This document shows, one piece after another, positions 1-64,000 of a stretch of DNA of 64,000 bases. The DNA is taken from assembly GCF_018394055.1 (NCBI RefSeq), contig NZ_CP074441.1, positions 806,001 through 870,000 on the forward strand. The letters run 5' to 3'. The number at the start of each line of letters is the position of its first letter. Position 1 is the first letter of the stretch. The notes beneath the pieces were generated by a model. The model was not told where the DNA came from, searched no databases, and was given only the letters and a program-made list of their open reading frames with translations. The stretch is from Weissella ceti (GTDB lineage: Bacteria > Bacillota > Bacilli > Lactobacillales > Lactobacillaceae). Made by a program: the position numbers and the translations under genes.

Positions 1-463
1 TTGGATGCTTCTTGTAGTATTGTTGGTGATAGTCTTCTGCGACGTAAAATGGCACTGCAGGTTCAATACTTGTCACAACTGGACGAGACAATTGACCACT
101 CTCATCTAATGCTTTCTTACTTGCTAATGCTAATTGATGTTGTTCTTCTGTAGTGTAGAAAATAGCTGGACGATAACTAGATCCACGATCGAAAAATTGT
201 CCAAATTCATCTGTTGGATCTGTTTGTTGCCAATAAATGTCTAATAATTCTTGATAGCTGATTTTATCTGCATCATACATGATTTCAACTGCTTCTGTAT
301 GTCCAGTTAGATGTGTACACACTTCTTCGTATGTTGGATTAACTGTGTGTCCACCAGTGTACCCGGTCAGGACAGTTTCGATACCATCTTTTTCTTCAAA
401 GGGCTCTACCATACACCAAAAACACCCCCCGGCAAATACAGCACGTTCAATATTTTTACTCAT
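1..463 (-). CDS. msrA: Peptide methionine-S-sulfoxide reductase MsrA, 3' end outside window
   Basis: Reduces methionine-S-sulfoxide in oxidised proteins and free Met(O), using thioredoxin. The N-terminal 154 residues are present. Near the start is the catalytic motif GCFWC, followed by TGYTGG, a TGHTE segment and the conserved [13 protein letters not shown] stretch, where the window ends; only the last few residues are missing. The start is the ATG at 463, preceded by GGAGGG about 9 bases upstream; a second in-frame-looking ATG at 470 sits too close to that site. It stands alone before two acetyltransferase genes read the same way. The motif set is diagnostic, so the assignment is firm. Confidence 0.96.
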
Positions 464-555
464 TTCGCATACCCTCCATTAGCTTTTTTCGTGGTTCCTT
501 TCTGCACGTTTTTACATCATTTACTTCTGATTCATTAAGATACAATCCTATGCTA

Positions 556-987
556 TCACAGGAAAAGTTTCATTTCGATGTGTTCAATGTTTGCTTCTAA
601 AAAGGGTTCCCCCACTTTGCTAAAACCTAATCGTTCATAAAATGAACTAGCATGTACTTGTGCACCTAAATTAACTGACTTGATTCCTTGCAATTTAGCA
701 GTATTAATAATTTCCGCCATCAATTGATGTCCAAATCCTTGCCCACGCATTTCTTTAATCGTTGCTACTCGTCCAACATGCCATTCATTTCCTTGTGAAT
801 GAATCCGGGCTGTTGTTACAGGCACTGTTGGTCCGACATACCCTACAAAATGAATGGCCTTCGCATCTTGATCATCAAACTCCAGCATAGGATCAATTTG
901 TTGTTCTTGTACAAAAACAGCTTCTCGAATTTGCTTTGCATCTTCACTTACTTGTGAAAGACCTGCTGTTTTTACTATATTTAGCAT
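556..987 (-). CDS. GNAT family N-acetyltransferase
   Basis: A 143-residue single-domain acetyltransferase of the Gcn5-related fold, which transfers acetyl from acetyl-CoA to an unknown amine. The acetyl-CoA loop reads RGQGFGHQLM around residues 80-90, and the C-terminal ASSFYERLGFSKVG is the usual beta6-beta7 segment. The N-terminal half (REAVFVQEQQIDPMLEFDDQD) resembles the ElaA/YjcF group, a size match as well. A GGTGG ribosome site precedes the ATG. The neighbours give no clue to the substrate; no operon partner overlaps it. Confidence 0.88.
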   Translation of the reverse strand: MLNIVKTAGLSQVSEDAKQIREAVFVQEQQIDPMLEFDDQDAKAIHFVGYVGPTVPVTTARIHSQGNEWHVGRVATIKEMRGQGFGHQLMAEIINTAKLQGIKSVNLGAQVHASSFYERLGFSKVGEPFLEANIEHIEMKLFL

Positions 988-1045
988 ATCTTTCCACCTT
1001 CTTTTTGATTTCTTGCTTCAGACTATATATTTCATACGTGCATCA

Positions 1046-1537
1046 TTAAATGCCAAATTCTGGAGCGTACACCAATGTTCCCGTATCTACTGGACCAAAT
1101 GGCTTAATGTGGAAATATTCACTTGGTACATCCATCGGTGGCAACACATCAATAACCGCAGCTGGTGAATAACCAAATTGTGTGTAGTAAGCATCCCCAA
1201 GAATACTGATAAAGGCGTAATCATTGTCAGCGGCAATTTCATCTAATTCATCCATCAACGCTGAGCCAATGCCTTCTTTTTGATTTGCAACGCGTACCGC
1301 AATTGGCGCTAATACTAATCCCTTAGTATTCCCAACCATGGCTTCGCTCAACAATGCATGTCCTTTTACAATATTTTCATCCCATGCGATCAATTCAATC
1401 GTGGGTGTATCACTTTCACGTAAAGCTTGGGTCAATTCAGCTTCGCCACTGTATCCATGGTCAGAATTGGTAAAAGCATCTCGTAATAATTGATCAATTT
1501 GTTCAAACATTTCTGGTTGCGCTAATTTAATTTCCAT
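1046..1537 (-). CDS. GNAT family N-acetyltransferase (YhbS-like)
   Basis: A 163-residue acetyltransferase. After the N-terminal strand (KLAQPEMFEQIDQLLRDAF) comes the core LVLAPIAVRV, then the acetyl-CoA loop NQKEGIGSALMDEL and the segment AFISILGDAYYTQFGYSPA, the pattern seen in the COG3153/YhbS subgroup. The start has an excellent GAGGAG site 7 bases upstream. It lies 58 bases upstream of the other GNAT gene on the same strand with no terminator seen between them, so the two may be co-transcribed. The acetyl acceptor cannot be read from sequence. Confidence 0.87.
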   Translation of the reverse strand: MEIKLAQPEMFEQIDQLLRDAFTNSDHGYSGEAELTQALRESDTPTIELIAWDENIVKGHALLSEAMVGNTKGLVLAPIAVRVANQKEGIGSALMDELDEIAADNDYAFISILGDAYYTQFGYSPAAVIDVLPPMDVPSEYFHIKPFGPVDTGTLVYAPEFGI

Positions 1538-1629
1538 ATTGATTCTCCTCGCTTATCTCTTACCTATACTGTAACAAAAACCCCTCATAGTAGACATAAA
1601 ATTCAAATGATTCGTTGGTATAGACAAAA

Positions 1630-1663
1630 GAAAAACCTTAACTGATATACAGTTAAGGTTTTC
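1630..1663 (-). terminator. Intrinsic terminator of the oxidoreductase gene
   Basis: The inverted repeat AAAACCTTAACTG / CAGTTAAGGTTTT with a 4-5 base loop is followed on the minus strand by a T-rich tail (TTTTTCTTTTG). It lies just after the stop of the gene at 1677-2360. Confidence 0.85.
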
Positions 1664-1676
1664 ATTTACGCATTAA

Positions 1677-2360
1677 TTAGGCCTTGTGCGCTTCCTTGAA
1701 TTCAGCAAGCTTCTTCTCAGCCAATTCCTTAGTAGGAACTTGTCCTTCTAGACCACCATATTGGTGCAATTCTCCACCAACTTCAAGATGTCCGTAACCT
1801 GATACATTCAATCCCTTAGTATCAGCGTTCAATGGGAAGTAACCAGAATCCTTAATCAATTCTTCAGCCAAGCGATCGTTTTCAGCTGAGTCTGTTGCAT
1901 AGTACAAGACAACTGACTTATCAGCTGAAGCTTCATCAGCTAAGCTATCTGCCCCCATTGTTCCAAAGGCCTTAATGTATCCCACACCTTCAGGCAAGTT
2001 GAAACGAATAACTTCACCAGATGAAAGTCCTTCTGGCAATGTACGACGTGATTCACCTTGTGAGTTGTATCCAACAGGGTTAGATGGATCAATGACAATC
2101 TTGTTTCCCAATTGTTCGTAATAGCGGTTGATGAAGTCCAATTGTTGAACCATCCACATCGTTAGGATAAGAACGTCACCTTGCTTCACAGCTTCTTCTT
2201 CTGATACAGCGTGAACGTTATCACCATGCGCATCCGCAAACTTTTGAATCTTATCAAAAGAACGGTTTGCAAGGTAGATTTCATGGTCACTACCATTATT
2301 CAACAAGTTGTTTACAACTGCACTACCAATGTTTCCAAATCCAATAACAGAAATCTTCAT
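1677..2360 (-). CDS. NAD(P)-binding oxidoreductase, F420-dependent NADP reductase-like
   Basis: A 227-residue protein with an N-terminal Rossmann nucleotide-binding motif GFGNIGSAVVNNLL and a following ANRS, the pattern that often prefers NADPH. The middle contains VIDPSNPVGYNS and IKAFGTMGADSLAD, which match the NADPH-dependent F420 reductase / NAD(P)-binding family (COG2085). Lactobacilli do not make F420, so the physiological substrate is unknown. It starts at an ATG behind GGAGG and ends at its own terminator. It appears to be a single-gene transcript. Confidence 0.8.
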   Translation of the reverse strand: MKISVIGFGNIGSAVVNNLLNNGSDHEIYLANRSFDKIQKFADAHGDNVHAVSEEEAVKQGDVLILTMWMVQQLDFINRYYEQLGNKIVIDPSNPVGYNSQGESRRTLPEGLSSGEVIRFNLPEGVGYIKAFGTMGADSLADEASADKSVVLYYATDSAENDRLAEELIKDSGYFPLNADTKGLNVSGYGHLEVGGELHQYGGLEGQVPTKELAEKKLAEFKEAHKA

Positions 2361-2519
2361 TATCCTAATCCTCCACTTTTCTACTCTATAACTTATTTAG
2401 CTGAGCTAAACTATATTTATATAATAAGCATCTTACCTTAAAATACCCTTATTATAAGTAAGTGGTTTAAAAATTATTTTATTTTTCTTATTACCATTAC
2501 ATAGGTTATATACAGATTG

Positions 2520-2936
2520 CTAATTGAACCAGATGTCAATCTCGCGAGATGCTGTTTCTGGACTATCCGAACTGTGTACAACATTTCGTAGAATGCCATC
2601 TGGCCAATCACGTCCAAAGTCTCCACGAATTGTTCCAAAAGCAGCTTCATCAGGATTTGTATTTCCCGCCATCTTACGGAAAACAGGAATCACGTTGGTC
2701 CCACTCGCAACGATTGCAACAATTGGGCCTTCTTGCATATATTGCTTAATTTCCCCAAAGTATGGCTTATCGATCTTGTCATGATAATGTGCTTCTAACA
2801 ATGCATCAGTCGCCTTAGTCACCTTAAGTTGATCAATGCGATAGCCCTTATGTTCCAAGCGTGAAATAATTTCACCAATATGCCCTTGGCTAACACCATC
2901 AGGTTTTACTAGAATCAATGTACTTTGTTCTGCCAT
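2520..2936 (-). CDS. ndk: Nucleoside diphosphate kinase
   Basis: Transfers the gamma phosphate of ATP to nucleoside diphosphates, balancing NTP and dNTP pools. The 138-residue length is standard. It begins TLILVKPDGV, and the active-site block GTIRGDFGRDWPDGILRNVVHSSDS carries the phosphorylated histidine (NVVHSSDS). The C-terminus EIDIWF is typical. A strong AAGGAG ribosome site lies 8 bases before the ATG. It seems monocistronic, lying between the permease terminator and the oxidoreductase. Family membership is certain. Confidence 0.97.
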   Translation of the reverse strand: MAEQSTLILVKPDGVSQGHIGEIISRLEHKGYRIDQLKVTKATDALLEAHYHDKIDKPYFGEIKQYMQEGPIVAIVASGTNVIPVFRKMAGNTNPDEAAFGTIRGDFGRDWPDGILRNVVHSSDSPETASREIDIWFN

Positions 2937-3019
2937 AAGATTATCTCCTTTTCTTTATACGCTCATTATAGCGTAGTTCATTCACTAAAAAAAGAAAGCG
3001 TTTTCCATTCATTAAAAAA

Positions 3020-3054
3020 AGAAGGTAGCATTCAAATAATAAATGCTACCTTCT
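3020..3054 (-). terminator. Intrinsic terminator after the SteT-like permease
   Basis: The stem GAAGGTAGCATT / AATGCTACCTTC with a 9-base loop is followed on the minus strand by a run of seven T. It lies 18 bases after the permease stop. Confidence 0.9.
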
Positions 3055-3071
3055 CTAAAAAGTCATCTATA

Positions 3072-4403
3072 TTAAATTTCAGTGTTCAATCGCTTAGCAT
3101 AGTATAGATAGATTGGTAATCCTGTCAGTACGAGTCCAATAGATACCATTGCTGAGAACGGATTACTAATTATTGTACTTAGCAAGACATACAATGCTCC
3201 TAGCCCGGCTAAAATTGGCACGATTGGGTATAGTGGTACCAAGAAAATATTTTCAGGGTGACCATTACCTGCTAACTTGTCAGCGCGGCGTAAACGGACC
3301 AAACCATAAAAGGCCATTAGGTAGAACATCCAAATGATGAACATACAAGCATTTGATAGCCAGTCTGCTGACGCTGAGAATTGTAGTAATCCACCTAGAA
3401 CTGCAAGTGTTAAAATCGCTCCTGCAGGTTCTTGTGAACGGTTAATGTACATCATAAATTTAGGCATCATACCATCAGCAGCCATGGCGTAAATTGAACG
3501 TGGTAAAGCCATCATCTTTCCATTCAATGTGCCCGCAATGGAAATCAAAATTGCTAATGATAATAGTCGTCCACCTAGATCACCAAAGGCAGATGTTACG
3601 ACACCAAAAGTTGCATTATCACCCAACGCAATAATTTCAGCGGCAGGCATACTTTGCATAACACCATAAGAAATACCGACATACGCAACAATCACAATCA
3701 ATAGACCATAAATAATTGCACGTGGGATGTTCTTACTTGGATTCTTTAATTCTCCACCCAAACTTGTTAAAGTTGCCCATCCATCATACGCATATAATGT
3801 TGCTAGGATGGCTACACCAAAGCCACCACCCGGCGTTGCTGTGATTGTATCAATTGTTTGACCAACAGCATTTACATTTCCAAAGAACAAACCAAAGATA
3901 ATAATTGCCGCAATCGGTAATAATTTGATTGATGTTGTTGCAACTGCGAATGCTGCTGGAATACGATTATCCAATAGGTTCATCCCTGTGATAAACACAA
4001 TAGCTAGCAATCCAATCCACTTAGCCCAATCACTTGGTAAGTAAAAGAAGTTCGTAATTAAAATGGCGAAATAAGCTGATAATGATGCCACAATAGCGGG
4101 CCCATATAGAAATGATTGTCCCCATCCACTTAAGAAACCAGCAGCTGGACCAAAAATTTTATGTATATAAACGTATAATCCTCCAGTTGATGGAATGCGT
4201 GACCCTAATTCTGCAATCGTTAATCCGGCCATTAAAGTAATTAGACCACCAAATAGCCATGCTAGCAGTGCACCTGTTGTTGATCCTGTAATGCTAAGTA
4301 CTTGTGCTTGTTTAAAGAATATTCCTGAACCAATAATTGTTCCAACAACGATTGAAATCCCCGTCGTCAGGCCCATTGATCGTTGCAAATTTTTACCTGC
4401 CAT
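3072..4403 (-). CDS. APC-family serine/threonine permease, SteT-like
   Basis: A 443-residue, 12-segment amino acid transporter. The N-terminal helix TTGISIVVGTIIGSGIFFK holds the conserved GSG of LAT/APC exchangers, and LAWLFGGLITLMAGLTIAELGSRIPSTGGLY, FLYGPAIVAS and LYAYDGWATLTSLGGELKNPSKNIPRAI align with B. subtilis SteT, the Ser/Thr exchanger, as I remember it. The start is placed at ATG 4403 (MAGKNLQ), because GGAGG at 4416-4412 lies 8 bases before it. A longer reading frame to 4514 would run back through a transcription terminator and is rejected. It is controlled by a leader-peptide attenuator immediately upstream, whose Ser/Thr codons support the substrate assignment. Confidence 0.85.
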   Translation of the reverse strand: MAGKNLQRSMGLTTGISIVVGTIIGSGIFFKQAQVLSITGSTTGALLAWLFGGLITLMAGLTIAELGSRIPSTGGLYVYIHKIFGPAAGFLSGWGQSFLYGPAIVASLSAYFAILITNFFYLPSDWAKWIGLLAIVFITGMNLLDNRIPAAFAVATTSIKLLPIAAIIIFGLFFGNVNAVGQTIDTITATPGGGFGVAILATLYAYDGWATLTSLGGELKNPSKNIPRAIIYGLLIVIVAYVGISYGVMQSMPAAEIIALGDNATFGVVTSAFGDLGGRLLSLAILISIAGTLNGKMMALPRSIYAMAADGMMPKFMMYINRSQEPAGAILTLAVLGGLLQFSASADWLSNACMFIIWMFYLMAFYGLVRLRRADKLAGNGHPENIFLVPLYPIVPILAGLGALYVLLSTIISNPFSAMVSIGLVLTGLPIYLYYAKRLNTEI

Positions 4404-4426
4404 GCGATATGCCTCCATATGAATAT

Positions 4427-4473
4427 AAAAAAGCCCTCCACTCCTGTTATCTAACATACGAGTGATGGGCTTT
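4427..4473 (-). terminator. Attenuator terminator (3:4 hairpin) in the steT leader
   Basis: AAAGCCC (4473-4467) pairs with GGGCTTT (4436-4430), and CACTC (4464-4460) pairs with GAGTG (4443-4439). The stem ends in six T (4432-4427). It lies between the leader peptide stop and the permease ribosome site, so transcription must read through it to express the gene. Confidence 0.88.
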
Positions 4474-4518
4474 GTGATTTGTAAATTACGTTTTTCCGAC
4501 GCAAAAATCCTCACCCAA

Positions 4519-4578
4519 TTAGGAACTGGTTGAGGTTGTAGAGAAACGACGATTTAGTTGTTGTGCGTGATAATACAT
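4519..4578 (-). CDS. Ser/Thr-rich leader peptide of the permease, 19 aa
   Basis: An ATG at 4578 with GAGG 8 bases upstream opens a frame reading MYYHAQQLNRRFSTTSTSS and ending in TAA. The last seven sense codons are TCT ACA ACC TCA ACC AGT TCC, i.e. Ser Thr Thr Ser Thr Ser Ser. Under equal codon use, seven Ser/Thr codons in a row would occur by chance about 3 times in a million. The peptide probably has no function of its own beyond sensing aminoacyl-tRNA supply through ribosome stalling ahead of the terminator at 4427-4473. Confidence 0.75.
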   Translation of the reverse strand: MYYHAQQLNRRFSTTSTSS

Positions 4579-4613
4579 AAGCTCTACCTCTGCTTTCGGA
4601 TATGTTAATTAGA

Positions 4614-4642
4614 AGATTATCATTTAACGAGCATATATGCAA
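4614..4642 (-). promoter_or_regulatory. Predicted sigma-A promoter of the steT leader
   Basis: TTGCAT (4642-4637), a 17-base spacer and TAATCT (4619-4614) lie so that transcription would begin about 20 bases before the leader peptide ribosome site. An inverted repeat GGGAAA / TTTCCC at 4660-4679 lies just upstream and could bind a regulator. Confidence 0.55.
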
Positions 4643-4766
4643 GAGTTTTCTCATTTTAAGGGAAACCAATCATTTTCCCGTTAAAGTACACAACATAAAA
4701 AATTTAACAACAATTTAACGTATCTCTGATAGATTAGACCGTATTCCATACAAAACTGAGGTCTTT

Positions 4767-5390
4767 ATGAAAAAATACATACTCTCAACTCACATCTTAA
4801 TTTTATTGTTTATCGTTACAATTTTTCTCTTACCTACTCGTTTCACTTTTCTTGCCTGGAATATCTTCCTAGCCGTTATCCCTTTTGATATTGCCTTATG
4901 CGTTAAAAAGCTAACGCCTAAACACAAATTATTAGTAATTCCTTTAACATTATTATGGTTGATTTTCTATCCAAATACCATTTATATGATTACCGATTTT
5001 GCGCATCTTTCTGCAATTGGTACTGGACTAATAACCTCTACCCAAATTTTAAATTATGGCCTATTAGCTATTGGTATTTTCTTAGGTGTGTCGTTAGGTA
5101 TTTCTTCGGCGCGTATAATGCTTCAAACTTGGCTACCGACTAGTTCATATATAGTAACGTTCGGCGTATTCTCAATCATTTCAATCCTATCTTCATATGC
5201 TATTTACATGGGGCGATTCTTACGCTTAAATAGTTGGGACTTGCTATTGGATATCCACAACGTAATACTACAAATGAATCATGCACTTTCTGTCCATTCC
5301 TTACATTTCATTCTGGTCTTTACTTTTGTACAAATTTTCTTAATGATTATAAATGTGACATTAAATCCATATACACAAAATAATAACTAA
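4767..5390 (+). CDS. DUF1361 integral membrane protein
   Basis: A 207-residue hydrophobic protein with about six membrane segments. Three motifs of the DUF1361 family are visible: WNIFLAVIPF near residue 35, FYPNTIYMITDFAHL near 70-85 and MGRFLRLNSWD near 150. The family's function is unknown. The gene reads against its neighbours, starting 189 bases from the divergent steT leader. A shared bidirectional terminator follows at 5589-5628, after about 200 bases with no convincing gene. The A+T-rich codon use resembles the adjacent teichoic acid genes. Confidence 0.85.
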   Translation: MKKYILSTHILILLFIVTIFLLPTRFTFLAWNIFLAVIPFDIALCVKKLTPKHKLLVIPLTLLWLIFYPNTIYMITDFAHLSAIGTGLITSTQILNYGLLAIGIFLGVSLGISSARIMLQTWLPTSSYIVTFGVFSIISILSSYAIYMGRFLRLNSWDLLLDIHNVILQMNHALSVHSLHFILVFTFVQIFLMIINVTLNPYTQNNN

Positions 5391-5588
5391 TATATGCTTT
5401 CCTCTGATTATTCGTGTAATGTATAAATCCTTTTTTCCGTAATATCAGAAAGCTTAAGACAGTAAAGCACTCCACGGCTCTTTTTAAAAGTAAAGTCGGT
5501 AATATACATCCAATGAACCTCAATAATTCATACTTTAGTAGTAAAATTAACACTTATATTTAGAACATCCAAATTCATTTTTATAACT

Positions 5589-5628
5589 AAAAAAGCAGCT
5601 AGTTTCTTGATGAAATTAGCTGCTTTTG
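5589..5628. terminator. Bidirectional terminator between DUF1361 gene and tagD
   Basis: AAAGCAGCTAGTTTC (5592-5606) pairs with GAAATTAGCTGCTTT (5612-5626), with T-runs on both strands. The stem is nearly the same as that at 7555-7591, on the other side of the tagD/glycerophosphotransferase pair. Confidence 0.88.
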
Positions 5629-5660
5629 TTGATTCTTATATATTGAAAATAAGTACCTTG

Positions 5661-6068
5661 TTATTTGAAATCATTTGCAATATCACGTTTTATTTGTGTT
5701 GTACTTGTGTTTCCTCGTGGGAAATACATTACTTTTAGATCAGGAAATTCTAATTTTAACCCATCAAATTTCCCTCTCCAGTCATCCCCCATTGCAAATA
5801 TATCAATGTCTAACATATCGATATACATAGACTTGTCATCCCATGTTTGTTCAGGCACAACTAAATCAACATAACGAATAGCTTCTAAAATGTATTTTCG
5901 AGTCGCGTAATCTTGATATGCACGTTTACCTTTTTCCATATTAAATTGGTCTGTTGAAAGCATAACGATTAGTTTATCCCCTAAGTTTCGTGCATTTTTT
6001 AACATATCGATATGACTTTCATGCAATAAATCAAATGTCCCTGCAACTAATACTGTTTTTTCACTCAT
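5661..6068 (-). CDS. tagD: Glycerol-3-phosphate cytidylyltransferase
   Basis: Makes CDP-glycerol from CTP and glycerol-3-phosphate for poly(glycerol phosphate) wall teichoic acid. The 135-residue length fits. The nucleotidyltransferase start VAGTFDLLHESHIDML carries the HxxH pair, here HESH instead of the usual HxGH. The C-terminal RGNTSTTQIK replaces the RTEGISTT signature while keeping the STT. MGDDWRGKFD matches the conserved GDDW loop. It starts at ATG behind AAGGA and lies 28 bases downstream of the glycerophosphotransferase gene, so the two are likely one transcript supplying and using CDP-glycerol. Confidence 0.92.
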   Translation of the reverse strand: MSEKTVLVAGTFDLLHESHIDMLKNARNLGDKLIVMLSTDQFNMEKGKRAYQDYATRKYILEAIRYVDLVVPEQTWDDKSMYIDMLDIDIFAMGDDWRGKFDGLKLEFPDLKVMYFPRGNTSTTQIKRDIANDFK

Positions 6069-6096
6069 AAAATTTTCCTTTTAACCCATCATTTTC

Positions 6097-7272
6097 TTAT
6101 TTATATGTTATAAACCTATCAATTATATCAGTAATACTTTTATTTTCTATTAAAGGATTATACACATCGTTGAATTCTTGTAATGTATTTGGATCAAATA
6201 CACGATCCTTGATTGCATCTAATAATTCACTCTCATCTTGAATGATTTTATTTGGTAATTCTGATTCGACATCTAAATAAAATCCTCTAAGAACGTCTTT
6301 ATAATTTTCGAAATCATACATATAAAAATATATCGGACGATTAAGTAATGCGTAATCAAAGAAAACACTTGAATAATCTGTTACAAGTACATCACTAACT
6401 AGATAACAATCATTAATTTCTGCATTTGCAGGTACAAATTGAACAAATTTTTTAAGTTTTTCTGAAATTGTGAATGTATTAGCTATTAAATAATGAGGTT
6501 TAAACAACACTACATACTCATCACCTAGTGACTCATACCAATGTTCAAAATTTACATTCAACTGAAATGAATAGCCGGAATCTGTATAATTATCATCTCT
6601 AAACGTTGGAGCATACAAAATAACTTTTTTATTGTCCGGAAGCTTAAACTGCTCCTTTAACTTAGCTACATAGTTATCATCATAATTTAACAAAATATTA
6701 TTCCGTGGATATGGAGCCATCAACATTTTAGAAGTTGAATACTGAAATGCTGATGCATATCGATCACGCATATAGTTACTTGATGCTAACAATAAATCCC
6801 ACTTCTCACTATCCACATCATACGTTTTTAACATATCTGCATATGACATTTTAGTTCGATAAAATGTCTGATTTTCGTTTTGGATATCATGAGCCAATCG
6901 TTTCAAAGGAGTACCATGCCAAGTCTGAAAATATACTTGATTTTTTCTTTTATACATATAATTTGCCATTTTGGAATTAAACACCCAATATTTGGCTTTT
7001 AATGAATAATAAAAATATTTCATATGACGCATTCGAACGACTTTGGCGCCTGGAATAATGACATTTGGATTGTTCATAGCAAAAACGAACGTGTACCCTG
7101 CGTATTTCGGATTATCTCGCATTTCTTCAAAAATCGCCCTAGGATTACATGAATACCCTTTTCCATGAAAACTACAAAATAAAACAACTTTTGAATCTAC
7201 TCTAACAAACACTCCCATTACGCGTAGTATCACAGGCATTAATTTAACAATTATCTTTTTTACATTTTTCAC
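6097..7272 (-). CDS. CDP-glycerol glycerophosphotransferase, TagB/TagF family
   Basis: A 391-residue membrane-associated enzyme that adds glycerol phosphate from CDP-glycerol to a teichoic acid primer or chain. Family motifs are visible: FCSFHGKGYSCNPRAIFEE at 30-50, FQTWHGTPLKRLAHD near 115-130, LYAPTFRDD near 220, LFKPHY near 255 and VLVTDYSSVFFDYALL near 300. At this length it lacks the long extra N-terminal part of TagF and fits TagB or a short TarF-like enzyme; I cannot tell primase from polymerase. The frame opens with GTG at 7272 and no strong ribosome site; the ATG at codon 12 is an alternative. Confidence 0.87.
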   Translation of the reverse strand: MKNVKKIIVKLMPVILRVMGVFVRVDSKVVLFCSFHGKGYSCNPRAIFEEMRDNPKYAGYTFVFAMNNPNVIIPGAKVVRMRHMKYFYYSLKAKYWVFNSKMANYMYKRKNQVYFQTWHGTPLKRLAHDIQNENQTFYRTKMSYADMLKTYDVDSEKWDLLLASSNYMRDRYASAFQYSTSKMLMAPYPRNNILLNYDDNYVAKLKEQFKLPDNKKVILYAPTFRDDNYTDSGYSFQLNVNFEHWYESLGDEYVVLFKPHYLIANTFTISEKLKKFVQFVPANAEINDCYLVSDVLVTDYSSVFFDYALLNRPIYFYMYDFENYKDVLRGFYLDVESELPNKIIQDESELLDAIKDRVFDPNTLQEFNDVYNPLIENKSITDIIDRFITYK

Positions 7273-7711
7273 AATTACACACCATCATTCTACTTAAATT
7301 TCAAACCTGCACCAATTCTTTTAATTATATCCATGTTTTTTATAGACGTCAAATGCACAAAATGTAGTTAATATGGTATGTTATGACGTTTTTAGAGACA
7401 ACATATCTGACCATACTTACAAAACTTATTACCATAATTTATTTCTTGATGTGGCATTGCAGTTAGTCGCTTATTTACAATAAAGCACATTTTAACTGTG
7501 ATCTCTTTATATCCGTTACACTTTTAACTAAACGTAGGCGCATACTTCCAAAATAAAAAAGGCAGCTAATTTCGAATTGAAATTAGCTGCCTATACCTCG
7601 CCCATCCTAATAAGTTTTACCTTAGAATCCTGAACACGACGGATTGATTATTGTCAGCCAGCCGCTTTTTCGGTATATATTTACTTTTGCCAATGTATAT
7701 AGACTTACTGA
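7273..7711. other. Long A+T-rich intergenic region, possible small RNA
   Basis: No reading frame with a ribosome site is visible. The minus strand from about 7700 to 7555 holds a G+C-richer stretch (around 7670-7590) ending in a perfect 13-bp terminator hairpin with a T-run, well beyond the yeiH stop. This leaves room for a small RNA or a long 3' untranslated region. The rest (7273-7550) is plain A+T-rich DNA holding the promoter of the glycerophosphotransferase gene. Confidence 0.4.
7555..7591 (-). terminator. Strong terminator downstream of yeiH
   Basis: GGCAGCTAATTTC (7561-7573) pairs perfectly with GAAATTAGCTGCC (7579-7591), followed on the minus strand by TTTTTTATTTT. It lies 120 bases after the upstream stop codon, unusually far for a plain gene terminator. 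Confidence 0.9.
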
Positions 7712-8722
7712 TTAGATAGCGTATATAACGTAAATCAAAGCTAATGCAACAACAATTTGGAATAGAATTGTCAACAATCCGTATCCAAGGAACTTTGTTC
7801 CTGCCTTCTTAATTGTTAACCACTTCAAACTCAATCCAATTCCAGCCAAGTTAACAACTCCAAAGAAGCCTGTAATGTGCTTACTTGCGAAAATGGCTTG
7901 TTCTGGCAAGTGTAAGAATGTGTTAATTAGCACACCTAGCAAAAATACGATAACAAACCAAGGAACACTTAGCTTTGACTTCGTCTCCACTTCTTCTACT
8001 GCTTCTTCCGTTGTTTCTTTATTAACCGCACGTGTCATATAAATAACCACAACTGACAATAAAATAACTCGTAACATCTTAAACAAAGTTGCGTACGTAA
8101 CAACGTCTGGATTAATCAGACTAGCTGTTCCAACAACTTGACCAACAGATTGCAAAGTTCCCCCAACAAGGGCTCCCATTAGCATGTTATTATCACCCAA
8201 GAAAATTGGTGCCAACATTGGTAAGATTAGCAATAAGATGGTTCCAGAAATTGACACTACTGCAACGGCTGTACGACGGTCATCATCATGCGCTTTAATT
8301 GCTGGTGCAATAGAAGCAATCGCACTTGATCCACACACTGCATTTCCACCAGCCATCATCGCTGCTGTACGAATATCAACTTTGAAAAGCTTGGTTCCAA
8401 TCCACATAACAAACTTAATTGTTGCCCACATTAATAGCAAAATAAATAGAATTCCTTGCCATCCAAGTGAGAAGATTGTATCAAATGTTAATGAGAATCC
8501 TAGAACTGCGATTCCCACTTCAATGGGATACTTTTCAGACCACTTAACTCCTGATCCCCAACGATCTGCAGTCAAAACAACATTTCCAATGAATAATCCT
8601 AAGAACATTGCAAGTGTTTCACTACCAAGCATGGGTAAAAACTTTGCTAATTGTTCTGCTACAAGCGCTACAGTAAGGGTCAAGGCAATTCCAGCCCACA
8701 TACCACGATTAATTTTAAACAA
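7712..8722 (-). CDS. YeiH/UPF0324 family putative sulfate exporter
   Basis: A 336-residue membrane protein with about ten segments. The signature GGNAVCGSSAIASIAPAIKA at about 122-142 and the preceding VGIAVLGFSLTF identify the YeiH (COG2855, UPF0324) family, some members of which are described as sulfate or small-anion exporters; the true substrate is unproven. A charged insert (TEEAVEEVETKSK) separates the two halves. The start is TTG at 8722 with AAAGG 10 bases upstream. It is a single gene, with no LysR regulator beside it, unlike enterobacterial yeiH. Confidence 0.87.
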   Translation of the reverse strand: MFKINRGMWAGIALTLTVALVAEQLAKFLPMLGSETLAMFLGLFIGNVVLTADRWGSGVKWSEKYPIEVGIAVLGFSLTFDTIFSLGWQGILFILLLMWATIKFVMWIGTKLFKVDIRTAAMMAGGNAVCGSSAIASIAPAIKAHDDDRRTAVAVVSISGTILLLILPMLAPIFLGDNNMLMGALVGGTLQSVGQVVGTASLINPDVVTYATLFKMLRVILLSVVVIYMTRAVNKETTEEAVEEVETKSKLSVPWFVIVFLLGVLINTFLHLPEQAIFASKHITGFFGVVNLAGIGLSLKWLTIKKAGTKFLGYGLLTILFQIVVALALIYVIYAI

Positions 8723-8865
8723 AACTCTACTACCTTTCTGAAATAGAAAATTGAGACGTCAGTAATCATACCATAATAGGTTCATATAAAATTGATGATT
8801 TTTAGTTCACCACTTTATTATCGAAATTGGTACGTACCATTTCTTTACATTTATATTTTATTGTA

Positions 8866-8879
8866 TAGAACCGGTTTCA
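8866..8879. promoter_or_regulatory. Operator-like motif TAGAACCGGTTTCA (site 1 of 3)
   Basis: On the minus strand it reads TGAAACCGGTTCTA. Near-identical 14-mers occur at 14089-14102 and 37821-37834, each 115-170 bases upstream of a minus-strand gene. It matches 12 of 14 positions of the CcpA cre consensus, so catabolite control is one possibility; an unknown regulator is another. Confidence 0.4.
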
Positions 8880-8984
8880 CATCAAGAAAGAAACTGACCT
8901 TTTTTTCAATGTTTCTTTAAAAAATAAACAGTTTGTGGTGGTTCATACACATTAAGATTCCATCGGACGTATCCATAGACAAAA

Positions 8985-9008
8985 TAAAAAAACGACCTAA
9001 GTCGTTTT
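8985..9008 (-). terminator. Terminator of the GT2/PilZ polysaccharide operon
   Basis: AAAACGAC / GTCGTTTT with a CTAA loop is followed on the minus strand by seven T. It lies 15 bases after the stop of the last operon gene. Confidence 0.85.
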
Positions 9009-9023
9009 CATTCTTACATGATA

Positions 9024-10880
9024 TTATACATCCATTTTTTTAACTGCTATCAGACCAGTATCCGTTACTTGATACAACCCAGGCGTTAGTTTTTGATGAT
9101 ATACAACATTAGCTAACTTTTCATACGTCTCATGTTTAGGGAGTAATAAGACATAATCGTAATCTTCGTTATGCTTTTTAAATTCTTCTGGTGAATAATC
9201 AAAAGCTTCTTGTGCATCCACATTGGCTGAGAAAAAATAATATTTTCCAGCAAAACCAGCATAATATGAATTAACTTCATCAGTTTCAGGATCAACTAAT
9301 AGTACCTTTTTATCGTTATACGTATATTCTTCAGGCGTTAATTTAGCCAATTGGAATGGTAGTCGATCAGCATTTTGTTGCTCATTGAAGTTTAAACGAC
9401 CAATTTCACCATTTAACCCAATAATCGCAAAGAATAACAACGCAAAAGCACTTCGTTGATACAATTTTTTATTACGTAATACACGGAATGACTTAAGATC
9501 ACGTTTCTCATAGTTACGTTCAAACATATTATCGTCTAACGTTCTTGTAACCATCCCCGCCCCCCAAAGCAGCAACAGTACAACAACCGTGGATAGATAG
9601 CGCTCAAATCCAGCTAATACAATCGCTTCATCGTAAGGCATAGACACAAGGTACATCGCAAAAATACTGATATAGTACAAGATAAAAATAAAGTCTAGTA
9701 ATAGTAATTGATAGAGCACAATTGAGCGTCGATTAATTAGCTTTAGACCAATCCAAACTGCTAACATCGTGATGTTGATAAGCACCATACCACGAGTAGA
9801 TAGAGATGACCACTGCATCGAAGCATCCAGCATCCGATGTGCAATTTCACGCATGTATTCAATTCCTTCAGAGTTCAATTGCCCACTAAATGCAGCAGCA
9901 TCCAGCTGATGCTTTGAACTAGTGAAGGTACTCTTAACATGATTTAACCAAATCAAGAACGGTGTCACGCTCAATGCCACCACTGCTAGCCAACGCGTAA
10001 TAATACTAATCACACGTTTTACTGACCAAGCCTTCCCCTTTGGATATACCCACAAGGCGACGAAATAATTAATCAACAAAACTGCGACAAAGAAAGCTCC
10101 CGAGTTCTTGATTAGCAACAAGTTGGCACTGGCCAGAAATACGTGACCCGCTTGTAACCATGGATGCTCTTCACCATAAACACACGCGCCGACAAAACCA
10201 GCTACCGTTACTGCTGCAATAACATAATCAACGAGTAAATTATTAAAACCAATTTCAACGTTCGCAAACATGGTCAATGTAATCACCATACAAATAATTG
10301 ATGAAAACAGCACACGTTTCTTGTCTTTTAAGAATTCAAACACACCGTACACTGTCGCCCAGATGTAGATGAATTGCGCTACCAACATATTTCCTGAGCT
10401 GAAACCAGTAAAGTTAATAAAGTAGTTATTAAACAACGCTGTCCCAATTGGGTATGAGCTAAAGGAAATAATTGTATCACTAGCACCCGGTAGACGTTGC
10501 TCAAAGAACATAAATTTCACAATAGTTGCCCAATGTGAAAAATTGTCATAATGTACCATCGTCATACCCTGCAAGGTCATCCCAATCAAGATTCCACCTA
10601 AGATCATCCACACGTCAAAAATATGAACATGTAAACCAGCGCCTCGTACTTTGTGCAGCAAACGTAAAATAACCTGACCAATGAAGAGAACTAATCCAAT
10701 TCCCGTAACAACATAAATTCCGGTTTGAAAGTAACCTGTCATTGCAAATGCATATAACAACAGGGTAATAATCCAGAAACTAGTAATCCAACCTAGGTAA
10801 GCAGCAACGCCCCATTGACGTAATTGCAAGAAATACCCCAGGATCACAACCATAAAGAGTAAAAGACCTAAAAGATTCAT
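9024..10880 (-). CDS. Large multi-pass membrane protein of polysaccharide operon
   Basis: A 618-residue protein with about 12-13 membrane segments and a soluble C-terminal tail of about 130 residues. In the first third it has an extracytoplasmic-looking loop VHYDNFSHWATIVKFMFF, whose Asp/His cluster is reminiscent of GT-C glycosyltransferases or polymer ligases, but I cannot name the family with certainty. Its start codon overlaps the stop of the BcsA-like synthase by one base (TAATG), which implies translational coupling and a role in the same polymer pathway, perhaps export, branching or transfer to a carrier. It is the last gene of the operon. Confidence 0.8.
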   Translation of the reverse strand: MNLLGLLLFMVVILGYFLQLRQWGVAAYLGWITSFWIITLLLYAFAMTGYFQTGIYVVTGIGLVLFIGQVILRLLHKVRGAGLHVHIFDVWMILGGILIGMTLQGMTMVHYDNFSHWATIVKFMFFEQRLPGASDTIISFSSYPIGTALFNNYFINFTGFSSGNMLVAQFIYIWATVYGVFEFLKDKKRVLFSSIICMVITLTMFANVEIGFNNLLVDYVIAAVTVAGFVGACVYGEEHPWLQAGHVFLASANLLLIKNSGAFFVAVLLINYFVALWVYPKGKAWSVKRVISIITRWLAVVALSVTPFLIWLNHVKSTFTSSKHQLDAAAFSGQLNSEGIEYMREIAHRMLDASMQWSSLSTRGMVLINITMLAVWIGLKLINRRSIVLYQLLLLDFIFILYYISIFAMYLVSMPYDEAIVLAGFERYLSTVVVLLLLWGAGMVTRTLDDNMFERNYEKRDLKSFRVLRNKKLYQRSAFALLFFAIIGLNGEIGRLNFNEQQNADRLPFQLAKLTPEEYTYNDKKVLLVDPETDEVNSYYAGFAGKYYFFSANVDAQEAFDYSPEEFKKHNEDYDYVLLLPKHETYEKLANVVYHQKLTPGLYQVTDTGLIAVKKMDV

Positions 10881-12880
10881 TATGATCGCCCTCGTTTCTT
10901 ATCTGATTTTGCCCATTTATTGTAACGACGCATCCATTTTTCAAAGCGTTCAGCCACATTTGTATACAAGGCGTCCGTTGGTGTAATCCATTCATCTTGT
11001 TCTTCTGGTAACACCAGGTTAAATCCATCATAGATGATTTGGAAATAGACATTACTTGAGTGGCGTCCCATTGAACCTTCCACCAATTCAATTGCGTATT
11101 GATGTTGGCCATCTACGTCAATGACACGGACAATATGCCCAAGCACATGCGCAAATTCGTTCTTGTACTTCAATTCAATTTCGATTTCTTGTCCAGCCGT
11201 TGTAACCACATCATTTGTATTTGGTGTAATCACTAGCATCCCCTTTTCAGAGACATTAATCGTTTCAATAGCATGCTTGACACCATTAACCATGACATTT
11301 CCGTAATACGTACGGTCAAAACGTTCCGCATCTCGATACACTGGACGTCCACTCGCCAAGAAAATACAGAAAGTTACATTAATTAAATGCATGACTAACC
11401 AGAAAGTTACGATACTTCCCATCATGATTTCCGTACCAAACTTACCATAATTAAAGTGAATAATCGCTGCTACTAGAAATGCAAATGCGACAACGTAAGG
11501 TGCCATGTATAGACGATCACGCCAACCAAAGACACTATCTTTATCCGTCACTTTAAACTTAGTTTGCTTAATCCCTAATGCTTGGAACAAGACTGGTAAA
11601 ACAAGGTATGGCGCAAAAAATGTTTCCTGTACTTCACCCCAGCGTTCATTACGAATACTACTTGATGTATCACCCAGTACCCAATGTAGAAGGAAATATC
11701 CTGGTGCCCAGAAAATCATCAATAGCCATAAATTAGCAATGACGACTGGTTCTTCAAACAAAGCAAAAATAACTGGTGCAGCCATAAAAATAATACGTCG
11801 AGAAAATGACCACCAATATAGATAACTGTTAATCAAAACCAATCGGTTATTAAACTTTAACTTACGATTCCAGAAAATACGCATGTTACGTGATGATTGA
11901 ATAACCCCACGTGCCCAGCGCACACGTTGCTTAATTACACCCTTAACGTCAACTGGTGAGATTCCACTCGCTTGTGGTTCTTTGGTTGAGTAACTAACGT
12001 ACCCTTCCATATTGATACGACCACCCAATTCAAAGTCTTCTGTTAGCGTTCCCACAGGGAAGCCACCTGCATCATCAATTGCTTGACGAAGAAATACAGT
12101 ATTAGATCCTGTAAAAATCGCTGATCCTGTCATACTATTCAACACATTGATATCACGTGAGAAATAGTCTTGTTCATTTGGTACGACTTTTTCAGAGAAC
12201 AAGTTGAATTGGAAAATGTCTGCATTATAGAAACTTTGTGGCGTTTGCACAAACCCCAATGGTTGCTCTTTAGGATCGTCTTGCGCTTGATCAGCCATAT
12301 TTTGCATAAATACTGGCACTGTTGCATTCAAAAATGTTGAATATGGAATCATATCCGCATCAAAGATTGCCACTAATGGTGAATTCACTAATGTTAATGC
12401 ATGGTTAATATTTCCTGACTTTGCATGCTTATTACCAGATAGTCCAATGTAACGTCCACCATATTCTGCCGTTAGTGTTGCAACTTCAGGACGATTCCCA
12501 TCATCTGCTACGATTAAATGTACTTTACGCTTATCTGGGTATTCCATATAACTAATTGCGTTGAAAGTTTTACGTAGTAATTCAGGATCTTCATCATGTG
12601 TTGCAACGATAATATCGACATCTGGTACTTCTATCCCAGGCAAGTACTCCATATGGTCTAAATCTTGTTCAATGTGCTTCTTTGCGACACGTATACGTAA
12701 GTAAATCACGATATACGCCGTAATATTCGAGATAATTTCGGAACCAATTAGTAGAATCGCAAAGATTAAAATCCCAATTGAAGCGTTCCAAGGCAGTGTA
12801 AATAGCACACGCCAAATTAAATACAATACAGTTAGCAGGAACGCTAAAACATAGGCTATCTTTTTGGTTCGACTAATCAT
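10880..12880 (-). CDS. BcsA-like processive GT2 synthase with C-terminal PilZ domain
   Basis: A 666-residue membrane glycosyltransferase. Two N-terminal membrane helices (about 8-65) precede a GT-A domain with IVADDGNRPEV (first Asp), FDADMIPY (DxD), TLTEDFELG (TED catalytic base) and KQRVRWARG (QxxRW), the full set of processive cellulose/hyaluronan-type synthases. Five or more helices follow, and residues about 520-625 form a PilZ-like domain with RDAER and NVSEKG, matching the c-di-GMP motifs RxxxR and (D/N)xSxxG. Inference: a beta-linked exopolysaccharide whose synthesis is gated by c-di-GMP. The sugar cannot be read from sequence. It overlaps both operon neighbours, and no GGDEF or EAL protein lies in the window. 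Confidence 0.88.
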   Translation of the reverse strand: MISRTKKIAYVLAFLLTVLYLIWRVLFTLPWNASIGILIFAILLIGSEIISNITAYIVIYLRIRVAKKHIEQDLDHMEYLPGIEVPDVDIIVATHDEDPELLRKTFNAISYMEYPDKRKVHLIVADDGNRPEVATLTAEYGGRYIGLSGNKHAKSGNINHALTLVNSPLVAIFDADMIPYSTFLNATVPVFMQNMADQAQDDPKEQPLGFVQTPQSFYNADIFQFNLFSEKVVPNEQDYFSRDINVLNSMTGSAIFTGSNTVFLRQAIDDAGGFPVGTLTEDFELGGRINMEGYVSYSTKEPQASGISPVDVKGVIKQRVRWARGVIQSSRNMRIFWNRKLKFNNRLVLINSYLYWWSFSRRIIFMAAPVIFALFEEPVVIANLWLLMIFWAPGYFLLHWVLGDTSSSIRNERWGEVQETFFAPYLVLPVLFQALGIKQTKFKVTDKDSVFGWRDRLYMAPYVVAFAFLVAAIIHFNYGKFGTEIMMGSIVTFWLVMHLINVTFCIFLASGRPVYRDAERFDRTYYGNVMVNGVKHAIETINVSEKGMLVITPNTNDVVTTAGQEIEIELKYKNEFAHVLGHIVRVIDVDGQHQYAIELVEGSMGRHSSNVYFQIIYDGFNLVLPEEQDEWITPTDALYTNVAERFEKWMRRYNKWAKSDKKRGRS

Positions 12881-13940
12881 TTCCCACTCCCTTAAAAATC
12901 CAGCGCTTTTGGATTTGATAACTCACGACAAACAATAGTAGATCAGCCACAATTTTTGCAATCATTGCTGTCAATGTTGTTTCCGCAGATACAAGGTATT
13001 CTGCAATTAAGTATGTCAATTCTGCTGCAAAGAACATTTGGACAATTACTAATGCAAAATACTTAACTAACGTGTTATTACCTGCTTTATCAAATACGTA
13101 ACGATGGTTTAATCCATAGTTCACCAAACTTGATACAATACGTGCAATAATAACAGCCCACATGATGTGTTCGCGCGTTTGCGTTCCCAAAACGATCATC
13201 ATGATTGTATATACACCTAAATCAACTAGAAATGATGCAATTCCTGACCCCGCAAATTTTAGGAATTGCCCATAAATTGATAATGAATCCTGTACAACTC
13301 GGAAATTTGATCCAACATTATCATTCAAGTAAATAGTTTGAATTGGTACTTCAGTCATCTCAACCCCGTATTGATGACTATCTAATAACATTTTAAATTC
13401 GAATTCAAAATGATTTTCCGGAAAAGCCAATAATGGCGCAAAATACTTCTTTGGAATAACACGTAAACCAGTTTGTGTATCTGATACCCCTTGACCAGTA
13501 AATTTTGAAAACAACCAACTTGTCAGGATGTTTCCAAAACGGCTACGTAGCGGAACATCTGGATCGAATTCACGAACACCTAAGACCAAGTTCTCTCCAT
13601 TAAATGCTTCAATACTACGACGAACATCGGGAATCGCATGTTGTCCATCTGCATCTAATGTAGCAACACCTTGAATTTCTGGATATTCAACGTCAAAGTA
13701 CGCTAGTCCTGTTTTTAAGGCTGCGCCTTTCCCTGCGTTTTCGGCGTGACGAAGCAATGTCATACGCGGACCATACTGTTCAATTAATGTTGTAAATATG
13801 TATTGATGTTCTTCATTACTACCATCATCAACGATAACGACGTTTTGGCTTAATTGCTCGTCTCCCATAATTTCTTGCATCACCATCAAAAATTGTTCAT
13901 CTGGATTAAATGCAGGAATTAGTATACCTATGTTGCCCAT
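12873..13940 (-). CDS. GT2 glycosyltransferase fused to GtrA-like membrane domain
   Basis: A 355-residue fusion. Residues 1-225 are a DPM1-like GT2 domain with IVDDGSNE, AGKGAALKTGL, TLDADGQH (DxD) and DTQTGLRVIP, which typically moves a sugar from a nucleotide donor to polyprenyl phosphate. Residues about 228-352 are a GtrA domain of four membrane helices with RIVSSLVNYGLNHRYVF, the family thought to flip or position lipid-linked sugars. It is first in the operon, overlaps the synthase by 8 bases, and has AGAGG 8 bases before the ATG. It probably supplies a lipid-linked sugar that decorates the polymer made by the next gene. Confidence 0.88.
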   Translation of the reverse strand: MGNIGILIPAFNPDEQFLMVMQEIMGDEQLSQNVVIVDDGSNEEHQYIFTTLIEQYGPRMTLLRHAENAGKGAALKTGLAYFDVEYPEIQGVATLDADGQHAIPDVRRSIEAFNGENLVLGVREFDPDVPLRSRFGNILTSWLFSKFTGQGVSDTQTGLRVIPKKYFAPLLAFPENHFEFEFKMLLDSHQYGVEMTEVPIQTIYLNDNVGSNFRVVQDSLSIYGQFLKFAGSGIASFLVDLGVYTIMMIVLGTQTREHIMWAVIIARIVSSLVNYGLNHRYVFDKAGNNTLVKYFALVIVQMFFAAELTYLIAEYLVSAETTLTAMIAKIVADLLLFVVSYQIQKRWIFKGVGND

Positions 13941-14368
13941 GTTATTTACCTCTTTATTTATGTACTCTCATATCCATTTGCTTAATTACACAATTACTTA
14001 CAATAACATAGTTGTTATTTGCATTCAAAATTTAAAATTCATATTCCCATATATTTTGAATAAAAACCATGATTAAATTTTAAAAAGTTGAAACCCGTTT
14101 CATAAAGCTTATAAAAAAACAAAAACAAACACAACGCCCGGCAACTATACCAAATGACATACTGAACAAATAGTAAGCAACTACACAGGCATTTGTTAGA
14201 CGATACCATTTAACCAAAAATAATTTCATTCGTGCTCACTAAAATATGCGTATTTTTTGACAAAAAAACAAAAAATAATCTTTTTAATACGCAATCCATT
14301 GCAATTGGTACAGTCATCATAAATTCACAAGCATTTAATCAAAATAAATACAAAATAAAAATCTTATA
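13941..14368. other. A+T-rich intergenic region upstream of the polysaccharide operon
   Basis: About 430 bases with no plausible reading frame. It contains the operon promoter region on the minus strand and the perfect inverted motif TGAAACCCGTTTCA (14089-14102). No clear T-tract terminator for the thiolase gene was found; a G+C patch around 14137-14155 (CGCCCGGCAACTATACC) could be part of a weak one. I looked for a c-di-GMP (GEMM) riboswitch here and saw none. Confidence 0.45.
14089..14102. promoter_or_regulatory. Operator-like motif TGAAACCCGTTTCA (site 2 of 3)
   Basis: A perfect inverted repeat TGAAAC-CC-GTTTCA about 150 bases upstream of the polysaccharide operon start. It matches 13 of 14 positions of the cre consensus. 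Related sites are at 8866-8879 and 37821-37834. Confidence 0.42.
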
Positions 14369-15547
14369 TTATTGACGGGTAATCAACGCAGAAACGCCCA
14401 TGCCACCACCAATACATAATGCAGCTACACCACGTTCAGACGGCTTCAACTCATGAATCAGAGTTACAAGTACACGCGCTCCGGAAGCACCTACTGGATG
14501 TCCCAAAGCAAGCGCACCACCATGTGGGTTAACACGACTATGTTCTAATCCTAGTAACTTATTAGAAGCTAACGCTTGTGCCGCAAAGGCTTCATTTAGT
14601 TCAAAGGTATCAATATCGTCGGTTGTTAGGCCATTGTCATTTAATAGCTTATCAACAGCATAGTATGGCCCTACTCCCATTAATTTAGGATCCAAACCAA
14701 CTAAACTAGCCCCTTGCCATTCTGCTAATGGTGTTAGTCCATATTCTTTCAGAACGTCTTCACTAACAAGAACAAGCGCAGCAGCCCCGTCGTTAATACC
14801 TGATGAATTCCCTGCTGTTACACGTCCGTTTTCTTGGAATGCTGGCTTAAGACTAGCTAACTTGTCCAATGTTGAATTGGCACGTGGTCCCTCATCTTGT
14901 GCAACAATGATTGTTTCTTTTTTAGTTTTAACTGTTACGGGAATAATTTCAGCATCAAAGTATCCTGAATCACGAGCTTCGCTGGCATTTTGATGACTTG
15001 CCAAACTAAAAGCATCCATTTCTTCACGAGAAACGTCATATTTGTCCGCAACATTTTCTGCTGTAATTCCCATGTGGAAACCTTCATTAGCATCTGTTAA
15101 GGCATCGGCTAACAAAGTATCACGCATTGTTCCATCACCCATGCGGTAACCAAAACGGGCCTTATCTAAAACATATGGTGCATTTGACATGCTTTCCATA
15201 CCACCTGCGACCATTACATTTGCTTGTCCTGATTGAATCATAGCCGCTGCCATGTTTACACTAGTCAACCCTGATCCACAGACATCATTTAATGTAACCG
15301 CAGGCACACTATCACCTAGTCCAGCTAGTTGGCTCGCTTGGCGCGCAGGATTTTGCCCTGCTCCGGCTTGAATAACATTTCCCATAAACACTTGATCCAC
15401 TGTTAAATCATTCGGCAACTGCGCTTGCGTTAGAGCACCTTGAATGGCTACTCCACCTAACATCGCAGATGTTTGACTCGCCAAAGCCCCACCAAATTTC
15501 CCAATGGGTGTACGTTTTGCACCAACAATAAATACGCGCTTCACCAT
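14369..15547 (-). CDS. Acetyl-CoA C-acetyltransferase (thiolase)
   Basis: Condenses two acetyl-CoA to acetoacetyl-CoA, the first step of the mevalonate route to isoprenoids in lactic acid bacteria. The 392 residues cover the whole family length. The nucleophilic cysteine lies in NDVCGSGLTS near residue 88. The general-base elements are in NPHGGALALGHPVGASGAR (His near 348) and LCIGGGMGVS (Cys near 378). The ATG has a good GAGGAG site. It stands alone, apart from other mevalonate genes, as is common in this order. The biosynthetic direction is inferred from the organism, not from the sequence. Confidence 0.94.
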   Translation of the reverse strand: MVKRVFIVGAKRTPIGKFGGALASQTSAMLGGVAIQGALTQAQLPNDLTVDQVFMGNVIQAGAGQNPARQASQLAGLGDSVPAVTLNDVCGSGLTSVNMAAAMIQSGQANVMVAGGMESMSNAPYVLDKARFGYRMGDGTMRDTLLADALTDANEGFHMGITAENVADKYDVSREEMDAFSLASHQNASEARDSGYFDAEIIPVTVKTKKETIIVAQDEGPRANSTLDKLASLKPAFQENGRVTAGNSSGINDGAAALVLVSEDVLKEYGLTPLAEWQGASLVGLDPKLMGVGPYYAVDKLLNDNGLTTDDIDTFELNEAFAAQALASNKLLGLEHSRVNPHGGALALGHPVGASGARVLVTLIHELKPSERGVAALCIGGGMGVSALITRQ

Positions 15548-15687
15548 GTGTCATCTCCTCGTTTCTATGTAACTGTAGTAAATCATAAGTAGCTTAATGA
15601 ACTATTAACACAAGAAAACATTATACATCATAATCCAAGACAAGTATCTAATCTTGTTTTCCAAGCCAGGTTAGACACTCTATAAAC

Positions 15688-15710
15688 AAAAAAGCATTGC
15701 AGAGCAATAC
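15688..15710 (-). terminator. Terminator after DyP peroxidase gene
   Basis: GTATTGC / GCAATGC with a 3-base loop, read on the minus strand, is followed by six T. It lies about 40 bases past the dyp stop. Confidence 0.8.
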
Positions 15711-15749
15711 CTTCTTTTCACTATCGTACATATATAAATAGAACTAGGT

Positions 15750-16700
15750 TTAATCGTTCAATTCGCCACCAGCAATCTTATCCAATAATGGACGTGATGG
15801 AATAAAGAATAATTGCCCAGATTGAATCGTTGAAAACGTCAACAAGAAGTCATTCATGTCTACCATTTGTTGTAGCATTCCCTTAGTCACTTCCCAGTAA
15901 CGTGAATAACCAATAAAGTATGTTCCTGTTTCCCCACGTGCTGGATCAGAAAATGGCACATTCATGCGGATAATCTTTTGTTCTTCACCATCAACCTCAG
16001 TCTTTGAGGCTAAGTTATGTGCATTCGGTAGCTTATCTTCATCTTCTAATTCTAAGTCAGTGAATTTGTCACGACCCACAGCCTTATCTTGATGTGCCAC
16101 TGACATCTTACGCCAGAAGTCCATGTCATGTTGCCATTTTTGTGGGAATGCATATGATCCATCAATAAAGAACTCGTCTTCTTCACCGACTAGGGCATAT
16201 GGTGCCGCATCTTCAACTTGTGGCGCTTCAGTCCCATCAATGTAGCCAATAATGGCACGACCTTCCATATAACGGAAGCCCTTCGTTTCATCAATCACTT
16301 CTGCAAACGATGACAAGAACTGCATATATTGTGTGATGACTTCATACAATACGCCAGCATTTTCAGCACGTACGTGCAAGAAAATATCTCCATCTGAGGC
16401 TGGCATTGAGGCTTCTGGTCCAGAAACTCCTTCAAAAGTTGTCAATTCGCGAGGCTTAGGCGCAGTAGGGAACAAATAGTCCCAAGCATTACTACTAAAT
16501 CCAATGGATACACGTAGATTTGATTCTGGTTGGCGAATCTTCATTGAACGGTTAATCGCCTGCGAACGATCAACAAACTCTTGAATGCCTTCTTGTGTTG
16601 TTTCTTGATTTTCACGCTTCAATCGCAAGACGACAAAGACAACATTTTCACCTATGTCCTTCCAAACATCTTGTGCTAAATTCGGATTTACTTCTACCAT
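15750..16700 (-). CDS. Dye-decolorizing (DyP-type) heme peroxidase
   Basis: A 316-residue cytoplasmic heme peroxidase. The family signature appears as GYIDGTEAP near residue 153 (usual GFxDGT; the Asp is the distal acid). The proximal heme histidine is probably in PNAHNLASK near 233, and the distal arginine in IIRMNVPFSD near 250. There is no signal peptide, which argues against Tat-exported EfeB and for the class B-like cytoplasmic type. The promoter contains a PerR-type box (16763-16777) over the -35 region, and the PerR-like regulator gene is the next one upstream, so peroxide induction is likely. Confidence 0.93.
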   Translation of the reverse strand: MVEVNPNLAQDVWKDIGENVVFVVLRLKRENQETTQEGIQEFVDRSQAINRSMKIRQPESNLRVSIGFSSNAWDYLFPTAPKPRELTTFEGVSGPEASMPASDGDIFLHVRAENAGVLYEVITQYMQFLSSFAEVIDETKGFRYMEGRAIIGYIDGTEAPQVEDAAPYALVGEEDEFFIDGSYAFPQKWQHDMDFWRKMSVAHQDKAVGRDKFTDLELEDEDKLPNAHNLASKTEVDGEEQKIIRMNVPFSDPARGETGTYFIGYSRYWEVTKGMLQQMVDMNDFLLTFSTIQSGQLFFIPSRPLLDKIAGGELND

Positions 16701-16762
16701 TTTCTTTCCTCCTAATATGTAACACCATTCAATTTGATTGGTTATTCACATTCTACCATAAC

Positions 16763-16782
16763 TTGTAATCATTCTAAATTAG
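16763..16782. promoter_or_regulatory. PerR-type box in the dyp promoter
   Basis: TTGTAATCATTCTAA (16763-16777) matches 13 of 15 positions of the PerR consensus TTATAATNATTATAA. On the minus strand it covers a -35 element TTAGAA, 16 bases from a -10 TAGAAT (16755-16750). The 20-mer CTAATTTAGAATGATTACAA that contains it occurs again, in the other orientation, at 20138-20157 before fetA. Confidence 0.72.
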
Positions 16783-16868
16783 AACACTGGTTTTTATATG
16801 CTTATTTTTTTGGTTATTTTATATCAATTTAAAATTTTAGACAGTTTTAGACAGAAATGGTCTAGAAA

Positions 16869-16902
16869 CAAAAAAGTCGATTACTAGCTTGTAATCGACT
16901 TT
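16869..16902 (-). terminator. Terminator after perR
   Basis: A perfect 12-bp stem AAAGTCGATTAC / GTAATCGACTTT with a 6-base loop and six T on the minus strand, 6 bases after the perR stop. Confidence 0.92.
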
Positions 16903-16907
16903 GACAC

Positions 16908-17348
16908 TTAATTTAATTTTGCTTGGCAAGCTGGGCATAGGCCACGTACTTCTACATGGTAACCTGTAATTTTATAACCTGTTTCTTCACTTGCAATTCG
17001 TGTTAATTGACTCATATCAAATTGATCACCGTCAGTAATCAATCCACAATTTGTACACATCGCATGATAGTGCGGTGTCCCAAAGTAGTCGAAATGTTGC
17101 TTTCCATCAACATCACTATCGATGACAAGAACTAATTGTACTTTTTCTAACATTTCTAACGTATTGTATATTGTTGCAACACTGATTTGCTCACCCTGAG
17201 CTGATAATCCTTGATGAATCATCTCGACCGTTGGATGCGTGTGTTGTTCAGCTAAGTAACTTAAAATCGTAATACGTTGATTTGTCATCTTGTAACCTGC
17301 ATTACGGATGACTTGTAATGCGCCATCAATCGACTTCATGACGTCCAT
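16908..17348 (-). CDS. perR: Fur-family regulator, PerR-like
   Basis: A 146-residue metal-dependent repressor. The winged-helix domain (about 15-85) ends in SVATIYNTLEML, the recognition helix of the family. The structural zinc site is CTNC and CPAC. HYHAMC and nearby Asp residues (ITDGDQFD) could form the Fe/Mn sensing site used by PerR for peroxide sensing. Assignment to PerR, not Fur or Zur, rests on the adjacent DyP peroxidase gene and the PerR-like boxes at the dyp and fetA promoters. The ATG lies 2 bases after the serine hydrolase stop, so it is translated from that transcript. Start could also be the ATG 9 bases downstream. Confidence 0.87.
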   Translation of the reverse strand: MDVMKSIDGALQVIRNAGYKMTNQRITILSYLAEQHTHPTVEMIHQGLSAQGEQISVATIYNTLEMLEKVQLVLVIDSDVDGKQHFDYFGTPHYHAMCTNCGLITDGDQFDMSQLTRIASEETGYKITGYHVEVRGLCPACQAKLN

Positions 17349-17350
17349 CC

Positions 17351-18553
17351 CTACTCCATTGCCATTATTTCAGTAAAAATTGGCGCTGCTAAATCTTCAT
17401 CAATTTTCCCTGTGACATGATTACTAAATAAAACCACACCGTTCTCACCAGTTTTATCTAACATCATACTTGGTTCGTATCCTTGTAAAATACCGTGCAA
17501 TAAATAACCATAATCTTGAACATACATACCACCTGAATAACCATAACCACCTTCAGTACGTAGCTTAGTTAATTCCGAGAACTCTTGTTTGGTTAATTCC
17601 GAGAACTCTTGTTTGGTTAGATTTTGCCCTTTAATTTCGTCGCTAATGTATCTATATGCGTCCCATGCAGACATAAAAAGACTGCCTGTTCCAACTTCAC
17701 GATGAAATCGTTGTGGATTGAATTGTTTGACGTCTCCGTTTTTGGCATACGCAGTGGGTCGATTTTCTAATGCTTCAAACTCATCAACTGTTAAAACATT
17801 ATATTTTGGCTTCAATTCACGTTCCACTAACTTATTATATGGAGTTTTGGTAAGTTTATACAACACATTCGTCAAGATTTGATAATCGGCAGCGTTATAA
17901 TGCCATTTTTTATCATTCGTTGGCTTGTAGGTTATACCTGTCAAATACATGTTCATAAACTCTTGTTCGGAACGATCCCCATAAACATACCCGATCCCGT
18001 GATATGGGGCGTCCATGCGAATTAGATCACGCAATGTCGTTTCCTCAGCCCCCAACATTTTGGGATAAAAATAAGATAGCTTTGTATCTAATGTCATCTG
18101 GCGGCGCGTTAATTCTTTCATCAACAAATATGCGGTCACATTTTTAGAAATCGATGTTAATGAAATGGGTGTGTCTGGCTCAAATGGTACACCTGGTGAC
18201 ATCTCACCAAATGCTTGTTGCCAAATGGGTTGTCCGTGTTTAATCAATAACACACTGCCTTGGTAATGCTGTTCCTCTACCATATTAAGTATGGTCGTAA
18301 ACTTCGGATCATCTATTTTACCCACTGTGCCCAATTTTGCATGTTGTACGTGTGATTCGTTTGCCTTAACATTTTCATCAGTTATTTGTTTTGTTACCTG
18401 TGCTTTTGTCGATGATATTTCTGTATGCCTAAATTCCGACTCGTTTCGTACGTGTTTCAATTCTATTTGAAACCACACGAATGTAATTCCGATTGCAACG
18501 ATAACGAGACACCCAATGACCTTTATCCCTTGCCATGTATTATGTTGTTCCAT
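17351..18553 (-). CDS. Membrane-anchored serine hydrolase, beta-lactamase/PBP-like
   Basis: A 400-residue protein with an uncleaved N-terminal anchor (IKVIGCLVIVAIGITFVWF, about 9-27), a linker, and a class C beta-lactamase-like domain from about 75. The nucleophile motif is SISK (SxxK) and the second is YNA (YxN). Such PbpX/FmtA-like enzymes act on peptidoglycan stems or teichoic acid D-alanine. The true substrate here is unknown. The coding sequence contains a 24-bp exact tandem duplication (17568-17615) giving two adjacent copies of TKQEFSEL. Its stop is 2 bases from the perR start, so the pair forms an operon. Confidence 0.85.
   Translation of the reverse strand: MEQHNTWQGIKVIGCLVIVAIGITFVWFQIELKHVRNESEFRHTEISSTKAQVTKQITDENVKANESHVQHAKLGTVGKIDDPKFTTILNMVEEQHYQGSVLLIKHGQPIWQQAFGEMSPGVPFEPDTPISLTSISKNVTAYLLMKELTRRQMTLDTKLSYFYPKMLGAEETTLRDLIRMDAPYHGIGYVYGDRSEQEFMNMYLTGITYKPTNDKKWHYNAADYQILTNVLYKLTKTPYNKLVERELKPKYNVLTVDEFEALENRPTAYAKNGDVKQFNPQRFHREVGTGSLFMSAWDAYRYISDEIKGQNLTKQEFSELTKQEFSELTKLRTEGGYGYSGGMYVQDYGYLLHGILQGYEPSMMLDKTGENGVVLFSNHVTGKIDEDLAAPIFTEIMAME
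17568..17615. repeat. 24-bp in-frame tandem duplication inside serine hydrolase gene
   Basis: The unit gttaattccgagaactcttg plus tttg occurs twice without a mismatch. It adds eight residues (TKQEFSEL) to the protein and keeps the frame. Perfect identity suggests recent slippage. Confidence 0.95.
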
Positions 18554-18662
18554 GATTTCCTCAGCTAATTTCCTAAACAGTATTGTTTAATTGTAAGCCA
18601 TTTATATCATCTTGAACATTGAACTTTAATTAAATGTAAGCTAATTATATTTTTTAAAAATT

Positions 18663-19445
18663 TTAGTGATGCGTTTCTCCAGGTAGTACCAATTGCCAGT
18701 GGGCGTTAAAGAAACGTCGTACAGCCAAATAACTTGTAAACATTGAGGCAATCGCTGTGGCTGAAAGTAAGGTAAATGCCACAACAATTTGATACTTAAT
18801 GGCATAGACTGGATCTACACCAGCCATGATTAGTCCTGACATCATTCCCGGCAAACTCACCAACCCATAAGTACGAATTGAATCAATAGTTGGTTGCATC
18901 CCAATACGTACTGCTTCATTTGCAATAAGCTTACCAGCTTCACTTGGTCGTGACCCTAATGCTAAACGTTCTAGAATTTGTTCTTGTTGATCTTTGAATT
19001 GTTGATTCAATCCACGAAATACCAAGCCAACTGCGACCATAGAATTACCAGCGACCATCCCTGTAAAAGGAATTATTTGATAAGGGACAAATTTAATAGC
19101 CCCACTTGCGACTAGAATTCCTACTGTAATCACTGTAGATGACATAATAGCAATTAACGCAATTCTAAACGCATGTGGCAGATGATCACTACGTCCTCGT
19201 GCATTCCATGCTGCATTGAAAACGATCACTAACGCCATAATTGCAGTTAGCCAAATTTCATTCACATTAAAAATAGTATGTAATACAAACCCAACAACAG
19301 TTAGTTGTATCACAGCGCGAATAACTGAAATAATCGTGTCTTTACCTAAATTTAGCCGTAGCCGATAACTGACAATTAAAGAGACGGCAACTAATGCTAG
19401 CGCCAGCATTAATGATGTATTACTAATATCAACGGTTGTATTCAT
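18663..19445 (-). CDS. fetB: Iron-export ABC permease FetB (UPF0014)
   Basis: The membrane subunit of the FetAB (YbbLM) exporter, which in E. coli lowers cytoplasmic iron under peroxide stress. The 260 residues from the chosen start contain about seven helices and the family signatures VIQLTVVGFVLHTIF, IPFTGMVAGNSM and LPGMMSGLIMAGVDPVYAIKYQIVV. The ATG at 19445 lies inside the 3' end of fetA (17-base overlap), with GGGAC about 8 bases before it; a GTG-type extension to 19463 is not needed. Substrate is inferred from family and from the PerR box ahead of fetA. Confidence 0.87.
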   Translation of the reverse strand: MNTTVDISNTSLMLALALVAVSLIVSYRLRLNLGKDTIISVIRAVIQLTVVGFVLHTIFNVNEIWLTAIMALVIVFNAAWNARGRSDHLPHAFRIALIAIMSSTVITVGILVASGAIKFVPYQIIPFTGMVAGNSMVAVGLVFRGLNQQFKDQQEQILERLALGSRPSEAGKLIANEAVRIGMQPTIDSIRTYGLVSLPGMMSGLIMAGVDPVYAIKYQIVVAFTLLSATAIASMFTSYLAVRRFFNAHWQLVLPGETHH

Positions 19446-20082
19446 GAATTTGTCCCTTTCCATCTTCTAATCGTAATTCGTATCGTGCATGTGCGATTTC
19501 ATCTTCATCGTGGGTAACGGATAAGATACCAAATTGGTACTTAGCTTGCATTTTCACAATCAATTCCCATAATTCAGCCTTACTATGCGCATCTAATCCA
19601 GTAGAAATTTCATCTAGTAATAAAAACTTTGGCGGGAATAATAAGTTACGAATAACCGCAATTCGTTGACGTTGTCCACCAGATAATTCATGAATATCGC
19701 GTGTTAAAAAATTAGGTGTTAGGCCAACCATGCCTAACAGTTCAATTTGACGATCGCGATCAACAGTTTGTTGACGTACTTGATATGGGAGATCTAAGTT
19801 TTCTTGTACTGTCTCATCAAATAATTGTGCCATCTGCATAGCATAAGACACATCTTCACGATAGCTTTCGATATCGTGATTCCATTGTGATACGCCATCT
19901 AATAGCACTTCACCGGATGTTGCATCCTGTAATCCAGCAACAATTTTTAGAATGGTACTTTTACCGCTTCCTGATTCACCTGTAATGGTTAACCATTGTC
20001 CGCTTGTCACTTCAAAGCTAACATCAGAAAACACAGTTGAATCATATGTCATACCGATATTATTAATCGTTAGTTTGTTCAT
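19429..20082 (-). CDS. fetA: Iron-export ABC ATPase FetA
   Basis: The ATP-binding partner of FetB, 217 residues. Walker A is GESGSGKST near 35, the signature is LSGGQRQR near 135 and Walker B is FLLLDEIS near 155. Length and arrangement fit YbbL/FetA. The start is ATG 20082 (MNKLTIN) behind AGGGG; the upstream in-frame extension to 20130 runs through a terminator hairpin and is discarded. Its promoter carries the same 20-bp PerR-type site as the peroxidase gene, linking iron efflux to peroxide response. Confidence 0.88.
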   Translation of the reverse strand: MNKLTINNIGMTYDSTVFSDVSFEVTSGQWLTITGESGSGKSTILKIVAGLQDATSGEVLLDGVSQWNHDIESYREDVSYAMQMAQLFDETVQENLDLPYQVRQQTVDRDRQIELLGMVGLTPNFLTRDIHELSGGQRQRIAVIRNLLFPPKFLLLDEISTGLDAHSKAELWELIVKMQAKYQFGILSVTHDEDEIAHARYELRLEDGKGQIHEYNR

Positions 20083-20094
20083 AGCTTTTCCCCT

Positions 20095-20127
20095 AAATAA
20101 AAGACTCGAAGAACATATCTTCGAGTC
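20095..20127 (-). terminator. Terminator hairpin just upstream of the fetA ribosome site
   Basis: A perfect 10-bp stem GACTCGAAGA / TCTTCGAGTC with a 5-base loop is followed on the minus strand by TTTTATTT. It sits between the fetA -10 element and its ribosome site, so a transcript begun at that promoter would carry only part of the stem, whereas read-through from the upstream hydrolase gene would form it fully. Confidence 0.75.
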
Positions 20128-20128
20128 C

Positions 20129-20157
20129 ATTTTATAACTAATTTAGAATGATTACAA
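20129..20157 (-). promoter_or_regulatory. fetA promoter overlapped by a PerR-type box
   Basis: TTGTAA (20157-20152), a 17-base spacer and TAAAAT (20134-20129). The box TTGTAATCATTCTAA (20157-20143, minus strand) covers the -35 element and part of the spacer. The 20-mer at 20138-20157 is identical to the one at the dyp promoter. Confidence 0.68.
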
Positions 20158-20188
20158 TTTAAAAGTTTGTTTTTTCACATGAAAACTT

Positions 20189-20983
20189 TCATTTATTCGC
20201 ATTTAGAAATGCCAACACAGCTTCGTTAAACAGTTTAGGCTTTTCTGCATGTGGCATGTGCCCAGTATCAGGAATAATCACAGCGTCAGCAAGCTGATTT
20301 AGTTGTGCACAATACAAGGCATGTTCACTAGACCAAAGCGGAGACTGTCCCCCTGCAATATACAATTGTGGCACATCAATGCTTTTAATAACGTTTTGCC
20401 ACTTTAAACTGACATGGTTCATCAATAAATCTTGATTTCCCTCTGTATTAAATGGATATGCAGCTTGATCTGCTTTAATAGCTTTAAATGTTTCGTCTGG
20501 TAGTCGGGTCACTGTCATTTTAGTTTCTTTAAACCGCTCCATAACGTTTGTCATCGTTCCCCATGTTGTATCAAATAAACTATATGCCCATTCATCTGCG
20601 GAAAGGCACTGTGGTGATTCATCAATTGTGATAATTCGTTCAACTCTTCTGGTTCCAAACAGCTGACAATAACTCCATACTACTGCTGCTCCCATTGAAT
20701 GAGCAAGCAAGATAACTTTGTCTCGATTCAGATATGTAATCATTTCATGAATATCTACGCTAAGTCGAGCAATGGTCGCTCCTGCATCGTATGAGGACCG
20801 TCCATGATTACGTAAATCCACTTGCACAATATGATAACCAGCCGCCTTGAGTGGGTTAATTTGTTCTTGAAATTCAGCATGGCGTCCTGAAAAACCATGG
20901 ATCATGATAACCGTTGGATTTGTTTGTTCTCCAAATTCTTCATAATATAGATTCGCACCATCATTTAAGGTTAAAACTGACAT
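20189..20983 (-). CDS. Alpha/beta-fold hydrolase
   Basis: A 264-residue serine hydrolase. The oxyanion segment is MIHGFSGRHAEF, the nucleophile elbow is LAHSMGAAV (HSMG, serine near 100), and the C-terminal DTGHMPHAEKP supplies the catalytic histidine. The start is ATG 20983 (MSVLTLN), with GAGGTGG just upstream; the longer frame to 21013 has no ribosome site. Substrate unknown (esterase, haloperoxidase-like or carboxyl-ester hydrolase are possible). A weak hairpin AAAGTTT / AAACTTT follows the stop at about 20162-20189. Confidence 0.88.
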   Translation of the reverse strand: MSVLTLNDGANLYYEEFGEQTNPTVIMIHGFSGRHAEFQEQINPLKAAGYHIVQVDLRNHGRSSYDAGATIARLSVDIHEMITYLNRDKVILLAHSMGAAVVWSYCQLFGTRRVERIITIDESPQCLSADEWAYSLFDTTWGTMTNVMERFKETKMTVTRLPDETFKAIKADQAAYPFNTEGNQDLLMNHVSLKWQNVIKSIDVPQLYIAGGQSPLWSSEHALYCAQLNQLADAVIIPDTGHMPHAEKPKLFNEAVLAFLNANK

Positions 20984-21205
20984 TTTCCACCTCTTTCTCA
21001 ACACCATATTCAACTGCTATTATTTGTGTATGTTAGTTTAACAACATTATCTAACAATGTATATACCGTATACAAATAAACGATATCATTTTTTCTAACG
21101 TAATTATTATCTTTCACTTCAAATTTTAACAACCATCGTCTATTTTTTAAAACCAAAACTATTTTTATTTAATTTTTTAAAATTTTAACTTCTTACTATA
21201 AATAC

Positions 21206-21234
21206 TTGTATATGATTAGTATATGTCATATACT
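21206..21234 (+). promoter_or_regulatory. Promoter and palindromic operator of the SorC-family gene
   Basis: TTGTAT (21206-21211), a 17-base spacer and TATACT (21229-21234). A perfect inverted repeat AGTATATG-T-CATATACT (21218-21234) covers the spacer and -10, an autorepression layout. A related GTATAtaccGTATAC lies at about 21058-21073, near the divergent hydrolase promoter. Confidence 0.6.
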
Positions 21235-21271
21235 GGTGTAAACCTAATAATAAAGAAGAAAGAAGAAGTAT

Positions 21272-22228
21272 ATGATGGCAAAAAAAATGAACCATCGGGA
21301 TCTTTTGGCTAGCCTAGCCCATGATTACTATCTATCACAACTATCGCTTGCTGACTTAGTGGAAAAATACGATCTAAGTCGTTACCTTGTTAACAAATAC
21401 CTTGAAGACGCGCGTCGTGAAGGTGTCGTTACAATTAATGTCGCGGCTCCTAACCCGCGTAATCTAGAAATGGAAACAAAGTTCCAAGAACTGTTTGATA
21501 TCGACAATGTTCACATTATTAGTGACAGTTTGAACCCTATTGAAACAAGTGAAAACGTCCTAAACTATGCTGCGCACCAAATCACACCTTTGATTACACA
21601 AAGTCGTGTTGTTGGTTTGACATGGGGAAGCACTGTCTATAACTTGATTCAAAACCTACCGGTTTCAATTCAAGAAGATATTACTTTCACACAATTCCTT
21701 GGTGAAAACATGAAATATAAGTCTGACGTTGGATCAATGCGCATGGTAGAACTTGTTGCATCTAAGTTCTCTGCCGAATATCTAACAATGGCTGGTCCAC
21801 TTTATGTTTTGAACGATGATGTTCGTGAAGGGATGAAGTCTGAAATTGCGATTAAGCCATCATTTGATGCCGCGCAACACATGGATTTCTTGTTCACAGC
21901 TCTTGGAACAGTTGCATCACTAAACAGTATTCCTGTGTGGCGTGAAAATGCGGATGCAATCCTTTCAGGAATTAATCAAGAAGATATTGCTGGAATGGTT
22001 TACGGCCGTCCATTCGATATTGATGGTAACTTCCTAGCCTTAGACAACGATCACGTATTTGGCCTAGATATTGACACAATCATGTCTACTCCGCGTCGTT
22101 TTACAGTTGTTAAGAGCAAGTTTAAGACCGACGCTTTGATTGGTGCCCTACGTGGTAAGTTCTTCACTGACATTGTGATGACTGAAGCTGTTGCTCGTCG
22201 TGTCTTAACAGACATTCCAAACAAGTAG
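21272..22228 (+). CDS. SorC/DeoR-type sugar-responsive transcriptional regulator
   Basis: A 318-residue regulator. The N-terminal helix-turn-helix is about residues 8-55 (YYLSQLSLADLVEKYDLSRYLVNKYLEDARREG). The remainder is a sugar-phosphate-binding domain with VVGLTWGSTVYNLI near 125, DFLFTALGTV near 205 and AGMVYGRPFD near 245, as in SorC/CggR proteins. No sugar gene lies next to it, so its target cannot be named. A palindrome over its own promoter suggests autoregulation. Two adjacent ATG codons begin the frame; either could be used. Confidence 0.88.
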   Translation: MMAKKMNHRDLLASLAHDYYLSQLSLADLVEKYDLSRYLVNKYLEDARREGVVTINVAAPNPRNLEMETKFQELFDIDNVHIISDSLNPIETSENVLNYAAHQITPLITQSRVVGLTWGSTVYNLIQNLPVSIQEDITFTQFLGENMKYKSDVGSMRMVELVASKFSAEYLTMAGPLYVLNDDVREGMKSEIAIKPSFDAAQHMDFLFTALGTVASLNSIPVWRENADAILSGINQEDIAGMVYGRPFDIDGNFLALDNDHVFGLDIDTIMSTPRRFTVVKSKFKTDALIGALRGKFFTDIVMTEAVARRVLTDIPNK

Positions 22229-22253
22229 TCTTCAATACTTGTTTGTTTAAATT

Positions 22254-22293
22254 AAAAAACACGTTGACATCCCGATCTGTCAACGTGTTTTTT
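22254..22293 (+). terminator. Terminator after the SorC-family gene
   Basis: AAAAAACACGTTGACA pairs with TGTCAACGTGTTTTTT around an 8-base loop, with T-runs on either strand. Confidence 0.93.
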
Positions 22294-22347
22294 GTATGCC
22301 ATCACACCACCTAATCTAAACTTATATCTTGTTGCTATGTTAGATAC

Positions 22348-22383
22348 AAAAAAGACACCTCAATTTATTGAAGTGTCTTTTTG
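22348..22383. terminator. Bidirectional terminator downstream of the ABC permease gene
   Basis: AAAAGACAC-TCAAT and ATTGA-GTGTCTTTTT pair with one mismatch; A and T runs flank both ends. It serves the minus-strand ABC operon ending at 22422. Confidence 0.82.
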
Positions 22384-22421
22384 TATATACTGTATTTTCT
22401 ATTCGCTCAGCGAATTAAGGA

Positions 22422-24203
22422 TTATTTCTTGTTTAATACCAAACGTTGGTAAATCATGACTGTAACTAAGTAGTACATGACATATATACCGATTACCCAT
22501 GGCAAGGCTGTTGCAACACCAGCATATGCATCTGGCATCATTGGCTTAAACATTTGTAGTCCAAGCAAGGCATCCGCCAAACCAATTGTCATTGGAATAA
22601 AGAATAGAATTCCCAAGTCCTTTGCAACTGTCATCTTCGCTTGATGCTTGGTTACACCCACCATGTTCAAAATTTGGTAACGGCGAATATCAGAAGCGAC
22701 GTTAGATAGAATCTTGAACATCAAAGTTGATGCAAGCATTACCATAAAGGCAATTCCTAGGAACATACTCATGAATTCCAATCCACCAAACAAGCTCTTC
22801 ATCATAATCAACATACCATATGATCCAGGTACGCTTGATGGCCCTTCTTGATCACTTTGATCCAAGAATTGTTCTTCACCCTTGTAAATACTACGCAAGA
22901 CCTTATCATTACCATTTACATCAGATGTCGTAAAGGCACGCATCGTCTTTTCTTCACCAGCTGGCAATTCGTCTACCACAACAGCACGACTTTGGTATTG
23001 GGTTCCAGCAACATAATTAGCCCAGTTACCTAGTGTGAAGTTCTCTTGCATCTTTTCTGAATCAGGAGAAATATATTCCAAACGTGAATCATTCATCCCA
23101 ATAAACTCACGGTTAGGAACCTTAGACTTCGCAAGATCTGACTTCAAGAAAAAGACTTCTTCACCCTTAACAACATACTTTACATCTGTTCGATAAGTAA
23201 CATCAGAAACATCTGTTAAATCTGTTTCTTCGTTACGAACAACCATTGTGACTTCTGAGTTTTGTACCGCTTGTGATGGCAATGAGATGTAATATCCTTG
23301 CCCAACGCTCATGGCACCAAGCGCCATTCCGAATAAAACTGAAATCATTGTCAAAATACGCTTGTAGTCAGCTAAACGGAAACGTAATTGTCCATTTAAG
23401 AATGGGCGTAATCCACGCATTCCAAAGTTAGACTTTTGAATCCATCCTGTAACCAAGTTCAATGTGTGACTAACGAACAAGTATGTTCCGATCACATTCA
23501 AAATGATAATAACCACAAATCCAGCAATTTGAATAGTCTCAATGTGTGGCATCAACCAGTAGCTGGCTACCAACATTGCTAATCCAAGCAAGCCAAAGAT
23601 AAACATCTTAAATGTGCTTAGCTTTGTTTGCTTAACAGTCGCATCAGCTGTTAGCAATGTCAATGTATCACGACGAGTCAAACGCATACGGTTGTACAAA
23701 CCGTTCACAAAGAACACAAGCATGAAGAAGACCACCGTTACGATAATGGCATTTGGTGTCACCACTGACCAGTTTGTCAACTTAACACCAATCAAATCCA
23801 TTAGGTAATCGGCACTAACACTTGTTAGTCCCATCCCCAACAAAATACCAAGTCCAACTGAAACAATTCCAACTAATAGCGTTTCACGCATCAATAGTGT
23901 TCCAATTTGACGCTTCGTCGCTCCCAACATAGAGAACAACCCGTATTCTTTCTGACGTAAACGTAGTAAGAAACTATTTGCAAAGTTTAAGTACACAAAG
24001 GTAATGATCCCCAACAAGACTTCACCAATGATAAACACTGGGATAATCATCTTCATTGTTGAGTTAGCCTTCAAAAAGGCATCATTTGTTGCCATGGCAC
24101 TGAACATGTAGAAGATTCCAACGGCAATAGTTGTTCCAATTAATAGAACTAGATAATCACGCCACTTATGACGCAATGATTTTAAGGCAATCTTAGTTAA
24201 CAT
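22422..24203 (-). CDS. Bce/Sal-type ABC transporter permease (FtsX domains)
   Basis: A 593-residue permease of the peptide-7-exporter group. It begins LTKIALKSLRHKWRDYLVLLIGT, typical of BceB/VraG/SalY-like proteins, has an FtsX-like core with QKEYGLFSMLGATKRQI near 85-105, and carries a large extracytoplasmic domain of about 200 residues in the middle (about 310-480). Such modules usually resist or sense cell-wall-active peptides. No two-component system is adjacent, although BceAB modules usually have one nearby. The start is ATG 24203 and not the GTG at 24212. It lies 14 bases after the ATPase gene. Confidence 0.87.
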   Translation of the reverse strand: MLTKIALKSLRHKWRDYLVLLIGTTIAVGIFYMFSAMATNDAFLKANSTMKMIIPVFIIGEVLLGIITFVYLNFANSFLLRLRQKEYGLFSMLGATKRQIGTLLMRETLLVGIVSVGLGILLGMGLTSVSADYLMDLIGVKLTNWSVVTPNAIIVTVVFFMLVFFVNGLYNRMRLTRRDTLTLLTADATVKQTKLSTFKMFIFGLLGLAMLVASYWLMPHIETIQIAGFVVIIILNVIGTYLFVSHTLNLVTGWIQKSNFGMRGLRPFLNGQLRFRLADYKRILTMISVLFGMALGAMSVGQGYYISLPSQAVQNSEVTMVVRNEETDLTDVSDVTYRTDVKYVVKGEEVFFLKSDLAKSKVPNREFIGMNDSRLEYISPDSEKMQENFTLGNWANYVAGTQYQSRAVVVDELPAGEEKTMRAFTTSDVNGNDKVLRSIYKGEEQFLDQSDQEGPSSVPGSYGMLIMMKSLFGGLEFMSMFLGIAFMVMLASTLMFKILSNVASDIRRYQILNMVGVTKHQAKMTVAKDLGILFFIPMTIGLADALLGLQMFKPMMPDAYAGVATALPWVIGIYVMYYLVTVMIYQRLVLNKK

Positions 24204-24217
24204 ATCTGCCACCTGCC

Positions 24218-24970
24218 TTATTCGAAGTTTCCAAGTTCGCGTAGGATTTCACCGTAGAAATCTTCACGAGCTGAGTCACCACGTACAAGTTCACCTGAGA
24301 TTTCTCCGTCGTTCAAGAACAAAATACGTGAAGCAAAACTTGCTGAGAAAGGATCGTGCGTAACCATCAAAATTGAGATGTCCGCGTTTTGGTTAATCTT
24401 AGTTAGGTAATTCATCATTTCACGCGCATTTTCTGAGTCCAATGCTCCTGTTGGTTCATCTCCAAAAATCAATCCTGGGTTGTGTACCAACGCACGTGCA
24501 GCCCCAACACGTTGTTGTTGTCCACCAGATAGTTCTGATGGGTACTTGTTCAAATATTCCGCAATGTTCAACATTGTGGCTACTTCGCTAACACGTGTCT
24601 TAATTGCGGCTGGACGTTCCTTTTGCAACATCAATGGCAATGCAATGTTTTCGTAGACTGTCAAACTGTCAACTAGGTTATAGCTTTGGAAAATGAATCC
24701 CATATCTTCACCACGGAACTTTGCAATTTCGTTGTCGTTCATGTGCAAGATATCTTGTTGGTTAATACGTACTTCACCAGATGTTGGCTTCATCAAAGTT
24801 GATAGGATGTTCAACAATGTTGACTTACCAGACCCTGAAGGTCCCATAATCGCCAAAAATTCTCCCTTTTCAACTGATAATGAAAGATTATGTAAGACTG
24901 TTTGTTCGACACCTGCGGCACTCTTATAAACTTGCTTAATATTATTTGCAACCAAAGCTGGTTCTGTCAT
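24218..24970 (-). CDS. ABC transporter ATPase, LolD/BceA/SalX type
   Basis: The 250-residue ATPase partner of the following permease. Walker A GPSGSGKSTLL near 43, Q-loop FIFQSYNLVDSLTVYENIALPL near 93-115, signature LSGGQQQRVGAARAL near 148 and Walker B GLIFGDEPTGALDS near 170. The GDEPTGALDS form is characteristic of the MacB/LolD/BceA branch. AGAGG precedes the ATG. It is first in the two-gene operon, which ends at the terminator at 22348-22383. Confidence 0.92.
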   Translation of the reverse strand: MTEPALVANNIKQVYKSAAGVEQTVLHNLSLSVEKGEFLAIMGPSGSGKSTLLNILSTLMKPTSGEVRINQQDILHMNDNEIAKFRGEDMGFIFQSYNLVDSLTVYENIALPLMLQKERPAAIKTRVSEVATMLNIAEYLNKYPSELSGGQQQRVGAARALVHNPGLIFGDEPTGALDSENAREMMNYLTKINQNADISILMVTHDPFSASFASRILFLNDGEISGELVRGDSAREDFYGEILRELGNFE

Positions 24971-25162
24971 GATATTACCTCTTCTATTTTTTATTTTTAG
25001 TCATATCTTATTACACAGGTAACGTTATCATACGCCGTATAATACTGCAACAGAAAAAATTAATCCAATTTAACCTGATAAATCACATAACATTATCTAT
25101 GAGATGACATCATTCCGTACAAATCCCACCATTAAGCCATTTAATCCGGTTTTTAGAGAAAC

Positions 25163-25203
25163 AAAAAAACGTACTTCAGATATTAATAAAATCTGAAGTA
25201 CGT
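25163..25203 (-). terminator. Terminator after the alpha-glucosidase gene
   Basis: A perfect 13-bp stem ACGTACTTCAGAT / ATCTGAAGTACGT with a 9-base loop and seven T on the minus strand. Confidence 0.93.
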
Positions 25204-25212
25204 TCAATTTTT

Positions 25213-26907
25213 TTATTGTCCAATGACCATAGCGGCATATGGCGCCAACGTAATATTATCACCTGCCAATGTCTTCGCTGCATGAATATCGTTTACCAAT
25301 AGGACTTCTCCAGCCATAATCGTAGGCATTGAAACGGTTTGAGTTTCTGCACCTAGATTAATCAAAACAGTGATTGTACGATCACCTAATTGACGCTGGT
25401 ATGCAATCACATCCGCTGGTACATCCATTAATGGTGTAAACTCACCATCAATAATTGTTTCATGCCACATGTCATCAACACGTACTTTATTCATTGCGCG
25501 GTAGTATGCTAAGACTGAGTTTTCATCTGTATTTTCCACCGCAACGTTAATACCTTCACGACGATTGTTCATTTCCAACCAAGGCTCTGCGTTTGAGAAG
25601 CCACCGAACGCTTCATCAGTCCATTGCATTGGTGTTCGTGCGTTATCACGAGACTTTGCATTAACTGTCTTCAATGCCTCTTCCTTCGATACACCAGCTT
25701 CCATCGCAACGGCATAGTTGTTCAATGAAGACACATCATTGAATTCAGAAATATCAGAACGTTCGAAGTTCTTCATTCCAATTTCTTGCCCTTGATAGAT
25801 GAATGGCACACCAGGTACAAAGTAGTACATTGTGGCCAATGCCTTTGCGGCCGTTGGTGTTTGGAATTCAGGATTTGGAACATACTTAGTCAATGCACGG
25901 TTTTGGTCGTGGTTTTCTAAGACATTTCCCAGCATTCCGTTTGACTTCTTAATTTCAGCTTGGCTAGCAAACAACGTTTCCTTCAACAGCTTAGTATCCC
26001 AAGCTGATGGGCCGCGGTACCATTCGTTAACATCTTGTACTTCAATGTTAATGTATGAGAAGTCAAAGATCATTGAGAAGTAACCATTAGGGCCAATGTA
26101 AGCTGGTAAGTCTTCTTCAGGTACACCATACGCTTCACCAACCGTAATGACATCGTACTTATCAAATGTTTCTGCCTTCAACTCATCTAGGAATACGTTA
26201 ATTCCAGGACGGTTTTGTCCCTTCTTAACTACTGACACACGTCCATCGTCACCATCCGCTGGCAATGATGCCCAGTCTAGATCCTTCTTCAAGTGCGTAA
26301 TCGCGTCAACACGCCATCCAGCAACACCCTTTTCATGCCACCAGTTAATCATGTCATAGATTTCACGACGCAAAGCTGGGTTTTCCCAGTTCAATTCTGG
26401 TTGTTCTGGTGCAAATGTGTGGAAGAAGAATGTTCCAGGCTCTCCTGGCACTTCTGTCCACGTTGAACCACCAAAGATTCCACGCCAATTGTTAGGTACT
26501 TCACCGTCTTCAGTTGTCTTGAAAATGTAGTAATCACGGTACTTACTTGTTGGATCTGCCAATGCTTGCTTGAACCATTCATGTTGATCAGATGTGTGGT
26601 TAACAACTAAATCCATCACGATCTTAATACCGCGTTCTTCCCCTTCTTGTAAGAGGATATCAAAGTCTTCCATAGTTCCAAATTGTGGATCAATTGCTTG
26701 GTAATCAGCAATGTCATATCCCATATCAACCATTGGTGACTTATAAATTGGTGAAATCCAAACCATAGTTACCCCTAAGCTTTGTAGGTAGTCCAAACGG
26801 TTAATAATTCCTGGCAAATCTCCAATTCCATCATCATTAGTGTCTTGGAATGAACGTGGATAAACTTGATATATTACTTCATCTTTCCAACGGCTAGTTG
26901 TTCCCAT
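25213..26907 (-). CDS. GH13 alpha-glucosidase / oligo-1,6-glucosidase
   Basis: A 564-residue cytoplasmic GH13 enzyme that releases glucose from short alpha-glucosides such as maltose or isomaltose. Conserved regions: DLVVNHTSDQH (region I), GWRVDAITH (nucleophile Asp, about 200), VGEAYG (acid Glu, about 258) and ENHDQNR (about 330), plus QGQEIGM. The region II sequence DAITH carries Ile after the nucleophile-Ala pair. Val at this place is generally associated with alpha-1,6 preference and Thr with alpha-1,4, so specificity is left open. GGAGG precedes the ATG. It follows a sugar MFS gene and shares the maltose-type locus with a divergent LacI regulator. Confidence 0.92.
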   Translation of the reverse strand: MGTTSRWKDEVIYQVYPRSFQDTNDDGIGDLPGIINRLDYLQSLGVTMVWISPIYKSPMVDMGYDIADYQAIDPQFGTMEDFDILLQEGEERGIKIVMDLVVNHTSDQHEWFKQALADPTSKYRDYYIFKTTEDGEVPNNWRGIFGGSTWTEVPGEPGTFFFHTFAPEQPELNWENPALRREIYDMINWWHEKGVAGWRVDAITHLKKDLDWASLPADGDDGRVSVVKKGQNRPGINVFLDELKAETFDKYDVITVGEAYGVPEEDLPAYIGPNGYFSMIFDFSYINIEVQDVNEWYRGPSAWDTKLLKETLFASQAEIKKSNGMLGNVLENHDQNRALTKYVPNPEFQTPTAAKALATMYYFVPGVPFIYQGQEIGMKNFERSDISEFNDVSSLNNYAVAMEAGVSKEEALKTVNAKSRDNARTPMQWTDEAFGGFSNAEPWLEMNNRREGINVAVENTDENSVLAYYRAMNKVRVDDMWHETIIDGEFTPLMDVPADVIAYQRQLGDRTITVLINLGAETQTVSMPTIMAGEVLLVNDIHAAKTLAGDNITLAPYAAMVIGQ

Positions 26908-26949
26908 TATGTCATCCTCCCTGGATTTTAATGTCTTATTGAATGATAC

Positions 26950-26981
26950 AGAATAGCCAGACCCTAAGGTCTGACTATTCT
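26950..26981. other. Intercistronic hairpin between sugar MFS and glucosidase genes
   Basis: AGAATAG-CAGACC / GGTCTG-CTATTCT with a CTAA loop and one mismatched pair. There is no T-tract on the minus strand, so this is more likely an RNA-stabilising or processing hairpin, or a weak partial terminator, between two co-transcribed genes. Confidence 0.7.
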
Positions 26982-27078
26982 CTTTATTTACATAAATTTG
27001 TTTTACTATTTTATTTACATCTTACATTTGAGCCTGATAAGCGTTTGTCATGTTCTTAATATGAAACTCTGTTAGTGC

Positions 27079-28407
27079 TTATTGCTTAACAAAACGTGTT
27101 GCAACAGCACCCATAATCATCAAGATTCCTGAAATCAACAACATTGTTGGCATGCTTGCACCAACCAATGGGAAGATCGCAAATGAAGCAATTGATGCAA
27201 CGATTTGTGGCACACAGATAGTACTGTTGAATAGTCCCATGTATGTTCCGTCGTTCTTACCATCCAAAGCTGTCGTCAAGTACATGAATGGGATAGCGTT
27301 CATTGTTACCCAACCGATACCGATTGCAATAAATGAAGCAATCAACGCCATTTGTGAGTGAATCAAGAATACTGAGATAAATCCAAGTCCACCAATCACC
27401 ATTCCACCAGCGTAAGCCATTGGACGTTGCTTAGGCGTTGTCTTAGATAGTAGCAACCCCCAAACTACAGACGCAACCGCTTGAGTCGCTGACAAGATTC
27501 CAAACCAGTTACCAGCTGATTGGTATGCAGCTGATGAAGGATCAGCAGTGTTCCAAACGTTATCAGCAATCGCACCTGTTCCGTAAGTCCACAAGTATTG
27601 GAAAGCTCCCCATGCGAAGAATTGCACCAATCCTAGTGTCCAGAAAACCTTAGGGGCAGACTTTAACAAGCTGAAGACACCTTGCTTGTTTTGTTCATCC
27701 TTGTTAATTCCGTGGTACTTAGCGTATTCGTCAGGTGTGTATTCCTTAACAGACATAACTGAGAAGATTGCACTAACCAACAGTAGAATAGCACCAATGT
27801 AGAATGCCCAGATAACTGAGTTAGGCAAAGTTCCCTTTGCCGCAACATTAGATACACCAATCAAAGTCAAAATGAATGGTAGCAAAGTTGCTAGGATTCC
27901 CCCTAGGTTACCCCAGATTGTTTGGAATGACCACGCATAGTTCTTTTGATCGTCAGGTACCATATCTCCGATGATCATCTTGAAAGGTTGCATGGCCATG
28001 TTAGAAGACAAATCCATGAACAAAATGGCGAAGGTTGCAAACGATAAGGCTGCTACCGATCCAAATCCAAAACCAAAGGATCCAGCGTTTGGCAACAATA
28101 TCATCATGATAACGGCAATCAGGGCTCCAATCAATAGATATGGCATACGACGACCACCTAACTTAGGCAACCATGTACGATCTGACAAGAACCCAACAAT
28201 CGGTTGGATAAACATTCCCACCAATGGTGGCAAAATAAAGAAGAAACCAAGTGTATGTGGATCTGCTCCAATTGTTTGGAAGATACGTCCCATACTTGAA
28301 CTTTGCAATGAGAAGGCCATTGAAACTCCCAAGTTTCCAATAGTCATCATCATGATTGTGCGTTTTGCCAAACTTGGCAATGATTTTGTTTTTACCGCTT
28401 CAGCCAT
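27079..28407 (-). CDS. MFS sugar transporter (SLC45-like, maltose-type)
   Basis: A 442-residue, 12-helix permease. The N-terminal GNLGVSMAFSLQSSSMGRIFQTIG, the loop GFLSDRTWLPKLGGRRMPYLLIGA and NYAWSFQTIWGNLGG identify the SLC45/glycoside-cation group found next to maltose phosphorylase or alpha-glucosidase genes in lactobacilli. Probable role: proton-coupled uptake of maltose or isomaltose for the downstream glucosidase. The start is ATG 28407 (MAEAVKT), with GAGG 8 bases upstream; the ATG at 28437 lacks a ribosome site. Two cre-like elements and a 16-bp palindrome lie upstream, so LacI-type and CcpA control are likely. Confidence 0.86.
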   Translation of the reverse strand: MAEAVKTKSLPSLAKRTIMMMTIGNLGVSMAFSLQSSSMGRIFQTIGADPHTLGFFFILPPLVGMFIQPIVGFLSDRTWLPKLGGRRMPYLLIGALIAVIMMILLPNAGSFGFGFGSVAALSFATFAILFMDLSSNMAMQPFKMIIGDMVPDDQKNYAWSFQTIWGNLGGILATLLPFILTLIGVSNVAAKGTLPNSVIWAFYIGAILLLVSAIFSVMSVKEYTPDEYAKYHGINKDEQNKQGVFSLLKSAPKVFWTLGLVQFFAWGAFQYLWTYGTGAIADNVWNTADPSSAAYQSAGNWFGILSATQAVASVVWGLLLSKTTPKQRPMAYAGGMVIGGLGFISVFLIHSQMALIASFIAIGIGWVTMNAIPFMYLTTALDGKNDGTYMGLFNSTICVPQIVASIASFAIFPLVGASMPTMLLISGILMIMGAVATRFVKQ

Positions 28408-28459
28408 CTGACTGTCCTCTTTTCCTATATAATCCATAAATCGCTTATCAACATTTATT

Positions 28460-28514
28460 ATGATAGCGCTTACAGAAAACGTTTACAATGGGTTTTCAGA
28501 TGTTACCGGTAACA
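28460..28514. promoter_or_regulatory. Operator cluster in front of the sugar MFS gene
   Basis: Two cre/LacI-type elements, TGATAGCGCTTACA (28460-28473) and AGAAAACGTTTACA (28473-28486), each match 13 of 14 consensus positions. Next to them is a perfect 16-bp palindrome ATGTTACCGGTAACAT (28499-28514), with the central CG dyad usual for LacI/GalR-family sites. Likely bound by CcpA and by the divergent LacI-type regulator. Confidence 0.65.
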
Positions 28515-28695
28515 TTATCATTTGAGCGGATGACTTATTTTTTCACATAGTCCGTAAACCCGCTTAACAACTGCATTTACTTGCATTCCCGCCTTTTCGT
28601 GCCAAATCACCCCATTCAAGCTTCACAAACTGCATCCTTAGATATCAATCAACTGTATACGCAATGACTCCACCGTTCTAACCTATTATAAGGAT

Positions 28696-28738
28696 TTGTT
28701 TCCCTGAATTATTTGCTATAATACTGTAAAGGCTTTCA
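28696..28738 (+). promoter_or_regulatory. Promoter of the LacI regulator with a cre-like site
   Basis: TATAAT at 28717-28722 is a perfect -10 element with a weak TTGTTT about 15 bases upstream. TGTAAAGGCTTTCA (28725-28738), one mismatch from the cre consensus, sits at the expected transcription start and could mediate auto- or catabolite repression. Confidence 0.55.
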
Positions 28739-28771
28739 AAACAATTCATATAAAGATAAGGAGCAATATTT

Positions 28772-29704
28772 ATGGTATCTATCACAGATGTCGCTAAACA
28801 TGCGCACGTTTCTAAGATGACCGTATCCAGAGTTTTAAATCATCCTGAAAAAGTTTCACCTAGCATTAAAGCTGATGTCTTAGCTGCCATTGATGAACTT
28901 GGTTACGTCCAAAATCGTGCTGGTCGCTCCTTAGCCACTAAACGTAACTACGCAATCGCATTCGTTATGTTAGATCAAATGGATCAGGTTGAACCTTACT
29001 TTGGGAATCTTATCCTATATATTGCAGATGAATTGCAACGAAAAGGCTACACAATGTCGCTACATCGTTCTTTAGACGATAGTTATGAGAATATGGATGG
29101 TTTATTGATTAGCGGTGCCCGTCCACATGATATTGCAGCGATTCAACAACTGTCACTTCCTTCTGTGTCATATGGTAATCATCCTGACATCAATTCGGTT
29201 GATATTGATAATATCGCTGGGACAGCATTAGCCACAGATGAACTTATTAGTCACACATATGATGAGTATCTTTATCTGGATCTTGATATGCCTGATACCT
29301 TTGCAAACGATCGTAAACAAGGTTTTCTTGATCATATTGGTGCTCAACCACACACCATTATCACCTTAGCGAATGATGAACATCTGGCATTTGACGCCGT
29401 TTCAACCGTCTTAAAAGAGCATCACAATATTGGGATTGTTGCTTCAACAGATCGTTTAGCATTAGGTGCTTTACGTGCGGTTAAACAAGCCAAGCTAGTC
29501 ATTCCTAATGACGTCGGTATCATTGGATTCGATGGTATTTTTATCCACAAATTGGCTGAACAAGAACTAAGCACCATTGTGCAGCCATTAGCTGGGATTG
29601 CTCAAGAAATGGTTAATCTATTATTAGAACAACTAGACACACCATTGGACTCGACCATATCCCGTGCAGTTCCCCCTTATTTCAGTCAGGGTCAGACTTC
29701 GTAA
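28772..29704 (+). CDS. LacI-family transcriptional regulator of the alpha-glucoside locus
   Basis: A 310-residue regulator. The helix-turn-helix ITDVAKHAHVSKMTVSRVLNHPEKVSP is followed by the hinge and a periplasmic-binding-like domain, with the family ending NDVGIIGFDGI. It is about 20 residues shorter than typical LacI proteins; the effector domain is compact around 150-195. It is divergent from the sugar MFS/glucosidase genes, and operator-like palindromes lie between them, so it is probably the local repressor. AAGGAG lies before the ATG. Confidence 0.9.
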   Translation: MVSITDVAKHAHVSKMTVSRVLNHPEKVSPSIKADVLAAIDELGYVQNRAGRSLATKRNYAIAFVMLDQMDQVEPYFGNLILYIADELQRKGYTMSLHRSLDDSYENMDGLLISGARPHDIAAIQQLSLPSVSYGNHPDINSVDIDNIAGTALATDELISHTYDEYLYLDLDMPDTFANDRKQGFLDHIGAQPHTIITLANDEHLAFDAVSTVLKEHHNIGIVASTDRLALGALRAVKQAKLVIPNDVGIIGFDGIFIHKLAEQELSTIVQPLAGIAQEMVNLLLEQLDTPLDSTISRAVPPYFSQGQTS

Positions 29705-29726
29705 GTGTTTTATCATTCATATGTAT

Positions 29727-29772
29727 AAAAAAAGAACTAACCATAGCGAATGCTGTGATTAGTTCTTTTTTT
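29727..29772. terminator. Bidirectional terminator between LacI gene and dltD
   Basis: AAAGAACTAA / TTAGTTCTTT with an inner CATAGC / GCTGTG stem; T-runs on both strands. It closes both the LacI gene and the dlt operon. Confidence 0.92.
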
Positions 29773-29790
29773 GTGTCACTTACCTTGTTA

Positions 29791-31071
29791 TTACTTAATA
29801 ACATCAGTAATGTCTTGTTCATAAGGTAGGTAATTATCCCACGCTTCTGATAAGAATTGATTGTCAATCTTGTATTCAACAGGTTTACTTGGTTGTGACA
29901 AGAATGGCTTAACTGCATCATCAATTGCTAGCCAACCGTTCCATCCAACGTGGATTGTATCTTGTAGGAAATACGGCTTACCACCATCTTTACTCAAATC
30001 AGTAATGTTATTGAACCCTTGCGTTGTCAATTGTGTTTTAATCTTTTCGACTGCTGAGTTATAACGATCAACATTTAAGCCGGTGTAGTCGGACCACTTC
30101 TTGTTGACCGGCGGAATGATAAACAAGACATCTGTCTTCGTCTTAGCCAATTGTTCCAACACTAATTGGAAATCACTATACTCACTTGAACGACAATAGT
30201 TAAAGTGTGTTTGTGAATTTTTCAATTTTGCCAACTTATTTCCATGCCCCAAGCGTTCAGCAAAGAATTTATTTTGAATACCAAATTGATTATTCGTTGT
30301 ATTTTCTTCACCTGCTTTAGTTGCAATTTCTGTCAACGTTTGAAGATCAAACTTATTAGGCAATGTTGATAGATTTTTCTCAACATCTTTTTTATAATCA
30401 GCATTCAAACGCCATGCACTGAAGAACTTATCTTCCTTCATTTGGATTTGTAATTGCCAATCAATCCAATCATGATCTGCTTGATTCAATGACTTACCTT
30501 CTGAGACTTTAGTCATCAACTTAGTCATTTTACCATCCGGAATCATGGCTAGGAAACGTGTGGCCGCGTATTGATCAGATGCATCTGTTGTTGCATTCTT
30601 TAAGAAATACAGCGCTTGGGATGGGCTATAAAACTCCCCAAAGGCCCCCTTACTTGTTCCACGCTTGGCAAACCATTGTGGTGAGATTACAAATACAGCT
30701 TGTTTGTTAGTCATTTGGTCAGAAATTTGTTGCATACCAAAATACTGTGATAGAGATGTTGCTCCAGCTTGCCCTAGTAGCAATGGTCGATAATCACGAT
30801 CATACTTCTCAGCTAGCACTGAAGGATGAAACGGATCAAATCGTTTCCATTCACTTGAACCAAAAAATGGTACAAAGCGATGTTCTGTATTCCCTAATAG
30901 TTCTTGTTTTAGCGTTGCGCTTTTAAAGACTTTTGGATCAACAGATGTCGCTGTTTTCTTCTGTGCTGTGTAATCCATCTTAGGACTAACATCAACTAAG
31001 AATACCAACGTAATGACACCTAACACCGCAAGCAAGACTGGCCCAAACATCAGCCAGAGACGCTTAAGCAT
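29791..31071 (-). CDS. dltD: D-alanyl-lipoteichoic acid biosynthesis protein DltD
   Basis: A 426-residue membrane-anchored protein needed for the last transfer of D-alanine to lipoteichoic acid. One N-terminal helix (about 5-28) is followed by an extracellular SGNH-like domain: [15 protein letters not shown] near 68-83 holds the catalytic serine, and [14 protein letters not shown] near 370 holds the Asp/His part. The ATG overlaps the dltC stop by 8 bases. Last gene of the operon. Confidence 0.96.
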
Positions 31072-31303
31072 TACGTAATCCCTCTACTCCAGCAACGATC
31101 TTGTTAGCTGTATTCCAGTCATCACGTCCCATTTCAGAAACAGGTACCTTGATGGCAAACTTTTCTTCAAGTGCAAGCACTAATTCAACAACTCCCATTG
31201 AATCCAAAACACCAGCATCAAACAGGTCTTCATCCATCATGTCAGAAACATCTTCCATGAACAAATCTTCGATAATTGCGTTTACTTCTTCATTAATATT
31301 CAT
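31064..31303 (-). CDS. dltC: D-alanine carrier protein DltC
   Basis: A 79-residue carrier protein. The 4'-phosphopantetheine attachment serine lies in [12 protein letters not shown] near residue 35. It receives D-alanine from DltA and presents it to DltB. The ATG follows AAGAGG. It is translated between dltB and dltD. Confidence 0.97.
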
Positions 31304-31330
31304 TATTTTTCCTCTTTATAATTAGATGTA

Positions 31331-32572
31331 TTACTTGAACCATAGCTTATCTAGGAAGCCAGAGAACAACAAGAAACTAAACATTGTGACATTGAACGTA
31401 AAGAAGATGGCAAACGCATTTGTCCAACGATTACTTGGCAACAATGCTTGGCCAGCTTTCTTACGCTTCAAATTAATTTTCTTCTTCTTACGCAACCACC
31501 AATCATTGATGATCAAGCACAATCCATGGAAAACACCATATGCGATGTAGAACCACGTTAGACCATGCCAGAATCCCATCAATGTCATGTTAAATAGGTA
31601 CGCAACAGATGATGTTGTATTACGATTCTTAAATACCTTGTGTCGCATCAGAACCATGACTAGTCGCATAAAGACATAGTCACGGAACCAGAAACTCAAT
31701 GACATATGCCAACGGTTCCAAAACTCTTTAACATTCGGTGCCAAGAATGGCTTGTTAAAGTTCATCGGGGTTTTTACACCCATGACGTATGAAATTGAAA
31801 TCGCAAATAATGAGTAACCAGCAAAGTCAAAGAACAAGTTTAGTCCGTACAAATACATCACTAAAACTGTTCCCCAGTTGAATACGCCACCTTGTGCCAA
31901 AGCAAATTTTTCTACCGGTGGTAACATCACTGACCCAAAGGCATAAGCAAGCATAAACTTGTAGAAAAATCCTAGCATCAAGAACCAAACTGCTTTTTGC
32001 AGCATATCGAGATATTCTGAACGTTCAGGCACCGCTGTAATATCTTCTTCAAAACGACGGAAACGATCAATCGGACCTGATGATACCGTTGGCATAAATA
32101 AGATAAAGCGGATTGTCTGCCAAATCCCAACGTTAGCAAGCACCCCATCGCGCATTTCCATAATCATTGCAACTGTCTTGAAGGTTAGATATGAAATCCC
32201 CAAGAACCCAAGTAATGAATTATGTCCGCTCAAAAGTGGCGTAAATTTAACAATAACCAGCGGCAAAATACTTAAGGCAACTGCACCATAGAAAATCCAT
32301 TTATTATCGGCTTTTTGACGATAGCGGTCATATAACCAAACCAAGCCAGTTTGCCAAACCACATACCCCGCTAATGCATAGAATTGTGGCCAACTAGCAC
32401 CCGCAAACATCAATAAAATAAATACAAAGGACACAATGGTCTCATAAATAGCCCAACGCTTACCTAAGAACATCCCCACAACGATTGGTAATAATCCTAA
32501 CAACAAGAAACCAAAATATTGTGGATCACTGTATGGTTGCATATTAGGTAATGAACTTAACCATTCCGTCAT
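31331..32572 (-). CDS. dltB: D-alanyl transferase DltB (MBOAT family)
   Basis: A 413-residue membrane O-acyltransferase with about 11 helices that passes D-alanine from DltC across the membrane. The MBOAT histidine is in FWHGLTWFYIAYGVFHG near residue 335, and FWNRWHMSLSFWFRDYVF near 285-300 is the conserved DltB segment. The ATG overlaps the dltA stop by one base. Confidence 0.97.
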   Translation of the reverse strand: MTEWLSSLPNMQPYSDPQYFGFLLLGLLPIVVGMFLGKRWAIYETIVSFVFILLMFAGASWPQFYALAGYVVWQTGLVWLYDRYRQKADNKWIFYGAVALSILPLVIVKFTPLLSGHNSLLGFLGISYLTFKTVAMIMEMRDGVLANVGIWQTIRFILFMPTVSSGPIDRFRRFEEDITAVPERSEYLDMLQKAVWFLMLGFFYKFMLAYAFGSVMLPPVEKFALAQGGVFNWGTVLVMYLYGLNLFFDFAGYSLFAISISYVMGVKTPMNFNKPFLAPNVKEFWNRWHMSLSFWFRDYVFMRLVMVLMRHKVFKNRNTTSSVAYLFNMTLMGFWHGLTWFYIAYGVFHGLCLIINDWWLRKKKKINLKRKKAGQALLPSNRWTNAFAIFFTFNVTMFSFLLFSGFLDKLWFK

Positions 32573-34107
32573 TATGCATTCACCTCAGCAATAAGTGCCT
32601 TAATATCAATTTTACCGTTTGGTGTCATTGGTAGGCTTTCGCGATACATAAAGCGTGATGGCATCATGTATGGCATCATATCATCAACCAATGTTTCCTT
32701 AATCGCCTTAGTTGCAAGCAATGGCTTACCAAATTCTTCCATTACGCCGTCCTTTGGTACCACATATGCCAACAATTGTTGTACTTTATGTTGATCGTTG
32801 TAACGAGGTACTGCCACAGCTGCTTCAACCAATGGTGATAGGTTCAAAACGTGTGATACTTCCTCCAATTCGATACGGTAACCGTTGAACTTAATTTGGA
32901 AGTCCAAACGCCCACCATAATGAATCAAATTTTCTTCATCAAAGAATCCAACGTCACCTGTGTGGTAGGCTGGTTGTCCATCAATTTCAAAAAACGCTTC
33001 CGCTGTCTTATCTGGGTTATTCAAGTAACCCTTAGAAACAGCTGGACCAGTTACAATGATTTCACCTTGTTCACCAACTGGTAGAATTTCACCATCTGCC
33101 ATGACATATGTTGGAGAGTCAGGCTTTGGATATCCAATTGGCAAACGTTCTGCCTTTTCAATCATTGCTGATGTAATTTCGACCGCTGATAAAGCAACCG
33201 TTGCTTCTGTTGGCCCATAGGCATTTACAATACGTGCGTCTGGGAAACGTTCATGAACCTTCTTAGCTGTGTTAACGGTCAATTCTTCACCATCGAAGTA
33301 GAAGTACTTCAATTGTGGCATCTTTTCAGCATTAAATTCGTCTGACAACATTGCCATATCAGCAAATGAAGGTGTTGAGGTCCAAATTTCAATATCTAAT
33401 GTAGGTAATACGCTAAATAGTTGCTTAAAGTCATTAACCACATCACGCGGCAAAGCAAACAAAGTTCCCCCTGCCGCTAGCGTTGGTGCCCAGTACATCA
33501 CTGACAGGTCAAATGAGTATGGTGGTTGAGCCAACATCTTTGGTTGTGCTGGTACATCAAAGGCATCCGCTTCTAACATCCAATTTGTGAATGATAGCAA
33601 ATTATCATGTGAGATTTGAACACCCTTTGGCTTACCTGTCGTTCCAGATGTAAAGATAATGTAGTAATTATCATCGCCACGAACCATGTTCACAGCGTCA
33701 TATGTAATATCTTTTGCCATTTCTGTTTGTACTGTTTCCAATGAGAAAACCGGTACATCATTTAATTCGACTGGTAATACATCGATTGCAACAACTGCCG
33801 CAGGATTAGCAATTTCTACAATAGAAGTAATACGTTCTTCCGCCGAATTAATGTCAACTGGAATGTAGGCGTGCCCTGACTTAGTCAATGCCACAAATGT
33901 AACCAACATTTCATATTGTTGTTCTCCAAACACCATGACTGGTGCTTGATCCGGTAGATTTACCGTATCAAAATACGCAGCAAGCGCATCTGAATCATGC
34001 TTTAATTGCGCATATGTGTGCGTCGTTCCCAAAATGTCATAGACTGCTTGGTCGCCTTGCGTCTTTGCATAATTATCAATTGTTTCGATCATATTTGTTG
34101 TTAACAT
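32572..34107 (-). CDS. dltA: D-alanine--carrier protein ligase DltA
   Basis: A 511-residue adenylate-forming enzyme that activates D-alanine and loads it on DltC. Core motifs: [21 protein letters not shown] near 150, [13 protein letters not shown] near 293, YHTGDVGFF near 380, and the C-terminal lysine in NGKIDIKAL near 500. GAGGG precedes the ATG. It follows the small dltX gene by 27 bases. Confidence 0.97.
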
Positions 34108-34134
34108 GATTTTTCCCTCATATCACTTTATTTA

Positions 34135-34263
34135 CTAGAATTCGTTGTAGATAAATCCACCTTGTCCATGACCAGAGTAGCCATATAGGTAAAGCAGAAA
34201 TAATAGAATGCCGAAGTAAAATACGGTTTGAAAAACGAACCGCCAAAATGTGCTATTTTTCAT
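34135..34263 (-). CDS. dltX: Small membrane protein DltX, 42 aa
   Basis: A short gene at the head of the dlt operon. It encodes one membrane helix (FRFV..VFYFGILLFLLYLYGY region) and ends in GGFIYNEF, the conserved C-terminal motif of DltX proteins, which are needed for D-alanylation and act with DltB/DltD outside the membrane. The ATG at 34263 has AGAGG 10 bases upstream. The length and position ahead of dltA are exactly as expected. Confidence 0.93.
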   Translation of the reverse strand: MKNSTFWRFVFQTVFYFGILLFLLYLYGYSGHGQGGFIYNEF

Positions 34264-34581
34264 AATATTTGAACCTCTTACGTAATTATCCAACTGAGTG
34301 AATTCTTTATGAGTATACTCTCCTAAGTGCCTTAAAACCAGCTTTTTTATCGTCTATTATGACGAAACATTACCATTACTTTACATAATTCAAAGATTTT
34401 GTCATAAAAGACTTATTTGTTATAAGCAATAATTATGACGTTAATTGTCAACGCCCTACATCAAACAACACTAGCCAATAAATACATTACACTATTTCAA
34501 CTGTAATTATATGTATAAATAGAATTACTCTACAAATAATCTTTGAAAGTAATTCCCACTTATTCTTCTCGCTTATGACAA
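34264..34581. other. dlt operon promoter region, no gene seen
   Basis: About 320 bases of A+T-rich DNA. It must contain the dlt promoter on the minus strand and the end of the acetyltransferase transcript. Two TTATGAC-type segments (near 34358 and 34432) are present, but I could not assign a regulator such as a CiaR or VraR site. Confidence 0.4.
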
Positions 34582-35163
34582 TTAAGCACCTACAAATGTA
34601 CGAAAAGTATCTAAATTAGATTTATTGAATACAAACGTTGGAATTCCCGGAATTGCACCCAGTTCATCAATCCCCTTCAAATAGTCGTCCATTGTAATAT
34701 ATGTCGTTGAACGCATTAAATGAAAGACACCACCCAATGTGTATGACATTAAGTTGGAATCTTGCATACCATTTCTATTATAAAATTCATAACGACGTTC
34801 GCGTTGTGTTGCATTTTCGGCATTCACATCTAACATCTCTGTTTCAAGAATAATTCCTTGCGGGTATGTTGCTTGTAGTGCTGCAAGGACCTTACTACCA
34901 TAACCTTGGCCACGTAATGATGCATCCATTGCTAGGTATAAAATAAGCGCTTTATCATTTGCCATGTTATTTAAGAAAATAATCCCCACGGCTTGATCAT
35001 CATCATAGACAATTGGCATTTGTGCGCCAGGCACATCCTGAGTTAAGGCAACTAGAATATCTAATGGTGCACGTTCTTCTACAGGAAATGCTTCCATATA
35101 AATTTTTTCCCAATATGCTAATGCCTCTGTATCATCAGCAGTTACATTTTTAAAATGAATCAT
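34582..35163 (-). CDS. GNAT family N-acetyltransferase
   Basis: A 193-residue acetyltransferase. The acetyl-CoA-binding loop is DASLRGQGYGSKVLAALQ near 80-97, and RREFYNRNGM-like RRYEFYNRNGMQDS near 127-140 is the C-terminal core. It has a longer C-terminal tail than the other two GNAT proteins. Alone between the dlt operon and the surface protein gene. The substrate is unknown. Confidence 0.86.
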   Translation of the reverse strand: MIHFKNVTADDTEALAYWEKIYMEAFPVEERAPLDILVALTQDVPGAQMPIVYDDDQAVGIIFLNNMANDKALILYLAMDASLRGQGYGSKVLAALQATYPQGIILETEMLDVNAENATQRERRYEFYNRNGMQDSNLMSYTLGGVFHLMRSTTYITMDDYLKGIDELGAIPGIPTFVFNKSNLDTFRTFVGA

Positions 35164-35251
35164 ACACTTTCTCCTCTATTTTTAACTTATGTATTATATT
35201 ATATCACATATAGCTACTTGGACATAAAATACATTCATAGCTAGTTTAAAC

Positions 35252-35297
35252 AAAAAAACCTTTTTGGGTCATCTGTTCGAGGCCTCAAAAAGGTTTT
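35252..35297 (-). terminator. Terminator after the WxL surface protein gene
   Basis: AAAACCTTTTTG / CAAAAAGGTTTT with a 19-base apical region and seven T on the minus strand, 27 bases beyond the stop. Confidence 0.87.
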
Positions 35298-35323
35298 AGT
35301 TTATTTATTCAAATATTCTTTTA

Positions 35324-37693
35324 TCATACTGGTACACTTTGTAAGCTCCAAGTCAGGCCAAATGTCTGCACTTTATCTTTTAATTCTGATGAAATAGTTT
35401 TATTCCTCAATTTTAATGCGAGACTGTCTTTATTTTCTTGGTTTAGCAACACTGTTTTATCAGAAAAACTATTTGCCATGTTACTTTGATAAATGGTTTT
35501 AGACTCGTTCAACTCAACAGTAACATTGTTAATCACAAGGGCTGCGGGTACAGATGCCTTATCTAAGGACAAGCTGACTTTCCAATTAGGCACATTTAAA
35601 CTCGAAACTGCTAATTCACCTGTAATACTTTGTGCCCTTTGATTTTTGCGGCCAAAATATTCATCACTACCTAGACTCACTTCTCCAAACGAAATCTCAG
35701 AGGGGGCAATCAAATGCATAAACTTATTTTCTTTGTAATTCACTTGTACTGTTTGGTTAATTGGTGTTTTATCCGTTAATTTTTCAGTTGGAACATGCGT
35801 TTTGTCAGCTAAATACCCTGGTATTTCAGGACTAGATACTTCACCAAAAGACTGAATAGGTTCTAACAATGTTGTAGTGCCTAGCGATGGAACTATTTTT
35901 ACCGATTGTTTCACCGATTGTACTTGTGTAGGTGGCACTTTCATTCCCGATGGTCCTTGATATTGAATCGTACGCTTATACTCTTTTGTCACAATATTAA
36001 CGATACGACTGTATGTCACAATAATTTCTTGTTTCAATGGTGTATCATTCTGAAGGGTTTGAGCCGAAATCTTTGTTTTATCTGGATTAAATCCATTAAC
36101 TGCCGGAACTTGTACTTCATCAAATTCTCTAATGGGATCAGTTAAGGTGACCTCCCCAATCGCTGGTTTAACACGTACATCTTGTTCTACAGATTGTTTG
36201 ACATCTGGTAATAATTGCTTACCATCTGTATCTTGAAATTTGACCACTCGCTCGTATGTACGTGTTTCATTTGTTTCCGTAAGATTGTATGTCACAACAA
36301 TTTCTTGAGACCTAGGTATACCGCTACTTAACCTTTGAGCAGGAATATCAGATCTATCTGGCAAATATCCATCGACCTGCGGAATATTTATCTCGGAAAA
36401 TGTTTGAATTGGGCTAGCTAATTCGGTTTTTCCAGTTGCTGGCGTAGCAATAACTTTTTGTTTTATAGTTTGAACAATATCACTTGGTATGTTCATGCTT
36501 GAAGGTCCCTGAAACTTAATGGTTCGGGTGTAATCTCTATATTCCACTCGACTTATTGGTGTGTATGTTACAAACAACGTCTGTGTTAACGACGTATTAC
36601 TCGTTAAGGTTTGTGCTGGAATGCTTGATACATTTGCCTGATAGTTGGGAATCGAGGGAGTTGGTACAGATGAAAACGTCTGTATGGGGCTTTCTAATGA
36701 CGTTTTTCCGGTAGCCGGCGTGACCCGCACCTTCTGTGTAACGGTCTGTACTTTATCTGGTGGCGTTTTCATGCCACTTGGACCAAGATAACTTATTGTA
36801 CGTTTATATGTCCGATTTTCTACCCGACTAGTTGCAGTATAGTTAACATTTACTTCTTGATTGACTGGTGTATTAATGGTCAATTTTTGTGCTGGAACAT
36901 TTGTCTTATCTGGTTGATAGTTGGTTACAGTTGGCGAAGTTACGCTAGAAAAGGAACCAATTGGACTTTTTAAACTTTCTTGTCCTGTAATTGAGTCCAC
37001 ATTAATCGTCTGATTTACAGTTTGGACCTGTGTTTTCGGATCGGTCACACCGGCAGGCGTATGATATTTAATAGTACGTTGATATGTCCTCTGTTTAGTG
37101 ATTAATTTTGGTGTGACATACACTTCACACGGCGTATTATTTCTACCTGAATCTGGTTTTGCATAACCAGCTACATTCGCAAATTTTACAAATGTATAAC
37201 CTTGTGGAATGTATCGCTTAGCCACTACATCCAAACTATAAGAGCCTCCGTTTAGTTGAAGCCGATATTCAGTGGTTAGCACCCGCTTATTTGTATTAAC
37301 GTCAATAATCCAAATAGGTATATATGGCCAGTTACTTCGAGGTTCCTCTTTAGTGTCACTTAATTGTGATAATATTCTATTTTCACGTACCATATGTTCT
37401 TCAGTAGTGATGTGGTTAATTAAATAGCCATTTAAGGGCTCGTCTCCATTTTTATCTACGTTCATTTCTAAATTTTTATCTTTTGGGGCTACAATTTGAG
37501 ACACGGCCTCACCATATATAGACACACTATCTCCCACATTTTCTACTTGAGGTTTTAATTGTTCCCTAAATAACATGTTTTGCATTTCAGATGTATTTGC
37601 TTCCGTCTTTGTTAGTACGATTTGTAATCCAAAACAAATAACCATACATAACGTAATAACTAATTTACTTACTAGCCTCAATTTGTTATTCAA
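35324..37693 (-). CDS. Secreted surface protein with five MucB2-like repeats and a WxL domain
   Basis: About 789 residues. A signal peptide (SKLVITLCMVICFGLQIVL, cleavage near TEA) leads to a unique domain of about 160 residues. Five repeats of about 85 residues follow (roughly 202-286, 294-377, 386-470, 477-561, 570-653), each with Y-x-RTI-x-Y...GPSGMK...VQTV-x-Q...PATGKT-x-L-x-SPIQTF...PAQ-x-L, resembling mucus-binding MucB2-type domains. The last 120 residues form a WxL domain (NVPNWKVSLSL and terminal FGLTWSL), which binds peptidoglycan non-covalently; no LPXTG is present. The start is TTG 37693 with AAGGTGG 8 bases upstream; GTG 37705 is the alternative. No partner DUF916 gene is adjacent. 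Probably an adhesin. Confidence 0.87.
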   Translation of the reverse strand: MNNKLRLVSKLVITLCMVICFGLQIVLTKTEANTSEMQNMLFREQLKPQVENVGDSVSIYGEAVSQIVAPKDKNLEMNVDKNGDEPLNGYLINHITTEEHMVRENRILSQLSDTKEEPRSNWPYIPIWIIDVNTNKRVLTTEYRLQLNGGSYSLDVVAKRYIPQGYTFVKFANVAGYAKPDSGRNNTPCEVYVTPKLITKQRTYQRTIKYHTPAGVTDPKTQVQTVNQTINVDSITGQESLKSPIGSFSSVTSPTVTNYQPDKTNVPAQKLTINTPVNQEVNVNYTATSRVENRTYKRTISYLGPSGMKTPPDKVQTVTQKVRVTPATGKTSLESPIQTFSSVPTPSIPNYQANVSSIPAQTLTSNTSLTQTLFVTYTPISRVEYRDYTRTIKFQGPSSMNIPSDIVQTIKQKVIATPATGKTELASPIQTFSEINIPQVDGYLPDRSDIPAQRLSSGIPRSQEIVVTYNLTETNETRTYERVVKFQDTDGKQLLPDVKQSVEQDVRVKPAIGEVTLTDPIREFDEVQVPAVNGFNPDKTKISAQTLQNDTPLKQEIIVTYSRIVNIVTKEYKRTIQYQGPSGMKVPPTQVQSVKQSVKIVPSLGTTTLLEPIQSFGEVSSPEIPGYLADKTHVPTEKLTDKTPINQTVQVNYKENKFMHLIAPSEISFGEVSLGSDEYFGRKNQRAQSITGELAVSSLNVPNWKVSLSLDKASVPAALVINNVTVELNESKTIYQSNMANSFSDKTVLLNQENKDSLALKLRNKTISSELKDKVQTFGLTWSLQSVPV

Positions 37694-37820
37694 TATCCAT
37701 TCCACCTTTATTTAAAAATTTGATATGGCTTTCACCTTTACATTGCAGAAAGCTTATCATCCCAATGCACGTGTTCTCATTTTTAATATTTCCTAAATTC
37801 CCTACTACTAGTTTATTTCA

Positions 37821-37834
37821 TAGAACCCGTTTCA
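37821..37834. promoter_or_regulatory. Operator-like motif TAGAACCCGTTTCA (site 3 of 3)
   Basis: Lies between the divergent surface-protein and LepA-like genes, about 130 bases upstream of the former. It shares 13 of 14 bases with the site at 8866-8879 and 12 of 14 with 14089-14102. Confidence 0.38.
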
Positions 37835-37977
37835 TAACAACTACAAAATTTTGTGATTATTCCTCTATTTAGCGTAAATATGATTTGCAAACCACGCTCC
37901 CCTCCTTTTCTTGTGTATATATCAGTCAATAGATATAATGAGTAGATATAAATAAAAATAAGGACGGCGCTTATTAA

Positions 37978-39753
37978 ATGTCACAACGACAAGAAAATAT
38001 TCGAAATTTCGCAATTATTGCGCATATCGATCACGGTAAGTCTACTTTGGCTGATCGTATTATGGAAACAACAAACACAATCAGTAATCGTGAAGCATCA
38101 GCTCAACTCCTAGATGATATGGAAGTTGAAAAGGCTCACGGTGTCACTGTTAAGTCACGTACTGTTCGTAACTACTATGTGGATGCTAATGGTGATGAAT
38201 ATGAATACAACCTAATTGACACGCCTGGCCACGTCGACTTTAATTACGAAGTGTCACGTAGTCTATCTGCCACTGATGGTGTGTTGCTATTGGTTGACGC
38301 AACTAAAGGTGTGCAAGCACAAACCGTTGCAAACTACCGCCTTGCTAAGGATGCAAACCTAACCATCATCCCCATTATCAATAAGATTGATAACCTAATG
38401 GCCGATGTTGAAAAAACAGCTGCTGAATTGATTGATTTGGATGAAAGTTTCGTGCCAGAAGTAACGCTACATATTTCCGCTAAGACTGGATTAGGTATTG
38501 ACAGTGTTCTTGAAGCGATTCGTGATCGTATCCCGGCGCCAGTTGGTGACCCAGAAGCACCATTAAAAGGCCTAATCTTTGACTCAAAGTTTGATCCATA
38601 TCAAGGAGTTGTCGTACAGGCACGTATCTTTGAAGGAACATTGTCTAGCCAAGATCAATTGCGTTTCATGGCCAAGGATGTTCAAACTCAAAGTAAAGAA
38701 ATTGGGTTCTTTGACCCAATGAGCCGTAAGACCAACACATTGTCTGCTGGTGACGTAGGCTACATCATTACGGGAATCAAAGATCCGCGTGCAGTACAAG
38801 TTGGTGACACTGTGACAACTAAGAAGAATGGTGCATTAGAGCCATTCCCTGGTTACCAACAAATTGAACCAATGGTGTATGCTGGTCTATACCCTAAGGG
38901 TGGTGAATACAGTGACTTGAAGTTAGCCATTGAAAAGCTATCTTTGAACGACGCGGCTTTCCAATATGAACCAGAACAATCAGAAGCACTTGGAATGGGA
39001 TTCCGTGGTGGTTTCTTGGGAATCTTCCACTTGCAAATCATTCGTGAACGTTTGAAGGCTGAATTTGGACTAGATGTTCTAACAACGATGCCTAACTCAA
39101 CTTTCCGTGTCACAGTTAAGAATCAAGACGCACCGTTATACATTGAAAACCCAAATCAATTCCCGCGTTACAATGAACTGGTAACGGTTGAAGAACCATA
39201 TGTGCGTGCCAAGATTACTGCACCGAACGAACAATTGAACGACATCATGCGTTTGGCTGAAGGTCGTCGTGGTGAAATGGCTGATTTGGAAACAATTGGT
39301 GACATGTTGTTGATCACCTACCGTATGCCAATTTCAGAAATTGCCTATGACTTCTTTAACGAACTAAAGTCTGTCTCACACGGATTCGCTACCCTATCCA
39401 CAGAACGTGATGATTTTGGTCCATCTGATTTGGTTCGTTTGGACATTGCAATTGACTACGTTGATATTGATGCACTGACATTCGTCATGCACCGTCTACG
39501 TGTTGATGCATTCGCCCAAGAGATTACTAACCGTCTAAAGGACTTAGTACCACGTAAGCTGCAAGCAATGCCCGTACAAGCTACAGTAGAAGGTCGTGTG
39601 ATTGCGCGTTCAGATATTCCACCACTACGTAAGGCTGCTGCTTCAGGTGGTAAGACATCAAAGAAACAACAACAAATGCGCCGCCAAGGTCAAAAATCAC
39701 AAATTGAATTGCCACAAACTGTATTTGACGCAATTCTAGATATGAATAGTTAA
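37978..39753 (+). CDS. LepA/EF-4-like translational GTPase, divergent paralogue
   Basis: A 591-residue ribosome-associated GTPase. G1 AHIDHGKS, G3 DTPGHVDF, G4 NKID and G5 SAKTG are intact, and SLNDAAFQYEPEQSEALGMGFRGGFLGIFHLQIIRERL plus the C-terminal domain identify LepA, not TypA. It departs from ordinary LepA in switch I: EKAHGVTVKSRTV stands where RERGITIKAQ is usual (Thr kept), and FRVTVKN replaces the usual VVY region. Some lactobacilli carry two lepA genes, and this looks like the divergent copy. It stands alone, not beside dnaJ or rpsT. The ATG has AAGGA upstream. Confidence 0.88.
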   Translation: MSQRQENIRNFAIIAHIDHGKSTLADRIMETTNTISNREASAQLLDDMEVEKAHGVTVKSRTVRNYYVDANGDEYEYNLIDTPGHVDFNYEVSRSLSATDGVLLLVDATKGVQAQTVANYRLAKDANLTIIPIINKIDNLMADVEKTAAELIDLDESFVPEVTLHISAKTGLGIDSVLEAIRDRIPAPVGDPEAPLKGLIFDSKFDPYQGVVVQARIFEGTLSSQDQLRFMAKDVQTQSKEIGFFDPMSRKTNTLSAGDVGYIITGIKDPRAVQVGDTVTTKKNGALEPFPGYQQIEPMVYAGLYPKGGEYSDLKLAIEKLSLNDAAFQYEPEQSEALGMGFRGGFLGIFHLQIIRERLKAEFGLDVLTTMPNSTFRVTVKNQDAPLYIENPNQFPRYNELVTVEEPYVRAKITAPNEQLNDIMRLAEGRRGEMADLETIGDMLLITYRMPISEIAYDFFNELKSVSHGFATLSTERDDFGPSDLVRLDIAIDYVDIDALTFVMHRLRVDAFAQEITNRLKDLVPRKLQAMPVQATVEGRVIARSDIPPLRKAAASGGKTSKKQQQMRRQGQKSQIELPQTVFDAILDMNS

Positions 39754-39767
39754 GATTAATTGATACT

Positions 39768-39813
39768 AAAAAACCACTTAATGCCTAAATTCCAAGGTCA
39801 TTGAGTGGTTTTT
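39768..39813 (+). terminator. Terminator after the LepA-like gene
   Basis: AAAACCACT-AATG / CATT-AGTGGTTTTT with a loop of about 12 bases and a T-rich tail. Confidence 0.85.
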
Positions 39814-39922
39814 GTTTTAATACATTTTTTAAGCATCCCTAAATATGATTGTCAGTCTATTTGAACATATTAAGCTAAACTGTTCATATTGCGTTGTTAT
39901 TTTTATTTGGAGGGAAATCTCA

Positions 39923-40159
39923 ATGGAATTATTATTGAACCTTAATCTTGAGGATAACATTATTTATAAACAAGAAATATATCAAGACAATGGGCATCAT
40001 ATTACACGAATTGTTACCTTACAAGGTGGTGTGTTTATTCTAGATCAGACATCTGTCACGGAAAGATTTCAATGTAATTATCATTACACATTGTCTGATC
40101 TAGGTATTACTCCCATTTATACCCTACCCAGTGATGATTTCATAGATGTTCGCATCTAA
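39923..40159 (+). CDS. Hypothetical protein, 78 aa
   Basis: Starts at ATG 39923, behind an excellent GGAGG 8-9 bases upstream; the longer frame from 39845 has none. The product (MELLLNLNLEDNIIYKQE...) is soluble and acidic, with alternating hydrophobic strands, and has no motif I recognise. It precedes an HTH-containing gene on the same strand by 68 bases and may be co-transcribed with it. Confidence 0.7.
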   Translation: MELLLNLNLEDNIIYKQEIYQDNGHHITRIVTLQGGVFILDQTSVTERFQCNYHYTLSDLGITPIYTLPSDDFIDVRI

Positions 40160-40227
40160 AGTTTCTTCTTTATATTGCCACTTTTCAGGTACAATATAAT
40201 TAAAGAAACCATTCAAGGAGCCAATCT

Positions 40228-40791
40228 ATGAATAATCTACAAACTTTACGTGAATTTTCAGAACTTTCACAAACAGTTATCGCAGATGCCATCGACGTAT
40301 CAGTTGATGAATTAGCTGCATTTGAAAGCGAGACACTACAACCGAGTATTTCTCAATGGCAAGCACTAGCTGAATTTTTTGCTTCTCGATTCCACGTAGC
40401 CAACATCGGTAGTCATCGTGAGCCCATTCATTTTCGTCTAAGTACAGATTATTTAATGAACACAGGTCTAACATTAAATGACCTATTAGCGATGCAATGG
40501 TATTTTCTAAATCGTCGTCCTGAGCTTGGCCAATTTGGCGTTGCTTTGTTCACACCAGGTGACCCTACTGCCTTAGAGCGTATTACAACTGATTTAAATA
40601 AAATACTTGATGAATATGCGGGATTCCTATTATTAAACCATGATGGATCCCTAAATAAATTTATTGATGAACGCAACAATAATAAAATTAGCGATTGGCG
40701 TTTAGTACTATATAAAAATGAAAAACAATATTTAGATATCACTGATACCTTAGTCTACATGTCTAACTTGCCGAATTTCAGTCAATTTTAA
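40228..40791 (+). CDS. HTH-domain (XRE-like) protein of unknown function
   Basis: A 187-residue protein. The N-terminal 55 residues (LREFSELSQTVIADAIDVSVDELAAFES..QPSISQWQALAEFF) fit a Cro/C1-type helix-turn-helix. The rest is a helical domain I do not recognise, with ending VYMSNLPNFSQF. AAGGAG lies 7 bases before the ATG. It could be a regulator, but the DNA-binding helix is weakly conserved. A strong terminator follows. Confidence 0.75.
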   Translation: MNNLQTLREFSELSQTVIADAIDVSVDELAAFESETLQPSISQWQALAEFFASRFHVANIGSHREPIHFRLSTDYLMNTGLTLNDLLAMQWYFLNRRPELGQFGVALFTPGDPTALERITTDLNKILDEYAGFLLLNHDGSLNKFIDERNNNKISDWRLVLYKNEKQYLDITDTLVYMSNLPNFSQF

Positions 40792-40806
40792 ATTTAAACT
40801 GTCTAA

Positions 40807-40847
40807 TAAAAACACCGAGATACCCATTGGGTTATCTCGGTGTTTTA
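40807..40847. terminator. Bidirectional terminator between the HTH gene and tarJ
   Basis: AAAACACCGAGATA / TATCTCGGTGTTTT with an inner CCC / GGG; T-runs on both strands. Convergent genes share it. Confidence 0.93.
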
Positions 40848-40860
40848 TTTATTTATGATT

Positions 40861-41886
40861 TTACATCTTCCAGTCAAGTACTGTCTTACCCCAGTTCTTC
40901 GTTAAGTCATCATCAAAAGCATCTGTAATATCTTGAATTGTTCGTACTTCTTGAACTTCAGGAACCATAACCTCTAAACGATTTTTAGCTGCATCGCTGT
41001 TGGCCACCATATCAATAGCTGTTTGGAAATCTTCTCGCGTTGAACGAGTTGTTCCAACCAGTGACAATCCCTTTTCTAGGACCATACGTGTATTAATTGC
41101 GACAGGATTTTCTGAAACACCTGATAAAACAATTGTTCCGCGTGGTTTGATATATTTAATAATTTGTTCGATCGCACTTTTAGATCCTTGACCACCAACT
41201 ACTTCAATCGCCTGATCAATTACTAAATCTTCCGGTATGTCATTAATTTGGAGTGTCTTAGCAAAAGAAATATAGTCTAATTTCTCTTGATGCTTTCCAA
41301 AAACAAATAGTTCAGAATCAGGGAAAAGTTCACGAGCAACTACGGCCGTAATATACGCAACGTTTCCGTCGCCCCAAATCCCAATTTTGTCAGATCGATT
41401 AATCATCGTTTCTTTCAAACGATGAATTGCTTGGACTGCTACAGAAACAACTTCAAAAAATGCATTCATATTTGATTTAGCTTCTTGTGGAATTTCAATC
41501 AAATTTTCTGGCTCCATCGCCACATATTCGCGCATAAATCCATCTTCCGTTGAAGAACGGAAAGTAGAACTGCGAAGATAGTTATCAGAAACTAACTTAT
41601 CATGCCCATGAGCATGTGTTGGAATCATAGCAACTAACGTACCTGGCTTGAACGTATTTGAAGTATCTCGAACAACTTCACCTACCGATTCATGTACCAA
41701 CGCCATTGGCAAACGTTGTGCTAAAATTTTTTGATCTCGCATACCAGTATAATAACGTTCGTCGGCACGACACAAAGACATTAATGTTGGACGAACAATT
41801 ACTGTATTTGGTTGATTAATCGACATGTTTACAGATACTCGTTCAATTTGACGAACACCTGTTAAACGATAGACATTATTTAACAT
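40861..41886 (-). CDS. tarJ: Ribulose-5-phosphate reductase TarJ
   Basis: A 341-residue zinc-dependent medium-chain dehydrogenase that reduces ribulose-5-phosphate to ribitol-5-phosphate with NADPH. LCRADERYYTG (Cys near 38) and ALVHESVGEV (His-Glu near 65) are the metal ligands, and KIGIWGDGNVAYIT near 170 is the nucleotide fold. It overlaps tarI by 11 bases; together they make CDP-ribitol. Last gene of the ribitol teichoic acid cluster. Confidence 0.94.
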   Translation of the reverse strand: MLNNVYRLTGVRQIERVSVNMSINQPNTVIVRPTLMSLCRADERYYTGMRDQKILAQRLPMALVHESVGEVVRDTSNTFKPGTLVAMIPTHAHGHDKLVSDNYLRSSTFRSSTEDGFMREYVAMEPENLIEIPQEAKSNMNAFFEVVSVAVQAIHRLKETMINRSDKIGIWGDGNVAYITAVVARELFPDSELFVFGKHQEKLDYISFAKTLQINDIPEDLVIDQAIEVVGGQGSKSAIEQIIKYIKPRGTIVLSGVSENPVAINTRMVLEKGLSLVGTTRSTREDFQTAIDMVANSDAAKNRLEVMVPEVQEVRTIQDITDAFDDDLTKNWGKTVLDWKM

Positions 41887-42586
41887 CTAAGTTCTCCTGT
41901 GCAATGATATTGGCAATGCGTAAATCATACGGACGAGTAATCTTAATGTTAGACTCATCTCCTTCAACGATACCAACTTTATGTCCGGCCAGTAGCATTA
42001 CCTTAATTGAATCAGACAAAATTACACGTTCATCTTCAGTCATTTGGTTATATTGCTCTTGGAAGGCCATAATATTAACCGTTTGTGGTGTTTGCCCTTG
42101 GTACATTTCATCACGTACTGGGATTTCCACAATTTCACCATCAATCGCTCGAACAATTGTATCAGTTGCACCAATCACTGTATCAACAGCCTTATACTTG
42201 GCAATTGCATCAATATTATCCTTCAAGATACGACGAGAAATAAACGGACGCACAGCATCGTGCATAACTAAGACATCATCCTCTGTTAGACCAAAGTTTT
42301 CTTCAATATAGTTAATCGCGCCCATCACTGTATCGTTACGTTCTGCTCCACCTTGAATGACGACGATACGATCATCATCTAAATATTTTGCAAATAAATC
42401 ACGTGCATATTGCATCCATTGTGGGTGTACAGAAACGATAATCTTATCGAATTCTGATGCTAATGAAAATTTTTCTAGTGTATGAATAATAATTGGCTTG
42501 TCTGCTAGATTCAAAAATTGCTTTGGCAACTCAGTATGCCCCATGCGACTTCCAATTCCACCAGCCATTACTTGTGCGTAAATCAT
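41876..42586 (-). CDS. tarI: Ribitol-5-phosphate cytidylyltransferase TarI
   Basis: A 236-residue IspD-like nucleotidyltransferase forming CDP-ribitol. MAGGIGSRMG at the N-terminus binds CTP, with PKQFLNLADKPIIIHTLEKF, VMHDAVRPFISRRI and the C-terminal GDESNIKITRPYDL. The tarJ neighbour distinguishes it from IspD of the MEP route, which lactic acid bacteria with mevalonate genes lack. Confidence 0.94.
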   Translation of the reverse strand: MIYAQVMAGGIGSRMGHTELPKQFLNLADKPIIIHTLEKFSLASEFDKIIVSVHPQWMQYARDLFAKYLDDDRIVVIQGGAERNDTVMGAINYIEENFGLTEDDVLVMHDAVRPFISRRILKDNIDAIAKYKAVDTVIGATDTIVRAIDGEIVEIPVRDEMYQGQTPQTVNIMAFQEQYNQMTEDERVILSDSIKVMLLAGHKVGIVEGDESNIKITRPYDLRIANIIAQENLDVK

Positions 42587-42596
42587 ATGTTTACTC

Positions 42597-43391
42597 CTAT
42601 TTCATCCAAAACTTTGCGTGTTGTTGTTCTTGTTTAATTGGTGTCTGCCAATCGCCATATAATTGCGTTAAATACGTGTCTATATCAGCAACTTGCCAAA
42701 CTTGACTGCCTTCAAAGGTAACTGGTACCAAGTCTTGCCAAATGTTTTTGTCAAAAAACTCTTTTTGTCCATGCATACCATTCAATACACCTGCATATGC
42801 CGGCGACTTCATGTATTTCAGGTAAATATTTACCCATTTTACTTCTAATGTATTCAATGAATGCGCTTGATTATTATGAATCACTTTTCGCAACATTTTC
42901 TTAAATGGAACACCTTTAGCATCTGGTGGATATGCGCCAGTTGAACGCGCAGTATTTCGTAAAATATTGATTATTTTATGACCAACTAAGTAAATTTTAC
43001 GCTTAATTGACTTTTCATCTAATTCGTCGATGGGAAAAATATCAATAAAGACACCATGTGTCATCTGATAGTATGGTGATTTACCTGTAGATTCAGTATC
43101 TACTAATCTCATGTACGGCACCAGACTATCTTGATCATGTTCTTGGATTAAACGAAAACGCGGATTTTTTGGTACATAATTTTCTTGTATCCACGTATAA
43201 TCTGCACGCATCAAACCAACGTCAACATCATCATCCCAAGGAATAAAGCCTTCGTTTCGGACATGACCTAATAAGCTACCACCTAACAAAATAATTTGTT
43301 TTTGATGATCAGCTGCAAACCCCGCAACATCTTTTAAAAGTTCGCGCATAATAGCTTGTATTTGATTTGTTGATAGCTCTTTTTGCGTCAT
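42597..43391 (-). CDS. LicD-family phosphotransferase
   Basis: A 264-residue nucleotidyl/phosphocholine transferase-like protein. The LicD core LLGGSLLGHVRNEGFIPWDDDVDVGLMRADY is complete, with the metal-binding DDDVD near residue 55, followed by FIDIFPID near 118. LicD enzymes attach phosphocholine or related phosphodiester groups to teichoic acids or polysaccharides. No choline activation genes (licA-C) are in the window, so the group transferred is unknown. It is 10 bases upstream of tarI in the operon. Confidence 0.9.
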   Translation of the reverse strand: MTQKELSTNQIQAIMRELLKDVAGFAADHQKQIILLGGSLLGHVRNEGFIPWDDDVDVGLMRADYTWIQENYVPKNPRFRLIQEHDQDSLVPYMRLVDTESTGKSPYYQMTHGVFIDIFPIDELDEKSIKRKIYLVGHKIINILRNTARSTGAYPPDAKGVPFKKMLRKVIHNNQAHSLNTLEVKWVNIYLKYMKSPAYAGVLNGMHGQKEFFDKNIWQDLVPVTFEGSQVWQVADIDTYLTQLYGDWQTPIKQEQQHAKFWMK

Positions 43392-43490
43392 ACTCTTTCT
43401 CTAACTTTCACATATTCCTTTTTAGTATATTCACTATTTTCAAGGACGTCAATTTTTCATATTTATTAAAAAACAAATATTTTAATTTTT

Positions 43491-45218
43491 TTATTTCGTT
43501 ATTTTATATGGATTAATTGTCTTAAATCCTGATTGCATTGCATCAACAAAACGTTTTGAAGCCAGTCCATCTAAATCATCAAAATAATAATCTAAAAATC
43601 CATTTAAACGTTCTTCATCTACTGTTTTATAATCTTCAATTTCACGTACTAGGTCGTCAAACTCTTTTACAATTGGACCTGGCACAAAATCAGTATAATT
43701 AACATAAAAATCTCGTTCTGCTGTGTAAGCTTCTAAATCAGGTGTAAAGAAGATTGTCTTACGCTTCAATAAGCTATATTCAAAGACAACAGAAGAATAG
43801 TCAGTAATTAATACATCTGATACTAACAATAAATCATTGATTTCACGATAACTTGATACATCGTAAAAGAAATCTTTGTATTCAGCAGGAATATTCATTT
43901 GATTCTTAACAAATGGATGAACTTTCATCAAAAATACAAACCCTTGTGGTTTAAGTGCATCATACAAAGCTTTAAAATCAAGCCATTCATATGGATAGTG
44001 TGCTGTTCGTTGTCCTGGGCCACGGAATGTAGGAGCAAACAGCACAACTTTTTTATCTTGAATAAAGGGTAATTCTTCTGTTAATTCAGCAATCGCTTGT
44101 TGTTTCTTAACATCATCGAAAAATAAATCTGTACGTGGTGCACCAAGTGGCAACACTTTATTTCGATCAATACCAAATCCTTCAGCATAAAATGGTGCAA
44201 CATTTGTCGAAGAGACAACGGCAAAATCATAATTACGATGATTTTTTGATAGCGGATTGGGTCCACCAGGCTTGCCAACACGACTAAAGCCAAATGTCTT
44301 GAAAGCACCAACTGCATGCCAAACTTGAATTAAATCAACTTCAGGGCGAATCGTTAACGGATATACTAACGGATAATAATCGTCCAAAATAACTTGATGG
44401 CTTGTTGCAATCCCCCATGCTAACTGTGTATATTCACGCCATGACTTTAACTCATTATTGGTTTTCTTCAAATAGAAATTTAAGCGAAAATCTAATTTTT
44501 GATTTTCAATTTCCTCTACAATATATTGAAAATTACCTGATAAGTCGTTACGGGAATCTGACAAAAATAGTACTTTTTTGTTGTCTACTTTTGCAAAACG
44601 TACAAACATGCGGTATAGCATCTCAAAATATACTCGTTGTAGCTTATCATAAGCTTTACGTGGGAATTTTCGTGCCTGTTTCATCAATTTAATTAATTTA
44701 CGACTAATTTTTTGTCCATAAGCCATCAATTTGTTGTTGATTGAAACAAAGTCTTTGTTAGATGTAATATATCCATCACTGGTTTTCAATCGTGGTAGTC
44801 CACTCTCAGTCCATTCTACGGCTTGAATTTTGACTCGTTCCCCACGCATAGTTCGCTTGTTTGTGCGCGTTGATTCATCAAAAGTTGTACTTGTATAGTA
44901 GTGTGATGATGAAATAATAAATACACTATCTACGTTTTCGTAGACATAATTTACAATGTTCTTTTCTAATAACACTAATTGTCGAATATCTGATCGGATG
45001 TAGCCGCGATCTGTCTTAAAGAAGGGCGTTCCAGTTTCAGTCCAACGTAGTCCTTCTACAGTGATTAATTCAAACTGTTTTAATGTGCCTTTTGGTGTTG
45101 CGTTTGTTAATTGTACAGCCGTAAAAATTGGTTGATCGCTTAATGCCACCACACGTGCTGGAAATTTTTTTGGCACCAAATATTCGACTGATTCATTTTC
45201 TAACGGTGTTTTTATCAA
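43491..45218 (-). CDS. Teichoic acid ribitol/glycerol-phosphotransferase with N-terminal SH3-like repeats
   Basis: A 575-residue TarL/TarK/TarF-like polymerase or primase. The catalytic part (about 215-560) has VLFLSDSRNDLSGN, VWHAVGAFKTFGFSR, LFAPTFRGPG, MKVHPF and VLITDYSSVVFEYSLL. The tarIJ neighbours suggest CDP-ribitol as donor. Residues about 11-160 hold two tandem repeats sharing WTE-x-G-x-P-x-x-KT-x-x-GYI-x-S, resembling DUF5776 SH3-like domains normally found on secreted lactobacillus proteins; no signal peptide precedes them. The start is TTG 45218 with GAGAG 7 bases upstream. An amphipathic lysine-rich stretch (about 170-200) may bind the membrane. Confidence 0.87.
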   Translation of the reverse strand: MIKTPLENESVEYLVPKKFPARVVALSDQPIFTAVQLTNATPKGTLKQFELITVEGLRWTETGTPFFKTDRGYIRSDIRQLVLLEKNIVNYVYENVDSVFIISSSHYYTSTTFDESTRTNKRTMRGERVKIQAVEWTESGLPRLKTSDGYITSNKDFVSINNKLMAYGQKISRKLIKLMKQARKFPRKAYDKLQRVYFEMLYRMFVRFAKVDNKKVLFLSDSRNDLSGNFQYIVEEIENQKLDFRLNFYLKKTNNELKSWREYTQLAWGIATSHQVILDDYYPLVYPLTIRPEVDLIQVWHAVGAFKTFGFSRVGKPGGPNPLSKNHRNYDFAVVSSTNVAPFYAEGFGIDRNKVLPLGAPRTDLFFDDVKKQQAIAELTEELPFIQDKKVVLFAPTFRGPGQRTAHYPYEWLDFKALYDALKPQGFVFLMKVHPFVKNQMNIPAEYKDFFYDVSSYREINDLLLVSDVLITDYSSVVFEYSLLKRKTIFFTPDLEAYTAERDFYVNYTDFVPGPIVKEFDDLVREIEDYKTVDEERLNGFLDYYFDDLDGLASKRFVDAMQSGFKTINPYKITK

Positions 45219-45277
45219 TGTTCAACTCTCTTACATTTCATTAATTAATTTCGTTTTGCTTATCTTTTAAGTATACA

Positions 45278-46015
45278 CTATCGGATTGTCCACCCACCAT
45301 CGATTGGTACAACCTGTCCTTGAATGTATGCTGATTGTGGACTTGTTAGATACAAGGTTAAATCTGCAACTTCCTGAGGTTGAGCCCAGCGTTTTTGTGG
45401 TGTTTGTGCAGCGACTTCTTTTGCCATCAACCCTTCACCTGCAAAGTCTGCGGCATTCATAGGCGTTTCAATCGCCCCTGGAGCAATAGCATTAATATGA
45501 ATCCGATCAGCTGCATAATCTAATGCAAGTTGACGCATCCACCCAACTAATGCATGCTTTGACGTTGTATACGCACTACCGCCACCGCCGGCAATCATCC
45601 CCGCGATAGATGCCATATAGATGATCTCACCTTGCTGACGTCCTTGCATTGATGGCAACATTGCTAACGTTAATTGGATTGGGGCATTTAAATTGATTTG
45701 CATAATGCGTTGATAATCAAGCATGCTCATCTCTAATGCTGGCCTGAAAGCATCTAAGACACCTGCAGTACTTAAGAAAATATCAATCTTCGTTAATAAC
45801 TGCGTATTATCTGCAATCCACTCATCAACTGCAATCCCATTTGATAAATCCAATTGCCAAGTTATCAATCGAGTATTTACCTCAGTAATGATCTCTTTAT
45901 CAATGGCGTAAAAATCTGCGCCAGCTTCTAAATAGGTCTTCATCTGTTCACGACCTATACCTGATGCAGCACCAGTTATAAGAACTCTTTTTCCGGTATA
46001 ATTTTGATTAATCAT
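45278..46015 (-). CDS. Short-chain dehydrogenase/reductase
   Basis: A 245-residue classical SDR. The cofactor motif is TGAASGIGREQ at about 13-23. The catalytic set is SIAG and YTTSK (Tyr/Lys near 150), and the C-terminal YIQGQVVPIDGGW is typical of FabG-like enzymes. The substrate is unknown. It begins 8 bases after queT and is probably co-transcribed from the preQ1-controlled promoter region; the ribitol teichoic acid genes lie downstream after a 59-base gap. Confidence 0.9.
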   Translation of the reverse strand: MINQNYTGKRVLITGAASGIGREQMKTYLEAGADFYAIDKEIITEVNTRLITWQLDLSNGIAVDEWIADNTQLLTKIDIFLSTAGVLDAFRPALEMSMLDYQRIMQINLNAPIQLTLAMLPSMQGRQQGEIIYMASIAGMIAGGGGSAYTTSKHALVGWMRQLALDYAADRIHINAIAPGAIETPMNAADFAGEGLMAKEVAAQTPQKRWAQPQEVADLTLYLTSPQSAYIQGQVVPIDGGWTIR

Positions 46016-46022
46016 ATCGTCC

Positions 46023-46511
46023 CTACTTCGTTAAATCAAAACGGCGGCTCAGTCCATAGATTAATACACCACCTAGCATCAATGACACAAATTCACCTAT
46101 TGCGACCCAACCATAGGTCATCCAAAATGGTGTATCTGCAAAAAGATGTAGTTCTAGCGCAATAACCCACATCATAGCCGAATTAATAACAGTGCTTAAC
46201 ACTAATTTCAATGCGATACTGTCAATGTGACGCGTTGCGTAATAGCTCATGGTTGTCATCATGAACGTTCCTAGTGTACCAAACAACATGTCAATCATCC
46301 CCAATGGAGAAAACATGTTAACAATGAACACACCGATTGTTACAGCAACAATATAGCGTTTATTAAATACAGCTAGATGATTTAAGCCTTCTGATAGTCG
46401 AAATTGAATCGCACCATATTGTGGCACTGGGATAATAAAAGTTAGGATAACATACAATGCACCAATTACAGCAATGATCGTACTATCCTTCGTATTAAAT
46501 CGTTTTTGCAT
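46023..46511 (-). CDS. queT: Queuosine precursor transporter QueT
   Basis: A 162-residue, five- to six-helix S component of an ECF transporter for queuosine precursors. AIQFRLSEGLNHLAVFNKRYIVAVTIGVFIVNMFSPLG is the COG4708 signature. A preQ1-I riboswitch lies directly upstream. The start is set at ATG 46511 (MQKRFNT), because the riboswitch's AGGAG (46523-46519) lies 7 bases before it, whereas the ATG at 46517 would be only 1 base away. Confidence 0.93.
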   Translation of the reverse strand: MQKRFNTKDSTIIAVIGALYVILTFIIPVPQYGAIQFRLSEGLNHLAVFNKRYIVAVTIGVFIVNMFSPLGMIDMLFGTLGTFMMTTMSYYATRHIDSIALKLVLSTVINSAMMWVIALELHLFADTPFWMTYGWVAIGEFVSLMLGGVLIYGLSRRFDLTK

Positions 46512-46518
46512 CTTCATG

Positions 46519-46556
46519 CTCCTAGTTTTTTTGCGTGGGATGGTTACGAACCACGT
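46519..46556 (-). promoter_or_regulatory. preQ1-I riboswitch controlling queT translation
   Basis: On the minus strand, CGTGG pairs with CCACG around UUCGUAACCAUC, followed by CAAAAAAACUAGGAG. This is the class I preQ1 H-type pseudoknot: P1 stem, C-rich loop, A-rich tail, and the Shine-Dalgarno AGGAG within the pairing tail. Ligand binding should hide the ribosome site and lower queT expression. Confidence 0.9.
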
Positions 46557-46650
46557 TAAATTTAAAATTTAGACAAATAAAGGCCAAATCTTATTTAATA
46601 ATTATAACATTAATGGTATAGCACTGCCTTATTCTTCTAAGGAAGATACA

Positions 46651-46691
46651 AAAAGAGCCGAGGATGATCTTACATCATCCTCGGCTCTTTT
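46651..46691 (-). terminator. Terminator after the 63-aa gene
   Basis: A perfect 17-bp stem AAAGAGCCGAGGATGAT / ATCATCCTCGGCTCTTT with a 5-base loop; T-runs on both strands. Confidence 0.93.
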
Positions 46692-46738
46692 CTTGTGTTA
46701 TCTTTTCTTGTGTTATCTTTTCTTGTGTTATCTTTTCT
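46687..46738. repeat. 15-bp tandem repeat, about 3.5 copies
   Basis: CTTTTCTTGTGTTAT occurs three times in a row (46687-46701, 46702-46716, 46717-46731) plus a partial fourth copy. The first copy merges with the right arm of the terminator stem. No gene is disturbed. Confidence 0.95.
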
Positions 46739-46775
46739 GGATGTTATTTCCTACAACATCCTAGCTAGGAAATGC

Positions 46776-46967
46776 TTATGATTCCACAAGTTCAAATAAT
46801 TCAGTTTGTACACCTCGTCCAGCCCACATTGCTTGGATAACTTGTGCTTCGTCAAGCGGCATGCCTTCCAACCCTTCTAATGTGCGTTGTTCAGTCAAGC
46901 AATTGTTACGTCGACCTAAGATCAACACTGAACTAAATGCTTGATTCAAAATCTTTACCAAGTACAT
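46776..46967 (-). CDS. Hypothetical protein, 63 aa
   Basis: An ORF whose ATG at 46967 has AGGA about 7 bases upstream, while the ATG at 46973 is too close. The product contains LILGRRNNCLTEQRTLEGLEGMPLDEAQVIQAMW and ends in TELFELVES; I recognise no family. It is followed by a strong terminator, which supports a real transcript. Confidence 0.6.
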   Translation of the reverse strand: MYLVKILNQAFSSVLILGRRNNCLTEQRTLEGLEGMPLDEAQVIQAMWAGRGVQTELFELVES

Positions 46968-47065
46968 ATACATTTCCTAACCCTATTTATCAATTTACTC
47001 ATACAATTATACAGAATTTCAGATGTTTTCTCAACCAGTTTACTTACTAAAATCCATGAATAACA

Positions 47066-47098
47066 GAAAAAAACTAGGCATGGTCAGCATGCCTAGTT
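47066..47098 (-). terminator. Terminator after the flavin oxidoreductase gene
   Basis: AACTAGGCATG / CATGCCTAGTT with a 5-base loop, followed on the minus strand by seven T. Confidence 0.92.
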
Positions 47099-47113
47099 CT
47101 TAATTATTTTTGA

Positions 47114-48445
47114 TTAAATTTGTCCCCAAACATCAAATGAAATTGATGGGAAAATACCAACCAAACGGCTGATTTGTTCTGGTGACAACTTAAATTCAAT
47201 TGCTGGTAGCAATGCGTTTACGATATCTTCTGCACGGTCAGAAACATCAGATACACCAACAAGGTTACCTTCTTGGTTGAAGATCATTGTAGTTGTTCCT
47301 TGTGTTTCGTATGTCACTTGACGGTACCAGTTTCCAGCAACGTCATGCTTAACGATCGTGTACAATTCTGGTTGTTCTTCCGCAGCTTGAACAGTCACAC
47401 CTGCCATCGCAACACGTGGTGTTGTGAAGACGTTTGTGGCGATTGTTGGGTAGTCAATAGCCGCTTCTGATTGACCTGAGAAACGACGCATTAGGTACAA
47501 TGATTCGAAGATTGCAGTTGGTGTCAACTTAGGTTGAGTCTTGTTGATAACGTCACCTGAAGCGTAGATGTTTTCAACGCTTGTTTGCAAGAATTCGTTA
47601 ACTTCGATTCCAGCAGCTGATGCTTGAATACCCAAGTTTTCCAAACCAATATTTTCAACGTTGGCAATACGACCAGTCGCATCCAACACGTAATCAGTTA
47701 CGATTTCGCCGTTTGTAGTTGTCACTGTGATTTGACCAGCGTTTTCAGCCAATGAAGCTACTTCAGTATCACGCATGATTGTTACACCACGTTCTGCCAA
47801 GTCAGCCAATACAAGGTCTGAAGACGCTTCTGGGAAGGCACGCAAAGCCACTGATCCACGTAGAACCAATGTAACGTCTGCACCGGCAGCGTTAGCCATT
47901 GTTGCACTTTCCAAGGCCACATATCCACCACCAATAACAGTCATCTTAGCTGGCATTTCTGACAAAGCCAAGAAGTCCTTTGAATCGTGTGCCAATTCTG
48001 TTCCTAGAACATCCAAACGGTGTGGACGCAATCCAGTTGAGATAACAATCTTATCCGCAGTGTATGTCTTGTCTCCAACTTGTACAGTGTGAGCGTCAAC
48101 CAATTCACCACGACCAAAGATCATTTCGATCCCTTGTCCAGTCATCATACCTTCAATGGCACCTGGCAAAACATCAATAACATTGTTCTTGTGTGCTTGG
48201 TTCTTTGCCCAGTCAATCTTAGTTTCACCTGAGATGATTCCGTTTGACTTTTCAATGGCGTGTTGTAGCTTAACAGCTTCTTCTAGCAAAACCTTAGCGT
48301 TACATCCCCAGTTTGGGCAAGTTCCCCCAACCTTGTCAGCTTCGATAACACCAACCTTAACACCGCTAGCCGCCAAAGGAATGGCACCGTCAAATGTTCC
48401 GTGTCCGCTACCGATATATAGGACGTCAAAGTTAAATTCTGTCAT
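47114..48445 (-). CDS. FAD/NAD(P)-dependent disulfide-type oxidoreductase
   Basis: A 443-residue member of the glutathione reductase/dihydrolipoamide dehydrogenase superfamily. FAD motif YIGSGHGTFDGA near 10-21; redox-active CxxxxC as GGTCPNWGCNAK near 40-51; NAD(P) motif TVIGGGYVALESA near 170; second FAD motif IYASGDV near 295. The C-terminus lacks the usual HxHPTxxE catalytic histidine-glutamate and ends SISFDVWGQI, so it may not be a standard dithiol reductase. A TetR regulator lies 48 bases upstream in the same direction. Confidence 0.85.
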   Translation of the reverse strand: MTEFNFDVLYIGSGHGTFDGAIPLAASGVKVGVIEADKVGGTCPNWGCNAKVLLEEAVKLQHAIEKSNGIISGETKIDWAKNQAHKNNVIDVLPGAIEGMMTGQGIEMIFGRGELVDAHTVQVGDKTYTADKIVISTGLRPHRLDVLGTELAHDSKDFLALSEMPAKMTVIGGGYVALESATMANAAGADVTLVLRGSVALRAFPEASSDLVLADLAERGVTIMRDTEVASLAENAGQITVTTTNGEIVTDYVLDATGRIANVENIGLENLGIQASAAGIEVNEFLQTSVENIYASGDVINKTQPKLTPTAIFESLYLMRRFSGQSEAAIDYPTIATNVFTTPRVAMAGVTVQAAEEQPELYTIVKHDVAGNWYRQVTYETQGTTTMIFNQEGNLVGVSDVSDRAEDIVNALLPAIEFKLSPEQISRLVGIFPSISFDVWGQI

Positions 48446-48493
48446 TGTATTTCCTCCAAATGTTTTGTTGTCAATAAAGCGATTGCTACATCA

Positions 48494-49069
48494 TTAATCC
48501 ATGAAAATTGCGCGTTGCGCCATTTCAATCAAAGCATCTACTTCTTCTACCTGTACCTTCGCATTATGTTGGGCACGTGTTTGTAGTAGCCATTGTAGTG
48601 GTTGTAGCGCTTGAGCTACAATCAAATCTACGTTTTTAGTCCGCAACTTGTTTTGTTCATACGCTTGTTTGATAACGGCCATCATTGCTGGCCCCAGTAA
48701 ACTATCATCCCCTTGCATTTCCTCGGGTAAGTATTCTGGATTCGCACTTAACGCAGTCATGAAATTAACTTGCTTTGGATGTGCTAAAAAGGTTTCAGCA
48801 TACGTACGCATCACTTGAGCAAACTGCTCTTGCACCGTTGATGCTGGGTTTGGTAGTGGTAAATTAAGAATTAGTGTCTCACGAATGCTTTGATATAAAG
48901 TTCCCAACAAGTCCGCTTTATTTTCATAGTAAATGTATGCTGTTGCGACTGATACATTAGCACGCTTAGCCAATTTATTAATACTCAATTGGCTTAATCC
49001 CTGTGCTTGTACCAAGTCGTAAGCAGCATCCTCAAGGGCCTGAATCTTACTCATATCTCTATTTCGCAT
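48494..49069 (-). CDS. TetR-family transcriptional regulator
   Basis: A 191-residue regulator with an N-terminal helix-turn-helix LSINKLAKRANVSVATAYIYYENKADLLGTLY at about 28-60, followed by a helical ligand domain. It likely controls itself and the downstream oxidoreductase. Neither possible ATG (49069 or 49054) has a strong ribosome site; a TATAAA at about 49093 suggests a very short leader. Confidence 0.88.
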   Translation of the reverse strand: MRNRDMSKIQALEDAAYDLVQAQGLSQLSINKLAKRANVSVATAYIYYENKADLLGTLYQSIRETLILNLPLPNPASTVQEQFAQVMRTYAETFLAHPKQVNFMTALSANPEYLPEEMQGDDSLLGPAMMAVIKQAYEQNKLRTKNVDLIVAQALQPLQWLLQTRAQHNAKVQVEEVDALIEMAQRAIFMD

Positions 49070-49137
49070 ACTTAAATACTAAACTGTTTATAGCCTTTAT
49101 TCAAGTTAAGTCGCCGAACATGTTAAGTATTTAGACA

Positions 49138-49170
49138 CAAAAAAAGCACCCCACAAGTGGGATGCTTCTT
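49138..49170 (-). terminator. Terminator after rpsN
   Basis: GCATCCCAC / GTGGGGTGC, read on the minus strand, with a 2-4 base loop and seven T, about 25 bases after the stop. Confidence 0.87.
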
Positions 49171-49193
49171 TTAGACTCCTGATAATCTGCCGA

Positions 49194-49463
49194 TTACCAA
49201 GAAGCCTTCTTAACACCAGGGATTTGACCCTTGTGTGCCAAGTCACGGAAGTTCAAACGAGACATTCCAAATTGACGCATGTAAGCGTGTGGACGTCCGT
49301 CGATCTTGTCGCGGTTGTGTGCACGAACTGGTGATGCGTTACGTGGCAACTTTGATAGTCCTACGTAATCTCCAGCAGCCTTCAATTCAGCACGCTTTGC
49401 AGCGTACTTTTCGATAGTTGCTTCGATCTTCAATTCTTTTGCGATCTTTGACTTCTTAGCCAT
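49194..49463 (-). CDS. rpsN: 30S ribosomal protein S14, cysteine-free (zinc-independent) form
   Basis: An 89-residue S14 of the long, C-minus type. [51 protein letters not shown] is the conserved core, and no cysteine is present. In Firmicutes such copies back up the short zinc-binding S14 from the S10/spc operon. It starts 2 bases after rpmG, and both are cysteine-free, the usual makeup of a zinc-starvation operon. Confidence 0.96.
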
Positions 49464-49465
49464 AA

Positions 49466-49615
49466 TTACTTAACCTCCTTGAACACAGTAACACGACGCA
49501 ACTTTGGAGAGTACTTCTTAAGCTCCAAGCGGTCTGGTGTGTTACGACGGTTCTTAGAAGTTAGATAGATACGTTCGCCAGTTTCAGCTGACTCTAACAA
49601 AATGTTAATGCGCAT
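49466..49615 (-). CDS. rpmG: 50S ribosomal protein L33, cysteine-free form
   Basis: A 49-residue L33 ([38 protein letters not shown]...) with no cysteine, so it lacks the zinc ribbon of the C-plus paralogue. The start is ATG 49615, with GAGGAG upstream; the frame continues to 49699 only by chance through the leader. It is first in a two-gene operon with rpsN, preceded by a promoter about 125 bases upstream. Confidence 0.95.
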
Positions 49616-49738
49616 TAACAATAACTCCTCGAATTTATTTGTGAGGTGCCCCCCACTACTTACTTGAACGACAGATTCGGCTGCATCGGCCAAATCCAAG
49701 CTTGCGCCGTTTCAAATAGCTAGTAAATACAAATGTTT
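49616..49738 (-). ncRNA. Structured 5' leader of the rpmG-rpsN operon (candidate)
   Basis: From the predicted start at about 49733 the RNA can form GATTTGGC / GCCGAATC (about 49693-49672), closed by CTTG / CAAG. A CACCTCAC segment (about 49648-49641) can pair with the GAGG of the ribosome site (GAGGAG). This could regulate translation by feedback or metal status. It is a visual fold only, and no known ribosomal leader family was recognised. Confidence 0.4.
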
Positions 49739-49767
49739 ACTATACACGGATTATCAAACAACTTCAA
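49721..49767 (-). promoter_or_regulatory. rpmG promoter with overlapping inverted repeat
   Basis: TTGAAG (49767-49762), a 17-base spacer and TATAGT (49744-49739). The inverted repeat TAGTAAA-N8-TTTACTA (49721-49742) overlaps the -10 and transcription start. Inference: an operator for a zinc-sensing repressor such as Zur or AdcR, though it does not match the consensus I know for either. Confidence 0.6.
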
Positions 49768-49805
49768 GCTTTTCCCAAGTAATTTTTTCATTTTTTCTGA
49801 CAACA

Positions 49806-50438
49806 TTATACTGCTGTCTTACGTCCATGATACCAGAAGATAAAACCAAATGCAGCTGCAAGCGTATCCAATGCCAAAACATCAAAGAATCCACGTAGCG
49901 GCCAGCCAATAATACTGACGCCCATTACCATCACATGGAATAGTCCAAATAAAATGGCTAGTAATTGGACAGCGTTTCCTAAACTCATTTGGCTATCTGA
50001 AAAGGCAGCTTGACTGTAGCGCCACAGTGTAACGATGATTAGCGATACATATAATGTATTCATCACGTTACCAGCTGTTAAACCAGTCTCAAAGGCGACT
50101 GTTGCCATTTGAGAAGATACTCCCAGACTTAGTCCCACATAGATTACGAACGCCACAGCGACCTGTTGGAGCTTTGTCGCAAGGTCGTCTAGTCGTCGAC
50201 TTTTATATTGTTGATACACAGCAACCAGACTAAATAAGATTAATCCGGCTGCCACAATTTGCAAGGTCACGAATGCCATTCGATAAGGTGCATCACTGGC
50301 GGTCAAAACAGCCAGTGGATCTCTCGTAATATCGTAGAGTGGCCAGATAAACGTTGCCACCATACTTTGCATCATTAAGATTAAAGTCCCCCCAATTCCT
50401 GCGAAAATACTTATTTTTTTTTGCCACCATTCTTGCAT
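49806..50438 (-). CDS. Six-helix membrane protein, possibly DUF998
   Basis: A 210-residue hydrophobic protein with about six membrane helices. FIWPLYDITRDPLAVLTASDAPYR near 30-53 and GWPLRGFFDVLALDTLAAAFGFIFWYHG near the end resemble the DUF998 family of unknown function. It stands alone, divergent from nothing and followed by a region rich in A+T. The family label is tentative. Confidence 0.75.
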   Translation of the reverse strand: MQEWWQKKISIFAGIGGTLILMMQSMVATFIWPLYDITRDPLAVLTASDAPYRMAFVTLQIVAAGLILFSLVAVYQQYKSRRLDDLATKLQQVAVAFVIYVGLSLGVSSQMATVAFETGLTAGNVMNTLYVSLIIVTLWRYSQAAFSDSQMSLGNAVQLLAILFGLFHVMVMGVSIIGWPLRGFFDVLALDTLAAAFGFIFWYHGRKTAV

Positions 50439-50501
50439 ATTATTCCCCTAATTCGTTTTTAATATCATTTATTATAGATGATTTGACCGTAAAATTTCTA
50501 A

Positions 50502-50534
50502 TAAAAAACACCATATCGTCGTTGATATGGTGTT
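50502..50534 (-). terminator. Terminator after the 67-aa membrane protein gene
   Basis: A perfect 11-bp stem AACACCATATC / GATATGGTGTT with a 6-base loop and six T on the minus strand. Confidence 0.9.
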
Positions 50535-50546
50535 CGTATGTTCAAA

Positions 50547-50750
50547 TTAGTCACGAGTAGTAGACTTAACTTCCTCGAATTGACCTTCAAGCACATTTTT
50601 ATTATTTACTTTGTTTTGTCCAAATGACGCACCGTCTGCAGTATAAACATTTACTTGTTCACGCAAACGCGCCATCATTGTGCGAGCCTTGTAACGTACG
50701 TACAAGCCAATCGCTAGGAAAATTAAAATAATAACGAACAATACTGACAT
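50547..50750 (-). CDS. Small single-pass membrane protein, 67 aa
   Basis: One N-terminal helix (LFVIILIFLAIGLYVRY, about 4-20) is followed by a basic stretch (KARTMMARLREQ) and a polar tail ending EFEEVKSTTRD-like (GQFEEVKSTTRD). This gives an N-out, C-in topology by the positive-inside rule. No family is recognised. GGGGG lies upstream of the ATG and a clear terminator follows, so it is likely a real monocistronic gene. Confidence 0.75.
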   Translation of the reverse strand: MSVLFVIILIFLAIGLYVRYKARTMMARLREQVNVYTADGASFGQNKVNNKNVLEGQFEEVKSTTRD

Positions 50751-50828
50751 TGTACATCCCCCGTCTCTTTTCTATACATATAGATTAACAGCAATAACTT
50801 AAAAGAGACAAAAAAATATTTAGACAAA

Positions 50829-50853
50829 CAAAAAAGCCTGCCTAAGCAGACTT
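50829..50853 (-). terminator. Terminator after ackA
   Basis: AAAGTCTGC / GCAGGCTTT with a TTAG loop and one G-T pair, followed on the minus strand by TTTGTTTG, 10 bases after the stop. Confidence 0.85.
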
Positions 50854-50862
50854 TAAAGTGAA

Positions 50863-52047
50863 TTATCCCTTTAGACGTTCAACGTCACGAGCGATTTCAA
50901 GTTCTTCGTTTGTTGGGATCAACAATACTGAAGCAGCTGAATCTTCTGTTGAGATAACGCGTTCAACACCACGAACGTTGTTCGCTTCTGTGTCAATCTT
51001 GATTCCCATGAAGTTCAATCGGTTGATGATGTCTTCACGAACGTTAGCAGCGTTTTCACCGATACCAGCAGTGAATGTGATGGCGTCAACTCCACCCATT
51101 TCAACGATGTATTGTCCGATGTACTTAACAACGCTGTCAGTGAACATAGTCAAAGCCAACTTAGCGTGTTCGTTAGTGTCTTCAACTTGTTCCAAGTCAC
51201 GCATGTCTGATGACAAAGTAGAAACTCCCAACAATCCTGACTTGTTGTTCAAGACGTGTAGCATTTCTTCGTTTGACAATCCTTCACGTTCTTGGATGTA
51301 GTAGATCAATGAAGGATCTACGTCACCTGAACGAGTAGCCATAGTTACACCTGCCAAAGGAGTGAATCCCATTGAAGTGTCAAATGACTTTCCATCCTTG
51401 ATGGCAGCAACTGAGGCACCAGCACCCAAGTGCAAAGTGATAACCTTAAGATCTTCCAAAGGCTTCCCCAAAACAGCAGCTGTACGTTCTGAAACGTAAC
51501 GGTGTGAAGTTCCGTGGAATCCGTACTTACGTGCCCCATACTTTGTGTAGTATTCGTATGGCAATGCGTACAAGTAGTTTTCACGAGGCATTGTTTGGTG
51601 GAAGGCTGTGTCAAATACTGCAACAGAAGTAGCTTCTGGCAAGATTTCACGGAAGACCTTGATACCTTCAGCGTTAGCTGGGTTGTGTAGAGGAGCGTAA
51701 GCAGCAAGACGTTCGATCTTGTTAACTACTTCGTCGTCAACAACAACTGACTTGTTAAACCATTCTCCACCCGCAACGACACGGTGTCCAACACCTGTGA
51801 TTTCGCTGATTTCAGCGATAACGTTTTGTTCTTGGAATTGTTCAAGCATTGTTTCAATAGCTGAACGGTGGTTTTCGAAATCCTTAACGATTTCAAACTT
51901 TTCACCGTTGAACTTCATTGAGAACACACCGTCTGTTAGACCGATACGTTCAACTTGTCCGTTAGCAATGACTGTTTCTTCAGGCATTTCCAACAATTGG
52001 AACTTCAATGAAGATGAACCCGCATTAATTGATAAAGTTTTTGACAT
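50863..52047 (-). CDS. ackA: Acetate kinase
   Basis: Converts acetyl phosphate and ADP to acetate and ATP, the energy-yielding end of the phosphoketolase pathway. 394 residues: SINAGSSSLKFQL at the N-terminus, GVGHRVVAGGEWF near 85, VFDTAFHQTMP near 145, KYGFHGTSHRYV near 170 and HLGAGASVAAIKDGKSFDTSMGFTPLAG near 205. The start is ATG 52047 (MSKTLS), with AAGGGG 8 bases upstream; the extension to 52068 has no ribosome site. Monocistronic, as usual in this group. Confidence 0.97.
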   Translation of the reverse strand: MSKTLSINAGSSSLKFQLLEMPEETVIANGQVERIGLTDGVFSMKFNGEKFEIVKDFENHRSAIETMLEQFQEQNVIAEISEITGVGHRVVAGGEWFNKSVVVDDEVVNKIERLAAYAPLHNPANAEGIKVFREILPEATSVAVFDTAFHQTMPRENYLYALPYEYYTKYGARKYGFHGTSHRYVSERTAAVLGKPLEDLKVITLHLGAGASVAAIKDGKSFDTSMGFTPLAGVTMATRSGDVDPSLIYYIQEREGLSNEEMLHVLNNKSGLLGVSTLSSDMRDLEQVEDTNEHAKLALTMFTDSVVKYIGQYIVEMGGVDAITFTAGIGENAANVREDIINRLNFMGIKIDTEANNVRGVERVISTEDSAASVLLIPTNEELEIARDVERLKG

Positions 52048-52358
52048 GGTTAAATCCCCTTCTGACATTTACGTAATTTCTTCAAATTATATTCTAGCAC
52101 AATTACTTAAACTCTTGTGAGTTTTGTTTAATTTCTTCGTATATTCGTGTAAAAAAACGTTGATTCATCGTATTGATTGCGCATTCACTTTTTTTCACAA
52201 ACTCGACGTCATTTATCTGTAAAATGGTTAATTACACCTTTTTTACGTGACAAAATCATCACTAACTAGACGTAATTTACAATTGTTTAAGAAAACAACA
52301 TTTTATCAAGTTATATTTTTTACGAAAATTTTTAGCACAATAACACCTTTTTACTGAA
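52048..52358. other. Intergenic region between pepT and ackA
   Basis: About 310 A+T-rich bases containing the ackA promoter. I found no convincing cre site and no clear terminator for the pepT operon. No gene is visible. Confidence 0.4.
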
Positions 52359-53609
52359 TTAAGCTTGTGTGTTTAATTCAACAATCTTCAATACTGTATC
52401 AACCGCTTGCTTCATTGTACGTGTTGAAACGTATTCGAAACGACCATGCATGTTTTCAGCACCGGCGAAAACGTTAGGTGTTGGTAGGCCCAAGAAAGTA
52501 ATCTTTGACCCATCAGTTCCACCACGAACTGGTTCGATGATTGGTGTGATATCCAGTTCCTTCATGGCTGCTTCTGCAAGGTTAACTGATGTCATGTTGT
52601 CCTTCAAAATTTCACCCATGTTGTAGTATTGGTCAGCCATCTTCAAAGCAATACGTTCTTCACCAAAGGCAGCGTTCATGTCATCAACGATCTTTTGCAT
52701 CATTGCCTTACGACCTTCAAACTTTTCGCGGTCGTGATCACGAATGATGTACGCCATTGAAGCTTCTTCAGGTGTACCGTCCATTGCTAGTAGGTGGAAG
52801 AATCCTTCCATGCCTTCTGTGTGTTCTGGACGATCATGTTCTGGCAAAGCTGCGTGCAAGTCCATTCCAACTTGCAAGGCATTAACCATTGTATCCTTAG
52901 CTGTTCCTGGGTGAACGTTACGTCCCTTGATCTTAATTTCAGCACTAGCAGCTGAGAATGTTTGCCATTCTAGTTCCCCTAGTGGTCCACCATCAAGTGT
53001 GTATGCAAAGTCTGCACCAAATTCTTCGACGTGGAAGTTGTTGGCTCCCATTCCGATTTCTTCGTCAGGTCCGAAAGCAAAGCGCAATTCTCCGTGCTTT
53101 ACTTCTGGGTTAGCAATGAAGTATTCTGCAGCGGCCATAATTTCAGCAACCCCAGCCTTGTCATCTGCTCCCAACAAAGTTGTTCCATCAGTTGTAATCA
53201 ATGTGTGGCCATCGTACTTCTTTAGACTTGGGAAGTCCTTTGGTGACAAAGTGAATTCGTCATTCAACTTAATGTCTGATGCACCGTCGTAGTTTTCGAC
53301 GAATTGTGGTTGCACATTTTCAGAGTTAAAGTCGGCTGTGTCAACGTGCGCAATGAATCCAATTGTTGGTACGTCAGCATCAATGTTTGATGCCAAGTCT
53401 GCGAATACATATCCGTCAGACATTGTACGAACGTTTTCAAGTCCCATCTTTTCCAATTCAACGGCCAAGTCAGCCAAGAAAGCAACTTCCTTCGGGTCAG
53501 AAGGTGTTGTCGTTGATGTTTCGTCAGAACGTGTATTAATCTTCACGTAACGTACAAAGCGCTCCACCAAGTTTGGGTATACTGCGTTAATTTGTTCTAA
53601 TTCACTCAT
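52359..53609 (-). CDS. pepT: Tripeptidase PepT
   Basis: A 416-residue M20 metallopeptidase that removes the N-terminal residue of tripeptides in the cytoplasm. Zinc ligands and base: [10 protein letters not shown] near 80, [16 protein letters not shown] near 143, [11 protein letters not shown] near 178 and the terminal [30 protein letters not shown] near 360 is also typical. It is third in the trmK-nif3-pepT operon, 16 bases after nif3. Confidence 0.96.
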
Positions 53610-53625
53610 ATTGATTACCTCTTCC

Positions 53626-54423
53626 TTAGATATATTGATAAGGATCTGTATTCACATCAGATGTAAATACATTATCCAATTCCCACTTATTATCATTTTG
53701 CCACTTTTTAACTAATTTTGCCATTTCTGATGTCGCTAAAGCTTCCATATGATGATCTGGATCAATCACAACGAAGTCATCCATCAAAATACTGTGCCCA
53801 ACGTGATAATAAATATCCGCTGTAACATAAGCATCTGCACCAGCGGCTTGCGCAACGACATATTCCTTACCACCATCACCACCTAGTACGGCAATCTTTT
53901 TAATTTGGCGATTCAAATCATTGGCAATGACACGAACCTTCTCAACACCACAGATATCACGAATAAAAGCTGCATATTCTGCAACAGTCGTTGTTTCTGC
54001 TAATGTTCCGATACGACCAAGCCCCGTTTCACCATCTGCGTTAGGCAATAACGGCTTCGTATCTTGAATACCAAAGGCAGACGCTAACCAATCGTTCAAA
54101 CCATCTTTGGCTGAATCCAAGTTAGTATGGGCTGCGTAAACAACAATATCGTGCTTAATCAACTTGGCGTACATTTGGTTTTGTGGATCACTCAAATCCA
54201 AATTCTTAGCTGGACGGAACATCACTGGATGATGAGCGAAGATAAAATCAACACCCTTTTCAATTGCCTCGTCTACCACAGCAGGCAACACATCCAAAGT
54301 CGTCATCACATTATGAATTTCTTGTGTGCCATCCCCAATTTGAATCCCAATTGCATCACGTTCCCACGCTAAGTGCTTTGGTGCATGTGCTTCAATCTTT
54401 GCAATTAAATCATTCGCCTGCAT
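53626..54423 (-). CDS. Nif3-like dinuclear metal-binding protein
   Basis: A 265-residue protein of the Nif3/DUF34 family, whose members form toroidal hexamers with two metals per subunit; the biochemical role is unsettled (GTP cyclohydrolase-like or metallochaperone). [15 protein letters not shown] near 62-76 holds the His-His metal motif, [21 protein letters not shown] near 100 supplies further ligands, and [20 protein letters not shown]-like DPDHHMEAL is near 235. The start is ATG 54423 (MQANDLI), with AGAGG upstream, overlapping the end of trmK by 14 bases, a gene pair common across Firmicutes. Confidence 0.93.
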
Positions 54424-55111
54424 GAGCAAGGACCTCTTCAATTTCTGACTTTTGTGCCACGTACTTGGCGTAGGCTGGTGAATCTTGCTTTTCAACAGCG
54501 ACCAATTGCGCCATCACATCACCAATACGGTCTGCTTCACGTTGCCACTTAGCACGCCATACATCATCGTTGTTAGCGATATTGAATGGTCCGTAGTGAC
54601 GTTCTTGATCAGTCAATTTTTGTGCGCCTGGTTGTGCAACCAAGATTTCGTAGTAATGTCCTTCATCCAGAATCATTGTTTCGGCTGTTAGCTTGTAACC
54701 ATGTTGTTCTAACCATTCACGTACAACATAAACATCAATGTTGGGTTGTAGAATCAAGTAGTCATAACGTTCGTTGTTTTGGTGACCAGCTTCAAGAATT
54801 TGCGCAATCAAACGACCACCCATTCCTGCAACAACAACAGTATCAATATTGTCTTCTGGCTTAACGGCTGCTAGACCATCAGCTAAACGTGTTTCTAACT
54901 TATCAGTCAAACGGTGACGCATCACTTCTTGACGCGCATTTTCTAGTGGGCCCTTAGCGACTTCACCCGCAATCCCAAAACTGATTTTGTCAGCCAACAA
55001 TAGGTTTGCTGGCAAGTAAGCATGATCAGATCCAATATCAGCCAAACGGGCGTTAGCGGGTACGAAATCTGCAACAACTTGTAATCTCTTTGATAAATGC
55101 AATGCGTCCAT
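54410..55111 (-). CDS. trmK: tRNA (adenine-22-N1)-methyltransferase
   Basis: A 233-residue SAM-dependent enzyme that methylates A22 of tRNAs. The SAM motif is LADIGSDHAYLPANLL near 23-38. VVVAGMGGRLIAQIL near 92 and LILQPNIDVYVVREWLEQHGYKL near 115 are family signatures, and a helical C-terminal coiled-coil region ends the protein. First in the operon with nif3 and pepT. Confidence 0.95.
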   Translation of the reverse strand: MDALHLSKRLQVVADFVPANARLADIGSDHAYLPANLLLADKISFGIAGEVAKGPLENARQEVMRHRLTDKLETRLADGLAAVKPEDNIDTVVVAGMGGRLIAQILEAGHQNNERYDYLILQPNIDVYVVREWLEQHGYKLTAETMILDEGHYYEILVAQPGAQKLTDQERHYGPFNIANNDDVWRAKWQREADRIGDVMAQLVAVEKQDSPAYAKYVAQKSEIEEVLAHAGE

Positions 55112-55221
55112 AATTTTGTCTCGTTTTCTTTAAAATATTAGTTCTATTTTATCACAATTCAAGGAACTACTTTGGCTAGTTATGATAGATTAATAAGTTT
55201 TTGACATTCTCAGTAGATAGT

Positions 55222-55252
55222 AAAAAAGAGCAACCATATTTATGGCTGCTCT
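55222..55252 (-). terminator. Terminator of the Doc-like operon
   Basis: AGAGCA-CCAT / ATGG-TGCTCT with one mismatch, followed on the minus strand by six T, 24 bases after the 50-aa gene. Confidence 0.87.
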
Positions 55253-55275
55253 CTTACTTTGTTAAATAATTACGA

Positions 55276-55428
55276 TTACATTTCTGAAAGTCGCTTCATA
55301 GCGTCATATACGTTTTTGTTGGACAAAATTCGTTCCACAGATTCACGCATTGCTTGCTCTACACTCTCTGGTGCTTTGTATTCTGCACGTACTTTAGTGG
55401 CGTATTGAATCAGTTCTTCTTCTGTCAT
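55276..55428 (-). CDS. Small acidic protein, 50 aa
   Basis: Starts at ATG 55428 with GAGG 8 bases upstream. MTEEELIQYATKVRAEYKAP is followed by a helical, charged sequence ending YDAMKRLSEM. I recognise no family. It begins 18 bases after the Doc-like stop, and the shared terminator makes it the last gene of that operon. It could be an accessory or unrelated gene. Confidence 0.72.
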   Translation of the reverse strand: MTEEELIQYATKVRAEYKAPESVEQAMRESVERILSNKNVYDAMKRLSEM

Positions 55429-55446
55429 TCGAATTACCTCCTCTTC

Positions 55447-55893
55447 TTACTCAAATAGTTTAATAGCACTATGTTTAAAAAGCAAATCATAAACATTTGC
55501 TTCCGTTAGCTTACCATTTGCAATATCCACGGAAATTCCATACATATCTTTACCTGTTTCATGCACCAACGCCTCTTCATCAAATATATAACCATTTAAA
55601 TCTAGATATGCAAGAGCTGATAACAAAGCCGTTCGTTTATTACCATTATGGTAAGCCTGTTTCGTGGCAATTCGCACCCAATAAAACGCCGCCCTCTCGA
55701 GAATCGTCATTGGATAGTCAACTCCTAAAGGTGGGTACAAAGAAGCGTTTAATATATATTTAATTTGACCATCAAATTTTACACCATAAACACCATTTTC
55801 TTCAAACAGATCACGAGCAATTTGATTTAATGCTACCATGATTTCAAAGTCAAAGTTAACTGGATTTATATCGATTATTACCAGAGACATCAT
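55447..55893 (-). CDS. Doc/Fic-like death-on-curing protein with altered Fic motif
   Basis: About 148 residues. NQIARDLFEENGVYGVKFDGQIKYILN, AAFYWVRIATKQAYHNGNKRTALLSALAYLDLNGY and the C-terminal helical region match the Doc subgroup of Fic proteins, which phosphorylate EF-Tu. In place of HxFxDANKRT the motif reads QAYHNGNKRT: the phosphate-binding GNKR is kept, but Gln occupies the usual catalytic His position. The protein may therefore be altered or weak in activity. The start is uncertain: ATG 55893 or 55890 is preferred because longer frames overlap the upstream gene; the ribosome site is weak, implying translational coupling. Confidence 0.82.
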   Translation of the reverse strand: MMSLVIIDINPVNFDFEIMVALNQIARDLFEENGVYGVKFDGQIKYILNASLYPPLGVDYPMTILERAAFYWVRIATKQAYHNGNKRTALLSALAYLDLNGYIFDEEALVHETGKDMYGISVDIANGKLTEANVYDLLFKHSAIKLFE

Positions 55894-55912
55894 ACTTTCA
55901 CAGACTAACTTA

Positions 55913-56125
55913 TCATCTTTTATACTGCTCCTTCTTTCCAGAATCAACATAATATCCTACTACTTTATCATTGGGGTCTTTTGTTTCTACCAGCCAACTT
56001 CCTGAAAACTGTTTGTTTAAAAGACTAACGAATTCTGCATATTGTTTCTTTCCAATACGAGGTTGTAATAGAATTTTGGGTTTCCCACTAACATTGAACA
56101 AATCATTTCCTGATAAGTTTGACAT
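55913..56125 (-). CDS. Putative partner (antitoxin) of the Doc-like protein, 70 aa
   Basis: Starts at ATG 56125 with AGGAG 7 bases upstream. The product (SNLSGNDLFNVSGKPKILLQ..., ending VVGYYVDSGKKEQYKR) is basic and probably soluble. It does not look like Phd/YefM, the usual partner of Doc, and no DNA-binding motif is obvious. It lies about 20 bases upstream of the toxin start, the usual antitoxin position, so an antitoxin role is inferred from context only. Confidence 0.7.
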   Translation of the reverse strand: MSNLSGNDLFNVSGKPKILLQPRIGKKQYAEFVSLLNKQFSGSWLVETKDPNDKVVGYYVDSGKKEQYKR

Positions 56126-56289
56126 CCTGTTTCTCCTTTTTATAAAAAGCATTTTCACAGTTACGTGATAACAGTAATGCGCCTCAGATATTATTTTTTC
56201 CAATAATTTTAATACATGTTCCCAGCAAGCACTTCGGCTTGATCGACCTAAAGCATTTACAGTAATAAGTATTGGTTAATAGAGCTAAT

Positions 56290-56322
56290 TAAAAAGACAC
56301 CCACCATAATTAGTGAGTGTCT
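56290..56322 (-). terminator. Terminator after the TPR protein gene
   Basis: AGACAC-CAC / GTG-GTGTCT with mismatches flanking a short loop; five T on the minus strand. Confidence 0.8.
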
Positions 56323-56354
56323 CTCTTAAATGTTAATTCATGATTTACAACAAC

Positions 56355-57635
56355 TTAGAATTCGCTGTCAGCCATTCCGGCCAATGTTTCACTCATTTCT
56401 AAGTCAGTTGGTACCAATTCAACGTAACGTGTTAATGTTTCAAGCGCTAGTTCATGGTTACCATTTTCACGGAAGTAGAAGAATGCTTCTCGTAAGAAGT
56501 TTGCATCATCAATAAACAATGGTACAGCGGCTTGCCAGTATTGAGTTGCCATTTCGTAATCTTCCAATGCTGTGTAGCTTTGCGCCAAATTACGGTAGAT
56601 GATTGGATCAATGTCCGCTTCATCATCTGCAAGATAATCATTTAGCAAGCTAATGTTTTCAGTGTGCTTTCTTTGTAGGACCAACCAGTCAGAGTAGTCC
56701 AAGACTAGTGTTGTGTCACCAGGGTTATTGCGTAGCCCTTCTTGGTACAATGTTTCAGCTTGTTCACTTGACCCTAGTCGTTCACTTAGGATAGCGGCAC
56801 GTTCAACCAACTTTGTGTTGAATTGATCAACGGCCAAACCAGCTTGATAAGTACGTAGTGCATCTTCATCTTGTTGCGCATGTTCGTACAAGTTTCCTAG
56901 TGGTTCGTACAAAGTTGCGTAACTTGCATCAATGTCCATCAACTCTTCAAAAGTATCAATGGCCTTTTGATGCGTTTCTTCATCAGCAGCGTACAACATC
57001 CCCAATTGAAAACGAACATCAGGTGTCAATTCAGTTGGCTTGATTTGTTCTAGGTATGCCAATGCATGTGTGACATCCCCAACCAACGCATAAGCCACAC
57101 CAATACGTGACGCAATATCAGTTCCTGAGAAGTAACGGTCACCATTCTTCAATAGCTCACGGTAGTAAGCAATTGCTTCTTGGTACTTTGCTGAGGCAAA
57201 GTAGTATTCAGCTAAGGCAAAGCCAATAACTGGCTCTTCAGGCGCCAAACTATAAGCTTCTTTCAACTTTGATTCCGCTGGTTCATACAATCCTTCTGAT
57301 TGATACAAGTCCGCCAAAACCATCAATGATTCCAAGTAAGCATTTGACGTTGGCTTAATATCAGCCAAGTATGTCATCGCTGCATCAGTATCATCTTCAT
57401 CAATTGCGATATCAGCTAAAGCTGTACGTAATTGATCTTCATCTGGATAACGTTCTAATAGCTTTTCGTAAGCACGCTTAGCTTGATTACTCATTCCTAG
57501 CGCGTATAGTTCTTCGGCCAATGAATAGATTGTGTCGTCGTCATCATGACGCAATGATGAGGCAAATGACTTCTTTGCTTCATCAACTTGACCCAATGCC
57601 AATTCATTTAGCATGCGTTCTCCAAAAGATGCCAT
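56355..57635 (-). CDS. Tetratricopeptide-repeat protein, YpiA-like
   Basis: A 426-residue, acidic, soluble protein built almost wholly of TPR helices (for example LAEELYALGMSNQAKRAYEKLLERYPDEDQLRTALADI at about 38-75 and ASRIGVAYALVGDVTHALAYLEQIKP near 180-205), about ten repeats in all. Size and arrangement match the YpiA family encoded near aroA/ypiB in bacilli, a scaffold of unknown function. AGGAG precedes the ATG. Its start lies next to the stop of a 48-aa gene, so they share a transcript. Confidence 0.87.
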   Translation of the reverse strand: MASFGERMLNELALGQVDEAKKSFASSLRHDDDDTIYSLAEELYALGMSNQAKRAYEKLLERYPDEDQLRTALADIAIDEDDTDAAMTYLADIKPTSNAYLESLMVLADLYQSEGLYEPAESKLKEAYSLAPEEPVIGFALAEYYFASAKYQEAIAYYRELLKNGDRYFSGTDIASRIGVAYALVGDVTHALAYLEQIKPTELTPDVRFQLGMLYAADEETHQKAIDTFEELMDIDASYATLYEPLGNLYEHAQQDEDALRTYQAGLAVDQFNTKLVERAAILSERLGSSEQAETLYQEGLRNNPGDTTLVLDYSDWLVLQRKHTENISLLNDYLADDEADIDPIIYRNLAQSYTALEDYEMATQYWQAAVPLFIDDANFLREAFFYFRENGNHELALETLTRYVELVPTDLEMSETLAGMADSEF

Positions 57636-57782
57636 TTATTGCTCCTTATCTGCATTGGCTTTTTGTCGTGCTTGAGCCAATAGCGCTGCGCGTTGTGATT
57701 GCTTTTGCTCACGGGTTACTTGGCCGTTTTGTGCGGCTCCACGTGAAAAATCGTTTGATTTAAGTGTTCCTTTAGTTGACAT
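57636..57782 (-). CDS. Small basic protein, 48 aa
   Basis: Starts at ATG 57782 behind GGGGG about 8 bases upstream. MSTKGTLKSNDFSRGAAQNG is followed by a Gln/Arg/Ala-rich helix (REQKQSQRAALLAQARQKAN). Its TAA abuts the TPR gene start, which suggests translational coupling. No family is recognised, though short proteins of this kind upstream of TPR genes occur in related bacteria as far as I recall. Confidence 0.7.
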   Translation of the reverse strand: MSTKGTLKSNDFSRGAAQNGQVTREQKQSQRAALLAQARQKANADKEQ

Positions 57783-57890
57783 GTTCTTGCCCCCTTTTTT
57801 AAGTAAGTACATCAATTATATACCACTTTGCCTGTCTAACCAACGCCTAACCCCACCATGTTATAATACATTTACGGAGGATATATCATT

Positions 57891-58367
57891 ATGGTTATGG
57901 AAGCGTATTTTAAAGAATTACGAGAGAAGATTGGACATGAAGAAATTATCATGCCTGGTGTGATTGGCGTTTTGTTTGACGAAACGCGTACTAAGGTACT
58001 CCTGGAACAACGTGGGGATGGTGAAATTGGGTGGAGCTTCGTTGGTGGTATGCAAAACATTAACGAAAGTGTCATGACTTCAATTATCCGTGAGTTCAAA
58101 GAAGAAGCTGGTTTAGAAGTTGAAATCGACTCGTTGATTGGTGTCGACACAAACTTCCACCATGTATTCCCAAATGGTGACCAAGCACAAATTCCCGTAA
58201 CTGTGTTTGAGGTTAAACAAATTGGTGGACAATTAGAAGCCGATGGCGAAGAAACATTGAGCCTACAATTTGTTCCCTTAGAAAGTCATCCTAAGATGTA
58301 CAACAAGCAACATCAATACACAATTGATCAATTAATCGCTAATAAGCCTTATGGTTGGTACAACTAA
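57891..58367 (+). CDS. Nudix hydrolase
   Basis: A 158-residue pyrophosphohydrolase. The Nudix box GMQNINESVMTSIIREFKEEAG fits G-x5-E-x7-RE-U-x-EE-x-G exactly (about residues 53-74). The VLFDE...VLLEQRGDGEIGWSFVGG lead-in suggests a nucleotide-type substrate, which is not identified. GGAGG precedes the ATG at 57891; the ATG at 57897 is an alternative. It is alone, divergent from the TPR operon. Confidence 0.92.
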   Translation: MVMEAYFKELREKIGHEEIIMPGVIGVLFDETRTKVLLEQRGDGEIGWSFVGGMQNINESVMTSIIREFKEEAGLEVEIDSLIGVDTNFHHVFPNGDQAQIPVTVFEVKQIGGQLEADGEETLSLQFVPLESHPKMYNKQHQYTIDQLIANKPYGWYN

Positions 58368-58403
58368 TCATTTAATTGATGATGTACTAGCAATTACATG
58401 AAT

Positions 58404-58444
58404 AAAACCGCTGAAGCAACGTGTCATTCCTTCAGCGGTTTTTT
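58404..58444 (+). terminator. Terminator after the Nudix gene
   Basis: AAAACCGCTGAAG / CTTCAGCGGTTTT with a 12-base loop and a T-run on the plus strand. Confidence 0.92.
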
Positions 58445-58494
58445 ATTTGCCTATTCTGTATTTACTAGCTATTCATACATTTAATTGACTTTAA

Positions 58495-58620
58495 TTATTT
58501 AGGGTTTTCAGTTTGATGTTCCTTTGACGCAGAAACACGCTCACCATCAACGATAGATTGTCGCTTTGATTCTTCGATAACTCCTGAGTCTACTTCATTA
58601 AATTCTCGTTCTATTTGCAT
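58495..58620 (-). CDS. Small acidic protein, 41 aa
   Basis: Starts at ATG 58620 with GAGGAG 7 bases upstream. MQIEREFNEVDSGVIEESKR is followed by a polar tail ending ENPK; there is no membrane helix or cysteine. The strong ribosome site is the main support. It lies in a 730-base region between two larger genes. Confidence 0.6.
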   Translation of the reverse strand: MQIEREFNEVDSGVIEESKRQSIVDGERVSASKEHQTENPK

Positions 58621-59091
58621 GATGATCTCCTCAATATTATTACTTACATGTCTACTTTGCTCTCTTGGGTAGAGAAACTTAAGTCTTCAGATGCTTTTAT
58701 ATGAGTTCGTTCATGTTTTATCAGCTATCAAATCGCAGGTTCCTTACGGACAATTGGAATTTAAAAGCAAGTGAAGATTAATCTGGGTTACTACCTGTCA
58801 GTCTTAGAATACACCTGGACCTACCACTAAGGTTAAGCCAGGATATTTTCCTTGATGATGTGCCAATTGTGTAAGTATTCTATCCATCATATCTCATCCT
58901 CCTCTAGACGTGATTTTTGGTACTCGTCATTCAGCGCACTCCACTAGTTTTAGATATATGTTGTTCCTTAAACCTAATAAAAAGAAACGCCATTACATTT
59001 AATACTAGTGACAAATAATAATAGATATACATCTCATCTATTTATTAACATTATAATACTAATTATTTGCTTTCGCTTATTTTTTGTAATT
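58621..59091. other. Gene-poor region with one possible 28-aa peptide
   Basis: Apart from the short frame at 58804-58890 described separately, no reading frame here has a ribosome site. The plus-strand frame at 59008-59214 is A+T-rich, lacks a ribosome site and runs into the L-HicDH gene, so it is rejected. The area may hold remnants of a decayed gene. Confidence 0.4.
58804..58890 (-). CDS. Possible 28-aa peptide
   Basis: ATG 58890 follows a perfect GGAGG 7 bases upstream. The peptide is MMDRILTQLAHHQGKYPGLT plus a hydrophobic, glycine-rich tail LVVGPGVF. It could be a real short peptide or the 5' remnant of a truncated gene. No family is recognised. Confidence 0.35.
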   Translation of the reverse strand: MMDRILTQLAHHQGKYPGLTLVVGPGVF

Positions 59092-59121
59092 AAAAAAACG
59101 ATGAACAACATCCGTTCATCG
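59092..59121 (-). terminator. Terminator of the pdxK to L-HicDH operon
   Basis: CGATGAAC / GTTCATCG with a 7-base loop, followed on the minus strand by seven T, 52 bases beyond the stop. Confidence 0.9.
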
Positions 59122-59173
59122 TGTTTTTCTGTGTTTATTATATGGTTTTACCACGAACTACGCAGATTTGAAA

Positions 59174-60106
59174 TTATGCCTTTGTTGCAACTTCAGCAAA
59201 TTTTTCAGCAATAAAGTCACGTGACGTAGCAAGCAACGTTTCTTCTTCATCCGTCAAATTAAGTTGGCAGCTTTGTACAACACCATTCGAACCAATAATA
59301 GCTGGATATGAGTAGTACACACTTTCACCTTCACGTAATTGTGCTAGAACTAGTTCTTCATGCGTATTACTTAAAACAGCTTTCGCAATTCGAATACCTG
59401 ACATCGCAACACCGTAACAAGTGAAGCCTTTACCCTTCATGATTGCTTTGGCTCCTGCCCCAGCCTTAGCAGCAACTTCGTCCAAATCAATTCCACGCTG
59501 AGCAGCTAGTTCCACCATTGGCATCCCTAAGGCCTTAACAGTTGACCAGGCAACAAATTGGGTTTGCCCATGTTCACCTAAGCTATAACCAGTAATTGAA
59601 CGTGGATGAATATCTAGTTCATCCGCCAAGACACGTTGCATACGCGCCGTATCAAGCGCTGTTCCGGTTCCTACCACTTGGTTAGCTGGCAGTTCTGTTT
59701 CTTGTTGGTAAAGCGTTGTAATGACATCTAATGGGTTTGACATGACAATCAAGACCCCATTAAAACCAGAAGCTTTAATTTTTTGACTCACATCACGAAC
59801 CATTTCACTTGTAAAGGCCATTTCGGCAAAGCGATCACCATGGCTATTCTTTTGAAGCCCAATATCACCTAGGGTTGAAATCAACACATCAGCATCCTTC
59901 AACGCTGACCAATCATTCGCAATGATCTTGGCATTAGCCATCAAATCATTGCCCATAGCATCTTCAAAATCAAGCTTGTTCGCTGTTGCTTTCTCTTCGG
60001 TACGGTTTAAAAAGACGTATTCATCGGCAACATTTTGCGCAATCATTCCTTGCGCAACGGCACAACCGACATTTCCCATGCCGATAATTCCAACTCGTTG
60101 TGTCAT
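59174..60106 (-). CDS. L-2-hydroxyisocaproate dehydrogenase (LDH superfamily)
   Basis: A 310-residue NAD-dependent enzyme interconverting branched 2-keto and L-2-hydroxy acids. GIIGMGNVGCAVAQGMIAQ at the N-terminus, ISTLGDIGLQKN and MSNPLDVITTL around 105-130, catalytic GYSLGEHGQTQFVAWSTV (His near 185) and a C-terminal YYSYPAIIGSNGV follow the L-HicDH of Weissella confusa closely, as I remember that protein. The start is ATG 60106 (MTQRVGI) with GAGGAA 8 bases upstream. It is last in an operon, 19 bases after an MFS gene. Confidence 0.9.
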   Translation of the reverse strand: MTQRVGIIGMGNVGCAVAQGMIAQNVADEYVFLNRTEEKATANKLDFEDAMGNDLMANAKIIANDWSALKDADVLISTLGDIGLQKNSHGDRFAEMAFTSEMVRDVSQKIKASGFNGVLIVMSNPLDVITTLYQQETELPANQVVGTGTALDTARMQRVLADELDIHPRSITGYSLGEHGQTQFVAWSTVKALGMPMVELAAQRGIDLDEVAAKAGAGAKAIMKGKGFTCYGVAMSGIRIAKAVLSNTHEELVLAQLREGESVYYSYPAIIGSNGVVQSCQLNLTDEEETLLATSRDFIAEKFAEVATKA

Positions 60107-60125
60107 GTGTATTTCCTCTTTCGTT

Positions 60126-61343
60126 TTATGAAAAGACTTTCTTATATGATGCGGTGTAAACACCCGTAATCAATAATACCACCATTAGTCCTAGGTAAAC
60201 CCAGTTTTGTAGGTTTCCATCAGGATTAATAGAAAAAGCCATTCCATAAACGATCGGTCCGGTTGCTGCTAGTAGGTATCCACCAGCTTGTGCCATTCCA
60301 GCCAATGCAGCTGTTTGCATATGGTTTTCTGTCTTTTTCGCGAACATTGTCATCACGTACAAGAAGAAGAACGAAATCACATATCCCATCACCATCAACA
60401 ACGCAACCCAGTAGAATGTGTTACTTGTTTGATGCTTAAACATCATCAATGCTGAAACAAGTCCTAGTAGCCCCGTCCCACCAATCAAGATTTCAACTTG
60501 ACGACGAGTTAAGCGGACTAGGATGTTAGGTACTAGAATTGATACTGGCATTCCAATTAGAGAATACAAAGCCATAATCCAACCAATATTCCCATCTGCA
60601 ACCCCTTCGTAAGCCATCAATGCTGGCATCCAAGCAACAACCGTATAGTTAATCAATGATTGAATACCAAATGTTAGCAACAAAGCCCACGCACGTGGGT
60701 TTGTGTACAAATGCAATGTTTCTTTCTTCACTTCTGTTTCAACTTCATCTGAAGCAGGCTTCGCATCAACCTGCGGCTTGGCATGTGCCTTAGCAAACAT
60801 CCATACTAAGAATGTTAGGACAGTTAGCCCAAGAATGACGTACATCACTGATTGCCAACCGAAAGCCTTCATAATTGGCACTGTCACGACGTTAAAGATA
60901 GCAACCCCTAACATGATTGTTAGTGAGTAGATTGATGTGTAGACGCCAATTTTATTTGGAAAGAACGCCACAACGAAAGATGGCATGAATACGTTCAAGT
61001 AGGCAATTCCTGCCCCTAATAGCATTGTTCCAATTAACATCGTTGGCATACTAGCAAAAGCACGGAATACAGCTCCTAATACAACTAAAGCGATCGCTAA
61101 TGTCATAGCACGCTTGATACCTAAGACATTCATTGTCTTAGCTGCAAACGTTGAAATCGTCATAAACATCAATAGCGGAATAGTTGTCAAAAGACTCAAC
61201 GCTGCTGGTGTTGTTTCTAACGTTTTAGCAATCGGATCCAGCATCATGGGTAGTGCCGTAATTGGTGCACGCATAATGCTTCCTAGTAGAACTACGCTCA
61301 AAACTAACGCAAGCGTTACTTTTGAATAGTTACGATTAATCAT
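60126..61343 (-). CDS. MFS transporter, CynX/NimT-like
   Basis: A 405-residue, 12-helix transporter. The first helix region LVLSVVLLGSIMRAPITALPMMLDPIAKTL and the following ALSLLTTIPLLMFMTISTFA match the cyanate/nitroimidazole (CynX/NimT) group. The substrate is unknown. Being between an ECF component and L-HicDH, it may carry an organic acid or a vitamin-related compound, but this is only context. Its ATG overlaps the ECF gene's end by 8 bases. Confidence 0.86.
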   Translation of the reverse strand: MINRNYSKVTLALVLSVVLLGSIMRAPITALPMMLDPIAKTLETTPAALSLLTTIPLLMFMTISTFAAKTMNVLGIKRAMTLAIALVVLGAVFRAFASMPTMLIGTMLLGAGIAYLNVFMPSFVVAFFPNKIGVYTSIYSLTIMLGVAIFNVVTVPIMKAFGWQSVMYVILGLTVLTFLVWMFAKAHAKPQVDAKPASDEVETEVKKETLHLYTNPRAWALLLTFGIQSLINYTVVAWMPALMAYEGVADGNIGWIMALYSLIGMPVSILVPNILVRLTRRQVEILIGGTGLLGLVSALMMFKHQTSNTFYWVALLMVMGYVISFFFLYVMTMFAKKTENHMQTAALAGMAQAGGYLLAATGPIVYGMAFSINPDGNLQNWVYLGLMVVLLITGVYTASYKKVFS

Positions 61344-61845
61344 TTATTTTTTTCTCCTGTTTTTCAAGTACTTGCATAAGTAATTGAGCAACCACCCAAC
61401 CAACAAATACTTGCACAATATTTAATGGTATTTCAGCCAAAGCCGCAATCAACGCGGTTACCAATGACATATTCATACCAGCCATTAGCCACATTAGTAA
61501 TCCACCAGCAAACCAGTAGCCCCCGACAACTACGACCAATGCAATTACAAGTGACCATACACGCTTAAAACGAGTTGCTTTTGTATCAACTAACCAACCT
61601 TCAGCTCCATGAATCAATAGTGAGAAAATCATCCATTGTGGATAACCTGCTAATAGATCTAACAACAATCCAGTTAACCCACCCACTAACATTCCACTTG
61701 CACGCCCATAACGCCAAGCAGCAATAAAGATTCCTGCTTCAACTAATGATACAAAACCAGTTGGTGTTGGTACTTTCACAACGACACTCAATGCTACATT
61801 CAGCGCCACAAACATACTTAATAACGTCAATTGCTTAATCTTCAT
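61336..61845 (-). CDS. ECF transporter S component, probably pyridoxine-type
   Basis: A 169-residue, six-helix substrate-binding subunit. VALNVALSVVVKVPTPTGFVSLVEAGIFIAAWRYG and GGLTGLLLDLLAGYPQWMIFSLLIHGAEGWLV match the ECF-type S family (PF07155) that includes HmpT and PdxU. The neighbouring pyridoxine-kinase-type gene favours vitamin B6 over the thiamine pyrimidine; no TPP riboswitch is present upstream. The start is ATG 61845 (MKIKQLT), with AGGGGG upstream; it begins 1 base after pdxK ends. It would rely on a shared EcfAA'T module elsewhere. Confidence 0.84.
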   Translation of the reverse strand: MKIKQLTLLSMFVALNVALSVVVKVPTPTGFVSLVEAGIFIAAWRYGRASGMLVGGLTGLLLDLLAGYPQWMIFSLLIHGAEGWLVDTKATRFKRVWSLVIALVVVVGGYWFAGGLLMWLMAGMNMSLVTALIAALAEIPLNIVQVFVGWVVAQLLMQVLEKQEKKIND

Positions 61846-61846
61846 T

Positions 61847-62659
61847 TTATTTTCCCCCTGAAATACGTCGTGCTGATTGCCAAACATTACCTAATGCGTC
61901 CCCACGCTGTAAAGCAATCCCATGCTGTATACCATTAAATACAAAATCCTTTGCATCTGACACACTGTCTGTTACAGACGCATCTTGCGCTAAATTAGCA
62001 GTTATTGCAGAAGCAAACGTACATCCAGCCCCGTTGTTGAATGACGTATCTAATTTTTGATTTTCTAATTGCACAATATTTTGACCATCAAAGACCATGT
62101 CTAATGCTGTATCGCCAGCTAAACGTGCACCACCTTTAATGACGATAGCTTGAGGCCCCATTACCTGTAAATCTTGTACTGCTCGTTCCATATCAACTCG
62201 GTTATTGATTGCATAACCCACGAGTAACTCAGCCTCAGCTAAGTTAGGTGTAATAATCGTTGCCAATGGCAATAGATGTGTTTTAAATAAACTCACAACC
62301 TCACCTAAATCCCAAGCATCACTTTCTTTCACGACCATAACTGGATCTACGATAATTGGTATTTTACCTACAACATGTTTCGTCAAATAATCCGCAATCA
62401 ATTCAATTTGTTCACGATTGGGAATTAAGCCGGTTTTAACTGCGGCGATATCATCCAAAGCAAAAACAGATTGTAATTGTTCCACGACGACATCGGTGTC
62501 GACTGGATAAACATTAAAATCGTCCTCAAGTACAGTCACAATACTTGTTAGGACACTAAGCCCCTGATAGCCATATTCTGTAAATGTGGCTAAATCCGCT
62601 TGAATCCCACCACCTGCTAAGGCGTCGGATCCAGCAATTGTTACTAAACGTTTTGTCAT
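61847..62659 (-). CDS. pdxK: Pyridoxine/pyridoxal kinase (ThiD-like fold)
   Basis: A 270-residue ribokinase-fold enzyme phosphorylating vitamin B6 vitamers. TIAGSDALAGGGIQADL at the start, VKTGLIPN, VDPVMVVKES near 108, ITPNLAEAELL near 140, and the active-site loop NNGAGCTFASAI near 213 with the Cys seen in B. subtilis PdxK. That loop and the GGG in the first motif favour PdxK over true HMP-P kinase ThiD. First gene in a four-gene operon. AAAGGAG precedes the ATG. Confidence 0.88.
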   Translation of the reverse strand: MTKRLVTIAGSDALAGGGIQADLATFTEYGYQGLSVLTSIVTVLEDDFNVYPVDTDVVVEQLQSVFALDDIAAVKTGLIPNREQIELIADYLTKHVVGKIPIIVDPVMVVKESDAWDLGEVVSLFKTHLLPLATIITPNLAEAELLVGYAINNRVDMERAVQDLQVMGPQAIVIKGGARLAGDTALDMVFDGQNIVQLENQKLDTSFNNGAGCTFASAITANLAQDASVTDSVSDAKDFVFNGIQHGIALQRGDALGNVWQSARRISGGK

Positions 62660-62987
62660 ATTAGCTCCTTTCCAATTCTCAACTCAAGAATATGAAATAA
62701 CTAAAAGAATTATGTATTGTTCGTTCTCACGTCACATCATATTAACTTATCACATTTTTTTACAGACAACAAAGTGCATGTTTTTACATTTCATAAATTT
62801 TGTTAAGTCTTATCGCATTTCGCTAGCATTATTGTCTGTTTAGTAGCTTACCCTATTATTTTATATGGTACACCCGGCAAATTTCCATAACTTTTTATAA
62901 GTAAATGTGCTTTATTCGTATTTTTATGCAAAAGAAAAAGAGTGGACATAACATCCACTCTTTGCAATTTAACTTAATTGAATAGTC
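62660..62987. other. Intergenic region upstream of pdxK
   Basis: About 330 bases containing the pdxK promoter on the minus strand and the terminator of the GlsB-like gene at 62935-62963. I looked for a thiamine (CTGAGA) or other riboswitch and found none. No gene is visible. Confidence 0.45.
62935..62963 (-). terminator. Terminator after the GlsB-like gene
   Basis: AAAGAGTGGA / TCCACTCTTT with a 7-base loop and TTTTTC tail on the minus strand. Confidence 0.9.
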
Positions 62988-63230
62988 TTAATTTGCGTTT
63001 CGGCCAACAAACCAAGTTGTTACTATCACGACAACAACCGCTCCAATTACAGAGGGGATTAGCGCCATATTAGCCAAATGTGGTCCCCATGATCCAAGCA
63101 ATGTTTCACCTAGCCATGAACCAACAAGTCCAGCCGCAATATTTGCAATCCATCCCATTGACGTTTTCGTAATTGCTCCACCAATGGCTCCGATTATTGC
63201 ACCAATGATTAATGTCCAAATTAGTCCCAT
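62988..63230 (-). CDS. GlsB/YeaQ/YmgE family stress membrane protein
   Basis: An 80-residue protein with three membrane helices. IGAIIGAIGGAITKTSMGWIANIAAGLVGSWLGETLLGSWGP is the glycine-rich transglycosylase-associated protein signature. Members are induced by general stress, and their role is unknown. The start is ATG 63230 (MGLIWT), with GAGG 8 bases upstream; the frame extending to 63305 lacks a good ribosome site. Confidence 0.93.
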   Translation of the reverse strand: MGLIWTLIIGAIIGAIGGAITKTSMGWIANIAAGLVGSWLGETLLGSWGPHLANMALIPSVIGAVVVVIVTTWFVGRNAN

Positions 63231-63561
63231 AATAGTTACCTCTTTCATATTACTATATTCAACAATAATTGATTGCTTATTAATAGTATAAATCTTTTTC
63301 ATCATACTTACAAATAATCAGAAAATAAATTCATTGAGATTACTTTGATGTTCTAACGGACCACTGAAAATTTGAATTTCATTCACTTAAACAAAACACC
63401 TTTATTCTTGATAAAACGACTACACAAACAAAAAACACCTTTAGAAACGTCCGTTTCTAAAGGTGTTTCAAGTATCACTTGAATTGATGATTTAACTCCA
63501 TGAAACATTAAATATTAATGACCAAAATCACTAGTTAGTCTAGCTCTTGCTTAGAATAATA
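63231..63561. other. Intergenic region with terminator
   Basis: About 330 bases. It holds the promoter of the GlsB-like gene on the minus strand and the 17-bp terminator at 63429-63468. Nothing else was recognised. Confidence 0.45.
63429..63468 (-). terminator. Terminator after the membrane-anchored hypothetical gene
   Basis: A perfect 17-bp stem AAACACCTTTAGAAACG / CGTTTCTAAAGGTGTTT with a 2-base centre, followed on the minus strand by six T. It lies about 95 bases after the stop. Confidence 0.88.
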
Positions 63562-63951
63562 TTAATGTGCTTTTGTGAAAACAAACTTTTTTTGCTTATC
63601 TTTTTGTTGTGTCATGTCTTTAAATGTTAACGTATCATCTTTTTTTTGAACATCGTAAACATATCCAATATTTTGTTTATTATTTTGGAAAATCGCAACC
63701 GTCTTATCTTTTTGTTTACCTTCAAAAACTGTATATGTTACATTTTTGTTGTCGTTATTAGTAATCGTTACAACACCATCTTTGAATACAGCCGATGCCC
63801 AATTTGAACCCTTTACTGTATACTTACCATTTTGGATTATTGCAGACTTACCTGTATTAACAGGATTATCCATATATAAATACATAGAACCAATACCTAC
63901 CAAAATTCCTATGACAACAGATACTGTTGCAATCAAACTATTCTTTAACAT
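63562..63951 (-). CDS. Membrane-anchored extracellular hypothetical protein
   Basis: A 129-residue protein with one N-terminal helix (LIATVSVVIGILVGIGSMYLYM, about 5-26) and an extracellular beta-rich domain (GKYTVKGSNWASAVFKDGVVTITNN...TFKDMTQQ) with a very basic end. No lipobox cysteine is present, so it is a membrane-anchored, not lipidated, protein. The pattern recalls small DUF4828/DUF-type extracellular domains of lactobacilli, but I cannot name it. The start is ATG 63951 with GGAG 9 bases upstream. Confidence 0.78.
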   Translation of the reverse strand: MLKNSLIATVSVVIGILVGIGSMYLYMDNPVNTGKSAIIQNGKYTVKGSNWASAVFKDGVVTITNNDNKNVTYTVFEGKQKDKTVAIFQNNKQNIGYVYDVQKKDDTLTFKDMTQQKDKQKKFVFTKAH

Positions 63952-64000
63952 TAGTTTTCTCTCCATCCTTTATATGAGCTTCTCACTATTAAACTTTTCA

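Follow-up and report, generated by a model that had tools for sequence, protein, structure and literature searches.

The analysed window, a stretch of 64,000 nucleotides from the Weissella ceti contig NZ_CP074441.1, carries on its minus strand a gene for an L-type APC amino acid permease that is preceded by a short leader (Table 1). The permease matches PF13520 (AA_permease_2) with an E value of 7.8e-48. Its best NCBIfam match is the L-type amino acid transporter TIGR00911, at 180 bits vs a cut-off of 701.8, and all of the 25 NCBIfam matches listed for it lie under the curated cut-offs. The solved sequences closest to it are 9h76 and 6f2g/6f2w, of which we take 9h76 and 6f2g to be BasC. The term "SteT-like" that had been given to the permease is to be read as a family-level statement; the protein would most likely import Ser/Thr. 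A gene encoding a DUF1361 protein (4767-5390, plus strand) lies divergent from the leader.

Table 1. Features of the leader and permease gene in window coordinates, followed by the loci of related leaders and T-boxes.
Feature	Position or locus	Strand	Details
L-type APC amino acid permease, 443 residues	3072..4403	-	SD GGAGG 4416-4412; start 4403
Leader peptide ORF MYYHAQQLNRRFSTTSTSS*	4519..4578	-	19 codons; ATG 4578-4576, stop 4521-4519
Leader SD and 5' arm of P1 (GUAGAG)	4582..4590	-	SD GAGG 4590-4587; sequence, MFE fold
Seven Ser/Thr codons TCT ACA ACC TCA ACC AGT TCC	4522..4542	-	last seven codons of the leader
P1, 3' arm	4538..4543	-	overlaps first Ser/Thr codons, pairs with SD region; MFE fold
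Region 1, 5' arm of hairpin P2	4524..4535	-	CCUCAACCAGUU; MFE fold
Region 2, 3' arm of P2, alternative partner of region 3	4509..4520	-	AAUUGGGUGAGG
Long-range stem P0, 5' arm UCCGA..GCAGAG	4588..4600	-	MFE fold; coevolution in 12 Weissella leaders
Long-range stem P0, 3' arm UUUUGC.UCGGA	4495..4506	-	MFE fold
Region 3, terminator 5' arm, antiterminator partner of region 2	4460..4472	-	AAGCCCAUCACUC
Terminator region 4 with its U run	4427..4443	-	3' arm GAGUGGAGGGCUU 4443-4431; six U 4432-4427
Candidate promoter TTGCAT-N17-TAATCT, TG before second hexamer	4614..4642	-	by eye
Asn-run leaders upstream of permease	L023, L031-L039, L041, L042, L044-L047, L049		
Thr-run leaders with hairpin, antiterminator and terminator	L278 about 1190-1437 (G027); L281-L304		
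g43 T-box loci	L107, L108, L113, L125, L131, L132, L133		tandem pair of T-box matches in L108 and L131

The first-pass annotation had described the leader as a 19-codon frame with a ribosome site that ends in seven Ser/Thr codons, which is exactly what the sequence holds, with the GAGG placed 9-12 bases 5' of the leader ATG. The window contains 189 frames that are 8-45 codons long and preceded by an SD. Seven Ser/Thr in a row occur only in this leader, one other frame having five, while a simulated control (2.56 Mb of first-order Markov sequence with 6598 such frames) yielded six frames with at least five in a row and none with at least six. A Ser/Thr run of this length in a short SD-preceded frame is not chance. 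The frame and its ribosome site lie between the permease gene and the candidate promoter, which was picked by eye and the parts of which, TTGCAT and TGATAATCT, recur in the 89% relative G026. This promoter is absent from the promoter-scan output, where the single match was 4450-4422, and a terminator scan of 4380-4800, which takes loops of at most 8 bases, listed none.

Folding of 4600-4427 (minus strand) gave an MFE of -49 with a z value of -4.2, and none of 200 shuffles was equally stable. The fold contains both the terminator formed by regions 3 and 4 with its six U and the hairpin of regions 1 and 2 that had been proposed earlier, the latter with 11 pairs (4535-4524 with 4520-4509) instead of the claimed 8. 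The alternative pairing of regions 2 and 3, originally put at 5+5 pairs, is predicted at -11.9 kcal/mol with 9+5 pairs when eight bases 3' of region 2 are counted. Two stems are additions to the structure of the first-pass annotation: the long-range P0, which joins the stretch before the SD to the stretch after region 2 and thereby closes a three-way junction, and P1, in which the SD region is paired with the foremost Ser/Thr codons so that the SD is hidden. Tested singly against dinucleotide shuffles, the window leader reached p 0.02 for 1:2, 0.17 for 2:3, 0.06 for P0 and 0.48 for P1.

Conservation and coevolution of the leader in Weissella

DNA of the same leader was found by BLAST in only 2 of 60 genomes, the window's own genome (G000) and G026, and the comparison was therefore made via the permease, using its orthologues and their upstream regions. 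The search covered 28 genomes of the genus and the tree 93 permeases, of which one Weissella clade of 20 genes includes the window permease. A leader with a Ser/Thr core kept in frame (e.g. TTSSDSTT, TSSDST or TSRSTS) precedes 19 of these 20 genes, L008 from W. halotolerans being the sole orthologue without one, and both a 1:2 hairpin and a terminator were found in all 19 leaders. Their best eight codons hold four to seven Ser/Thr, the weakest cores with four being those of L005, L006, L016 and L017.

Between the window leader and its closest relative in G026 there are four synonymous and no nonsynonymous codon differences. Other close pairs gave synonymous to nonsynonymous counts of 2:0 (L020/L021), 0:4 (L016/L017), 1:9 (L016/L019), 1:5 (L020/L022) and 0:10 (L044/L045). 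Closely related leaders thus do not differ by synonymous codons throughout, the pairs being mixed or mainly nonsynonymous, which speaks against the attenuator reading; judged by eye, the nonsynonymous differences in the Weissella Ser/Thr leader pairs fall mostly outside the TSS and ST residues.

In 26 leaders drawn from three genera, the placement of stall and stop codons conforms to a leader-peptide attenuator. The core begins with a Ser/Thr codon 17-31 nt 5' of region 2, and the stop codon lies between 6 nt 5' and 25 nt 3' of the first base of region 2. In 10 of the 26 leaders the stop falls beyond region 2, at a distance from its end of 15 nt (five leaders), 9 nt (two) or 4 nt (three), where masking of region 2 by a finished ribosome is less certain.

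Coevolution of the pairings was assessed in an arm-swap test comparing each leader's own duplexes with arms of other species, using 12 representatives of the 19 Weissella leaders, with region 3 placed by hand in 4 of the 12, and 20000 permutations. Permutations as good as the true assignment numbered 0 for 1:2, 32 for 2:3, 0 for P0 and 47 for P1, and own arms beat swapped ones in 115, 84, 99 and 69 of 132 cases, respectively. This is not a phylogenetic test; it is not obviously inflated by relatedness, because relatives share arms, which makes the swaps less different. Singly against shuffles, p <= 0.05 was reached by 1:2 in 12 of 12 leaders and by 2:3, P0 and P1 in 5 of 12 each. The 2:3 energy ranges from -10.6 to -20.0 kcal/mol in eight of the 12 representatives and is weak (-7.0 to -8.8 kcal/mol) in the other four, which belong to the W. 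hellenica/bombi/fangxianensis clade and in which it is no better than swaps or shuffles. L014 has a replaced terminator, and its region 2 still fits its region 3 (p 0.02). Together, these data indicate that 1:2, 2:3 and P0 coevolve in Weissella, with 3:4 found as a hairpin throughout. The alignment of orthologues that had been suggested as a check thus came out in favour of the earlier claims, with the Ser/Thr codons kept in 19 of 20 orthologues and the arms apparently coevolving over the 12 representatives; the alternative 2:3 pairing is in the window leader alone no better than shuffles.

Codon runs in other leaders and T-boxes on the same permease

A paralogous Weissella permease clade comprises 26 genes that are 48-55% identical to the window protein. 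Asn-run leaders such as MFSFVNNNNNNDRFNST precede 17 of them, and in two of these leaders, from W. oryzae and W. muntiaci, Asp occurs alongside Asn. Nine genes, including G000's own copy (L040), lack such a leader. Using 11 of the 17 Asn leaders, 14 of 20000 permutations were as good for the 2:3 pairing GUGAUUGG:CCAAUCAC; P0 (1461) and a pairing of the 5' strand with region 2 (1231 of 20000) were not established in this set.

Among the 11 AA_permease_2 genes of G000, a Ser/Thr leader occurs once, and upstream of four other genes there are short frames with an SD but no codon run. Extended to G027 and G125, where it covered 30 of the 37 matches listed (15 of 15 and 15 of 22), this check yielded a Thr leader. 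It belongs to a third permease whose best NCBIfam match is ThrP, a bifunctional threonine/serine transporter (568 bits vs a cut-off of 850). Thr-rich leaders, mostly TTTTSTT or TTTSTT, were detected before this ThrP-like gene in 19 of the 25 genomes holding it, the remaining six being five genes without a leader and one with a degenerate frame. As 16 of the 19 leaders could be parsed and near copies were left out, 13 entered the swap test, in which 0 (1:2), 3 (2:3) and 3 (P0) of 20000 permutations were as good; in L304 the 2:3 pairing is weak (-5.6). The Asn leaders and the Thr leader before the ThrP-like permease therefore provide independent support for reading the element as an attenuator. 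In the W. confusa-type genome G027 the ThrP-like gene lies next to the Ser/Thr-leader permease in convergent orientation, and G000 gave no ThrP orthologue at the search threshold used. We also note that the ThrP-like gene of W. viridescens (L302, G002) carries one in-frame TAG and no Thr leader, and that the ThrP-like match in G017 spans residues 8-287 only.

Outside Weissella, the upstream regions of 83 permease matches contained seven Ser-run leaders (five in g6 and two in g54) and seven T-loop motifs, all in genus g43, with neither detected by these searches in 69. Matching upstream DNA and peptides suggest that g6 corresponds to Limosilactobacillus and g54 to Lactobacillus. In a set of 64 named non-Weissella loci (L175-L239 without L206) there were 23 Ser leaders. 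They are present in 18 of 20 loci titled Limosilactobacillus and also, among others, in Lactobacillus kalixensis (NTSSSSSSSSGK) and L. ultunensis. The codon runs outside Weissella are almost all Ser, and in the tree the non-Weissella Ser clade forms a branch separate from the Weissella Ser/Thr clade, which may reflect two origins or one origin with many losses. For six Limosilactobacillus/Lactobacillus representatives, a set in which the automatic terminator boundaries were poor, the swap test was not significant for 1:2 (1272), 2:3 (4071) and P1 (19495 of 20000), and P0 was low at 155 of 20000.

All seven g43 genomes with a match have T-boxes before the same permease, with RF00230 E values of 1e-11 to 2e-7 that are below the Rfam gathering score. 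Their specifiers, read by eye and uncertain by one base (AGC, Ser), are ACC (Thr) in two and GCC (Ala) in five. A T-box was also considered for the window leader and rejected, as RF00230 has no match in the window; the T-loop motif GGGUGGNACCGCG was likewise not found upstream of the Weissella permeases examined. T-boxes occur in 28 of 28 Weissella genomes and are thus common in the genus, so a lack of T-boxes does not account for the leader peptides. A T-box motif was seen in G000 before another AA_permease_2 gene (upstream of L245, at about 1502700 of G000:C1, minus strand).

It seems quite possible, if short of probable, that the Weissella leaders are versions of one re-codable attenuator module, in which an SD-hiding junction, a hairpin and a terminator are set before different permeases and the codon run (Ser/Thr, Thr or Asn) matches what is imported, with the same permease placed under a Ser leader or a T-box in related lactobacilli.

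Proposed mechanism, alternatives and known systems

The element is in our view very probably a ribosome-mediated transcription attenuator of the permease gene, in which a stall at uncharged tRNA-Ser/Thr permits read-through. This Ser/Thr reading of the first-pass annotation gains support from the Weissella orthologues as well as from the parallel Asn and Thr leaders of other permeases. The sequence itself shows the frame and its codons, the pairings that are possible, a terminator, the geometry, and both conservation and coevolution; from these we infer transcription, an order of loading, stalling, an amino acid response and Ser/Thr transport as follows. A ribosome would load on the leader SD before the SD-hiding Ser/Thr codons are transcribed. 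With charged tRNA-Ser and tRNA-Thr, it would reach the stop codon and cover region 2, or region 2 would refold with region 1; region 3 would then be free to form the 3:4 terminator, and transcription would end near 4427. If tRNA-Ser or tRNA-Thr is uncharged, the ribosome would stall some 20-30 nt 5' of region 2 and mask region 1, allowing 2:3 to form in place of the terminator and the permease to be transcribed. In the third state, without a ribosome, P0, P1 and P2 would fold together, hiding the SD and locking region 2, and the gene would be off.

An unlikely alternative is that the Ser/Thr codons are a by-product of structure, UCC/CCUC serving as anti-SD in P1 and as arm of P2, and that the switch senses translation of the leader generally. 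The pairing of bases 4543-4538 with the leader SD region, the coevolution of P1 in Weissella (47 permutations as good) and the prevalence of TCT/TCC among the Ser codons of the Limosilactobacillus/Lactobacillus leaders (131 of 199) would all fit this idea. It is opposed by the reading frame: in all 46 distinct leaders (16 from Weissella and 30 from Limosilactobacillus/Lactobacillus) the frame densest in Ser/Thr is the translated one, with means of 5.4 and 6.0 Ser/Thr per 7 codons, respectively, vs 1.4-2.6 in the other frames. AGC/AGT, TCA and ACN codons are used too, the paralogue leaders carry Asn runs (AAU/AAC) that are unable to act as anti-SD, a Thr run precedes the ThrP-like gene, and P1 coevolution was not seen in the non-Weissella Ser leaders, as its 19495 equally good permutations show. 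In the Weissella leaders, a codon role and an anti-SD role may both be present.

A response to drugs or to general slowing of ribosomes rather than to one amino acid, as in the resistance-gene leaders of such kind known in Firmicutes, is less probable still, given that the genes downstream are amino acid permeases and that the codon run varies with the permease family. Least credible of all is the idea that an ordinary terminator stands upstream of the gene, with a small ORF there by accident and no regulation. The absence of both promoter and terminator from the scan results and the one leaderless orthologue could be cited for it, against the retention of the leader in the other 19 orthologues, the coevolving arms and the complete lack of runs of at least six Ser/Thr among the 6598 simulated frames.

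The gene content of the genus is compatible with the preferred reading of the element as an attenuator sensing Ser/Thr. serC is absent from 28 of 28 Weissella genomes and thrC is above cut-off in three of the 28, G000 not among them. For asparagine, asnA was above cut-off in 0 of 28 genomes and asnB in 0 of 28 (with weak partial matches in 28), results that are consistent with auxotrophy and are not proof of it. Import of Ser, Thr and Asn is thus likely important, although Ser could still come from Gly.

In the trp, his and thr attenuators of enterobacteria, a short leader containing a run of regulatory codons is translated, the pairings 1:2, 2:3 and 3:4 exclude one another, and the terminator has a U tail. 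The Weissella element shares all of these parts, but its codons are Ser/Thr (Ser, Thr or Asn in its relatives), it stands before a transporter gene instead of a biosynthetic operon, its host group is the Lactobacillaceae, and the predicted hiding of the leader SD by P0 and P1 may set it apart from the enterobacterial leaders.

Among Gram-positive bacteria, leader-peptide attenuators with branched-chain amino acid (BCAA) codons are described for ilv-leu of S. aureus (PMC5794164) and for Rli60 of L. monocytogenes, whose RBS and ATG mutants lower ilvD transcription (PMC5864092). Like the proposed Weissella element, these are ribosome-mediated attenuators with regulatory codons; unlike it, they combine BCAA codons with a biosynthesis operon. 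The SD-hiding fold of the Weissella leader, with its off state without translation, predicts an effect of the kind described for the Rli60 mutants. His leader attenuators are described for the B. cereus group, Eubacteriales and Erysipelotrichales (PMC9413887) and for hisS/hisZ of bacilli (PMC2965389). They likewise are leader-peptide systems, identified comparatively in Firmicutes that otherwise frequently rely on T-boxes, and they differ in their histidine codons and his genes. A related permease, in the form of the steT/ykbA orthologues of the B. cereus group, is reported to have a Thr-specific T-box (PMC2494555), which shares with our element an overlapping amino acid and antitermination by uncharged tRNA. 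The g43 T-boxes resemble the element in the same way, through a related permease and transcription antitermination by uncharged tRNA; in both T-box cases, the RNA as described binds the tRNA directly, unlike the Weissella element, with no leader peptide or ribosome involved. The occurrence of T-boxes on these permeases counts in favour of the preferred reading.

Titles and abstracts of the open-licence literature gave no Ser, Thr or Asn leader in lactic acid bacteria and no attenuator of the leader type in any of the genera Weissella, Leuconostoc and Lactobacillus. The specificity for Ser or Asn appears to be new, as do the permeases as targets and the host group; the kind of attenuator itself is known. 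If the proposed mechanism is true, serine and asparagine would join the amino acids sensed by leader peptides, and such attenuators would head amino acid permeases in lactic acid bacteria apparently unable to make these amino acids. The permease would further offer a natural test of T-boxes and leader peptides replacing one another on one gene, and the codon runs may predict what is transported by permeases for which the sequence by itself does not reveal the substrate.

A known riboswitch was considered as well and rejected: in the window and in 24 loci, of which 20 carry a leader, no Rfam 15 family matched over a leader. The only matches at gathering score in this set were two tRNAs and, elsewhere in the window, a PreQ1 riboswitch at 46516-46560 on the minus strand (RF00522, 51.6 bits).
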